This document shows, piece after piece, positions 1 to 64,000 of a stretch of DNA of 64,000 nt. Source of the DNA: Branchiostoma floridae (lineage: Eukaryota > Chordata > Leptocardii > Amphioxiformes > Branchiostomatidae); NCBI RefSeq assembly GCF_000003815.2, contig NC_049979.1, forward strand, positions 15,495,240 through 15,559,239. The letters run 5' to 3'. Numbering within the stretch: the first letter of the stretch is position 1; every line of letters starts with the position of its first letter. The position numbers and the translations under genes were made by a program. The notes under the pieces are model-generated. The model saw only the letters and a program-made list of their open reading frames with translations. It was not told the DNA's origin and searched no databases.

Positions 1-2745
1 GACAAGAACAGCAACGGCGAGGTGAACAAACGGGAGATCAAAGTGCTGAGGCAGTACGTGCGCAACAAGACCAGACCCAAGAAGTGCAGTCGGAACTTCA
101 TAGACTACTGCGATGCAAACCAAGATCAAATACTCACTTTGGATGAATTTCTGAGGTGTACAATAGAAAAAGGTAAGTTCTATTCGTTTTGAAAATTAAA
201 TTTGACCATCTCTATAAAACACAGTGAGTTGAACAACCTTGTTGCAGTTGGCATTTATTTTAGCTAAAAGGCGACTACGGTATCAGCTGATTATACTGCC
301 ATTATTTCGGGATAATTAGTGATGATTTATCTCCTGAAAGTCTGTTCTCGCTATAGCACATGTACAACGTTGTAGCATTGATGCCGTTGAGGTTATTCGT
401 TCCCGTACCTTCTCACACAAAAGACGTCGTTTGACGCTAGAATTTACGCCTGTCCAACAAACGAGACACATAAAGCTCGGCATGAGTCGAATGGCTGTTA
501 GTCAACACTGTGATTCTTTGTCACCAAACGTACTTAGGACGGAAGGTAATTTGTTCTTTGCTATCAAAGAAGACACGTCCCAGACACTCCAGCGTCTGTC
601 AGCCCACCCTGCCGGATGTAAGCCGGTTTAAACCAGGCGATGTTAGCTGCTAATCTCTGGTTTAACACAATTTATAGGACACATCCCGAATGTCTATGGG
701 AATCTGAACAGCTCACAACAACTATTCACAAAGTGGCGCGCCCAGGGAAGGGGGTTAATCCTTTTGATTGAACGCGTAAATTGCGGGAGTCTGTAAGAAA
801 CTTACCAGACACATTCGGCCCGACGTAGGATTTCTGGTTCAACAACAAAGGGGTCTGGCGCAGGCACATTGTCACTGCTTTTTTACACAGACGATTACAC
901 AGGAATACGTACGTAAGAGGAGGGTTTCCAGTGGTGAGACGCCAACTAACTGCCATCGAAAGGCAGGGCATTGACCCCTTGCATCTACCAGTTTCTAGAA
1001 AAAAAAACTAAATTTTTTTTCAAAACGCAACAGTAGAAATGTCCATCACACTACCATTATCACATGGGGCTGCTGTTGGGCAGCCAAATACAAAATAATC
1101 AACCAGAAATGCACCATGTCCAGTAAGGCATCGGTATAACATAATATAAAATCTAGCCAATCGGTGATAAATCAATTCATTAGCAAATCATTCTACTCAA
1201 ATATAAAGGTCATCTGCTCGGGTGTACCCAACACACAATTTCAGCGGTAGCGACACTTTCGAACCGTTTTCATCCAATGCGACATTTTATTCTTTTCTCT
1301 ATTTCCAGATAACACAAATTCAACAAGTAATCCAGCGTCAGCCAATTCCGGTCGGCGAAGAGGGCCGAACCCTTTTAGTGAGTATGGCCAGTGGACATTT
1401 TCGCAGGTGAGGGGATGCAGGTATAGGGGCAGGTAGCAAGCAAAACCCGCTGTCATGACGGGCGGTCATGGCGACTTTTCACAACCATAACAAAGAGCAG
1501 AAACCAGATAGAAATCGCTGGACACTTTGAACTCCTCACGTCTTCTCTATTGCATCGGCTATGTCCAGATATAACCACTGTTCTGCGTGGTTCTTGTATC
1601 TGACAAGGCTGTTGAACGCCCTTGATGTGGATACAAAATACCGACTCTAGTTCTGCAACAGTCGGCTGTATTAATCACGTGATCAGATGCGACCCATGAA
1701 CAACTGTGTTGCCATGTCTTGGGCAGTAGAGGAACACTGAGACATGGGGAACTGAAGATAGCTTGTGGTTTATCTTCGAAATTGCTATAAAACACTCGGA
1801 TTACTTAGCTAAATTTGCTGATGTATGTATACGCCAGGCAGTGCAAGAACACGCCTTTTGAAGTTTCGCAATTTTCACCTTGAAACCATGCACAGGTTGC
1901 AGAACATTGCATTGAACAGAAGAATTCTCTCTGTATGTTAGGCACAAACAAGAGTGTAAACCAGTAAAATCTGGGACTGTAAGAAGGCTTCTTAGCGATC
2001 CCCACACGCAGCCCGTCCTGAGAACCTTGTGATAATAACGTCTGCCGTGTCAACACCTGTGCGCCCTCCCCTCCCTGCCATCCCTCAAGCATGCTCGCGT
2101 AGCTCCAAGCAGATGTGTGGAGTCGGCTTGTTCTCGTACATCTCTGCAAGCCGAATCTAGACATCTAAATGGAGAGTAGTTTCCCACCTTCCGGGATAGA
2201 TAACAAAGCACAAATGTCTGTACCAAAACACTCATCAGTAGATCTAACTCGTAGATGTCCATGTGTTGTGTGTGAGTAGTACTGTTATGAACGTTATTTT
2301 GTCTACAGCATGCTTGCATAATTTGTTGGGGCTCCTCTTTTATGAGAAATGAGTGCCACTGGTCAATACCTTTTACCTTCAACAAAATCTTTGATTACAT
2401 CCTGGCATGAGTCCCAGTAATTTCACTACCAGGGAATTCCTGTTAGAAGGAAGTTGTGGGCCAGCTTATTTGAAAGCCGATAAAAGACTTTCCCATTTAT
2501 GTACCCTTCCAGGATACCATTAGGATGGATCCTTAAACCCTGCCAATCTAAGATAACTTCACAGTCTTGAGAAAGAAAATCAGATATAACTCTCACATTT
2601 GTCTTGCACACACTCACTGTGGTTTGCATGCTCCTGTAGGAGAAGTTTTTTTCCAACATGATTAGTTTTCTGTATTGGTAGTAGATTAAGTTGATATTTG
2701 ATGTCTAACAGTTTTCCTCCTCTTCTCTTCCAGTTGGCAGGTTGA
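1..2745 (+). CDS. SMOC: SMOC-type secreted modular calcium-binding protein, C-terminal part
   Basis: This is the 3' end of a gene that starts upstream of the window. Exons are 1-172 (phase 1 out), 1309-1406 (phase 0 out) and 2734-2745, ending in TGA at 2743. The first exon encodes the end of the extracellular calcium-binding (EC) domain. Two EF-hand loops are visible, DKNSNGEVNKRE at the very start and DANQDQILTLDE, with the EC cysteines in KKC, DYC and RC. The second exon gives a Ser/Asn-rich linker ending in GRRRGPNPF, which matches the basic NPF tail that I recall from vertebrate SMOC1/2. SMOC proteins are matricellular modulators of BMP and growth-factor signalling; that role comes from the family, not from this sequence. 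The last exon of four codons (LAG-stop) is short and rests only on a good acceptor and matching phase. The identity is firm; the exact C-terminus is less so. Confidence 0.85.
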
Positions 2746-5700
2746 TGTGAGTCCTCCTGATGCTGGAACCATGGATACACAACTGCTTATCGTTTCCATG
2801 GCAACAGATGTTGTCAAGGATACCATCTTCCCCCAGATAAATGAAAACTGTACACAATACAGCTATCCATGTTACTAAAATCTAGGTGTGGGGTCCATTA
2901 CAAACTGGTCTATAGTATGCATACTTTGTGAAATCTCTATGCGATGTTGCCTATGTGTATGTATTTTGGAAAGATTATTATTTTTACTTGGTGATAGTGT
3001 GTTTGTAGGGTAGCTAACAATTGCGTGAATAGATGGATTTTGTCATGTTTGAGGATGTGTGTGGCCACTACTACAGTAATTTTACATGTAAGATACTCTT
3101 GATATATAAAAATTGAATATATAGTTGTAAAACATTAAACCTTTGATCTACTGAATGAATTGAAGCAAATGCAAGGCTAGACAAAAGCAATCTTCTCATA
3201 CTGCCTGAGCTATAGTCAAGCCTGGGTGACATGCCTGGCAGACAAACAGGACACAGCACATTTCCCCACTTTTGCACAATTGTTTTATCATTAAGAAATT
3301 GCTATTGTAAAATATTTACAATTATCACTTCACTGCTATCTGAACCCCTCCAAAAGCTCATACGGGTAGTATTTTAGCACAATCGAAAGATTACTGCAGT
3401 TACATACACATGAAATAGGACCTTATTATCTTTGTCAAATATGTTTTGGAATTCTTGGCTTCAAAAAGTTTGTTTTTAAATGACAATGTATAAAGGGCAG
3501 GTAGCTGGTTATGTGTCTAACTTTGTAAATATGGTGACACCTTGTGGGCTTGTAGAGAATATGTAAAAACTCCATGGTACATGTCGCATATCCTAACGTA
3601 TTGTATCTCTGTGCCGCCATTAAATTACATGCTAAAAAACAGACAGTGTTTTTTTCTTGCGTAAATATTTCAAGTGTACAAAAAGAGGAAGGAATAAAGA
3701 AAGAAATTGAACTGGTGCATTGAATTTTGAAAAACATAGGAAATTTGGAATCTCAAACAAATGTAACTGCATATGACAGACAGACGCAACAATCTAGAGG
3801 GAAGCAACATTTTTCAAATGTGTGAAAGTTGACCAAAAGAAGCTGTATGACTTCCAAGCTAACCTGAATACCTTCCATTATGCCCACTCCAATAGTCTGT
3901 ATCAGATGTAAACAAACCAGGATGGTACCCAGGCAACTTAAATACATTTAATCCAACATACAATCCAACATTATCAGTGTTTTTTAAAACATTATCACTG
4001 TTTTGCCAACACCAATGCAATGAATGACTCCAAGTTAGATCAAGTTCTCCATTTGCCAAAAGAGATTAGATCAAGGCTAGCAAAACAAGGCAGCCTCATC
4101 CTGTTTATCAAATACACCTCATTTCATTTCATGTCAGTAACTCTTTCCTGTGTCTGGTGTGAGGTAATGCAGCATCTGACGAGATGTTAGATCTTGTAAA
4201 AAATACTTTGCATCGTTTCATAATCCGAAGGGTGAAACATGAGCCCTTGCAGAATGTGACATTCGGTTTAATCTGAAGTCTAAAATAAATCATGGAAGAC
4301 ATCTAGCCACAACAAAGGGATAATGTTGACACTTCCTTTAAGCTATTGGATCTCTAAATTTCTTGATAGTATGTGCTTATCTGTGAGCCGTGTCTGGTGG
4401 GTATGTTTGACCAGTTGTGTCTGCCTGTATCTGGCATGTCACAAGAGTAGCAGCTTTTCCTGCGGACATCCAAGTGAGATAATGTTAGCACATTATTAAG
4501 CTTACTCTTTTCCTAAGAGTTTTGTGGACAAAACTATATCAAACTGCTTAAACATTTCACCATGTTTATCGAGTGTGTTGCCTATCTAGGGAGGTATCTG
4601 AGCTCTTCAAATTGTTCGTGTTCGTATTCGAAGTCAACTAGTTGGAAAGGTTATTCGGGTAGTGTCTAGCAGGTGTTTTTTTGCAGCTCAAAAAGGGCCC
4701 CTCCCATCAATACCATCTGTAGCAGGCACAATAATGGTATACAATGTTGCTTCATCAAAGCGTCTTATAAACCAGCTTGTTGACTACTTGTACGTCAATG
4801 GTGGGAATGCATCTAAAAAAATTTTTTTCACACCTTTCCCAAGTTCTGTGAGAGATAAAACTGAACAAGCAAATGTCAGTTCTCATTTTTACCCAGCAAT
4901 TCTGGCTCCATAGTTGCTTGTTAGTAAAAAGACTTGCAAACAATAAATACCCAGTAAGACGCAGATTGCGGTCTAGCATGTTCTCCTAGTACAACAGCCC
5001 GTGAGCACATGTGACATGTATGACTAATATTGGCAGGACATGCTTGAGGTTCCTGTACCCTGATCTGATCCACCTGTCCCTGCCAGGTAAGGCAAACAAC
5101 ACACGCTTATCTTCTCTCTCCCAACAGGTGTTGGAAACTTTATTGGACACAGTCAGCGCACAAAGTGGGGACTTATTGGACAAATCCCCTGACAATTGCT
5201 GCCGTTGTGATGGAGTGCCTTCCTTTGTTTACGCCATGCCAGACTCTGCCCACCTGACCTCTGGTGTGTCAATCAAAGACAACAGCCACCGGTTACTCCA
5301 GTCCGTGCCAAGTATTTGTATCTGTGAATTCCACAGAGAAGCCTGGTCCCCAACAGGCTGACTTTGTCCACGTTTCCCCCCCACATCCCAGTCTTAGTAA
5401 AGTGACATTTTGATCCAGCTCCAGATGATGGAGGAATGACAGAATAAGCCAACAAAGCAGCTTGCTGCTGGGGTAGAAATCCCCTGGATTGTGCAGAGAC
5501 AAATACATTCCCCCCATCCCTAAAGCAGCAGCTCAACAGAGCTTTCTCCCCTGCAAAATGCCTTGACAAAAGAACAGTTAAAGGATCTAAAACCAATTTG
5601 CAAACCTAAGCCTCTCTTTGAGTTCCCAACATGTAGAGAGGGTCTCTTACTTGGCAGTACAATGTCTGTGTGTCATGTATTGATAACATGAGATATTCTA

Positions 5701-6028
5701 TTTACATGGTATTCTTTACTCAATACAATAATCAGAGAGAATTGCATGCAGCTAACTGAACTTTACAGATAAAATAACTTTAAACTTTGAAATAAACGCA
5801 AAGATGACATTCATGAAAAGCTATAGAAATTGCCATTGTTGTTTTCAGTTTTACCAAAAGAGTACTACATTTGTACTTACAACATACTGTACATTTCCTG
5901 CAAAATCAATATAGCTTGGGCAAGTGAATTTTCTAAAAGTTATCCGTAGATGCGTTTCTCTAAAATCACACAAATATCATTACAGGAACTTTTACACTTT
6001 TTAATCTTGGTATATGATTGTGCATGAG
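2746..6028. other. SMOC 3' UTR and intergenic DNA
   Basis: This stretch separates the SMOC stop codon from the convergent end of DNAJC4. Its open frames are short (under 120 codons), have no recognisable domain and have no splice-phase continuity with neighbours. It probably holds the 3' UTRs of both genes, which run toward each other. Nothing else was seen. Confidence 0.5.
3693..3698 (+). terminator. Candidate poly(A) signal for SMOC
   Basis: An AATAAA hexamer lies about 950 bases after the SMOC stop codon on the same strand. It is the first good AATAAA that I noticed in the 3' flank. AATAAA is common in AT-rich DNA, so this is only a candidate. Confidence 0.25.
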
Positions 6029-9000
6029 TTAAACCACTCTTCCACTTTTCTTTGCTAGCTGTTTCTCCTCATATGCTTTTCTTAACTTGGCAAGTTTTTC
6101 CTCCATGGTATATTTCCTGCAGACAGAAGAAAAGGAGAAATTACAGGAAATGTCATTGAGCAAAAAGAATAGTTCAAACCCGGCTGGGTCATACCAATGA
6201 CTGACAAGTCTGACATCCTGTCTTGTCTGCTTAGCACTCAGCACTCATGAGAAGGACTATGGAAGTTGAACACACTCCACGATTAATGGACTAGCCCCCT
6301 GCTGTAGTGGTTTGTGTGTTCCAATGGCTATAGCCCCTATACACCAAATCAAAATTGGGGCAAAATGAAACTAACTCATCAATATGCTTTGTTATGATGT
6401 TGAATACCTTTATGATTAATTGTCAGTAAAGCTTTGATAGTTTAATAGTTCCTTGCCATAAAAGGAGATACAGCTGGCCCATGTAGGAGAGAACAATGCA
6501 TGGACTGACATATTCTCCAAGCAGAGGTTGGGTCAGGGGATGATAGTGGCCGAGGAGGGACCGGTGAAAAATCACAGCCACTACAATCTCCCGACCAAAC
6601 CTCTGCTTGGAGAATAGGACTGACACTGTCAGCGCAGATGCTCACAGGGGTTTATATGTCATTACCAAGCAAGAAAAATAACGGAATATTTCTTGCAGAG
6701 TGGACAGATGAAGGAGCATTTGGCTTCTTTTGACAGTAATGACAAAGTTGCAAGGCTCAGCAAAAATTGTTGATTCATTCAGTAGCCAACAGCTTGATAT
6801 CATCTATTATAGGGAGGATATAAATCAACTGTACTATGAAGTGTTTATCCGAGTCCATATTATGACAAGGTGCTGGCTCACAATACTTCATGGTGTCAAC
6901 ATCAGAGCTGATTACAGGTTTGAGCATTAAAGATTGTTCAGGGAACGAAAGTTCAAGTTCTACATACTCCCTCAAAGAGACAGGTCTAGAGACAGATTTC
7001 TTTGACTCCTGTATTTCTACAGCAGGTCCGTGTGAAAGTCAGGCCCAGCCTTTAACAGCAGTCTACCCCTTCAACCCCTAAACCACACCAACAAAAGCCA
7101 CATGTGGGGACCCTGTTAATCATGCAAGTCTCCATGGCTGACAGGGAAGTGGTTGCGCAACGGTGTCAAGGAGGATTAGGCCGTGCTGAGTGGTGCACAC
7201 TCTGGTATTGTGTTTGTCAGGCCTGGATATCCTCCAGTCTGAACCTTTTGTAGCTATATGGCAGGGTGGCAAATTGGGAGGGCTGTTACATAAGTGGAGA
7301 TGACGTACAAGTAGTTGTAGAGTGATGATGGAAAAAGAAAGACTACTAAAAAATTGTCAGAGATCCACAGCCAGTATGGAACCTGCAATGTTTCCTAACA
7401 TACAAAGAGTAGTACATGTATATATCCATGTGAGGGCCAATAAGGGCCAGACTGTGTTGGGGAAAGTGGCATTGCTTGAAAATGTTTGAATGTATTTCAA
7501 GTCTAGTGTTTTTGCAATCTTTTGGCTGATCAGTTTTCATGATTCCTCTGTTCCACACCCATCATCTCAATATTTCCCATTCTGTCTGTAAGAAGAGTTA
7601 ATGACCCACCTGGCATTCTCCTTGGCCATAGCATATGCCAGCCTGGCTTGCCTGTCCTGCTCCAGAACTTGACTATACACGAATCCCTTCACAACAAATC
7701 TGTCACACAAACACAAGAAAATAACACTGAAAATGGCTATCATTCATCTTATCTGAGAAATAAAAAATTCATATCCTTCATCTACCTATCTTACAGCTTT
7801 TCATCATCATGGGGTGATCTATGTATCAAGACCAGTAATGGTTACCACAGAATTCTGCAAGGTTTATCTAAGCAAACCAGTTTAAGATGTAGTTAATGTA
7901 CTTACATATAGACAAATATGGTGAGAAGGTATCCGCCTCCAAGTACTGACAGACAGACAGCCATCATCTTAGCATGGCTGGTGGAGCCACTGTATCTTTT
8001 ACCACCCCCTTCTCTGGCTGCCTTGAAGTCGTAATAGTAGTAGTTTTGACTCTGGCTTCTCCCTTGTTCAAATGGACCATGGCCATGGCTGAAACAGAAC
8101 AGAACACCTTTAAAGTGTTTTCCCTACATTCCAACCATCAATGCTCAAATGCCTTTAAAGTGTTTTCCCTACATTCCAACCATCAATGCTCAAATGGACA
8201 GAACACCAAATAACAGCTTGACCCTGTTGGGTGCTAAGAGCCCCCTGGAGTCTCAAAAGAAAACTGCAGCTAGAACTTCTCCATAACATGCTCCAGACAA
8301 GTCATTTTCTCATGAATATTTAAGTTATGCATTCTGTACACAGTAGTCTTTGGCATAAATGGTTAGTATCTCCTGCCAGTTGTTTCTGAAAGTTTAGAGT
8401 CTTTGTTATACTTTCCATGAACCGCCATGCTTGATGCTAGCCTGGGTACCATCCTCTGTAAAAACTGCTGGCTTAATCTTTCTGTTAGCAAGTAAAATGA
8501 TTGATCCAGTGGTTACCATGGAGGATAGTTTAGCAAAGCAAAAAGGTTAAGACAACAGTAGTTACTAGAGAGCAGTTTAGCAGGTGAAAAGATAGAGCCA
8601 GGTGGAAAGTACCCAGGCTAGCCAAAACATTTCCGACCATTTTCAGGTTCTGGGTCTGAGTTATTTCTGACCATAGTTAAAAGTACAGTAGTCCATTGCA
8701 ACATGACATAGATGTTTATTCCATCATCTTAGTTTTGGTCCCCACTGATTGGAGATCATAATGGATGTGCATGTATACTTTTTCTTTCATGAAAATGTTG
8801 AATGTAGCTTAAATAAAATCATGTCATTTTTTCCCCTCCCACTCCCACTAGTCAAGATGCCACCTACACAATCTAACTGAAGTGACCCAGTGTTACACTT
8901 GTTACTTGTACAAATGTACCAAACTCTGCAAGACTAGGACCCTACAGAGCGTCTACAGAATAAAGTACCTTCCACCAGGACCAAATGGGTAGTCAGGCCT

Positions 9001-10039
9001 GGGTCTGGGAGGAACGTTGGTGGTCTGAAACTTTGTCCCCATGCGAAGGCTCTGGTCGTAGTGTTTCCTGGCCAGGCTCTTACTCAGGATACTGTACGCC
9101 TCGTTCAGCTGGACAAACTGTTTGTGGAGCTCTGGGTTGTTGGGATTGCTGTCTGGGTGGTACTGAGGAAAACAGGGCAGAGGATGCATGTGAGTTCAAG
9201 CACGTGTTGTAACTGTGATATAGCCTGGTATCCAAACCTTTAATTCGTAGTTGCCGAGTCTCTGTCCTCTCTGCTGATATGATCTGTGATATAGTCTGAA
9301 GAGCCATTCACATCTACCAGTATACTGGTAGGGATGCTATATGGGTTAAAACATAATGTCAATGGACCAGCCCTTTCCATCTATAGCTGAATGTTCTAGT
9401 TGTAACTGACATAGACATCAAGTAGTAGTATCACTTTTGGGCCATGTGTATCACTCTCCTTTTAATCTGTCTCTATTAAGGCTATCTATTATATATTAAT
9501 TATCATACGTCATCAATATATGTTAACTAGATAGTAGGTCAAACAAGTCTTCACAAGATAATCTAAGCCGCTCACCTTTTTAGACATTTTAAAGAATGCA
9601 GCCTTGATCTCTGCAGGGCTGGCATCCCTTTGCACCTGGAGAAGCTCATAGTAATTGGCTAATGTGTTCCTGAAAACAAAATGGCAAGTCAGAGTCAAAT
9701 GGCACATCTACTAGTACATAGACAGGTCTTACAGAAAAGAAACAAACTTTAGATTATATTTCCAAGAATTACATGAACAGTAGGAATCTGTCTCCTAGTA
9801 GAGTAGAGTAGAGTAGAGTTCTTCGGTTGGGTAGGAGTACTTTGATAATCTCCTCCAAGTCCCTATTGAGGTATATATCATATGTAGTCACTATAGACAG
9901 GTCTACATGTATCAATGAAGACTGTAAACAGGACATGTATTGCTGCTGACCTTGATGTGCTGAAGTTCCTGACTGCCTGTCTGGTGAAGCTACAGCCTCT
10001 GCAGGGACCCAGCAGCTCCAGGAGTGCCTTCTGCATCAT
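6029..10039 (-). CDS. DNAJC4: DNAJC4-like membrane-anchored J-domain co-chaperone, complete
   Basis: Six exons on the minus strand: 10039-9951, 9669-9576, 9162-8969, 8088-7906, 7699-7610 and 6116-6029. All phases agree, giving 245 codons plus stop; human DNAJC4 is about 241 residues. The N-terminus is Arg-rich (RQAVRNFSTSR), like the organelle-type leader of the vertebrate protein. The J domain is at about residues 33-105, starting NYYELLQVQRDASPAEIK. The HPD motif (YHPDSNP, residues 62-68) falls exactly at the exon 2/3 junction. A Tyr-rich linker precedes one membrane segment at about 167-190 (MMAVCLSVLGGGYLLTIF). The tail is charged and helical (MEEKLAKLRKAYEEKQLAKK), as in DNAJC4. HPD J-proteins stimulate Hsp70 ATPase activity; the partner and membrane are not shown here. 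Stops lie upstream in frame of the ATG at 10039, which supports that start. Confidence 0.9.
6511..6616. mobile_element. Foldback MITE, 106 bp, shared-terminus family, copy 1
   Basis: The two ends are inverted copies of about 30 bp, starting TATTCTCCAAGCAGAGGTT on both strands with scattered mismatches further in. TA lies at each edge. It sits in the last intron of DNAJC4. The end motif recurs in two other elements (47019-47226 and 53975-54129) with unrelated interiors. It has no coding capacity, so it would be a non-autonomous DNA transposon. TA edges suit a Tc1/mariner-like or other TA-targeting transposase; this is inference. Confidence 0.75.
8107..8196. repeat. 45-bp unit in perfect tandem duplication
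   Basis: A 45-bp unit beginning CCTTTAAAGTGTTTTCC is present twice head to tail with no visible mismatch. It lies in DNAJC4 intron 3, just upstream of exon 4 in transcript order. The identity of the copies suggests a recent duplication. Confidence 0.9.
8438..8620. mobile_element. Small element with TAGCCTGGGTAC inverted ends
   Basis: Perfect inverted ends GCTAGCCTGGGTAC and GTACCCAGGCTAGC bound about 183 bp in DNAJC4 intron 3. TA is at both edges. No coding sequence is inside. It looks like a non-autonomous foldback or MITE. A related-looking end, TAGCCTGGTATCC, occurs near 9223 without an evident partner. Confidence 0.5.
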
Positions 10040-12133
10040 GTGGGGTCATCAGGGGTCATGTCAGAATTGTGGGATGGAGGGGTGGGCAGCTTCCTCCTAC
10101 AACACAACATCATGTCAGTATTCAGTGCAACACATACTAAAAGGAAAGAAGTTCTTTCAAAGAACTATCTTGGAACTATCTTTGCTGAATAATGTTATAA
10201 ATTTTATAATGATAGACATTGATGTTGTGAGTGCTAATCATTGTCTATTTCCCCAAGTCTGTGTTATGTTTTGCTTTCAAGGCTACTTATGCTACATCTC
10301 ATCTGGTTTAGATATAGAAGTACAAAATATGACTTATTAAGACATGAATACACTAATAAGACAACATACTCGTAACTGTGCATGTACTGGCATGGTTCAA
10401 ACAAGGATCGGGCCACTGCACTGCAAGTTATCCAGATCAGCCAGGGTTTAATTTGAACCCTTTTCCGGGACTATGGCGAATAGTTGAATAATATACGGAT
10501 AATTTGGTACCTATCTGACCATTGTGGCTCTAGTATCCAGAGAGAAAAGGATGTGCATTTTACATAATCAACGCCCCCCTCCCCAAGCCAAAACAAGAAC
10601 TAGGCCAGGGCAGTGTGTCCTACAAAACTTGGAGAAAGCGGCTTGTTTTCGCGGCTGGCCACATCTGATTGGGTTCTACTGATTCTCAGAACCCATATTT
10701 GACCATACAGAGAGTAAAAAATAACTAAATATTAAGAAATAAGGCAAGACGAACCTTGTTTGGTCGGTATCGTTTGGTCGACACACCGGCACAGTTTTGA
10801 TTGTGTAATCGTCCCTAAGAGGTGAAAGGTCATACGCTGTCGTTATTACCAACGTTTTGCGGCATACGATAACCAGATGGATGTCGTAAAATCTTCCGTG
10901 AAGAACCCACAGGTGAAAAAGGTGGTGATGACCGGACAGAGATAACGGTCGGTATCTTAATCAAGATCCGCGAAAGTACCTTCCATAGTTAATTGTGGAT
11001 GCAAGATAAGGCAAACAATTAGAACCTTTCACCCAACCGCTTGGTCACGAGTCATATCTTGATGTATTGCGTTATGTTAGACAGTGAGGTAACGTTAACG
11101 TCAATGAGTTTCTGAGTGTGGTGGTTTCAGGTTGGATTTCTTTAGTCTGTGTGACACAAACTCTGCTGTCCAGGGCTATAGTCTAGGAGGCCGCCGGATG
11201 TTGGGCGGGCTGCTGTAAGCGAGATTTAATCAGGCTAGAGTTTCTTTGCTTATGGACTGAACTCTATGGATCCCTTGCGATATGTACGTCTTGAGAAATA
11301 TTACAAGTTATCTAAAGTTCCTTTGTAATCAGCTTCCAGGCCTAAAACAACAACACAAAGGACATTTGGAGTCTTATTGACAACAAACCACAAGAACGAG
11401 TTCAGTGCACTTGAAGAATAAATCTCCATGGCATAGTATTTTTTTACCAAAACTGTAGACGGGTATTGTTCACAATAAATGTCTCTTCCACGAAGTTTCA
11501 CTTGTTGATGGACTGAAGAACAATAAAACTTTACAAGGATAGCAAATACATAAACTCTATACCAGCTTCATATCTCACACGTGTTGCGTAGCGTTTACAG
11601 AACTTATAACGTACTTAATCATAATCAAAATGTGTAATCATAAATTCCAAAGCTGCATATTGCACAATTGGTTGTACATCGCGTTTTGGAAATACCTTCT
11701 TTCATAATATGCCGCCTACCCTACAAATACACCAAAGTATTAAATATAGCAACGGATCATAACTGAACAGAACCGAACAAATAAATCTGTCATATATAAT
11801 ATAAACGATACACATGTCGCTACAAGCTCCCATTATTTGATTTAACTTAAATCTAAATGATGAGCAGGTTTCTTCCACGTATGTCTTCCGCAATCGAAGA
11901 AGTAACTATCATTTTCAGTATTCCCTGTAAGACCAGCGGAACTGCATAGTATGTAATTAGTCCATGTATGTTATATCATTCTCTGATTTGATATTTCCGA
12001 ACGGGTCGTTTGCCGGTATGACTTCCCTTCAAGTTCAGCACAATGTTCAAGATCCCCAAGCAGATAGATTTTTTGTTTGTACATCTTTTATGCGGGATAC
12101 ATCCAGATCGCCGGCCATGAGCGCTAGTGCAGG
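10040..12133. other. Intergenic: DNAJC4 5' flank and homeobox gene 3' flank
   Basis: This holds the DNAJC4 promoter side and sequence past the homeobox stop codon. No ORF with a recognisable domain or supported splice borders was found. The region 10700-11200 is richer in CpG than its surroundings and may include the DNAJC4 promoter, but no clear core element was seen. Confidence 0.4.
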
Positions 12134-12338
12134 TTAGTTAGTCAGCCTGGTCTCCACCTGCCCGTTCTCGTACCGACGAATCAGGTCCTCAATAGCGGCC
12201 CGCATGGTGTCGTCCGGCGGCCCGTAGGTGAGGCCGGGCTGGACGCGGTACCCGCCCGGCCACCGGCCGCCCCAGTACCGCCGCGTCAGGTGTTTCCGCC
12301 GCGCCTTGGTGCGTCTGTTCTGGAACCACGTCTTCACC

Positions 12339-12358
12339 TGCGTTTCACTGCGTTTCAC
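12339..12358 (-). repeat. 10-bp tandem duplication in homeobox exon 3
   Basis: On the plus strand GCGTTTCACT occurs twice in direct contact. In the coding direction this is AGTGAAACGC twice, within the codons for SETQ of the homeodomain. Ten bases is not a multiple of three, so the frame is lost downstream. No donor/acceptor choice that I could find keeps the full helix. The only in-frame acceptor (the CAG just before GTGAAG) would delete six residues of the turn and helix 3 start. Confidence 0.95.
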
Positions 12359-13657
12359 TCAGATTCTAGAGGGAGAAAAAACGTTATGTCTTTAACAAGA
12401 CTGACATTTTCCTCTACCCAGTGTTTCAGAGGCATGATGTCGACCTGACTTTACAAAAATTTCAAGCGACTTTTATAACTCACGATACGTTAAAAACAGA
12501 CCGGCCACGTCTCACTCTGGGTGAATTTAATGACGAGCGGCCCCCTGCGAAGTATATGTAAATTGCAGGTAAATCAGCATAACAAATGATCTACATCTAC
12601 GTTTATTTTTGATACGTGCATATTAGACGATACAGACTGTATTACATTTGGCGATACCACGTTAATGAGAAAAATACATACCAGCGCATTTGCCAGACAA
12701 ATCCTCTCAATCCTGCTGAGGTAGTTTTTCTCCAAGAAGCGCGTCTCTAACTCCATGACTTGATGGCCGCTGAACAGTCTCCTCTGCCGTCTCCGGCTGT
12801 CTTCTGGGCTGTCTTCTGTCTCGGTAGGGTCAAGGTTATCATCCCCCTCCCCATCCTCTGTTAGGAAATATGTGTGATAACCTCAGTATTATTTTAGAAT
12901 GCATACCAAATTGTGTTGTCCCACAACCTCACATCAACTACCGAGAGGGGCTATGAGACGCGCCACTACTTTGCGATTGTCCAACCGGAAACTTTCGTTG
13001 TTAGTCGTGAGTAGTCATTTTTTTTTCTTTTCGTTAGAAACTTATATTTACATACTGAACGCTTTTTGAATATCAGTTACCAGTATCTTTAAGCGTGTAA
13101 ATCTTTGGACGAAGGATGCAAGTCCATTTTTGCTCGATTTTGCAGACCAGGCAGAGCTGTACACACGGCGGGCGCCGCATTTATTTGTTTACCATTCTGA
13201 ACATAATAACACCTAATTACGGACGATTAGAGCTCTTTGGAGGGGTCCAAAATACATTAGAGTATGAATCAAAGTTTCGAATTTCTGAATAGGTTGGTAA
13301 AACAATTTAATTGTTTTGGTCACGCCCATTCCATAGACGATGTTTTTAAGAAAAAAGCGCAGCGAGTGCCAGGAATCCCGGTAAAAATCCGGTCGTGACC
13401 AGGCTAGATTCCCAGCGCTGCCTAGACTCATCAGGGGTTGTAAGCTAGGACAACGTCGCCTACAGGACGATTTCTAAAGTGTGCGGCTTTGAGAATATTT
13501 CTAGACATTGTCACAGCTACTTTGGGATCCATTTACTGGCTATACGTATGGTACATGTATTTGCAAAAATGAAGTGACATCTAGCATACAGCCCCACACC
13601 CACGTGCAAAGTACACCAAGACAAGTTTGATATACACGTGACGATCATACGAGAATA

Positions 13658-13707
13658 CATATAATAATAATATATAATATGATATATATATAATATATAT
13701 ATAATAG
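13658..13707. repeat. AT-rich simple repeat
   Basis: A run of ATA/AATAT/TATA units in intron 1 of the homeobox gene. It is low-complexity only; the ORFs crossing it are not coding. Confidence 0.85.
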
Positions 13708-14311
13708 GTAGTATATTCTTCAAGTAGAAGCCGGGGGTCGCAGCTATTCCAACTATACATGTACACGGTTCAAATGATGTTGCTTGAGAAGATCTTTATG
13801 ACTTTCGAGATGATAAAACTAATTTTACCTCCTAATATCTGCTTGATGGGTAACAGTTGTATCTTTTTATCGACCTTATATTTGGTAAGAGATATAAAAA
13901 AATGAACAAAATCGTCATACCATCAACGTCGACTTCTGTCTCGTCGCACGCCTGCAGCTGCTTTGCGGAGTCTGGACGTCTTTCGTGGGATGGCGTAGCT
14001 ACTGCAGCACGGTGTGCCTGGGAGTCTCCAGCCTGGGAGTCACTTGAACTTGAACTCGGGGAAGGTGTTACAATGAAGTTTTCTGTAGAGAAAGGCCTGA
14101 AAGATGCAGGGTTGGGACGGTACATCCACGGTGGCTGTACGGAGCATTGCCCGGGTGGGCCGGCAGGTGTGGAGAAGGGGTCGGCCCATGTCCGCCACGG
14201 TGCGTGTCCTGCACGTGTCCCGTCGGCGTGTTCCCTGTCTCCGGGCTCCCACCTGTCCCGTCCGTGGGAGGACGGCTTGGATAAGATTGCCTCCACCGAG
14301 AAACTAAGCAT

Positions 14312-17300
14312 GACGACACTGCAGTGTCCAACTTTCCCCTCAGCCGTCTGACAGATGTTAAACAGCGAAAGAAGGGCTTGGTAATGGATGTCAAGAGAGC
14401 AGAGCAAAGGGAGAATAGACTGACTTTGGCAAGTGCACACTGGGACAACTGGAAACAAATAAACAAAATTTGAATTTTACTCTCGGTCAGCAAACATTCC
14501 GTGGAGGCGCCGGCGGGTCAGCGGCGCCAGGAGCCCGGGCTGCCGGGAAAATCTGCCTGATGTCACCGCCGTGTTCCCACCTTCTCCTGTCGGCACGGAC
14601 GTTTGAAGAGTAAGGATTAGTAATTGATATCTTGGTCATAAGGGCATTTTCTATTTATGAAAGTTATTGTCTTCTTTCCTCCAGACCCGTGTAACCAAGG
14701 AGATAAAAGCTCCTTGGTGTAACCTTGACCAAGAAACGACATGACCACTGGAAAACCACAATCATGTCAGTTTGTTAGTTAACGTCAATGGGTATCTAAG
14801 GTAAACATTACGTATCTTTGGTTTCACCGTACAGACGAATTTTGCGGACTTTCAAACTGGAATTTCAAGGGAAGAAAATTTTTTTTTTCCCAATATTTAA
14901 GTCAACCATGAACATTTTGGCTTTCCATTAGTAAGTCTCAGAAAACTATTGAAAACTTTATGATGGCCATCAGCACTGAATTTGTGCTGTTAACTGTCAA
15001 AACTACTTCACTACATGTGCAAATTTACCACTTGTTTTTCACTACCTGAAGAGTAGTGTTTCCTTCACTAAGAAATAGGGCGGAGTACTTCCAAGTGTCG
15101 CTATTTGAGCAGGCATGTTGTTTGATTAGGGAGCTAATTATCGTTAGCTTCGTAATTAGTTGACAAAGGGTAGACGGGACCGGAAAATCGCCAGCGACTT
15201 GTTCCCTTACGTCATTCATGACGGGACACTTGTTACGTTAGGATGGAGCAGGGACGTGCTAATAACGGAAAAACAGACCACATAGGTTTCACACAGACCC
15301 GCAGTCTTCCACAGACTTGGCAAATGATTGTAAAAAGTGGGAATGAGACGGCAACCTGGAGTCCGAAATCCCAATGCAAATCTTTTTGTGGATTTCTTTT
15401 TCTCTATTTTGGAGCCGAGCTGAAGTGAGAACAAAGACTAATCCTACCGTCCGATTTTGCAAAAAGCAATGCTGGACAGTAGCGGAGGGCGCCACCCATG
15501 AATTTTCCAAGACGTTGTTATAAATCGGTCTTTCATCTGTCCCAGAGACCGTCCCCTCCTATCATCTGCTTGTGACATCCACATCCTGCAGACCTGCCCT
15601 GTTTCCCGCCTGTTTATGGCAGTGGTGAGCCGTGCGTCGGACTCCCTGACTCCAGCCGTGTTTGCGGCTTCCTATTCATCGATTTATTACAAGTTGATGA
15701 CCTCTTCATATTCTACTGCTACTCTCAGGATGTGTACTTAGACAGACAACCAAAACACATCTACTGGAGAGCATCAATCTCCAATATGCTTTATCCCTGT
15801 CAAGAAAGTAACACGGGATGTCTTACTTATTAACATAAACAGTAAACTGCGGTTGTTTCAGAATTTAGACCAAACTGATTCAATTACATAGATGGCATCA
15901 ATCCATCAATTTTCCTCCATTTCCAAAGAAAGGTTTCAACCATACTGTAACTTGATCAAAGCAGCTGCAAAATGAGCAAATGTATACCGTAAATAGGGAA
16001 AAATGTTGGAATATGGCTACTAATGTTGGAGAATGCCAAAATCAAGTTCAAAGTCAAAGAAGAAGATACAAAGGTAGAAAAATGAAGAATCTACTATTGT
16101 TTGGTAACATTATACTATATTCTGTGTGTTCAGCCATTTGTGTAACCACTTAGATTTCATAATGAAGGCTTTTTGCTGGTCAAACTTTTTCTTTGCACGC
16201 TTGCATCAGTTAGGGGTTCCCTGAGGATGCCATCCATATAATTGGATCAACATAGCCTTAAGTTGTGTTATGGGTGTAACAGTTGTAACAAATCTTCCTA
16301 ATGAGTACAGAAAATGAAACTGCAAGCAAAATTTGTGTAGAGGCTTATATATTTCACATCAATCATCTTTTATGTGTAACACTGATCCTCATTATACCTA
16401 CATATATATTACAACTTACAGTTATTCAAGTTGTTTGTATCTTTTTCTTCATTTCCTGTTGACTTTCCTAGCTGTAGAGAACAATTAACTGAAACAATCT
16501 TAAACACATATTTACATCATGCACTACTACACATCTTGTGATTTATCAAATTAAAACTGTATCATCATAATAGCTGTTCTCATTACAAGTCATGTCTTAA
16601 AAACATATATCTTAATTCAGATTAATATGCATCCAACTGAATCAGCTTAAATGTGAATAAACCACTTGTAATATGCAATGTATTGTTCACTACTTTTGTC
16701 AACAAATACTGCTTTTGTTTACATTCTTAGATTTTGAATTAACAGTTGGATACATGGGTACTGTAAGGTTACTTGTTCTGAGACCTAATGCACATCACAC
16801 TTTACAACAATCATCAGAAATGCAACAAAATTTTATCATAAAATAGCTATGAAATATCCGAACAGTTCTTCATTTTTTCTTATACATTTGTACTTCTAAC
16901 CTTGTGTTACAGGTACATCATATAATGAATTGTCCCATTGTTTGAAGATAGCAAACCCCTTCCAAGGCAGCACATTCCTCATCTCTACTCACACTACTGA
17001 TCTTTGTGGTATGATTTCATGCCTGTAATCAAAAGCTGAAGTAATACTTAGAAATGCTTTAATCAACCCTATGTGACAACAGTGAACACATCTTTTCAAC
17101 TTGACTGTATTAAGATGAAAGACCTTCCTATCAGAATAAACATTCTGCAGATTCAATTGTCACTAATAGAATATCACTGTTGGTCACACATTATCATTGA
17201 TTACAGAAATATTGGAGGTGTGCAGCAATTGTTGTATGTGGGTGCCACTTTCAAGTGAATCAGGAAGGATGTTGGAGGGTGTATGAGCCTCCATAATACG

Positions 17301-17630
17301 AGAAGAAACTTGAGAAGTTCATCATCATCATCACATCAACATCATCATCACCATCATCATCTGACCGTCATATGTACAAAGATACGTACAAAGCTTAAGA
17401 CTCCCCAGGGTGATACTTAATCGATCAGGACCTTGCAGAGATGGGTTGCTGATAGGGGGGGCGCATTGGAAAGCTTCAAGCAAAATGCAGTTACTAGTAT
17501 TATAATGATGATGCAAAGGTATACACTTGGGAAAGAAACTTGTTTCCACAACCCAATGACATTCTTCCCAGCCTAGCTGTGAGCTAGCAGCTGTAGTTCA
17601 GATGTCCATGTATAACCAGAACCAATATAT
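14312..17630. other. Intergenic: homeobox 5' flank and CMTR1 3' flank
   Basis: The homeobox gene and CMTR1 are both on the minus strand, so this contains the homeobox promoter side (just above 14311) and the CMTR1 3' UTR (just below 17631). The 15700-17300 part is AT-rich and has no ORF of note. No conserved element could be identified by eye. Confidence 0.4.
17320..17360. repeat. ATC trinucleotide microsatellite
   Basis: An interrupted (ATC)n tract lies about 270 bases past the CMTR1 stop codon, likely inside its 3' UTR. Confidence 0.85.
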
Positions 17631-20600
17631 TCACTTGAGATGTCGATGTACATACTGGACCAGCATGTCCCGGGACACCTTACTGTCACTGCCCTTATGG
17701 GAGTCATGAACTTTAACCCCATCCTCCCAGGCCCAGAATATCCTGTTGGCATAGCAGACCCTGGAACAGTTACAGGAGTACAGTTAAGTTATTTTTTAAA
17801 AAATCATATTTTGAACAAAAAATTATGCACAAGAGACATGCAAAGCACAAGAGACACAAAAAGAAATAAAACATTTTTAGAAAGGATGGTAAAAATCATC
17901 ATGACTACCCCTGCTTCAGGGGCTAAATGCATTAGTCCTCACCTGAATGGTGCAACAGCTTCAGCCGGACAGTCAAAGGTGGAACTTCCATTTCTGGAGT
18001 TGAAGAAGTACTTCTTGTTCCAACTCTTACTGTACTGCATCACCCACGGGTCTGGGAACAACAAGGAGGAACAGTCTCATCAGGGACAGAAATGTGGTGT
18101 GTTTGTGGGGAACTTAGGGGAATTTTAGGGGGAAATGGTCATCAGGGGTGCCTAAGCATTTGCACGAACCCTGTAAAATTCGTACGAATATTATGTGATA
18201 TGCACGAATCACTATGCGAAAACGCACGAATATTATGAAATTCGCACGAATCACTATGCAAAAACGCACGAATATTATGAAATTCGCACAAATCACTATG
18301 TGACACACACAAACCTTATGTGATTTGCACGATCCTGATGCAAAATTGCGCAACTACTGCCGCGCAACCACTGCCGGGGTCACGTGACAGACGGAGCGGG
18401 ATTTTCAAGATGGCGGCTTCGATCGGCGGCGACGGAAAATACGATGTAACACGCCGAAATGAAGCAAAACAGTAGCTCACGGGCTATCAAATACATCTTT
18501 GCGACGGTAAATGTCCATTCCATGCCTTGAAATATAAATATCACGGGTAGAAACGCTCAAAATCATGCCTCCTCCCGGCCGCCGTTTTTGCATAAGGATC
18601 ATGCAAATCACATAAGGTTCGTGTGTGTCACATAGTGATTCGTGCGAATTTCATAATATTCGTGCGTTTTTGCATAGTGATTCGTGCGAATTTCATAATA
18701 TTCGTGCGTTTTCGCATAGTGATTCGTGTGTATCACATAATATTCGTACGAATTTCATAGGGTTCGTGCAAATGCTTAGGCACCCCTGGTCATGGTAAAA
18801 CTGTTTGCAGCATGAAGCTGGATACATAAGATAAGTACATTTTTAGAAAATCATAAAGATACACGTAAAGACCAGACACATGTGCAAACACACACAAAAG
18901 TGAACACAATCATACAGGAAAACGTGCTGTTTGGTCTGAAGCAGGTACCATACCATTGACAGTTCTGATGAAGTGCACTCCACACGGCAGGAAGTGTCTG
19001 GTTCCATCGATGCTGTAACACAACCGGGGGTCTCGCGAACCCTTGGTCAGTCGCATATCTAACCTGTAACAATGATATTACACAATTTGAATTTTTTTCT
19101 TTCATTTTCAAGTCCTTTCTGTATTTAAAGTACTGGAGTAACTTCTAGACATTCTTTTCAATAAAACAGCTAATAGAACAGAGGGGGTCATGGACAGAGG
19201 AGTACTGGTAATGCCTTATTAGTTCTATATCCTCAAAACACTTACTTCTGAAAAATCTTCTCCACTTCTTCCAATCTGTAGACTTCTTTTGTTCTGTAAC
19301 AGAGAGAAACAGCAAGCTGGGGCTCTGTCATGATGAAAGGTGAAAGTCAATGAACCGGCACTAGCAAATGAGTGACTATAATTATACATGTACATAATGA
19401 GACTTCCAAAGAGACCATCGGTTATACTGGTAATGACTGCAATGTTTTGATAAGGCACCCATGATAAGACTGGACACACACCACAGAGTTATAATGAGCC
19501 AGAACCCCTGCAGAAGTCACTAAAGTTTGAAGACAGAGTCCATCCTACCTGAGTGGAGCCATGTCAGGTCTGCTAGGCTTGGACACGGCCTTCACAAACT
19601 TTTCTGCCATCAGCATCCTGGAGCAGAGAGAGAAAAACTTTTGTTATCAAGTATCTTTTCTTGTTGGAGCTTTTCTTTGAGGCTAACAGCTATAAAGTAT
19701 ATTTTGCTGATGTTTGGCCAAATGCCTCTTCAAAAGTTACGTACCTTTCACTGAAGTGCCTGCTGCTGATGTCCTCCCCATTCAGCACATAGGCATCCAC
19801 AATGTGCATGGCTGTGATCTTCCTTTGAGCTTTTCCCTGCAAACACGAACAGAACATATTTACACATAAATAACCTATCATTAGTACTGTAGCCAAACTG
19901 TAAAGGCAATATCAAAAGAAATGTCAGGACACAATGTCTACAGTAAGGGATAGGAAGGCATTAGGGTTGTTCCACACAAACTGCCTTCCTGTGAAATTAG
20001 GGAATTGATAGAAATTGTGCAAGTTTTTAAATAAATATTTCCTTTTTGTTGAAAAGGTGAATTGAACTTGAAAGGTAATATTTGCAAGCAAATACAGAAT
20101 GTTACCTTCACATGGTTTAGTCTAGCATTTCTACCTGGAAGGGTAAACTGATTAAGTTGCAGATGTTGACACAGGATAAGTCAAGACATGCAAGAAGGTA
20201 CAAATAAATTTTGATGATTTTTTATCTGTAACGTTATACATCTTGAATAATGTACACAACGTCAAATATTGTTCCAAACAGGGTTTCTCATCATCATCTC
20301 ATCACAGCCCCATAGCTACAAGCCACAGGGGCAGTCTGTCTGTCCAAAAAGGTTATCCATTTCTGACGGTCGTCAACAGGGTTTACTCGACGACATTTAG
20401 CGTGTCGTCTGCGGGAGCGTCAAGGCCTTGCGGAGAGAGAGCCATGGAAAAAAAACTGGCTTCCTTCAACAATATGTATTCATATTTAAAAAAATAAAGC
20501 TTTGAATCACTTGGGAAATTCATATTCTCTGTATCTGACTTGGTGCAGAACGCGAGCCGCGAAGTTCAGTTGATAACATAAGAATAAGTTTAATTTTGCG

Positions 20601-23600
20601 CTTTCCGTCATTGTTGACGAACAAACTCGGCGCGTAAGTATAGACAAATTTTGCAAAAATCTCTAAAAAATCAGCGGATGTTTGCGGACGGTGCTGACTT
20701 TGATGATAATTCCTAACGCACGCCGGCGGCGAGAGAGAAGCGACTGGTCGAACCCAGTCGGTGCCGCGCCCTTCCCCCTAATGTTCTGGTCAGTCGCATC
20801 GTGCTAGCGCCGATGTTTTTGTTGTCATTTTCCCGGCCCCGATTAACTGTCAGTTGTTGCTACCATAGAAGTAAAAAAAATCGAACAATATGTGAAATTA
20901 AATTAGGTACTTTCAAAATAGTCTCCGGTAAGCCGATCGGACCTCATATGCTTGCGCTCTATACGGGGGCGGGGCCCTACATGAAACGTGACAAATAGGT
21001 GTGCTTTTGATTCTTTAATTGACTGCTTATAAAATATGGACCGAATCTACCGGTGTCATCATGTTGCACCAAATTTGGGCTGACCGTCTATGAAAATTAA
21101 GATGTCGAAGATATTTCCCAAAAGGTAGGCAGAGATTTGTTGATGTTGGCGGTGTTGTTTTTTTCGTAATGATTTTCTTAGTCGGACCATCGCAAACAGT
21201 GCATTCAGTCCCTTTCCCCGTGAAAACATCAGCTAGATTGTGCTAGATACAGCCTCACATGAGGCAAGCAGTACATACAGTCACAATTTTATTGTCAAAT
21301 ATTATAGAATTGAATTCTCGTTTCTATCTACTTGAATTAGACTAACTTCTGAAGAGAGCAAAATTAAAACAAGCGTACCAAGTTACGGCACACTGCGTAG
21401 CACAAAATCGGAAGGTACATTCACAGCTTGAAATGTCTCACAGAGTTTGCCGCTTGTACAACGCAGCGCGAAGGGTTCTCCTCAGCATGCTCAGTCACAC
21501 TTTTACGTTTTTTATGAACCATATACCCAGTGTGAAATCGAATGTTACACATATCCTGTTTATGTCGCAGTAAGAGCGCAGCGCGATCGCCGTCTAGTGG
21601 AAATTTCGAAAGGGGGCCTTACCAACTACTGTAAATCGCACAAATTCACAGAAACAGCTGATTAGCGTAATCGCTAAAATTGCCACAAATCTATTATATT
21701 CGTTCACGTCCCGCAGTTGCCGGACACTCTCAGAGCAGAAATTGATATGGCTACCCCTGCACACTGCAAGTGATCTTCACAGTACGCAGCACATCTCCGC
21801 TATGCTTCCTGTCACAGTCAATCTGTGTAAATTCATTCATATTTTGAACGGCCCAATCATTTTTTCAGAGCCCGCAATTCATATTTCATAAATTTCCTTT
21901 ATTTTTAGCAAACAATTTTGATTTACGTTTGATGTACGTAGTTTGTTTATGCCCTCATTATCAATACGTGCCGCAGTCGGTACACTTCAAACCCGTCCGC
22001 CTGTCAATCATGCAAACTTCAAGGGGTTAGGTTTCTGCTACACTTAACTTTCGCGTTGGCTTATGCTGATTTGTGCCTGGGGATTTGTGCTGTGCCGGCC
22101 ACTCCCACCGTGTATAAAGCTGTAAGTAGATTAATTGTAATTCACCCAGACTTCGTTTCCGTGCTCCACTTGCTTGCTGGGGACCAACGCAGCGCTGTGG
22201 TAACTTACATGATAAACAACAAGGTGAACGGAATGACCGTGACCTAACATGGGGAGGGCGTTCCACGCTGCAGTTAATCGTGTTTGTTCAGGTCAGTTTA
22301 ATAGCGAAATAAACTCATCAAGTCCATCGTTTGTGTTTCACATACCTTTATGTCTCAGGCGTAAAACTTTGAGTTTGCATGACGATCGTTATGCATGTTT
22401 TTTTATGTAACAGCCGGCAACACGCAGTGACCTTGCGTCTAACGTAGTCATGTGTTGTTGTTTTTTTGCTCAAATGTTCTTGTTGACTCAAAAATCGGTT
22501 AACTACAACCGTGACACCAATCCGTGTTTCATTTAGACGACAGCTCTATGTATGAACTTGAAAAACGAACAGGTCTCGCTACATTTTTATGATTAACGTT
22601 ATATGCCAGTTACTTATCATGTCAGGAGACATCCAAAGAAATCACCACATACACGTAACGTTACCACAGTTGTCGGCCTGTCTGAGAAAATTGCAGTAGT
22701 GCTCTGAATGCGTTCGTTCACCAAATTATCGCGTGTGTACGCACGAGTGCTGGCGTACTACACATCGTGTGTGTTCTTGATTCTACGTAACTCAAACACA
22801 ACATAGAATCCGAACAATGTTTGGATGGCTCAGAGTTAAACTGACTTGTGCAGGTAGCAAAACCTTTAGCTTAAACAAAATCAAGAAAAGTATCGAAACA
22901 AATGCTTAGATTTGACTCGATATAGACCTTAACCGAGACACATTATACTTTGGGGGCATTAAATTTCATTCTGCATGCCCTCAATTTCATTCTACCTTCC
23001 TTGAAGTTGATATAACGTTACTAGTATGCAAAAGGTGCCGATATTCGGCAAAATAAAGTCAAAGCTCTGTGAATTTCTTGATCCGATTTATTACTTCTTG
23101 GTAAAATGAATTCCACAAATCATTCAGAGGACGGCTTCTGCCTCAATTCAGGCCGTCCAAAGCAAGATGAAGTCATCATTTGACGGACGGACACTTCCGT
23201 GTTGCGTAGTGGCGGTCGTTGACCTCGTTCGAACACCATGTTCCATAACTCCCGGGCGGGTTCCATAGCTACCGGTCGTTGACCTCGGGTCCTTGGAACG
23301 TGGTTCTAATGTTCTATGGGGGCTCGAAAGTTCGATTTTGTGTTAAAATTGCTAGTTTTTTCACCCTTTTTTGCCCCATAAAATCNNNNNNNNNNNNNNN
23401 NNNNNNNNNNNNNNNNNNNNNNNNNNNNNNNNNNNNNNNNNNNNNNNNNNNNNNNNNNNNNNNNNNNNNNNNNNNNNNNNNNNNNTTATGTGCAGACCTA
23501 CCAGCTTGCTGAATTACGAGATATTCCAAGGTCTAGTTTTGGAGATATTCATGTTTTTTATTTGTGTGGAAAAGAAGAAGAAGAAACGATGCAAAAACAG

Positions 23601-25924
23601 TATGTACCTTCTGTGAAGGTAACATAATTAATTGAATTGAATTAGTGTAGTCTCCCTTACCTCCCCCTTAAGTTCCTGTACTATTTCCACCACCAGCAGG
23701 GTGTCTTTAGGCAGCTCCATGTTCATGTCCAACTTCATCCACTTTGTGGTGGGGCGACCGTCCCATTGGAACAGGAGAGTTCTCTGAAAATGTCACAGTT
23801 AAAAATGTAAGCTACTCAACTAGCACTGCACCTTTCAAAATAAAGCAGCCTTTCAGACATAACCATTGTTCACAACAAGATTCTCTGTTGTGTTATTTTA
23901 ATACATGAAAGAATACTAACAAAGTAGCATTAATTCCACTCGATGAGAGGAAAGTGCCCTCTGACAGATTATTGCTGAACTGCAAGATGACATGCTACTA
24001 CAGTGTACTACTACTACTACTGTCAGTCAGTCTATATATACTATGACTACAACAGTGACAGTAAAAAGAATCCTTATAAACATCTTAAACCTGCATCTGT
24101 AAGTCTTTTTTCAGTCTTTTTCATATCTTATTTGACCTTTATGTCCCCAGCATTCCAGAAAAGCAGTAGAGTGATACCCAACACAATGAAAGAAAACTGA
24201 AACAACTGCACGTAAATACACTTACCCCAAGAGCCAGTAGGAACATCCTGTCTCCTCCAGCAACCATACACCTGAAGTCATACACGTTCCCCAGCTTACT
24301 GAGGTTATCTGGGGACAGCATGGTGGCCTTGTAGGTGAACACGTCCATGTTGGTCTCCTGGACAGTGTAGAGTGACAGCACAAATCAAGCTTGCTTCACA
24401 AATGAAGGGGTTACCTAAAATCTGCCCATTTCATACTCATTCAGGTCATTATGATAGCAATCACAAAACACTCTTGTAGGGCTGCTATAGGCATGATTTA
24501 GTCAGGTTATCCGTATTGTAGCAGACTGTCACCCATCAGTTGAAAGATCACAAGACTGGTCCAAACCAACACTACTACAGATACAATTCATAAGGCTAAG
24601 TCTACATGGTTTTATGGCTTAACTCGATACATAACTGAAAAGTCAGGGATCCAAGACAGTAATAAAGTCTCGAAACAGTTGAGTGGAGGGGCTCTACCTT
24701 GGCAAGTTCTGTGAACCTCACTCGAGAATCTGGCTTCTGGGGAGCAACTCGAGCCTCATCTGGAACCTGACATGAACAGTAAAACGTCACGACGCGCAGG
24801 ATAAATAAGGCACCAACAGACCACCACATTCTCTTCAGACCAAACTATAAACTAGTTTAATACCATTCATAAACTCTAACAGTTTAAATAAACATCTACA
24901 GAAAAATATCTTCCGTAGTGCTCAAAAAAGCTGGACAGTCCCCAGTTTTCAGAAGAGGAAAACACATAAATGTCACCTACCTTCCACAACTGTAGGGCCT
25001 CCTTTCTGATCTTCCCTTGTCCTGCTTCAAATAATGTGCTATAGATTGCAACAAATTAACATATTGTGCATTTCACAATTCTAAAATAGTGAAAAGCTCA
25101 AAAAAGAGAGATAACAGAGAAAAACAGTGGCCAAATTTGATGGCTAAATTTTAAAGAATTGCTGAGTCCATCAGACAGAAGTGACTCTTTTGGCCTGTCT
25201 GTACTGAGAGAAGGTTTAGAACTTACGTGTCCTGGGTATATCCTCTGATCTTAGCAAGATGCTTTGTCTGCTTCACAGCCAAACTGAAAAACAAAGTAAC
25301 ACATCCTTTGGGAACTGGAGGGACAGTAACTCATCAAATAGTGAGACTGTGATGACAAATTGCAGGTTGAGTAGGTAAAAGACATGTGACGGTAATACTT
25401 ACTCCTACAGTCAAAACTTAAACTGCAAACCCAACTGGATATACTACTTACATTTCTGTTGATACCAAGTAAGTAATAATGGTCAAATGTACTTCTTGGC
25501 ACCAAATACCTAACGACATCAAAAGTGCTACTGACTACATATTTGGCATGACCCCATATCACCCCCCCCCCCCACCTTGCACACAAAGTCATTGTACACT
25601 GAACCACTGTCAAACTGTAAAAAAATACCACAAACAACTCTACAGAAGTCACTCCTCACTTTTCATTTGAGGACACCATGTACTGGAAGAACTGCGAGTC
25701 CTTCTTGATGATGTCGAGAGGAACCACCTCGTTCACGTCTACTTCTGTGTTCTTGAGTCTGTTCATCTGGATGTTCACATTGAAGAGATACTCTTCCACT
25801 ACCTCATAGCCTGGCTTCAGCCCCTTACACACTACATATCTGGGATAGAAAACAAGATGAATATAATGTCATCATATAGTTGCAAATACATGTATATTGT
25901 ATAGGAATCTCTGAGGAATTCTAA

Positions 25925-25961
<37 letters not shown>

Positions 25962-28900
25962 TGCGTGTGTGCGTGCGTGTGTGTGGGCGCACGAGTGTGT
26001 TTGTGCTTTCCTTTGAAATATTTACGTTAGCATCTTACTCCTGAACCAAAATGAGTACTGTTGGCTGTTTGATTTGGGGAAAAGTTGCAATCTGTTTAAC
26101 AGGACATTGTAAGCTAGTGCTTGTTGTGATTTTTATGGTCACATTGAACCTGTAAGCACAGTACAAAGCCTCGATCCGACCTTCTTGCAGAGGACAAAGA
26201 GCTATAACTGGATCTTAACTTCACTATTTCAGGCCTGTCTGTGTGTTTCTGTGATTCCCAGTACAGTATAGACAACACAATTTTGGCATACATCTTCAGC
26301 ACTGCTATTTTCGTCTGTGGGTACTTCAAGAGTGAATGGCAATGGGCTGAAGTCTGCCAACATTGTCCCTCACCGTTCTGAGTTGGCAGGTCGGCTGGTG
26401 ATGGGTTTGAAGATGCAGACCTGGTGGAAGCAGTGGTACAGGAGGTACACAAGTCCCACGCTGAAGGGGGTGAACAGGTCAAAGGTCTTACATACAAAAC
26501 AGCCGCCTGGGGAAGGAAAGAACAGAAAACTGTTTTTCAAAACTATTTGCTGACTGTAATCAAGACAAATTTGGAAACTTCAATAAGAATTCAAGTATTT
26601 TTCAACACAAACAAAAACACACTTCTGTAAGGCCAGGTGCTACAATGAAGAAAAATAAAGGGGAAAATGAGGCTACCTATGCTGTCTTGAAGATACAATG
26701 TATGCCTAAGCGACTGGACTGAAATCACACATTATAAAAGCCTTGACGACTGACCTATCCTGAGGATGGAGAGGGCACACAGGAACTCACACAGAACCAG
26801 CTGTTTACTCAGTACCTCCTGTAGGTTCTCCTGACCCTCCACGGAAAAACCCTGAAAAAATCGCAACAATCAAAAACTCATGAAGCAATATTACTGCAGC
26901 CAGTGTGCACATACTTGATACTTCACTTTTGATGAAGCAACTGTGCATGAATGGATTTGGTCTGTTTTGCAGGCTTTTCCCCAGACTCTCAAAAATATGT
27001 GACATCACTTGCACTACTTTGTACAATAACAGCAAAATGAAACAGCATGTTGCAATTGTGTCCAACCATAGAAAGATGAGGAGACAGACTATAAATCAAG
27101 TCACAAAATGACTTTTATTTCCTTCCTTTCATCCTGTTGGATAAAACACGAATACCTACCCCATCTGCCATGACAAAGTGCACACCCTTGCCCTCTGTGC
27201 TGTCTAACACAAACTTCTTGAAGGTGGTCAGGTTGGCTGGCTTCATGATGTCACCGTCCCCGTCTATGCCACCTTCACCTGTAACACAGTTATGTTGCAT
27301 ACACATCAAATGCCTGATGGGTTGAACAAGGATCAACATGTAACAAACATACAAATATACAAATAGTCTTTATGTACCTAGAATATTGTTAATATTGGTT
27401 GCTATTCTGTCCATGTAAAATTTCATTTGTATATGTTTTGTCAGCAGAGCTAGCTCTCTGTAACAGCTACACGATAGTTGGCCGACCCTAGTTCTGTGTG
27501 CTGAACAGCCAAACCAAGAAGGAAGATGAATAACAAATAAACGACATCTCAACTTAAGATCAACTTAATGCAAAATGTGTACTGTAGAGCTGCCAAGGCC
27601 ACAAAAGAAGTTATGAATTGACATCCTAGCTGTTCACCCTAAACTTGATGTGAGAAATGCAAAATACACATGTTAACTCATTTTGTGATAGGGCATACTT
27701 ATTTTGCATTGCTCACTATGTTTAACATTCCACAGCTTTGCCAAAACTCACCATAATGGGGTTCAAACATTTCACTGGAAGCAGCGAAGAACTCCTCCAG
27801 TTTGAAGTCGTTGGGTCCCCTGATGGTCAGCCCGAAGCCCTTTGCATGCCACTTCTTCCTCCACAAAACGTACTCTGAGAACCCTCCCGGACCAGCACAG
27901 ATATCAGCAAAGTACAGCAGATCATGGGCACCAACCATGGGCTCCTGCAATCACAAATGCTTATTACAGAAACAGAGCAATGGCTAAAAACTCTTGACAT
28001 CATCAAGAAGGACTCACAGTTCTTCCAGTACTAATGAAAAGTGAGGAGTGAGAGTTGTTTCCAGTATTTCTTTATGGTTTGACAATGGTTCAGTGTACAA
28101 AGACTTTGTGTCCAGGAGGGGTGTGTGATATGGATGCATTATAACCATGCATTATTTGGCCAAAAGGGACATCTGTCATCGATAGGTACAAACCTGCTTA
28201 GAAGACGGAAGGTTGGGGGTTCGATCGTGACCTAACCTTGTATTTCTCCATGCTAAAGGTAGGGCCTGCAGTCCTTTGAATGGGACGCTAAGCCGGAGGC
28301 CACATTTTTGAGGCCTACCAAACCTTAAGCTACATGTCCTTATAAGGCCCTCACTCTGCAGATGTAGAGAAAACATAACCCGCTCACCCCTTTGTCATTC
28401 TTGGGCTCAGTGAACATGTAGTCAAACACATGGTCCATGTTAGCCATCTTCATAGCAGCTCTGGGGGTAAGAAGGGAGAGATGATACTTCCAAAGCTGCC
28501 CATATTTCAGATGGGATGGAGTGCTCCAAATTACATATGTAACAGAACAATCAGAGTTGGCAAACTTCACCCACCAACTTGCACACTGCTTTGGGACCCT
28601 TAAAAAGGTAAAAATCATTAGGGATAGCAATCATTATGGTATATTGTGTATATTGGAATTTACATGCACTCTTTCACACACACACACTCATGCACACACA
28701 CATGCATACACAATAAATAGCAATGCTGTATTGTGTATACTGCAAATTGCACACGCACATGTAAACACACACACACATACACACACATACACACATAGAC
28801 AAACAACTTCATTCCCTTTAGGGTGAGGTAAAACTACAAAGCTATTACAGTATTAAAATCTAGTACCTGTTCTGAAAGATGGCCCCCCTAATGGTCTCAT

Positions 28901-31900
28901 AGGGGTTGGCCCTGGTTCTGGCATTCCTCATTTCTTGGCCATCCAGAACATCAAAAACACTCTGTATACACCACAGAAAAAAAATGACTTTCATTAAAAG
29001 AATGGAAATGGAATCCTAAGCAAAAATGCAGCTTGCTTGAGGCTTTTCCTGATTGAAAAATCTAAAATGTCCTTTATCTTAATACAAATATAATACAAAC
29101 AAGAGAAAGATTTCAACAAGGATTTGCTTTGCATCACAACTTTTCAAGGTGAACGACAATAGGGATGTTTCGATGATTTGACAGACTTAACTACATCAGT
29201 TTCTTTCTTACCTACCTTACACTTCAGCAAGTCTAACAAGATTTCTTCATTACAAAACTCCACTTCATCTTCAATCTGGTTCTTCCTCTATACAAGAGCA
29301 ACAAAAGATATGAAGAAGCATAAAAAACAATACAATAACCTTTAAATTCTTATATGTGCTATGTTTCCTACTGCAAACTTTCTTCAAGAATTGATATGCC
29401 TGCAACCTGGATCTAGAAATCAAACTATTCTTGTTACAAAAGAAACAATACTGCGAACTATTCTTTTTCCAAAATCATATCCAGTTGCTTGAGTAATTGA
29501 TATTTGGCGTATACTTCTTTCAGGCAAGATCTATCTATTGACCCATCCTCCAAGATCTTCAAACCCACAAACAAAAACAACATCATATCATGTTCTAAAC
29601 TCTTCAAATCCTTTATAAAACAAAGATACTTACTGTGCCCTCTAAGACCCAGTCTTGTAAGGTGTCTTTGTTGGGAACAGGTTTCTGACAGGCAGGCAGC
29701 CATCCTGGCCTCTCGTGGACAGAAGGCTGAGGGGAAGGACCATGGATTGGTAAAAATGTAAACCTACAAACACATCTAAAATATCAGTCCCAGTTGCCAG
29801 TTTTGGAATAGCTATTAGTATACTGATAACTGGTTAGAAAGGATCATGCCATGGTTAGGGAGTTACACTTCTGCAATGTTCTGGTACCCAGTCTAATTTG
29901 ATAAAATAAACACTGCAAAAAGAACAAAAAAACCTTCATAAGCAAAACATGAATATTCATACCGGTTCTTCATCTGTCCAGTCGATGTCGATTTGTCCAT
30001 CGAAGGCCTCCAGCTTCAGACCCAGACCGCGGCGCCCACGCTGTGTGGAGGCCTCCACAATCTCCTTCCGACCCTGGCCATGCTTTCCCAGACCCTCCTC
30101 CTTCTTATAACCCATCTTGGCCTGCACACAGAATCATGGAGACAAACATTTAACTATATACTGAATTATTGACATTTTTTCACTGTCAATAAACTACCAG
30201 CATCAAAAATGCTTGACGTTATAAGCTGTTTTTGAAACCACAAGTTCATTGAATATCTTACTCTTTTCCATTAAGATAGAATAATTTCTGTCATGAATGG
30301 GAAAGAAAATGGTGTCCTGCTCACAATTTACACCAATATCTTGGTGGGTGTCATTCATCATTACCATCAACAATCAGTAGCACTTAAACATGAAGTTACC
30401 AGTCTTAACATTATTTAGGGCAATTTTTGGCTATTTAATGACTAGACACAGGCTGCCCACCTATATGGACTACTCATACACCCATGGCTATTTTTGTATC
30501 CTGCACCACAAGTCATTCACTCACTCACTCACTCACAACACATGGTTTCTGTCCATTGTTCCTAGTATATGATGAAGAATTGTTTACTCTGTCCAGAGAC
30601 TAACCATCATCCGTTCAGCAAAACTGTTGTACAGAGGAGCCGCTGAAGCAGGGCCAGGCTTGGGCTGGCCCATGGCCGCTGATGTGCCCAGTGGGGGAGG
30701 CCTGGCCGTGTCATCATCTTCATCACTTTCTGTAGAATCTGGAGCAAGGTGAAGGAAAAATGATCCATCAAACATCATCCAACATCACATGATCATAATG
30801 TCAAAGGCTTGAGATACTTGAAGATGGGCTCCCTAGCTGTTTGCTGTGGTCCTGCAGAGTCGTCTTTCTGGTTTGTTTGTTTGTTTGTTTGTTTATTTAG
30901 TGCAGGCCGGCTTTCTGTCCAGCTTTCTGTCTGGCTTTCTGTCCCGCTTTCTTTCCAGATTTGGATTTCTGTCCAGATTTCTGTCCAGATTTCTGTCCAG
31001 ATTTCTGTCCGGATTTCCCATCCACCCTTTTCATTTCCAACGGGGAGAGTGCTCTAGGTGCCTTAACATGCTTTTTTGTGGCACATTTCATCATAGCAAG
31101 AATATTTTTATTGATTAAAACCATTGGTTTAAGTCAGTTTACGTACACAATATAAACAACAGACTTTACAATAACAACAATATCAAACAGATGATAAATC
31201 TTGACAAAATGCTTTCAATGAAAACTCACATAATTTTTTTCTAATCCTCAAAGAGACTACTATCAGGATAAAATGGTACTGCAACAAGGAACTGCACAAC
31301 AATAGCTGCATTTGCCCAAGGACGTTATATGAACGTGCTTGATTTGCCTTGAGCTCCTGGTTCAAATCCTGGGAAGGTATCTCAGTTGGAACTGCACCAA
31401 TCTTTTGGGAGGGATGTAAAATAGGGGTCTGTCTTCAAGGACTTGCCTCAAGCAAGTTAAAGGGGAAGCAACCCCTTCCAGTAAAAATATACCCAGCTAC
31501 AGAAACAGTGGGGAAACATGCTAACATAATATGCTACTAGGTATTACAAGGTGAACAACAGCAATAACAAAATGCTTTGCTGAAAGTTCACCTTAAACTT
31601 TAAGATATAGATGTTCTTCAAATTTTGAAGAATGGTGACCAGGTTATTGAATTAGTCCAGCCCTAAGTTTTGTTTGAGAGGATCATAATCCACTTTTGGC
31701 TACAATTGTGACTGTCTTCATTTCATGGTCTGCTTGAATCTATTCATTCAACCTGCCTCAGGGGTGGGTTGATTGTTTACAGTTTGCAGCCTGCCAGCCT
31801 AACCCGGAAACAAATACAAGCAGTATTGGACTTTGGCCAGAGACCAGTGCTGACGTGTGTGCACATGTACAGGGGGCAGCACACATCATGGCTTCCCCAC

Positions 31901-34900
31901 AGTCAAGTCTGGGGGAACAAATCAGGGAGGAACTGTCCTGTAGTATCTGTCTGGATCTGTTCAGCAGGCCCAAAGTGCTGCCCTGTATGCACACCTTCTG
32001 CCAGGACTGCCTAGGGGATCATGCAAGAGCTCGGCAGCCATTTGAATGCCCAAACTGTCGTCTACAGGTCACCCTCCCCACCCAGGGTGTACCTGGTTTA
32101 CCTGACAATCATTTAGTCGCAAACCTGTGCGAGAGGATCAGTAAGCAGGTAAAACTACCTGTCAAAACACCTGATCAGAGTCAGACCCAACCTGAGAATA
32201 AATGTATCTTTCACCCCTGGGAGGAACTGAAGCTTTATTGTGAGCAGTGCCAGCTGTCTGTGTGTACTGAGTGTATGGGAGACCATCATGCCGGCCACCG
32301 TACAACTACACCCAAGAAGGCTTCACAAGAAAGGAGAGCAGCCATCCAAGAACTTGTATCAGAGGGAAGGAACCTTTTGGAGACCTACTTCACCTTCTTA
32401 AGGAGCCTCAGGGACAAGGAGAAAGTTCTACACAAACACAGACAGCAGACAGACAAGAACATTTACCACAACTTCAATGAAATGCTTCAGATGTTGATCA
32501 ACATGAAGGACAGCCTGTTGTCTGAAGTGGACCAAACACACAGGCAGAACATGACGGCGATAGAAGGGCAGAGAGAAATGGTACTGACTCAAGTGGCTGA
32601 GCTGGCGGCTGTCTGTGACAGCGCAGAGGACAGGCTGAGACAGGGTGGGATGGACTTACCTGGTCAGGAGAGAAGCCTCACACAGGTTATTGGAAAATAC
32701 AGAACAAAAGCACCTCTTAGTCTTGTCCCTATACAGACAAGGGCTGCTGTATTTCATCCCTCAGACACTAGAAAACTGGAACTGGGACAGGTGAGTTTCC
32801 ATTCTGTAAGGTCACCCTCCATATCCTCAGTAACAAGTTATACAACAGGAGCGATGCACAACTCTGAATACAACCTCCAAGGAGACGGAGAAAAGGACCA
32901 TCACCAGTTTGAAAGAACAACTTTTGGTGGAAAAGGCTCAGAGCAAGGAGAGTTTGACAGGCCCTTTGGGGTGGCAGTATCAGAGGATGGAGAGATCTTT
33001 GTCGCAGATCGAGGCAACCAGAGGATTCAAATCTTCACTCTACAAGGAACCTTTGTTTCTCAGTTTGTGACAGTTATATCTGGTGGTCAGAACATCTCTC
33101 CCCAGAACGTGGCTGTGGACACGGAGGGGAACCTGTGGGTGGTGGGGAACCATGGTGTAGCTGACTTTGCTGTGCTGTACACCAGGGAGGGGAAGGTCCT
33201 GACAACAATCGACCTACAACAGACCAGGTGGTCCAGAGGTGTTGCCATAGATACCAGGAGGAACAACATCATTGTAACACAAACCATGGGAGAGTGGGGG
33301 TTCTGCTGCGGGGAGGTGCAAGTCTTCAGGCCAGACGGAAAACTTGTTAAAACTATCGGGAAAGACCAGGGGATGAAGAACCCAGAGTACATCACTGTGG
33401 ACAGTAGTGGGAACATCCTTGTGTCAGACTGTGAGAACAGTTCCGTCTACGTGTACGATGAAGACACAAATTTCTTGTTCAGTTTTGGTGGTGAGGGGAG
33501 CAGGGAGGGTCAGCTGACCTATCCACGTGGTATCTGTAGTGACAGCTCAGGTAACATCGTGGTGGCAGACTGGGGAAACAGCTGTGTTCAGTTGTTTGAC
33601 AGGAGAGGAAGGTTCCTCAAACACATCAACACAGACATCAGACAACCATGGGCTGTTGCCATGGCACCACATGGACAGCTGATAGTGACAGATGACACCA
33701 ACAACACAGTAACAATTTTTCCAAGATACTAGTACTAGACTTCAGGCAGTGACTCTGGCCAAGGTACTAGTAATAACAAACGATTCCAACTCTGCAACAA
33801 AGACTGATAACATGGTTATAATCACCCCCTTGAATGGAGATATTGTTTTTGAAGTGACTGTTTGTGAGATACACATAACCAGGGGCAAATTATGAAAATA
33901 AAGGCTCCATTTTTGGCAAAATAATGAGAAAATTGTATAATTCTTGCATTTTCATTGACACATGTGACTTAAATAATGTAGGGTGGGTGGGCCTAACATT
34001 ACTAGCTTTTGATGCAGTGACTCTTGCCACATTTTATATTTTCTGAATAATAATAAAACTTATTAAAAGTGTGACATGACAAGCATCAGACTGTCATCAT
34101 ATATGCATTTCCAAAAGTAGCCATCTGAAGCAGGTAGTATACTCTATGATAAGTGTAAGGATAATGTTGCAGTCCATAACTCATTCTAAGATTCCTTTTA
34201 CTCAAAATAAGAGTATGAAGGTGTAATCATCAACAATTACAGTATGTGAACTAATACAATGTACAACAAGCCATAATCACCCATTGTATAGTTGCACATC
34301 AGTATATCTTGTATCAAGTTATGTGGAATGTTGTTATGCAAGATATTTTCATGATTAAAGCAATGCATACTGTCCAAACCCAGAACGCTGTGGTTCGTTG
34401 ATAGTAGGGTCAGAGCTAGGGAAAACAATGTGTCGGACTTTGACCTGCTTATTAAGTAGCAATTTGTATGATTTTCATGTCATTGAATACATCTCTGTCT
34501 TAAATACCTGTACATCTATTATTATGGAAATTTGTTGTTCCTTTGTGTAGTTATCCTCCTTGAAATATTTTTTTTAAATGCCACTGTACTTCCAGAGCAA
34601 GCTGCTAGGGGGGGCCAAACCTACACCACTTATACTTCAAGTTCATATCACAAGCTATCTACAACCAAAAACCAAGACCATAAAGCCTGTCAAGTTAAAA
34701 AAATACAAACAATGTAAGTTCTGTTGCAGTACCAAGGTCACACATCAGGGGGCCCAAATTTGACCTTGATCTTCCTCCTCTAAACACCTACCCACTTACC
34801 AGATATCATTGCAATCCATACAGAGGTTCAAAGTTATGGTGACCACAAATATCCAGAAACACAAACAAACATATGCACAAACAGACATACCAATACATCC

Positions 34901-36777
34901 ATTTTTCATGAAGGTAATGATGTATGCAGTCAGTAATGAGGCGTATGAATTCTCAAATAAAACCGCTTATACCTACAAACAATGTAAAATGTATCTAGCA
35001 CGATGCCTTGCCACCAGTGGCTACTTCTCTGGTATGCCAATATGCCAGTGCAGAGGTCATGAATACTAGGTTCAATCCCAGGTATTGCACAACTCTACAT
35101 TATACAGAGGTCTTAAAATCCATCACCATCTCTATTGAGCACACACTAGGTGTCTTATCTGCAGAGCCGGTAACGCAGGGTGTGAACAGAAAAAACACAC
35201 ACACACACGCACACACACACACACACACAATCTGCTGCATGATGAAAAGAAGTGGTTCTCCCACCATAATATGACTTTGCATGCAAGAGGTCACTGTGGG
35301 TCACATAAGCTGACTGCAGTGCGATTCTATCCCAAGGGACATCCCGACCGTGTGTCTTAAGTTAAGACAACTTTCGGTCACAACGACAATATACTGTCTT
35401 AAGTCTAAAGCAAGCCTAAGTAACTTACAACATGTAGCATACCAAGGGACCTCTGAAAACCCTTTGCCCCCATTTTCAATCTCTCTCACTGGCCATGGTG
35501 ACTGCCTCAACTCAAGCACAATCCCACGGGCACACACCTGTGAGAGGTTGGTCTGGTCCATTTACGACAAAACGCCGATGTGTGGCAATTTGGAAAATGG
35601 CGGCTGGATTTGCCGATTCAAACTTCTGCTGAAACTTTGCCTCTCCGACATGTCCAGACATGTCCTTTTAATTGTTTTTCATTCGGGAACCTTAGAGGGG
35701 CGTAAAAGGAAGGCGCAATCTTGCCAGTCGGTGTGGTTTCCGGAAATTTTGCTAAAAGAAGGTCACTTTCAAGGTACGTTTGCCATGTTTGTATGTCCCA
35801 ACTTTGAGATGATATAGAAAAAAAATCCAAAGTGGTGCCCAAAATCACAGTAGGTAGGTAGAGTAGTTACGAATATGATGCCGAAAACCGGTAGTCCAAG
35901 GTATTGTTGTCTGATCGCCTGTGCTGAACGCCCGGGTCGGTGTTGTGTGTGACCCGAAGAACTCGAGTGAGAGCGGAAAGCTCCGACGGCGAGTTCCGAC
36001 AGATGCGGAAGGTACCCAAAGTGTAATTTTGCAACAAACGCCGACTGACAGCATGCACTCTGCACACGTCACCAAAAGACCATGTGACCCCACCAACATC
36101 TCACAGGACTTATGAGGTACTAAGTGTGCCCGTGAATCCTGAACAGCCCAATATGAACCCTATGGACCACCCAAAGGCTAATCATACATTTTTTTCTTCC
36201 TTTCTCAGAAAAGGACCATCTGGACATGCTTAGGAGTAAGCACATTTTTTGTAGATCTTAACGTTACATAAAAACTTACAACCAATCACCAAGAGAGACT
36301 ATTGACTCAAAAGCGAACCATGTGTTACCCAGCACCAAGAGACCACGTCTAGCGAAATAATAGACGTTAAATGAGGACAACAACAACAGTAATCACTAAC
36401 AAAATAAATGTCAAATAATAAATGCAGTGACATTTTCCTTTTGACACAAACTAAAGGTCAATAAACTGGATAAACCCTGTTTCTGTTTGTCACTGTGGTG
36501 TCTTCTGTGGTGTAAAAGTAAACGTAACTATCTTGTGCCCGGCAAAGTAACGGCCGTACTGCAAGAAATATTTTTACAAAAAAACACGATACACATCAGT
36601 GTCCTGTCTTTATGGAAGATTTTACCTCTGATATACTTGCCTATTATGTAAAAGACAGTTGCAAATTATCCATACAAATTATGAGGGAGGGGGGCGTTAC
36701 TTACCGCTGAGGTTTTCTGCCCTAAAGCGCTTAGAATCCGTCACGAAACTATCACGATTCTCACCACTCCTCTTCAT
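17631..36777 (-). CDS. CMTR1: CMTR1, cap-specific mRNA (nucleoside-2'-O-)-methyltransferase 1, complete
   Basis: Twenty-three exons, all phases consistent (2418 nt, 805 aa; human about 835): 36777-36705, 30738-30605, 30121-29963, 29726-29634, 29287-29216, 28961-28867, 28460-28388, 27944-27752, 27278-27160, 26851-26755, 26506-26374, 25839-25660, 25283-25227, 25038-24981, 24766-24698, 24357-24226, 23783-23661, 19836-19745, 19617-19549, 19293-19246, 19063-18954, 18051-17943, 17760-17631. It methylates the first transcribed nucleotide of capped mRNA in the nucleus to make cap-1. The N-terminus [10 protein letters not shown] matches the basic start of the family. A G-patch ([16 protein letters not shown]) is at about 70-120. 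The RrmJ/FtsJ-type Rossmann domain has the SAM loop [20 protein letters not shown]. The K-D-K residues are at about 213 (AAMKMANMD), 336 (VMADG) and 376 (GGCFVCKTF). A guanylyltransferase-like region follows, and the C-terminal WW-like module has two halves, [18 protein letters not shown] and [14 protein letters not shown]. Exon 1 is 6 kb from exon 2; a TRIM gene lies between. Confidence 0.93.
18143..18788. mobile_element. Foldback DNA element, 646 bp, flanked by GTCAT repeats, with promoter-like core
   Basis: The ends are exact inverted copies starting CAGGGGTGCCTAAGCATTTG, and GTCAT lies directly at both edges (18138-18142 and 18789-18793), a likely 5-bp target duplication. Arms run about 18143-18345 and 18584-18788. 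Each is built of roughly 42-bp subunits alternating GCACGAATCACTATGC and GCACGAATATTATGAAATTC. The unique centre (about 18346-18583) is CpG-rich, with GTCACGTGAC at 18379-18388 and CAAGATGGCGGC at 18406-18417. It sits in the CMTR1 intron between the two WW-like C-terminal exons and the exon before them. It encodes no transposase. CAGGGG/CCCCTG ends resemble hAT-type termini, but hAT elements usually leave 8 bp, so the superfamily is undecided. Confidence 0.85.
18379..18417 (+). promoter_or_regulatory. E-box palindrome plus YY1-type ATGGCGGC motif inside the foldback
   Basis: GTCACGTGAC is a perfect palindromic E-box of the USF/TFE type. Eighteen bases further on, CAAGATGGCGGC matches the YY1 consensus, which at animal promoters often overlaps the start codon. 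From that ATG a 21-codon frame opens ([16 protein letters not shown]...), and a GACG|GTAAAT donor-like site lies beyond its stop. The motifs are seen directly; promoter activity is inference. Confidence 0.4.
19837..23660 (-). other. Large CMTR1 intron with no gene seen
   Basis: This is the second-longest CMTR1 intron. Part of it (about 20500-22300 and 23150-23300) is richer in CpG than the rest of the locus. No ORF there has a domain or a supported splice chain. The 14-mer GGTCGTTGACCTCG occurs twice (23212 and 23274). A 100-base N run is inside. Confidence 0.4.
23386..23485. other. Assembly gap (100 N)
   Basis: Exactly 100 N, the usual placeholder for a gap of unknown size. It lies within a CMTR1 intron, and the exons on each side join in phase, so no coding sequence appears to be lost. 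Translations spanning it are meaningless. Confidence 0.95.
25927..26000. repeat. GT dinucleotide microsatellite
   Basis: (GT)n grading into GC/GT units, in a CMTR1 intron between the exons at 25660-25839 and 26374-26506. Confidence 0.9.
28186..28345. mobile_element. Possible tRNA-derived SINE remnant
   Basis: A B-box-like GGGGGTTCGATCGTGACC is followed by GGGACGCTAAGCCGGAGGCC, a layout that I associate with tRNA-derived SINEs of marine invertebrates. It lies in a CMTR1 intron. The A box is not convincing and the ends are unclear. Confidence 0.35.
28675..28795. repeat. CA dinucleotide microsatellite, two blocks
   Basis: Two CA-rich blocks (about 28675-28710 and 28761-28795) with interruptions, in a CMTR1 intron. 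Confidence 0.85.
30911..31014. repeat. 12-bp tandem repeat (TTTCTGTCCAGA-type)
   Basis: About nine units of 12 bp, beginning with CTTTCTGTCCAG variants and ending with near-identical ATTTCTGTCCAG copies. It is in CMTR1 intron 1, about 170 bp upstream of exon 2 in transcript direction. A multiple-of-three unit leaves frames open on both strands (SGQK repeats on minus), which mimics coding. Confidence 0.85.
31330..31520. mobile_element. Possible tRNA-derived SINE remnant
   Basis: CTGGTTCAAATCCTGGG is a good B-box match and is followed by GGGAGGGATGTAAAATAGGG, like the conserved middle of some invertebrate SINEs. It lies in CMTR1 intron 1, about 350 bp before the TRIM-NHL start codon. No clear A box or target duplication was found. 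Confidence 0.4.
31888..33732 (+). CDS. TRIM-NHL E3 ubiquitin ligase-like protein, intronless
   Basis: One exon encodes 614 residues from the ATG at 31888, which has A at -3 and G at +4. A longer open frame starts with GTG at 31855 and is not needed. The RING finger is C3HC4, with Cys/His at 18, 21, 33, 35, 38, 41, 54 and 57 ([20 protein letters not shown]...CPNC). A B-box2 follows at about 106-137 ([20 protein letters not shown]). A coiled coil spans about 145-255. NHL beta-propeller repeats run from about 345 to the end, for example [20 protein letters not shown] and [25 protein letters not shown]-box and coiled coil suggest ubiquitin transfer by an oligomer; the NHL propeller usually binds RNA or protein. 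There is no filamin domain, so it resembles TRIM32/TRIM56-like lancelet expansions more than TRIM2/3/71. It lies antisense inside CMTR1 intron 1. The lack of introns suggests a retrocopy origin or a single-exon subfamily. The substrate is unknown. Confidence 0.9.
   Translation: MASPQSSLGEQIREELSCSICLDLFSRPKVLPCMHTFCQDCLGDHARARQPFECPNCRLQVTLPTQGVPGLPDNHLVANLCERISKQVKLPVKTPDQSQTQPENKCIFHPWEELKLYCEQCQLSVCTECMGDHHAGHRTTTPKKASQERRAAIQELVSEGRNLLETYFTFLRSLRDKEKVLHKHRQQTDKNIYHNFNEMLQMLINMKDSLLSEVDQTHRQNMTAIEGQREMVLTQVAELAAVCDSAEDRLRQGGMDLPGQERSLTQVIGKYRTKAPLSLVPIQTRAAVFHPSDTRKLELGQVSFHSVRSPSISSVTSYTTGAMHNSEYNLQGDGEKDHHQFERTTFGGKGSEQGEFDRPFGVAVSEDGEIFVADRGNQRIQIFTLQGTFVSQFVTVISGGQNISPQNVAVDTEGNLWVVGNHGVADFAVLYTREGKVLTTIDLQQTRWSRGVAIDTRRNNIIVTQTMGEWGFCCGEVQVFRPDGKLVKTIGKDQGMKNPEYITVDSSGNILVSDCENSSVYVYDEDTNFLFSFGGEGSREGQLTYPRGICSDSSGNIVVADWGNSCVQLFDRRGRFLKHINTDIRQPWAVAMAPHGQLIVTDDTNNTVTIFPRY
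33897..34057 (+). terminator. Two AATAAA poly(A) signals after the TRIM-NHL gene
   Basis: AATAAA hexamers at 33897-33902 and 34052-34057 lie 165 and 320 bases after the stop codon on the same strand. Either would end the transcript well inside CMTR1 intron 1. Confidence 0.5.
35195..35229. repeat. CA dinucleotide microsatellite
   Basis: A (CA)n tract with one CG interruption, in CMTR1 intron 1. Confidence 0.9.
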
Positions 36778-36930
36778 GATGTTTATGGGACCTGTGACAA
36801 GCTTTTTATGATGGAAAAAATCAGGGACAAACTAGTCTTGGTTTCGCACAGTTTCGGTTCCCAGTTTCGGACAGGGGGCGGCCATTTTGTCGCGCAATGC
36901 GTGACGGGACAAGACCTCCGACCTACATCA
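36778..36930 (-). promoter_or_regulatory. Candidate CMTR1 core promoter region
   Basis: About 100-130 bp upstream of the CMTR1 ATG there is GGCGGCCATTTTGTCGCGCAATGCG. On the transcribed strand this contains CAAAATGGCCGCC, close to the YY1 consensus. The overlapping GCGCAATGCG is close to the NRF-1 palindrome. Both motifs are typical of TATA-less housekeeping promoters, which suits a cap methyltransferase. Function is inferred from motif match and position only. Confidence 0.45.
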
Positions 36931-38849
36931 TGTAACGTTAAGGTTACTCATAAGCCTTGTGACCCCGCGCTGGGAGGGTCAGGGGTTTAGTCTCTTCTAA
37001 ACGCTCTAGCGTTTGCAGTTTTGAACCTAAGCCCATGAAATTCACACACAATACATAAAAACATGTTAGAATTTCTACTATGGTGATATCTTGGGCAGGT
37101 TATGGATAATTTATTAAGAAAATGGCATCAAAAATGAACTTCCGGGATAGAAAGCCGCTATACGATTGGGACAAATATAGTGCCTGAAAACATGCAAAAC
37201 TTGCCAAAAACTTGGTCACAAACAATAACCTATGTACCAACACATGTACTCATTGTAGTATTGTAGTTATATTTTACCAAATATAAAAGAAAATCAAGGA
37301 AAAATGCTTGATTTTCTTCCAAAACTTCGCGCGGTGTGGCAAGCTCTTGCTTTCACAGAGTCCTCATTCAAATCTGCAGGCACTCGGCTTACATGTTACT
37401 TCACCACTTGGTCTTTCCATATAAGGCATGGCCCCAAGGAATACCGAGAATTAATGTCCCAAAAAGAAAGGTTTCTGTTGGCTTACGGCTCTCCGAATCC
37501 TCCCCGAATCCTCCCGAAGGTTAATGAGGTGTCAATCACATACACTAGGAAGAACCCCTGGGACAAGCAAGCCTCTTCCGCACGGCATGCTATCCACACA
37601 CATGTTGTGGATTACGTACTAAGAGCTACCACTGAAAACTGTGGAAAACACTGTAAAGAAAAGGCAATACTAGGTATTTTATATGACTAAAAAGGTCCAA
37701 GAAGTTTTAGACTCTGTAGTATGTAATAGTATTGTGTTTGTATGAGAACTATAGCCTTTCAGAAGCTCTGTGGCAGTCTGTTGACTGATTGGCTGTAGTT
37801 TTCTCCTTACTGTGGGCTATACCAAATGTATCTAAAGATGGAAAGAAAATAAGTACAGATTTATTGAATCGTGGTGTTTTGTGTATTTACTTTCATGTAA
37901 TAGGTGTGTAGATGTTTTTACTAATACATGCTTAAAAATTCAATCATATTTTATAAGTTTTAATACAGATATAAAAGCATGCCTATCTCCTCTATGTTGG
38001 AGTTTCCCTGCATATTTGATCAAGTGTGCATGTCCTGGACCTGTAGTATTGTCACTCACTCATTCATGGCCCACATCATACAGGTCGAGAAATATTCCAA
38101 TGGAAAGGTAGATACACGCTAATTTGTGCCACAACCTCTCTGATTTTATAGTAATTTGGTACATAAAGTGGTATTATGCTTTCCAAGTTGCATTTCAACC
38201 AAAGAAACCAAGCATGATATACGACCCGACCGACCCTACCTCTGCACCACAGGTGGTACAGCTTGTCACCGCCCAGGCCAGCAGGGCAAGATCTGATAAG
38301 GCTTGGCCTGGCCACTTCGGGGGAACTCGGTTCCACATGAGTGATTCTCTCCCTTATGAGTAACCTTAAACCACCTGTTAAAACACTGATGCACTGCTTC
38401 TGTCTTCATCCTCAATTCAGATGAAGTAAAAGTTTTTTTTTTAAGTAGCTAATAATGTAGTGCGGCTTCGCTACGGCTCGGTCTCGAGTTTTATCCAAGC
38501 GCATCAGGTCAACCCCACTCTTCCCGACTACCGTGCTGGGTATTTTAATGTGCTGACACTTTTGATCGATATGGAGAAACAGCAGGATCGCTTGCCACTT
38601 ACGAAACGAGACGAGCAGTTTCAATAACTTGCGAAATGAAGTTTCCTTAGATACAGTCACTCAAACGTGTTTATCAAGATTACTCAGGGAATATAGAAGA
38701 TCATTGATGCACGCTCGGATGTCCGATCCATGGTGAAGGAAAGTTCGTGCCCTGTGGCTATTTAAGTACATGTAACGTGTTACGTGGTAAAAACACAAGG
38801 CATGCATATGGCAACGAGCAGTGATTAACATTATTGTTAAAAGGGACTT
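36931..38849. other. Intergenic region without a supported gene
   Basis: It lies between the CMTR1 5' end and a retrotransposon remnant. A 128-codon frame at 37304-37690 (+) has no recognisable domain, biased composition or splice support. Nothing else was found. Confidence 0.4.
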
Positions 38850-38854
38850 GCGTT

Positions 38855-39215
38855 ATGTACAAAATAAGCAATAATTTGGTGGACGTTCCGACCGATAAGT
38901 ATCAGATCACAAAAGAACAAGGAATAGTCATGCCTTCACTGAACTTTCAACCGGAGTTACCAACCAAGGATTGATGTGTTCAAAAATTCGTATTTTCCCA
39001 GAACTATCGTAGAGTGGAATTTGTTACCATCAAGCACAGCAGGGGCATCTTCCTTTGATGGTTCGATTCATTTAAAGAACACTTGCAGACATATGTGAAT
39101 ATTAAAGATAGGTGTGACGGGTCGTTCAGTGTAATATACAGCTGCTGCCGAGCCGCGTGCCTGCGAAGCTGCTGTGTTACGCCGAAGAGCGGTTATATAG
39201 ATACAGTTATAGATT
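38855..39215 (+). mobile_element. Decayed non-LTR retrotransposon, ORF2 C-terminus and 3' tail
   Basis: Fragments of the far C-terminus of a LINE ORF2 product can be read across at least one frameshift. They are YKISNNLVDVPTDKYQI and, in another frame, FKNSYFPRTIVEWNLLPSS followed by SFDGFDSFKEHL. The pattern (Y/F)FPRTIxxWNxLP is typical of CR1-like and related elements. Beyond it, GCGAAGCTGCTGTGTTACGC and CGAAGAGCGGTTATATAGAT look like a LINE 3' UTR. No reverse-transcriptase core or endonuclease is present, so this is a 5'-truncated dead copy. Confidence 0.7.
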
Positions 39216-39909
39216 ACTCGAATATATGTACTACTACTAACGTTAGTGTTGGCATAATAACATGGCCTTACCTCAAAAAACAAGCGGGACCCTGCATCTG
39301 CTTGAAGGTCAGTGCACCCTCACCTAGTGACCTCAGATTAACACCCTCTATATACGTGAGAGACGCATGCTCCTGGGCTAAGCCGATTTACTATCTTTGT
39401 TTTCGGATTTCACTGCTTTATTTTACCTGGCCATTCCAGTAAGAAACACTACATTACAAATATCAGAAACACTGAAGCAGTACAGCATACAGGTAGGTAT
39501 CTATCAATCCTAAAAGCTTTATATTTTAGTATCATGTTTTAGCATTTGTCTTCCTAGCTGCATTAAAATACTTGTTCTGGACCTGAGTACACTTATGCGC
39601 CAAATGTTTCATATGGGATTTATTCATTCACCAAAAGTTTAATACATATTATCACCCACAGCCAATCTGGAGTATACACTCATGTGTGGTGTAGTGGCCG
39701 ATCCCGGAACAGCAAGTATTTTTTTATTGGTCTTCTGATGTAATTTGCCGGAGAACCAAGATACTTTCTTGGTTTGGCCCTTGGTGCAGTTGCAGAGCCC
39801 GCGCCCAGCCCAGCGGCGCCCGCTTTACAATACACATGTTTGACGGCGTGACCGACGGAGGCCAGTACATTGTAGTACTGGTAGTAAAAACCTCAAGTTG
39901 GAGAATGAT

Positions 39910-40310
39910 TAGCCTCCTTCGCAGACTTCTAAGAGCGCGTTTATTTTTGGGTGAGCCGTGCCGGTGATTCGCGATTTTCGACATAAATCCATCATGGCCA
40001 GGCTCTCTGTTAAATGCCGCGGCAAAAGCCCCTCTCCCAGCATTAACCGAACCTGGTCCATGCTGCAAATCAGTGCTTCCCTAAATAATAAACACCAATG
40101 ATTCTATAGCTTGTGTTTACACGGTCTCCCTTCTGGGGCAAATGGAGAATGCCGTTCGGCTTGATATCGCTAACCCCAGTAGAGATTTATAAATCGGAGA
40201 TACCCTTTCCTCCGGTAACTGTAGGGCGGACCTATAGGCGCGCGATTTATGCATGTGATCGGCTAGAACTTAAAAGTCTGCTCATATATAGAAGTCTGCG
40301 AAGAAGGCTA
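39910..40310. mobile_element. Possible 401-bp element with 22-bp inverted ends
   Basis: TAGCCTCCTTCGCAGACTTC (39910 on) and the inverse of 40289-40310 match over 22 bp with one mismatch. The edges again read TA. Beyond the ends the arms diverge. The end resembles the TAGTCTCCAAGCAGAC terminus of the other foldbacks but is not the same. It sits 330 bp upstream of the carotenoid-oxygenase-like start codon. Confidence 0.45.
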
Positions 40311-40637
40311 GCGATTTGGTGAAACCTACGGATGTACGTAATGTTATAAAGTCACCATTTCCCATTTGCTTCGTGTCTGCTTCACACATGCGTCAATATC
40401 ATTAGTTTTGCACACGTCACTCATCGGACTCTGGACGTCAGCAGGTGGGTGAGACCATCCACAGCAAGTGGGTGAGACCATTCACCCTTATGGGATCCTC
40501 CAGCCAGAAAAACTCGTTTCGTGACGCTGCCGTGCACGTAAAGAGAGGCTCAGATTGACTAGGCTGTCATATGTCATATGTTATCGGTGTCGCTCGCGAC
40601 CTTCTCTGCTTTGGACGTCGACCCATAGAACCTCACC

Positions 40638-43600
40638 ATGGCATGGTGGACGACTATCGCGGCCTGGTTGTTGTGCTGTGTTTTTCCAGGACAGCCGACG
40701 ACGGCGACGGTAAATGCCAAGGACGGAGTGCTGTACTGCTTCACGGAGAACCTAAAAGAGTTCCACAAAGTTCCTATGAGCTACACGTCCTCCCGGCCTG
40801 TCCCGCCATGGCTCAGTGGTACTCTGGTAGGAACCGTAATCTGATAGTCAACTTCTACTTTTGGTCTATTAATAGATTTTCTTTTATTAACGCACCTTTG
40901 TGAGATAACTCGGGTTTCTTTAATCCCTGCTCTTATCTTTATGGAAATCGGTATTTAGATAGTTAACTGTGTAATCTAAAATAGATATTTTGTTTTGAGT
41001 GCACTATTCTGAGTTTGCTAGCGTGAGAAAATTTAGGATTTACCTCGCTATGGCGAAAATAGGCTGCAGATCAAGACTGCCAACTAACTGCATGCGCTCC
41101 CCGATAACTCTTGAACCAAGGGTAGTAATCTCTGTTGTCTCACTAGTGAAAACTGCCGGTAGATAACGCTTATAGTTTATACATTAATATATAATCTAGT
41201 CTATATAGTCTATACAGGAATATAAAGTCGAATCACTTCGACTGGCCTCTACTTTTGTTTTTCGCCTTTCATCTTGTTTATTGAAGGCGATACCTGAGGT
41301 GCAGCTCACGACAAACAACGAGGGCAACGTCCGACAGTCCCCATTGTGCAAACGGATAGTGTTATTGACAGGGATTGACCATGTACCTGTTTCTTACTGA
41401 CTAAGTTATCGAGCACCGGACAATGCCACAAATCAAAGCTGCTACCAAAAGCGTTCCTCAGTAATTCAGAAAACCAAAGATTTTACTCAACTGATTTCTA
41501 TCGAATATTGAAACGTTTTATAGCCACAAGAGAGGTTTTATTCTATAGTCATGAAGGGCATTGTGTTGTGCCATTCTAGCCTATATGTAGCCTGTTATTT
41601 CAACCCGTGCAAACTCGTGACGCTTTTTTTCTCTAGCCAATTTCTACATACCGACTGACATATGCGCCAGTTTCAGGGCACGCGCGCAAACTGTGGTCAA
41701 GGGCCCCTCACGCAAGTCCATTGAACTATATGTAACCGGATACCTGAACGTAAGGGACGAGGGTTGTACGTTGTGAATTTACTTTATCAATAGCCTGTCA
41801 TTCCAATCATTTCTCTATTGTTTCCAGTGTTACATGATTTGTTAAACCCCTTACAAAGTTACATATCCTGAACGACAAACAACCATTTGTCCAGAATAAC
41901 AGGAATGCCCTTATCAATGGGGTCAACGGCCTTAAGTCCATTTTGTGCAAAAGCGTACCTGCGCTCAAGGTCACGGTGCGGTATCTGTACCCGGTGCATA
42001 TGGTCACACGTGGCTTTTCACCTCAGGATAAGCTCCAATGAAGCTTAGTTATCGAACTTCACTGCCCTACGTATAAACTATAAACCAAACATTTTCACCA
42101 AAATGGTTACGGTAAAACATTTTCTGGGGGCTCACTAGCTTTGTTTCAACCGTTTCTCTGTTTGCATACTATTACCTTCTTGTACTCACTTCAACAATAT
42201 GCCTTACAACTGTCGGGTGTTGGCATGTAATGTGTTCGGTTTGACAGGCGACACTGATAGGTCATCGACCTTAAGTCCGTTTTGTCAGTTGTCAGTATCA
42301 AGAGTCGCCTCTCTCAGATTAACAGAGGTCGGGTGAAGTAATTGATCGGAAACTGGACAATGCTACACATAAGGACTGCCAAAAAGTGAACAGTAACCAG
42401 AAAACCATGCAAGAATTTCCGACCCACTGAGGTGGTTTTTAATGAGCGGACACACCAGCTCACCCCGTTTCTAGTCCATTGTTACATAGTGCTGCCCCAG
42501 GCCCCAAACCGGCCTCACGCCGAGACCCTTAAAATAGAACCGTATCTTAAAATTCGGGGTCATCGCCCTCGGGTCATCGCCCATTTATTTGCAAAGCATG
42601 CGGCCTGCAGCCCCAATAAAACGTGCAGTCCTAGGCTGGCATAGTTGTTGGCAGCATTACATGAACACTTATTAACAATATATTGACAGGAAACCTGCAA
42701 TCACGTCTGAAGTCCCGTTCACACTTGTGCGCATATTCAAATCTGTATCAGTCGCATATTGATGATTTTGGCTTAGGTAAAGTTTGTGGGGAAGACGTTA
42801 TTTTTAGTCTGACCCACTGTTGTGCTGAGCCTAATTATCTAACAGAAAATGCTACCCCTTCGGCCTCAATATACTATAGACGCACGTGTGAACGGAGCCT
42901 TACACACATGTACGAGTGAACAAATAGAGTATAAGGTGAGGTATCAAGGTTCCCTGGAAACCACCGGGGTCAACGTGCTTAAGTCCCTTTATGCGCCCTT
43001 CACAAGGGGCGAAAATCGATCTAGTCTGCGCGCTCTCAATAACATTTTCGGTTGTAATACGTGCGGTGTTTTCTCGATCAGCGAGCAATTTTTAGTGATC
43101 GTCGGCGATTTTTAGCAGTCGGCCGATGCTTTCTGTGCACCGAAACTCATTCTTAACTTCAGCGACTAGTCGCCGGTGATCTCTGAGGTCGCAGAACTTT
43201 TTACAGTCAGATAACAACGAGTTGAGGGGCAGTAGATATTTTTATGTATAGCTTGTGGACGGCAGAACATCATTTCTCACTTCCAAAGAGCTAGCATAGT
43301 TTAAAGAATGCTTCAGACGAAACTCCTCTTGGTGAGTTTCTTGGGTTCTTCTACATTAAACAGTTTTACTCCTGAGGATAACACCTCATAAAACCCCACG
43401 TTGGTTTGCTAGCAGCCACTAGTGGTCTTCATTGTGTAACATTTTCACATGAAGACAAAAAGGCTCTTTTAGGACATGAAGCCCTTGACAAAAGACCTTT
43501 ACCGAGTCGTCTGTGTCTTCCAGGTGAGGAACGCACCGTCGCAGTTCAGCGTTGGCAGACGGAGTGTTGTTAATTACTTCGACGGCTTCGCTAAACTCCA

Positions 43601-45468
43601 CAGCCTCGACATCAACCAACATTCCGTCAATTTTTCGGCCAGTTTTCTCAAAACAGGTGTCTATAACAGGTATGGTGTTCTTTATTTTTTCAAGAATTTT
43701 CAAAACGCCGCCTTAGGTATTTATACACTAAAACGTTTTCTTCGAAAAACTTGCGCCAAACAGTCTTCCTTTCGTACCTTGAATCACAGTACAATGTACC
43801 TTTCGTACCTTTTAATACAACAGTTTCCAACGTTAACAGTTTCGACTTCATTCCTCCTTGGTTGGTTGGTTGGTTAGATTTGAATAATTTCCAGCCAACA
43901 TCGCAGAGAAGTGAGACTCTCTTCGTCTCGTACATCCAACTTATCGTGTATTTTTGCTGTCACGTGCCTATGAAGTACGCATTCACCGCCATGTTGGACG
44001 TTGATACCTGGAAGTTGCTAGGTGAAATTTGTATAATATGAAACAACAGTCATTTGCAAACGCATTGCACAGAGGTGCAAATTTGATGTTGTAATTGTTC
44101 CAAGTTCCACCAACCAGTATGGCGACTCTGAGCGGTAGGGCGCAAACATTCCATCTTATAAATGTTTTATCCTTCCTCCCTATCAGGTCAATCGAAGCCA
44201 ATGACATCCTCCCGGGGCCTACGTTCATGGGTGTGGACCCGCCGTTCAGCCTCTTGGAGCGGCTTCGAGCCCTGTCGAGCCCGGGAGACAATGCCATCAT
44301 CAACGTCTGGAATTTCGGCGGTGATTTCGCCGCTCTCACAGATGCCTGGGTCTTCGCCCAGTTTGATCTAGACACGCTGGACACAATTGGCGTCTCCGTT
44401 CCCGACCCTATCCTCGAAAATAGAGGATGCCAGACGACAGAGGTTTACATGTCCTGTGCGCATCCTATGGTAGAGCCAGGGACAGGACACAGTATTAATT
44501 TTGTGATGAAGGTGTCCCTTTTCCCCGGACAGCGCGACACTTTCCGTGTCATCAGAATAAAGGATCTGCGCACAATTGAGACCCTGGCCAGCTTTGAAAT
44601 AGACAAAATTTGGTACATGCACAGCTTCAGTCTCACGGAAAACTTCGCCATCTTCTTCGCTCAGCCTTGCTATTACGATTTTATCCGGTTTTTCACCACA
44701 GTTGAAGCGCAACACTCAATATATTGGGCCCCAGATGACGGGATGAAGATTTACGTCGTAAACCTCAAGACGGGTAACGTTACAACGCTGCACACAGAGG
44801 CCGCGGCCGCGATCTACACGCATCACGTCAACGCGTACGAGACAGGCGACGGGCGCGTCGTCAACGATGTCGTCATTCTTACAAACACCAAAGCCTTCAC
44901 GACAGGCTTGGCTCGGTCTAGGTTGACTAATATTACTGCCATTAGGGAAATGCAGTCACCAACAAGGCTCTTTCGATACATCCTCGACTTGAAGACGGGA
45001 AAAGTGGAAGTCCATCCTTTCGTGTCTAAAAGTCCAACCGAAGACTTTCCAAACACGCTAGATCTCCCTGTCATCAACGAGAAGTGCCGCGGAAGGCGAT
45101 ATTGTTACACGTACGGTACCGTGACGACTTTCCATAGCAACAGTCCAGTCAAGGGTGCGGTTCCCATAGTCAAGAAAAACGTCTGTCTCTCCCATAACGA
45201 CACCCTCTGGAGCCGCCCCAACCACTACGCCGGCGAGCCCATTTTCGTTGCCGACCCGAACGGCACAGAGGAACACGACGGCGTCATTTTGTCCTCCGTA
45301 CTGGACGGAGACAGAGGCCTGAACTACTTGCTGATTCTCGACGCTCGAACCATGAAGGAGATAAACACGGCCTACATGCCCACGTGGATACCTTTTGGCT
45401 TCCATGGACAGTTCTTCCCCAGATCATTCCCTGATGCTCCGGTCACCGGCACTCACTACGAGCTCTGA
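40638..45468 (+). CDS. Carotenoid cleavage oxygenase / RPE65 family protein with putative signal peptide
   Basis: Three exons: 40638-40826, 43524-43669 and 44187-45468, phases 0 and 2, giving 538 residues, a normal family length. The family is carotenoid/retinoid dioxygenases and isomerases (BCO1, BCO2, RPE65, ninaB), seven-bladed propellers with a four-histidine non-haem iron centre. Ligand motifs are all visible: CAHP at about 202-205, WYMHSF at about 254-259, THHVNAYE at about 323-330 and PFGFHGQFF near 518. Also typical are VPPWLSGTLVRNAPSQF, NYFDGFAKLHSLD and the late GEPIFVADPNGTEEHDG. Two things are odd. The N-terminus MAWWTTIAAWLLCCVF reads as a cleavable signal, whereas animal BCO/RPE65 proteins are made without one. 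The PDPCK palmitoylation-loop motif of the metazoan enzymes is replaced by GVDPPFS. The substrate cannot be told; it may be a divergent secreted or luminal branch. Confidence 0.88.
41921..42990. repeat. Three diverged copies of a GGTCAACG..CTTAAGTCC motif in an intron
   Basis: GGTCAACGGCCTTAAGTCC (41921), GGTCATCGACCTTAAGTCC (42260) and GGTCAACGTGCTTAAGTCC (42968) lie in intron 1 of the carotenoid-oxygenase-like gene. Their downstream sequence also partly agrees (TTTTGTGC or TTTTGTCA). Blocks near 41420 and 42355 share GGACAATGC and CAGAAAACCA in the same order. This suggests an old dispersed or tandem duplication, now strongly diverged. Confidence 0.45.
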
Positions 45469-45552
45469 GATTAGCAAAGTGCTGTAATCAATTTACAACT
45501 TTTCACACCAATTACCACCACAAAAAATCTATGCAATTGCTACATATAAACT

Positions 45553-45892
45553 NNNNNNNNNNNNNNNNNNNNNNNNNNNNNNNNNNNNNNNNNNNNNNNN
45601 NNNNNNNNNNNNNNNNNNNNNNNNNNNNNNNNNNNNNNNNNNNNNNNNNNNNNNNNNNNNNNNNNNNNNNNNNNNNNNNNNNNNNNNNNNNNNNNNNNNN
45701 NNNNNNNNNNNNNNNNNNNNNNNNNNNNNNNNNNNNNNNNNNNNNNNNNNNNNNNNNNNNNNNNNNNNNNNNNNNNNNNNNNNNNNNNNNNNNNNNNNNN
45801 NNNNNNNNNNNNNNNNNNNNNNNNNNNNNNNNNNNNNNNNNNNNNNNNNNNNNNNNNNNNNNNNNNNNNNNNNNNNNNNNNNNNNNNNNNNN
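45553..45892. other. Assembly gap (340 N)
   Basis: A run of 340 N about 85 bp past the carotenoid-oxygenase-like stop codon. Any poly(A) signal for that gene may be hidden here. Confidence 0.95.
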
Positions 45893-46069
45893 AATAAGTT
45901 TGATTTCTATTCAGAATTTTCGAAATGATTTGCCATCATCTCATATCGTAAATAAGCATATCATTTGTTTGTTTGTCATGACCCTACATTTATCAAGTCT
46001 AACATATCATTACAAAACGTCTCATTGGCTAGGGTTTCTACCTCCGTGAATAGTTTCATCAGGTAGGTA

Positions 46070-46170
46070 TGTCACTGAATAAAGATATTCTTATCACACT
46101 TCCACATCTTTATTCGACCGACGTTTCAGTGACCGCCTGTCACCTTCCTCAGGGCAATTCTGACTGGTTC
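46070..46170. mobile_element. Possible retroelement-end fragment (GACGTTTCAGTGACC...CTTCCTCAGG)
   Basis: CCGACGTTTCAGTGACC followed shortly by CACCTTCCTCAGGGC resembles a motif pair that I associate with ends of Penelope-like and similar elements. No coding sequence is attached, and the boundaries are not visible. The call is weak. Confidence 0.25.
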
Positions 46171-46319
46171 GCTAGAGTTTCCAGATGGGATTATGATTTA
46201 AAGAAATATAAATATGTCTATGAAAATTTTCTTGCTATTAACATTTAAGTAATTTACAAAGATTACAAAGTATAATATTTAAGAGTGCTGTTTCATAATT
46301 ATTTTCTGTATAACCAAAT

Positions 46320-46568
46320 GATATAAAGAACGATACCGACCAATGTATTGCAGAGCTGTTGTGTCCATATGATATAAAGAACGATACCGACCAATGTATT
46401 GCAGAGCTGTTGTGTCCATATGATATAAAGAACGATACCGACCAATGTATTGCAGAGCTGTTGTGTCCATATGATATAAAGAACGATACCGACCAATGTA
46501 TTGCAGAGCCGTTGTGTCCATATGATATAAAGAACGATACCGACCAATGTATTGCAGAGCTGTTGTGT
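46320..46568. repeat. 51-bp minisatellite, about 4.9 copies
   Basis: Unit starts GATATAAAGAACGATACCGA and repeats at 46320, 46371, 46422, 46473 and 46524. The copies are nearly identical (one C/T difference near 46510). Because 51 is divisible by three, frames stay open on both strands and give repeated peptides such as CPYDIKNDTDQCIAELL. No start context, splice link or family supports coding. Confidence 0.95.
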
Positions 46569-47018
46569 GTGTTTTAATTGTTTTTCCTTAGATGAACATG
46601 CGGAGAATCAAAACCATGGACTTCGTTAAGCATGATTTGAACCGGCTGAAAGATATAAACACATCTAACTGAAATGAGAACTCTAAGCTGCTTCCAATGT
46701 GTACTTTTTATCTGAAGCAAAAAGTCAAGTACAAAGGTTCAAGGTCGATAGTTACACTTTCATGTTTGGACATGTTTGCAGAGCAGTCATATTTTCCAAT
46801 TCTAAAATTCAACCACACCATGTTAACGTAAGAACATAACCAATGACAAGTCAATACTGTACTAGCTGATCACTTTTAAAATGGTTGTTGCTTTTAAATT
46901 GTTATTTTTAAATTGATTCAAGTAACACCATTTCAAACAATAATCAACTCAAAGATTCACTAATGTCATTGTTTCTAGACCGATACAGTTCAATCAAAGT
47001 CAGCCTTTGGATTGCAAC

Positions 47019-47226
47019 TACTCTCCAAGCAGAGGTTAGGCTCTGGCTGTTTTTTTAACGTTTTTTTAGTCGTTTTTATCGGGCTTTCTATTTTTTTTTT
47101 ATCTTGCTGTGTCAAAACCTAACTGCTGGCGTACTTCAAGAAAAATGACAAAATAGAAAGTCCGATAAAAACGACTAAAAAAAAACTTTAAAAAACAGCC
47201 GGAGCCTAACCTCTGCTTGGAGAGTA
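47019..47226. mobile_element. Foldback MITE, 208 bp, shared-terminus family, copy 2
   Basis: Arms of about 80 bp pair with few mismatches; both begin TACTCTCCAAGCAGAGGTTA and continue GGCTC(T/C)GGCTG, then a T-rich stretch and TAGTCGTTTTTATCGG. TA is at both edges. The loop is short and noncoding. The terminal motif is shared with elements at 6511-6616 and 53975-54129. Confidence 0.85.
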
Positions 47227-49052
47227 GATTCCAACTACTTGACCAACTTCGATGGAACAACATGAGTGGCTGAATGCACATGGAAAATGTACATACCTCA
47301 GTTTCTTCACAATTGTCTGAACAGGAAAGAACTAAAAACCATTTGGGATCAGCCACACCACAAATTAGTGTTGTCCCCTTCAATATTACACAAGCCTCGC
47401 CCAAATAATCATTTGGGAGACTGTTATAGCAGTTGCCAAAGTATATAGCAGAATATATCTAAACAATGTCCACAGTGAAACATGATGCATTTTGAAGATG
47501 AAAATTATGGTTTTAACTTGTAGATAGAATTCCAAATAGGAGGCTACAAAAGGAAATTTGCTGTTTTGACTAGGAATAGCAGAAGCACTACAGCATCTCT
47601 CCTTTTAGTTTCTGACAATCTGCCTTCCTGACAGGGGGGAGGCTACCGTCAACAAGGGTCACCAATACAGCCACATGACAAATCTTCAATGTTTCTAGGG
47701 AATTGTAAAGGATCTGGTTTAAGAGTTGCTTTGATTACTAATGCAAAACAATGTGACACATAGGCAACCAATCATTTACACTGTACCATCATGGCAATCC
47801 ACACTGACTGGTGTAGCAAGGAAAATTGAAATAAAAGATACAAAAACAATTATAACCTGAGGGCACCTGACAAGCTGTAAATGTAAATGAAAAAAATAGC
47901 AACAATAGTATACATGCAATGTGCCAGGGGTCACCATTCCCCATGTCAAGAACCAGGATTTGGAGTTTAAAAATGTAGCAATGTTCATGCAACACAATTA
48001 GGGCATGTATGTATGACATTTTGATATGACTATGCTTCACACCATAACATATTAAGCATTACATTTGTAAATACTTAAAGATATTTTGCATGCTCAAAAT
48101 AGAACAAGTATTACAATGAATATGCCAAAATAACAATGCTAAAAGCTACAGACTTGCTTCTTTTTACATGACCAAGTAGATGCTGTACAGGAACAACAAT
48201 TTGTCAATATCATACAGGACCCTCCCACCATTGGGAGCTCACAGAAAACATACAAACGCCATATAAAAATCTAAAAAATATATGTAGATGAAAACATGTT
48301 TATGAAAATCAGGCACCAAGAATATCATAGTTATTGCCATAAAGTTGTATCATACAGATTTTGTCGTAACATGTATTAGTCAACATACATGTGTATATCA
48401 AATAGCATTTTGCTTCCATCAGAGGCCATTCAGACAAGACTGTATTAAAATCACAAAAAGACACAAAGTACAAAGCCTCTGTAAATAGCACCAATTGTGT
48501 GGAAGTGAACACTTTACAGCAAATATCACAAATTCAAAAATCTAAAACATCAACGTGAACTTCGTGAAGTGCGCATGTTTTTATTGCTACGAGGTGCAGT
48601 GAAGACTAAAGCTGTTTCTCCTTGCCAGCAAGGTTTTACACCATAAGTACACCAGGTAATACCAACCAGCAGCAACATTCTAAACTAGAGATCAAAACGT
48701 ACATATCCTATAGACTTTGTTTCTTATTACATTGCATTTTCATGCTACCATGGCCAGTTTGAAATCACAACTTTTGCACCATGTGAGTAGTACATGTAAC
48801 TGCTGACACACTGGCTGGAGTACCCAATCCTTGCTGAGAATCAAACCACATTATCACAGAGCTGTTTGCAAAGAAATGGTGAATGTTGCTGCATCATGCT
48901 AATTTCCATTTCAACAAAAATATGCAGAATCAGGTGTCTGATTTAGCAAAGTTTGCTGCAACATGCACATAAGTTCTTGCAAGATCCCTGCATCAGTAAG
49001 ATAATGATCAGTATAATTAACTCGGTTATGGCACTGGGGTTGATCAGATGGC
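47227..49052. other. PLEKHG 3' UTR and intergenic DNA
   Basis: This AT-rich stretch lies past the RhoGEF stop codon at 49053. Its upper part is probably 3' UTR. No supported gene was found. Confidence 0.45.
48580..48585 (-). terminator. Candidate poly(A) signal for the PLEKHG-type gene
   Basis: AATAAA on the minus strand, about 470 bases beyond the stop codon. It is a candidate by position only. Confidence 0.3.
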
Positions 49053-52000
49053 TCAGAAGGCATCCGGCTGGAACATACTGATGACATGTTTCACCCAACC
49101 GTTCATCTCTACCAGTCCAAATGCCTTCTCTGTGATAGGCGCAGGATCTGTAGGTGCAGACGCAGCCTGCGTTTCATCTGTAGGAACGGTAACACTCTGC
49201 AGATATTGCTTTGTCCTGTCCTTTATAGAACTTGTGGATACTGCATCTGTGTTGAGAGATGAGGAGGAGAGAGATCGCCACAGCGGCTGTTTGGACTCAT
49301 ATGACCTTCGTCTTCCTGAGTCTTTTTTGCTCTCATTTGGGGAGGTGAAGACCTTTTCTTTCCCGTCCTTGTCCTTCTCAATGATGACGACAGTCCGAGG
49401 TTCAGCTGAAAGTCCGTACTTCTCAAGTTTTCCCTGCAAGGCCTGAGTGATGTCCTCGGAGTAGGATATTTTTCGTGTCCGACCGGATGTCAGGATGGGA
49501 GAACTGGTCACGGAGTTTGGAGCAGAGCGGGATATATCTAGCCCAGCTATCGACACTTTGTTACCCTGGCGCAGGCTTCTCCTTTCAATGAAACTCAATG
49601 GTCTCCTGTTAAGTTTGACCACAGCTTCTGACGTAGACAACCTGTGCTCCCGTGTACTTGAGCTTCTCCTTGGTCTCCCTTGGGGTGTTTCAGCCTTCTT
49701 TGGGGTAGTCTTATGGTTGATTACAATTGTAGGAATATCCTTATTGTTGTTGTTCATGGAGAGGGAGTTCCGACGCTCCCCAGGATCTTCTGAATTACTC
49801 ACTTCAGACTTTTCATCTTTCTTGGTCTTGTTTTCTGTGCTTTGGACAGTTGTTTCCACCTCAGGTTGATCTTCTGTGATTTTCAGGACGGTCAAACTTT
49901 CTGTTGGGTCACCTGTTGATGATGCAGCACTGCGTACAGGATCCCCCACAGACAGTTCACTCAGCGGGCGACTGCTGGCCGGAGAGGTGAAGGCAGATGA
50001 TAGCAGGCTATCACAGGAGTTCAAGCTAGCTGAAGAGAACCTGTTCAAGCCCGACATGTATGAGAGATCCCCATCTGACTGTGTTACACTCCTACTTCTC
50101 TTCAGGACCTTTGACGGGTCTGAATGTTGTGCGATGCGGGCTCCAACTGCAGGGGAGCCAACAAAGGAGTGACTCCTCACCTTGCCAACAGCAGGGCGGA
50201 GAACGTCACCCTCTGAATAGTTGCGTTTCTTTAATAAAGTCTGGGCTGCTGCTGCTCGTTTCTTCACCCTCATGCTGTACTCTCTGGCCAACCGATACAC
50301 TCGGTTTTTCCCATGCTTGCCAGCCATGCCACTTCCTGGGTGCTCCTCAATTATGTCTTCCTGAAGGAAGACAGAGCTTGAAGAGGTTCTTCTCACAGAA
50401 CTGAAGGAGCCAATAGAGCTTGAAGAATCACTTCTTTCCCTTGCCCTTGCTAGAGGCGACCGTCGGACGAAGTTGTGTAGGGCAGACCTGATTCCCCTTG
50501 CTGACGGACTCACATTGCTCTCTGTTTTTGCCAGCTTCGGTGTTGCTTCTATTGTTTTCATTGGAATTGCTGGCTTGGATGCCTGGCAGTCATTTATACT
50601 TTTGTCTATGTAGGCTTCCAGGTCACTCCATATGTCCTCTGTATCAACAGCTTCTGACGACAAGCGCTCTTGGTCCTGCTCAAGATCCGACAGTTTCCTC
50701 TCGGCTTCTGCAGACAAAGAATCTATGCTTGGGCTGAGTTGCGGAGACGCTGCAAAGCTTCCTGAGATATTGCACAGGCTGACAGACTTGCTGGGACTGG
50801 AGGGCTGGCTGCTGCTGCTGCTACTTGTACTGCTATGCAGCATCTCAAATGCCTCTTCCAGGCTATACTTCCGGCTAGGCTTAGCTTGAAAATTCAGCAT
50901 TCCATTGGAATTTGGTCTTTGGAATTGATGGAAGAGTGTAAGATTGGAAGGACGTGGCTGCGTGTTAAGGTTCTGCACACTACTGAACATGCCTGGTCTG
51001 CGAACCCAGATGTCTGAGGACTCATCGTCCTTGTCATTAAACTTGGACCGTACCATGTCAGGACGATACGAGGGGGAGATGTGGTCATAGTCTCCCTCCT
51101 CATCTGAATCTGTTTGAAGGGCATCTTCTCCACTGGCTTCATCTCCCCTCTCTAACTCGGCAACACTCTTCTTAGTCCTTGCAACATTACTGTCTACACC
51201 ACTTGGTTTGTTTTTCTGAACAGTAACTGGGCTACCAGATGTAACACCATTTTGCTTTTTGCTCATTGTCTCTTCTGCAATTGCTTCGTTCCCATTACAC
51301 ATAACACTGTTTTCTCCATTATGCATCAGTTCTGACAAGTCCACGTCGTTACTTGCACCAGAGGACCTGTCTGAAACCACATCAGCTACCTGCACTTCCA
51401 CAGCATTACTATTGCTACTGTCCTCATCACATTCAATCCTCAAGTCTGTTTCTCTCCCAGCTTTGGCCAGCACGTCCAGGAAAGCCTCCACGTCCTCCTT
51501 GGTGCCGTCCAGCACTAGACTGTCCACGCTGCGGCTCCGTCTACGGGCCACGATGGGGGACGGCGTCTGTCCAGCCCGCTTTCGACTGCTGCGTCTTCTC
51601 ACAACTACAGGTCCCTCATCCTGCATGTCTTTACTGAACACAAGTGTGAGAGAATAACAAAGCATGATGCCAGGATAAGACATTGCTGGACAAGATCAAT
51701 TGTTTGTCAAAAATGACCTTCCTATATCTCATATCAAACAGTATGATATAAAATGGTGGACCACTTACAGTTTCTTGGATGGTGGGTGGTTGTTCTCCAT
51801 CAGAGAAAGTCTGGAGAGGAAGAGGCTTCTGATCGGTAGCCTTCCTTGGTGTCAGCTCACTCTCACTCTGAGTCCCCTCTGCACTGGAGTCTGCACCTCG
51901 GAACGACTTGTCTCTCTTCTGGAGGAAAGACAAGAGATTTTACATTTCAAGAAACTGATGAAAACAAAATGGAAACAGAAACAGTACACTTTGTTCTGGC

Positions 52001-55000
52001 TGTGTTGCAGAAAGATGAAGGAAAATACAGACAAAACGTTTGGCACTTTGACATTTTTGCACTTTCAAGTTGCAGTCAAAATGGCATGGAAACCACCAGA
52101 ATGAAATAGAATTTTTGATACTTCACTTTTGCCAAGACTCACCAAATAATACATTTGAGGATACTTCAATGAGTGCAATAAAACTAACAGAAGCAATCAA
52201 TTAAAATAGAATGTGGTGGACAAAAAAAATTGAACTTTGATATGTCATGAGGCAATGATAAAGTGAGTTATTTATTAGGGAACTAAAAAAAGATTGTTGA
52301 ATAAGAGTAAGTGACATGAGAGTTATCAAAAAATGTTACAGAAAACCTATCCATGTTACTTACAAATCTAGGACTGGTGAGATCAGGCTGGGGAGAAAAG
52401 AAATTAAACATGACATTAGTACAGGCTGGATTATCATGCAGAGGAGACATACACATGCATCTACATTGATCCACAGAAACAAAAATAATGGTCAAGGGGT
52501 GAGAAAGCATCCACCTGTACAAAATGCTGTAATGCATTTAACAATTTGTAAACTTTCTTCATTGTATTTAAAAAAAAAAAAAAACTTTTAGTGGAAATGA
52601 TGTGGCTGAGCATATTTCCTCATACAGACAAATGTTAGAAAATCATACTTGGTTTGTGTGTTCTGCTAAGCACAAGGTTATCAGCTGGAAGCTTGTCATC
52701 CAATAATTGTCTCAATCTGGCATTTAGGGCAGACTTCTGTGTATGCTTTACAGTTTACTTTTTTATTAATAGCAAACATAAACCTTAAGAATATTCTAGT
52801 ACAGTAAAACATGTTTAAGGTTAGTTTCCACATGCCAAATGGTTGCTGTTTACATGGATAGACTACCACTCTAGTCTAGATGGTACTATACTCTATAGCC
52901 AAAATAACTAAGTCTAGAGGGTATTTTTGAGCACATAAACTTTCTACTCTATGGCAATGAGATAAAAGCTGGTACAATGTATGTACTCTGCAACGCTCAC
53001 CTTTTTCATGCCTGCTCAGCATACCGATGCAACAAAGGAAGCAAAAGAAAACAATATGAGCTTTATGGCAATAGCATCAACAGCAATCAACACAAGATGC
53101 ACAACAGCGATAACAGCAAAAATGATATGCCACCAAAAAGACAAGTACTGGTCAACGTACTGCACACAAAACAATACAGCAGTTTGTGATTTGATGACAC
53201 AAAACTGCCAATAATTCTGAGTAAGTGCACATATAATACAATTTCATACCAAGTTGCTTTTGCAGCAGCCTTAAACATAACATAATTCTGATGTCAGCAG
53301 ATATATACAAACGGCACAGCAAAATACTAGTACTCAAACACCAACTACACAACCTTGCACCCAAAATATGTTTGCATCACACCTCAGTACAAAACTCACC
53401 TAACAGGAAGTTCCCTACAGTTCAAGAGAAGCATGCAAGAGAACATGCAACATCATTAGGAACATGGTACATGCAGGAGGGACCAGGTCACACTCTTCCA
53501 AGATACATGTGGGGTTAGACCAGGAAGGGTTGGGTAGGCGTGTGTGTGTGTCAAAAGGTTGGAAATCATTTTCTAGTAAACCTTTGGGAAAACAGTTTTA
53601 TCATAATACATCATGTCCATGCTTGCAGTTGCAGAAACAAACACACTTGGGTGAACTATAACTTTTTGATGATCCTCTTCAACATTTGTATGATGTGTGT
53701 CTTTATTGAAAAAATAACTTGCATCATTGGTGCATATCTTTTGTATGTACTGTACAATTTATGCACAGACTAACCCAACAAGTCTCCCTGGTCTTTCCCT
53801 GAACAAAGAACAATATACAGACTGAACAAGGCAATGTACAGAAAAGACAGCAATGACCATGGAATGACATAAAAATGTACACATAAGCCAACAACACATC
53901 AGTTAGAGCGGAAATCAGACAATGGATATCACAAGAATCACAGAATGCTTGGATCACATTAGGAGCATACACAGTAGTCTCCAAGCAGACCCATCGGTGC
54001 CTTAGAGATAATATCAAAGCTGGCAAAGGAGTATAGCCGGCCAAAGGGAGTCAAACGGTGCCGCTATACTAAGTCCCTTGCCAGCTTTGATACTATTTCT
54101 AAGGCACCGTAGGGTCTGCTTGGAGACTAAATACACAGCACTTCCAGTCAGTAGTTAAATGACAGACAGCTTTAAGACATTGAAGGTTACTGTACAGCCA
54201 AAAGGTGTTTGCCAGCTACCTTTGTGGGGCCATCTGGGACCAACAAAAGCTTAATTTGCCAAGTTAATGACACTGATTTTTGCTGTTCTCCCAAATTAGT
54301 TGAGAACGCTTGACTTGCATAATAGATTTTGACAAACATTTACCTTTGAGCTGTATTCCCCTCTGAAGTTTTGCCATTGGAGTCAACACTGTATCTGTAA
54401 AGGTAAAGAGATTTGTTGCTTTAATTGTCCTTTCGCAACACACAATTTTTCAGTAAATCCAAGGGCTTAATCTTTTGAAGATAAAAACTATATTTGAACA
54501 CCAACCTGTCTTTGCCCTTGTAAGTCTCCTGGAGTCGGCCCTGCCCACTCTGTGTCTCATGCTTCCAATCCCTTCATCCCTCCTCCTGTCATCTTCTTCC
54601 TCCTGTTTGTTGGAATCTCGTCTCTCAGTTCTTCTCTTCTCCCCTCGCTCCTCATGTGCAGGATGATCTGTGCAAAAGAACCACAAACTCTCAATAAACA
54701 ACAGTAGGAGCTCCTTCATGACCAAATGAAAGATTTCAACTCCCGAGGAAATTCAACTTTCTACAAGTCATTTTTTTAGCAAAAGTAAGTACGTGTACAT
54801 GTATCATATGCTACTGGCTCTGTCTTATTGGTAGGCCCCTGTTCTAAGTTCTTTCTCCCAGTGTATCATTCCTATGTTACATATGGCTACAAACAGATAC
54901 TTACAGGGACGTTCATTGCCCAACTCCATGATGGCTTTCCTCGCCTAGAATAAAAAGTAATGCTTGTTAACATTTTCATCATTAACACACCACTAGATAC

Positions 55001-58000
55001 AGATGTCACAGAATATCTAAAACTGAATTTTATGCCTAATTCATTCATCTAATGAACAAATGTTTTAACTATGAATTGCCAGTTGTCAAGCATTTGTGTT
55101 ATATAGTATAAAAAATAAATCCTTCTGATATCCATCAGGTTTCATTGCAGGTGTGTCTAAAAGAAAGGCAAACTTACGCTGGTTGGAATGACAGCATTCA
55201 GGTTTTCTAGGATCAGGGTCTTCAACTGTTTGGTCCATAATCTTTTCTGCTCCAGGGTTTTGGCCTACGAGAAAGGGAAAAAAGGACTGTTGAGCAAACA
55301 GACTGACACTACAGTAATGACTATGGTTATTAACACATGCAATACTGGTAATGTTTCTCATTGTTTACAGTAAGTACTGGACATGTATCTCACATACACA
55401 CATACGTTGCCAACATCAAGACATACAGACTTTGACTGCACTTTTTAAAATGATCAACAGGAGGCACTTGCCTCTTTCCAGCTTGCAAGAATCTCAATTA
55501 AACATTCCAAGATCAAAATCTGCATCCAGAGATTTTCAGATATTTCACAGCTTTCATTCCCAAAATAGCTTGGACACATTCTGAGAGATACTGACCTGGA
55601 ATGTGTACTGCACCTTTGGGTTGTCAAATGGTATGACATGGAAACTGTTGGGCTGGTTGGATATGCTCTCCACTATCATCAGGTTGGAACACTGGAACCA
55701 CACATACACAGTATATCGATTGATTTACATTGTACACCATATTCAAATTGTATGAACATGACATTACCCAGAGGACAGAATAACAGAGGCCCTTCACTAT
55801 ACTCCTAGCCCAGCTCCACTATACTACTTTTGAAATTTAGTGTGTTTCTTCCCTCTTTTCTTGATTAGTTTTGCTAAAATTAATGAAAATTGACTGATTT
55901 TTGTGCCAAGTGGCATCACTTTTCCAGTCGTCATTGTCTGCAAAAACTTGTGAATGTGTGATGATCAAAACAATAGTCCTTTTGCCACTTCACAACAAAG
56001 GAATTGCTATAACATATTATACTTGTAGTATTTGACACCCTCTGTCATTGCAAAATGAACTCATTTTCATGAAAGTGCAGCGCACTGGTTTGGGTTATTT
56101 TTGCCAGCCCCTCCACTATACTAATAAAATTCTGGGGAGAACCCTGTTACCAAATGGTATTGATGACAAGAGTTTGTGTTTGTGGACTTAAAGAAAATGT
56201 GCTGTGCTGTACCAGGATGTGAGTCTTGCACTGCAGACCAACAGGTAGCTTCTTGGTAACGAGTAGCATCTTCTCAAACAGGTACAGATGACGCTCATTC
56301 CGGGCCCGGGACATACGGAAAAATCCCTAAAAGAAAAAGAAAGTCAAGAGTTCATGACAAGATCCATTCTCTTTTAAAAAAAAAATTGTTTGCATGAAAA
56401 TCATGCCTTTTAAAGATAACTAGCATCACTAATCTAATATCCTTATTCAAATATCCGTTGTTCTGGTCTGAAAAGGGCCTTTACCCACAAAAAAGGAAAC
56501 ATGCTCCAAAATCAAAGAGTCCGACTTTCAACTGTACTTCCTTTGATTTAGCCTGTGACATTGGCCACTTTGAAAAAAATTAGAAGAAGGAAACGAAGTC
56601 ATTGGTTTTGCATTATCCAGTGGGATTACTTGTAATTCATCTCATATGCTGAAACTCACGTGATTATATCATCACATCATAAGTCAAGTATATAATGATT
56701 TTCTAAGGTTTCAAAGTTCACAGTGATTTTCTACCCAACATTACAGTGCCAAGTGGCAGCAAAGGCCTTAAATATGCTATTTTTTTTCTTCCATCAAGTA
56801 AGATCCAACAGTAACAGATTTCTAACTTGAAGGCCACATAACTGGCTAAACTGTAGCTTTCCTTGCCAGTTATCTTCTCTAGGGAAAAATCCTACTCTAT
56901 TCCATACCAATTTCCACTGATCTAAAAAGGAGATACATGTAGTATCAGAAACTAAGAACAGGTGTGTCGAATTTAGTTCCATCAATAGTTAAATCAACAT
57001 GACACCATGCTAAGCAATGTCCAAGTTGTAGGGACAAGGACAAGCATGGTCAACTGAAATACATTAATTTTGACATTTAACACATTGCAGGATCCATTTG
57101 CCTCACCCGTGGATAATGATCACCTCATTAGGCAATGGATATGGTTTACCATCTATGTCTTTCTAACTTTCAACAGTGGTGAGGGTCTAGTGATGACTGA
57201 GGCGACATAAATAATGACTTTCACGATGACATCAAGGTGGGCCTTGCGCTTTAAGTCCCTACTAAAGACCTTTCTTTTCTTCAACATGAGTCTGACGTTC
57301 ATGCCTATTTTCACATCCATGATTCAAAATACAAAACTTTATTAGCCCCCATATGAGTGCAATATGTTAAGTACTGCATGTTCCAAGAAACTAAAAAATA
57401 GTAAGTTTCAGAAACTGTCCATGAACTCTCTGCCTTTGACCTGTCCCAACAATGTCCTGCAAACCATCAAGTTTGTGTGTGGTCTTACATTTCACCGGGA
57501 GAGGTCATGAAATAAAGGTCCTAACATATCAATATCCTTGTAGAACTTGTGGTTTTATTTTATTTAGAACTTTTTATATAACGAACTCAATCTCAGCCCA
57601 GGAGAAGACATCAAGGGTCATTCTTACCTCCAGACGTAGCTCCCCATATGTGGTCAGGTCGTGACCCTGAAATCAAACAAATTGAAAGAAGGTCAGACAG
57701 ATGCCCTCCCAGCCAAGGTCATGGCACATGACATAGATCAGACCTCAAGGAAACATGTCATCCACATGGTAGCAACAACTGGACATAACAGTTACCAGGT
57801 TCCTTCCTATTTAACATTACTGAAGTACAATAACACTGCAACAAAATCAGTTGGAAATTATATTTATAGCCTCAACTGTTTACCCTAATGGCTTGCACTT
57901 GCACGAGACCATACAGGTCAAGATTTTTTAGTTCAACATAATTTCTGATGATGCCTTTCCTTGGAGCCTTAGCTCTTGAAGCTGTCCAAATAAATCAATT

Positions 58001-61000
58001 TGAAATTGCAAACATCCAACTTGCAGAAGAAAAAACCTACAGAAAAGTATTCAGTGGGTGTTTCAGAAAATGGGTTTGAAGACTTGTTTGTGGCATGTAT
58101 GCACATAGAGCAGTGAGAGGCTTAACTATAAGGCACAACCTTTAGATAGAGAATGCCTTTGTTTCCCTGTAATCTTCTGTGGTACACAGTCTCCTGGGCA
58201 AGATCAAGCCTAGCCTGGTCTACTCTAATAAGTGTAAAGGCCATGGGGGTGCAGGAAAAGTCTTTATCTGACATGTTGGGGATAAAGAGAAAATTCCATA
58301 CAATACAATACGAAATACAAAAAAGGCAAATGGCACACAGCCATACTTGTAGGGGACCAGTAGCAAGGTGTCATTCTCATCCTTTTAAATCACAGACATT
58401 AGACCAGTGGTATTAGATTACAACATTGGTATTTAAATTCTTGTGCAAGTGTATTTAAGCGATGTATGACAATGTAATTTCAAGTACATGTATTTACAAA
58501 AGCTATAGATGTCTTTTTGAGAGCTATTTTTCCAAATTGTTACACATAGAATGATCTTTACTTTTTATTTCTATCAATCCCATTCCTCTTCACAAGAACT
58601 TCCATTATCTGACCTTGATATTTCCAGTCCTTACAGCTTTGTCTAAATTTTCTACGAATCATTGGCTGTTTTAAAAAGAGTAATTTCTCCTGATAGAGCA
58701 TTGCTCCCTGTGCAGGCCCACTGGCTAAAGAACCTTCCAAAAGCAAAGTCTTTGTTCTCTGTGACTGACAGCTACCAGAGCCCCTGATCCTGGACTGATG
58801 ATGTCATTACAGGAAGACAAACATGCTGTCAGGGGAGACAGGTCTACAGGCAGGTGTGCTGAGGGACGGCTAACACACTAGTCTATTGTTCACAGGAAGG
58901 AGGGTTACATGTTTCATCTTCATGTCTTTACTGTAGAGCTCAAGCACCAACAACAAAATTCAATGATGTTTCTTTCCAAATATCAATATTCACTTGGGTT
59001 GTAGTTAATACAGTATTTCCAGTACCACTGGGGTTAAACTAATTGAACTGAATTGTGACATGGTTTATCTTCCACATTTGACCTTCAACTAATCTACTGT
59101 GCTTCTGTCTCAGTTTTTGCTTCCATACTCAGTAAGATCACTTACTGTTATTGCAAGGTAAGATATTACTACAAAAACACAGTTACCCTGCACTGTAGCT
59201 ACTGATTATTAGCCAGGCTGGCAAATTTGTACAGTTCTTCACAGAAGTCACTGAACTCCCTTTATTTGCAGTTTAATCCATTTATCAGGGGCCCATTATG
59301 TAACGCACAGCTGAAAAAACATCCTAAAAACCCTCTTCAACTTGATCGTAATCGCATTTTGCAAGGCATTCTCTGTATTGTGAGGGGCCATTGTCATCAG
59401 CAGATGCTTTTTTATGTTTGTTTCAAGTACTTTTATAAAAAAATTTCTATTCATATCATGACAAATATTTGGAAATGCTATGCGTCTAGCTAGGAACAAG
59501 TTGCAAAGATGTACAAGAAGTGAACTCCTGGATGCAGTTAGCAAAATGTGTAGATATGTTTTACACAGTGATTAAAATCCTTCTTGTGATTGGCTACCAG
59601 CCAATAGCTTTAGTTGAACATGTAATACTAGTATTTAGAGGTAGCTGAGAACAGGAAAACCTCTGTTAGCAAAGCTATTGAAACATGTTTCCCCCCTACC
59701 TTTCTCCTGCTTCAACTTAGAAAGGTCTTGCCTTCAACTTTCTTTTCCTCACCATTTCCGCTACTTTAACATTTCCACTTCCATCAACTGAACATTCCTC
59801 AACCCCATTGGGCTTGTGTTGGCAAAGTCTCAGGCCTTGAAGCTAAAATAAGCAGGTGGATGCCCTCAACCCACATAGTCCTGGAATATCCCAATTCCCA
59901 CACCTCTCCTGCACATTCCAGACAGTTAGCTTCCCTTTCTGTCCAGTGTGGTTTTCCTGTAGAAAGTTTACTCCCTTGAGAAAACAGTGATTACGGGTTT
60001 TCCCTTTGATCGTGGCTTGTCTGTCATTCCTAATTCAATTAGTGAGGCATCTTAACAACCACTTATGTCAGTGAGAAATCCAAGAGGGGTTTCTACTTAC
60101 ATCCCATCCGGACAGCTGACTTTGGATTTCCTGTAGAAAGAGGAAATAAGGGGAAATTTTAGAGCAGTTGAGGGGGAGACAGAGCAGTGCATGAGCACCG
60201 AAATGCTGCATTCCTGGCCTGACTGGCAGCTCCCTGTCCTGCAGGGGGCAGGTAAACCTTCAGTAGGGCAGGAGGGACAGCAGTCTGTCAGGAAGGCTCC
60301 TGAGAGGGTGATCAGCCATGATGTGGGGATTTGGAAACACAACATGACCTACAAGTGTGGACATGTCATGGACAAATGATGGAAAGACACTGCTAAGGGT
60401 CCCACGTTGGAAGACCTACATTACATCTATTAAGGAAATTCCAATTTTATTTGAATGACTAGACTCCCCTCTGTTTAATTCTTTTTTTCATTTCTACCAT
60501 TTTGTCAGAGACCTGTGTCTTTCCAACAATAAAATTACAAGTTTGACACAGTATCAGAAGTGGATGAAGGAGTGTGATAGAATCCAGGCAATGCACTGAT
60601 ACGTTAATTTTCATTCAGTCATAGCAACAGGTGCACACTTCAAATCCCACAGATGCCATAGACATTCTTTCTTCATTTACTTAAACTGCTTCACGAAATT
60701 TGTTAGGAATGGTACTAAATTCTTCTTTGTACGCCAGGAGTGGATGAAATATTTGATTTCAAAATATATTCTGCAGCATTTGGGATAAAACATGAACAGA
60801 ACAGGCCGACATACCATCCCACATGAAAGTGTCTCATACCTGGACATACAGCATGTCTTCATGTTTTTTCTTCATTTCATTGATGTGGTGTGCCACCTGG
60901 GTCATGGTGTCCAGGGCCTCCTTGATGGTGCTGTGGCCCTCATCCTCACCTTCATAGTTGTTAGCAATGTCCTGGAAGAAATACCAGAATGAGAAAAAAA

Positions 61001-61880
61001 TATGCCACAAAACATATTTTCAGAAGCCTTTATTGTCATAATTTCCAGAGGCAGGTTATAGGAGAAATTTTCAATTATCTGTTGAGACAAACTGTTGGAA
61101 ATAGTTTTCAATGTCGGCCCACATTATTCTGTCCAAATGGGCAATCACAAGCATGTACATCAATGCAAAACAACATGATTTGGGCTCTCCCAGTCCAGCC
61201 TGTACCTGCAGTAGCAGATGGTACTTCAGCACTCTCTGAACAGGCTTCAGCAGGTAGGCACCCAGAGGGAGGTTGTGCTTTAGGACTGCTTGTCTCTCCT
61301 GTAACAGTCAAAATGAAAAGTGGACATGAGTAATACCCAACTTGGAAACTTGGAAAATGACATTTCAAAGTTACATAAATCAACTGATGTTATTGCCAAC
61401 TTGTCGGTTATATACATGTATCAGATATGTATAGGAAGTCAGACACGTACCTTGAAGAAGTCATTCATGACTCTGTTTTGTGTGCACTCAGTCAAAACAG
61501 CAACAGCACTGAAATGGTCAGAATATCATACATTGTAATATTACAATATTACAAAATGTAAATCAGACAAGCAGCCTATGGATACCAAAACACATTAAAA
61601 TCAAAGCATGAAAACTTTTTGATTCTGATAAATTGCTGTAAAGGCAAATAAGTTACCTGGGGTAATTGGTGCAGTATTGTGTGTAGATGTGGAATTCTTT
61701 TGCCTTTTAGAGAAAATGGAGAAAAATATTATACAACGTACAGGAATACTCAATACTACAAAATGTATACTACAATTACTTACATGATGTACAGTTTCCC
61801 TAGGATCTAAAGGGACAGAACGCTTGACAGATGTTTTAAACGGATATGTTAAAAATAACATCTAAGTAACTAACAAAAAC

Positions 61881-61911
<31 letters not shown>

Positions 61912-62039
61912 TAAGAGATTCAGAAACAGCTCTCCCTTTGTCTTGTACGACACACAGACTTCCACATACCTTTTCAACAAAACATTCTGCGACCTTGACT
62001 GCTCTCAGTCTGCAATTTTCCAGGTTCTTTAGGAGTCCA
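49053..62039 (-). CDS. PLEKHG: PLEKHG1/2/3-type Rho guanine nucleotide exchange factor, 3' part
   Basis: Phase-consistent exons: 62039-61970, 61703-61657, 61508-61451, 61298-61206, 60971-60840, 60130-60101, 57666-57628, 56326-56213, 55691-55596, 55264-55178, 54944-54905, 54667-54506, 54394-54344, then candidate microexons, then 51918-51769 and 51620-49053 (stop TGA). The DH domain (nucleotide exchange on Rho GTPases) is recognised from [39 protein letters not shown] and [20 protein letters not shown]; its N-terminal third is outside the window. The PH domain spans [35 protein letters not shown] and [21 protein letters not shown] basic, disordered tail follows. The 855-codon last exon is Ser-rich with many basophilic RRRS/RRSS sites and carries [18 protein letters not shown], which matches the conserved C-terminal KNKVYQLARQYSLRIK that I recall from PLEKHG1/3. 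Which of PLEKHG1/2/3 it equals cannot be decided; one pre-duplication gene is likely. Confidence 0.88.
52364..53798 (-). CDS. PLEKHG: Candidate microexon cluster linking the PLEKHG PH region to its tail
   Basis: The exon at 54394-54344 ends in phase 1, but the exon at 51918-51769 is open only in phase 0, so at least one frame-changing exon must lie between. Candidates with AG/GT borders on the minus strand are: 53798-53775 (24 nt, GKDQGDLL, phase 1 to 1), 53414-53400 (15 nt, GNFLL, 1 to 1), 53011-53001 (GCATGAAAAAG, 11 nt, 1 to 0) and 52387-52364 (24 nt, PDLTSPRF, 0 to 0). The last two restore the frame and read [20 protein letters not shown]. The 24-nt exon at 52364 has strong sites (CCCCAG and GTAAGT). 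The others are weaker, and the 15-nt one is doubtful. Confidence 0.5.
53975..54129. mobile_element. Foldback MITE, 155 bp, shared-terminus family, copy 3
   Basis: Arms of about 70 bp pair almost end to end, both starting TAGTCTCCAAGCAGACCC and continuing CGGTGCCTTAGA and TATCAAAGCTGGCAA. TA is at both edges. It lies in a PLEKHG intron. The interior differs from the other two copies; only the terminal TCTCCAAGCAGA block is shared. Confidence 0.85.
57667..60100 (-). other. Largest PLEKHG intron, no gene seen
   Basis: This intron separates exons encoding [10 protein letters not shown] and [13 protein letters not shown] at the DH/PH boundary. It contains no supported ORF or clear repeat; the short open frames have no family features. 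Confidence 0.5.
61880..61908. repeat. CA dinucleotide microsatellite
   Basis: A pure (CA)n tract in a PLEKHG intron, about 60 bp from the donor side of the exon at 61970-62039. Confidence 0.9.
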
Positions 62040-64000
62040 CTGTAACAACAAAACAGCCTGGCTATCAGTTCTGTTAGCTTAGCTGTGTTGGCTGACTTCT
62101 ACTCACAAGGGCTCTTGGCCTTGCCTTTGCCTAAAGGCATGACACAAAGGAATGCAATGATGTATATGATATATTGTAATGTTCACATACCACTGAAGTT
62201 TCCTATTGTTAAACAGTTTAGAGCCATTGGTTACTTACGTTGATTTTGGTGACTTAGAGCAGACCATGCACAATGGTCTGGCAACAATAGTCAAAGTACA
62301 TAAAGCTCAGTATGTCATGTTTTATTGGGATGTCAAAATTCGTTTCTCATCAAGTGTGATCATTTCCAGCTCACCAGTCTTGAAAGGCTTGAAAACCTTT
62401 TGAACTAGGACAAAAACATTTTTGTTCCTTTCTTTTTGTGTGTCAGGTCTATTAATTTGAAAATATTTTCCTTTGCTTTGATGGATATGCTTCATGTCAT
62501 AAGTGCCACACAGCAAAAACCAGTGAAGGGAAGCATGAATCCATGTGAATGTCTTTTACTGAAGAAGCTCACCGTTCTTTTCTTTCATACTACCCTTACA
62601 ATGATGAATGTCTGTAGTGAAAGATGAAAGCAGCAACATTTGCAAGGAGACACTTTTCTATAACAATAATTATCAGAAACTTCCTTCCTAGTATCTCTAG
62701 CTGACCTTGTTAACCACCTGCTGGAATATACAAACAACAAATAAGTCCCGGGGGACTTACTATTGTTGCATCACTGTTCTTGTCAGTGAAAGTACAAAAG
62801 AAACTTTGGCAGATGCACAAGCCAATAAGCCAGAGGGTAAATTCCTCACTTGTGAGATAAAATGATGTGATAAATGCCCAATGCTGTTTGTTTGAAGTAG
62901 TGCCGACTGAGATTGAGGTCCATTTGTGTGAATAAAGCGTCCTGAATCTCTCCTGATACATTTCAGTATGTTTCACACTGAAATAATTTTGACCTTAGAG
63001 AATTGTACATTTACTTCATTTTTTTCCCAAGACGCGTAATTTCAAACAATCCCTGAGCAAATTCTATGTAAACCAATTGGAAATGAATTGCCCCTGATAT
63101 GAATAATGCCATTGGATGAACAGATACACATAGATAAGCATGTCTATGCTAAAGTTAACAATGGACAAAAAGGCCCTTAATGAAGCACTGTGGTGTGTTC
63201 AAGCCTATCATTTTGCCATGTAATAATGGCCTCGAGGGAGCACTTAGATTATGGTGTAGCAGAATCTGTCATCTCATGGGAATAACAGTTATCACCTGGG
63301 ATTGTTTCCTGGCCGATTTTCTGTAATCTGTAGATATCATGTTAGACAAGTCCTTTGATTTTGTGTGATTAATTGATGGAGAGATACAGACAATTGGTAT
63401 ATTCAAAGGAAAAACGACCGTATTTACACACTTTCTGGTCCAAGTACAACATAGCCATGTTTCGCGCATCATTTAGAGCATAGTCACATGCATACTTTAC
63501 ACGATAGATATACACAAGCCAGGGTTTCTCTCTCATCCAGTTGCTTTTAAAATCTAAATCTAGAATATACCAACAGCTTTGCATCTTTTAATGTTAACAC
63601 AGAGATACGCCCCTTTTTGAAGTTATTTTCCCTTCCAATAGTTCACTACACCCTTTGATACTTTTACTAGTGCAGGGCCCAGCGTGGATTGGAAAATAAT
63701 TTTGATTAGTTGATCTCCCATCTGGCACAACAATAGAATTTCTGTTGATACCATGACCCCCATTTGACCTGACAATATATGTACATGGTTACACGCGAGT
63801 GCCAGTTCCAAACCTGGTGCACTACAGATACAGGTAATGTCAGCTTCCTTGGCAGGGGGTGACCTACATTCATTTTCCATCTTTGTTGTTTGTGGCACAA
63901 GAGACCAGGTTTTGTGTTCTTGACTTGACGATACATAGAGACAGGTATCGCAGGCACTGTGGACTACTTTCTTTACTGTCTTGGTATTGGCAAACTCTGT
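62040..64000 (-). other. Upstream PLEKHG intron sequence to the window end
   Basis: The DH domain needs at least one more 5' exon (the YVxDL region), and the first exon seen enters in phase 2. No exon matching that was found here, so the missing exons probably lie past 64000. The short frames in this stretch show no DH motif. Confidence 0.4.

Follow-up and report, generated by a model that had tools for sequence, protein, structure and literature searches.

A 10-bp tandem duplication puts the recognition helix of a probably NK-like homeobox gene out of frame in a lancelet genome sequence

The closest described counterparts of the lesion reported here are the frameshift alleles that segregate in lancelets. 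Between haplotypes of Branchiostoma belcheri, SNPs amount to 4.39% and small indels to 0.98% (PMC4284660), while 20 animals of this species yielded 134,185 frame-breaking coding indels and 17,307 stop-gain variants (PMC7008246). In B. floridae, 2,309 genes (7.9%) count as dispensable, being missing in part of a set of 41 resequenced samples (PMC12373286). With variants and dispensable genes in such numbers, it is to be expected that one of more than 100 homeobox genes should be broken. The lesion at our locus is likewise a small, frame-breaking coding indel in a highly polymorphic Branchiostoma; however, the B. belcheri alleles were called from 20 animals (PMC7008246), whereas ours is seen in one assembly and in a homeobox gene. 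The lesion is genuinely there in the sequence, but we regard it as rather ordinary, probably one of many broken gene copies in a very variable species.

The chromosome assembly of B. floridae was built from Sanger reads of a single diploid animal at roughly tenfold coverage, its two haplotypes being assembled apart and then merged into one (PMC7269912). If the window (the whole 64-kb stretch of DNA analysed here) comes from that merged assembly, its string represents either one haplotype of one animal or an artefact of the merge. If the lesion is real and segregating, the lancelet population would hold a natural knock-out of a developmental transcription factor, and crossing carriers would reveal whether the gene is needed; a gene model taken from this reference could also wrongly imply the loss of this homeobox gene from the species. 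No publication describing an amphioxus homeobox gene as broken was recognisable from titles and the beginnings of abstracts among the literature matches listed, and a full-text search with five protein stretches returned no match.

The homeobox gene lies on the minus strand and was modelled with three exons, whose borders were read from the genomic sequence. Its features are as follows (a slash marks a splice border).

13921..14311, minus strand: coding part of exon 1 (391 nt), starting MLSFSVEAILSK, with an EH1-like motif; from the translation and the donor G/GTATGACG
12682..12857, minus strand: exon 2 (176 nt), homeodomain up to L38, phase 0 at the donor CTG/GTATGT; from the translation and Pfam
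12795..12818, minus strand: second micro-duplication, a 12-bp pair in exon 2; from the repeat scan and translation
12134..12365, minus strand: exon 3, the last modelled exon, which in exon 2's phase reads NLSETQ and TGA; from the translation
12338..12359, minus strand: period-10 run with two perfect copies of AGTGAAACGC; from the repeat and genome searches
12345..12347, minus strand: premature TGA, 18 nt beyond the exon 2/exon 3 junction; from the exon model

Within exon 3 the unit AGTGAAACGC stands twice, head to tail, at 12340-12359 of the minus strand, and the period-10 run that contains it extends over 22 bp (12338-12359). The double unit, AGTGAAACGCAGTGAAACGC, is matched there with 0 mismatches and has a single match both in the 64-kb window and in the whole genome (513,431,437 bases). 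The sequence-only reading that had called a 10-bp tandem duplication in this exon was thus right about the event and the site; its coordinates, 12339-12358, are one base off for AGTGAAACGC and describe a rotation of the same repeat. With low-complexity units excluded, the window has no other perfect 10-bp tandem pair, and 100 Markov-1 resamples average 0.11 such pairs per window, so that the pair is more than a chance occurrence; a chance repeat was rejected on these grounds and because AGTGAAACGCAGTGAAACGC had 0 matches in 100 dinucleotide shuffles. A scan of the window for periods 8-30 found eight perfect tandem arrays, all of period 8-12, two of which fall inside the 786 coding nt of the homeobox gene (post hoc binomial P 0.004). 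The second is the perfect 12-bp pair of exon 2 (12795-12818, minus strand), which stays in frame and reads TEDSPEDS.

The remainder of the gene looks clean. Translation starts at the ATG at 14311 and exon 1 reads MLSFSVEAIL, in which residues 4-10, FSVEAIL, form what we take to be an EH1-like motif; the N-terminus may therefore bind Groucho. Both donors (GTATGA, GTATGT) and both acceptors (AACAG, CTCTAG) are canonical, and the frames are open on either side of the duplication, in agreement with the intact splice sites and open frame to the stop that had been claimed. As also predicted, exon 3 reads NLSETQ in the phase of exon 2 and then meets the TGA at 12347-12345. Its second frame, VKTWFQNRRTKARRK..., runs from 12337 to 12137 over 67 residues and ends at the stop at 12136-12134; over the stretch from 12337, this VKTWFQNRR frame has no stop other than that terminal one, against 4 and 2 in the two remaining frames. 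Counting against a working gene, the 1,500 nt after the stop contain no AATAAA and a single ATTAAA (at 11230). The intron within the homeobox falls at residues 38/39, whereas many homeobox matches of the genome stop at residues 44-46; the usual 44/45 split point corresponds here to CAG/GTG, just where the repeated run ends.

The single open frame that should run through homeodomain helices 1-3 is absent, being broken after residue 44. In the phase of exon 2 the predicted protein has 195 residues and ends after homeodomain residue 44, and VKTWFQNRR with the remainder survives only in another frame. That the duplication "destroys" the recognition helix, as had been proposed, is accurate in that the frame is lost beyond residue 44, close to where helix 3 begins, but the letters of the helix core are unaltered. 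Joined with X over six residues, the two homeodomain pieces match PF00046 over positions 1-57 with 56 bits (cut-off 22.9, E 3.4e-15); for the genome as it stands, the listed PF00046 match covers positions 1-37 only, with 28.7 bits. The truncated product would retain helices 1 and 2 but lack everything from residue 45 on, and a 195-residue protein of this kind would presumably be unable to bind DNA. Under the usual exon-junction rule, a stop in the last exon lets the mRNA escape nonsense-mediated decay. Since the TGA lies in the last modelled exon, 18 nt past the junction, the mRNA of this gene should do so too. A missed alternative exon carrying helix 3 within the window was rejected, as a six-frame search for W[FYI].N.R met this pattern once, in exon 3 itself.

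The identity of the gene was approached through its homeodomain. The exon 2 piece has one other genome match at E <0.001 (C4:16901941, 54% identity). For a broader comparison, 93 loci were drawn from at least 135 PF00046 matches (150 of 246 candidates scored), and the best-scoring 22 of the 93 were considered; among these 22, identity to the gene is at most 21 of 38 residues. No close paralogue was found in the genome. Four of the five top loci, all but L004, look like Lbx and NK genes; two loci that we take to be Hox- and Gsx-like (L015 and L021) score nearly as high as the leaders (79 vs 88). Because such homeodomains follow so closely behind the Lbx- and NK-like ones, an NK-like assignment of the gene is likely rather than shown, and we refer to it as probably NK-like. 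At least 135 PF00046 matches were also scanned for internal stops, a scan that a frameshift without a stop would escape; three had them, and these are not comparable lesions, since by our reading the stops sit at likely exon borders.

Among solved structures the best match is the TLX2 homeodomain (PDB 3a03, E 3.5e-14), which shares 29 of 42 comparable residues with the window pieces and has VKTWFQNRRTK in common with them. Another locus (L024, C4:12590277-12590444) is nevertheless closer to TLX2, with 37/48 against 29/42 residues, and is the better Tlx candidate; on this direct comparison of the two loci our gene seems not to be the Tlx orthologue, by a modest margin (77% vs 69%). A further likeness is found on the same contig, in a homeobox gene at C1:16241622-16243272 that we presume to be Bsx and that reads ...LAAALNLTETQ/VKTWFQNRRMK. 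Over the exon 2 part it is identical to the window gene at 19 of 38 residues, but its homeodomain is split at 44/45, whereas that of the window gene is split at 38/39. The homeobox genes of B. floridae have reportedly been surveyed in print (Takatori 2008). The Abox and Nedx families persist in amphioxus but have disappeared from vertebrates (PMC2982225).

In our best reading, to which we give a probability of roughly 0.62, an NK-like homeobox gene of the sequenced diploid animal had a genuine loss-of-function allele, which most likely segregates in the population. What the DNA itself shows is the duplication, the change of frame and a gene that is open elsewhere; the allele is further supported by the exactness of the tandem unit, its single genome match, the canonical exon borders and the open frames on both sides. 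Errors in a Sanger consensus rarely look like a 10-bp tandem copy, which also counts for a real allele, as does the high base rate of frameshifting indels in B. belcheri. Because the copy is exact and AG stands at both borders, we infer that the 10 bp were copied when replication slipped between short direct repeats, namely the AG found at each end of the unit; the copy would have changed the frame at homeodomain residue 44, thereby bringing the TGA into frame. The animal would also have carried an intact allele on its other haplotype. No uninterrupted form of exon 3 was found in the assembly: the exon 3 region has one match genome-wide, itself, so that no alternative haplotype was found for comparison, and a second copy of the exon, whether in a close paralogue or as a leftover haplotype, was rejected.

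The age of the lesion bears on this reading and on its rivals. No further lesion was seen in the 786 coding nt, so the description of the rest of the gene as clean stands. For an allele of average within-species depth, neutral expectation over these 786 nt is about 3.2 more lesions, with P(none) 0.04, at rates borrowed from the sister species B. belcheri rather than from B. floridae. Only the 201 nt downstream of the lesion must have lost their role, however, and there 0.83 lesions are expected, with P(none) 0.44, or 0.19 at twice the average depth. GC3 downstream is 0.90, which is weak evidence for a gene translated until recently. The lack of further lesions thus leans towards a young lesion without proving its youth, and the earlier description of it as fresh receives modest support, from the 786-nt figure but not from the downstream one.

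Two of the competing explanations place the cause in the assembly or in the history of the species. Haplotypes joined 10 bp out of register, or a slip of the consensus, could have produced a double unit that no animal carries; we consider such an error unlikely, though the published assembly of B. floridae does merge two highly divergent haplotypes (PMC7269912), and in the reference of B. belcheri 455,768 variants were common to all 20 animals and were regarded by the authors as probable reference errors (PMC7008246). A perfect 10-bp copy inside one exon, however, would demand a haplotype switch exactly at that point, and no N gap is nearby, the two gaps of the window lying at 23386-23485 and 45553-45892. 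A segregating null allele and an assembly artefact, the pair that the sequence-only reading had offered, remain the leading explanations. It is more doubtful that the gene is a fixed or common pseudogene, or has been retired to a truncated role, so that the species no longer makes this homeodomain. The downstream probabilities just given are compatible with a loss of this kind; the rest of the 786-nt coding sequence is open, though, and the high downstream GC3 argues weakly against it.

The lesion might also be tolerated, with an in-frame homeodomain protein still made through alternative splicing or frameshifting. Donor-acceptor pairs around intron 2 that stay in frame and meet no stop before 12337 were listed, with acceptors taken as far as 12337. 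There are 30 such pairings (16 with GT and 14 with GC donors), none of which keeps the normal homeodomain spacing, and a splicing rescue to a normally spaced homeodomain was accordingly rejected. Three of the 30 come within two residues of it:

donor 12660 + acceptor 12337: homeodomain one residue too long
donor 12677 + acceptor 12357: two residues too long, with VLKRSETQ before VKTW
donor 12657 + acceptor 12337: two residues too long

The normal donor at 12681 joined to the acceptor at 12337 also keeps the frame, at the cost of skipping six residues (39-44). Against these routes, each of the three near-normal pairings would demand that a cryptic donor be used along with a cryptic acceptor, and the acceptor at 12337 has a poor pyrimidine tract (5/16 upstream pyrimidines vs 13/16 at the normal acceptor). 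We therefore hold a tolerated lesion to be very improbable. The pairing of 12677 with 12357 makes the homeodomain two residues longer just before helix 3. We would give hardly any credence to the idea that the double-unit allele is common and kept, the gene working without a standard recognition helix either by that route or as an EH1 protein truncated in its last exon.

Three other long open frames are present in the window. One of 625 codons at 31855-33732 encodes a RING finger, a B-box and NHL repeats and is TRIM-like. Another, of 876 codons on the minus strand at 49053-51683, has no Pfam match at E 0.001. The third, of 457 codons at 44095-45468, matches the RPE65 carotenoid oxygenase profile over positions 101-469 (E 3.9e-70) and is followed by the N gap at 45553-45892.
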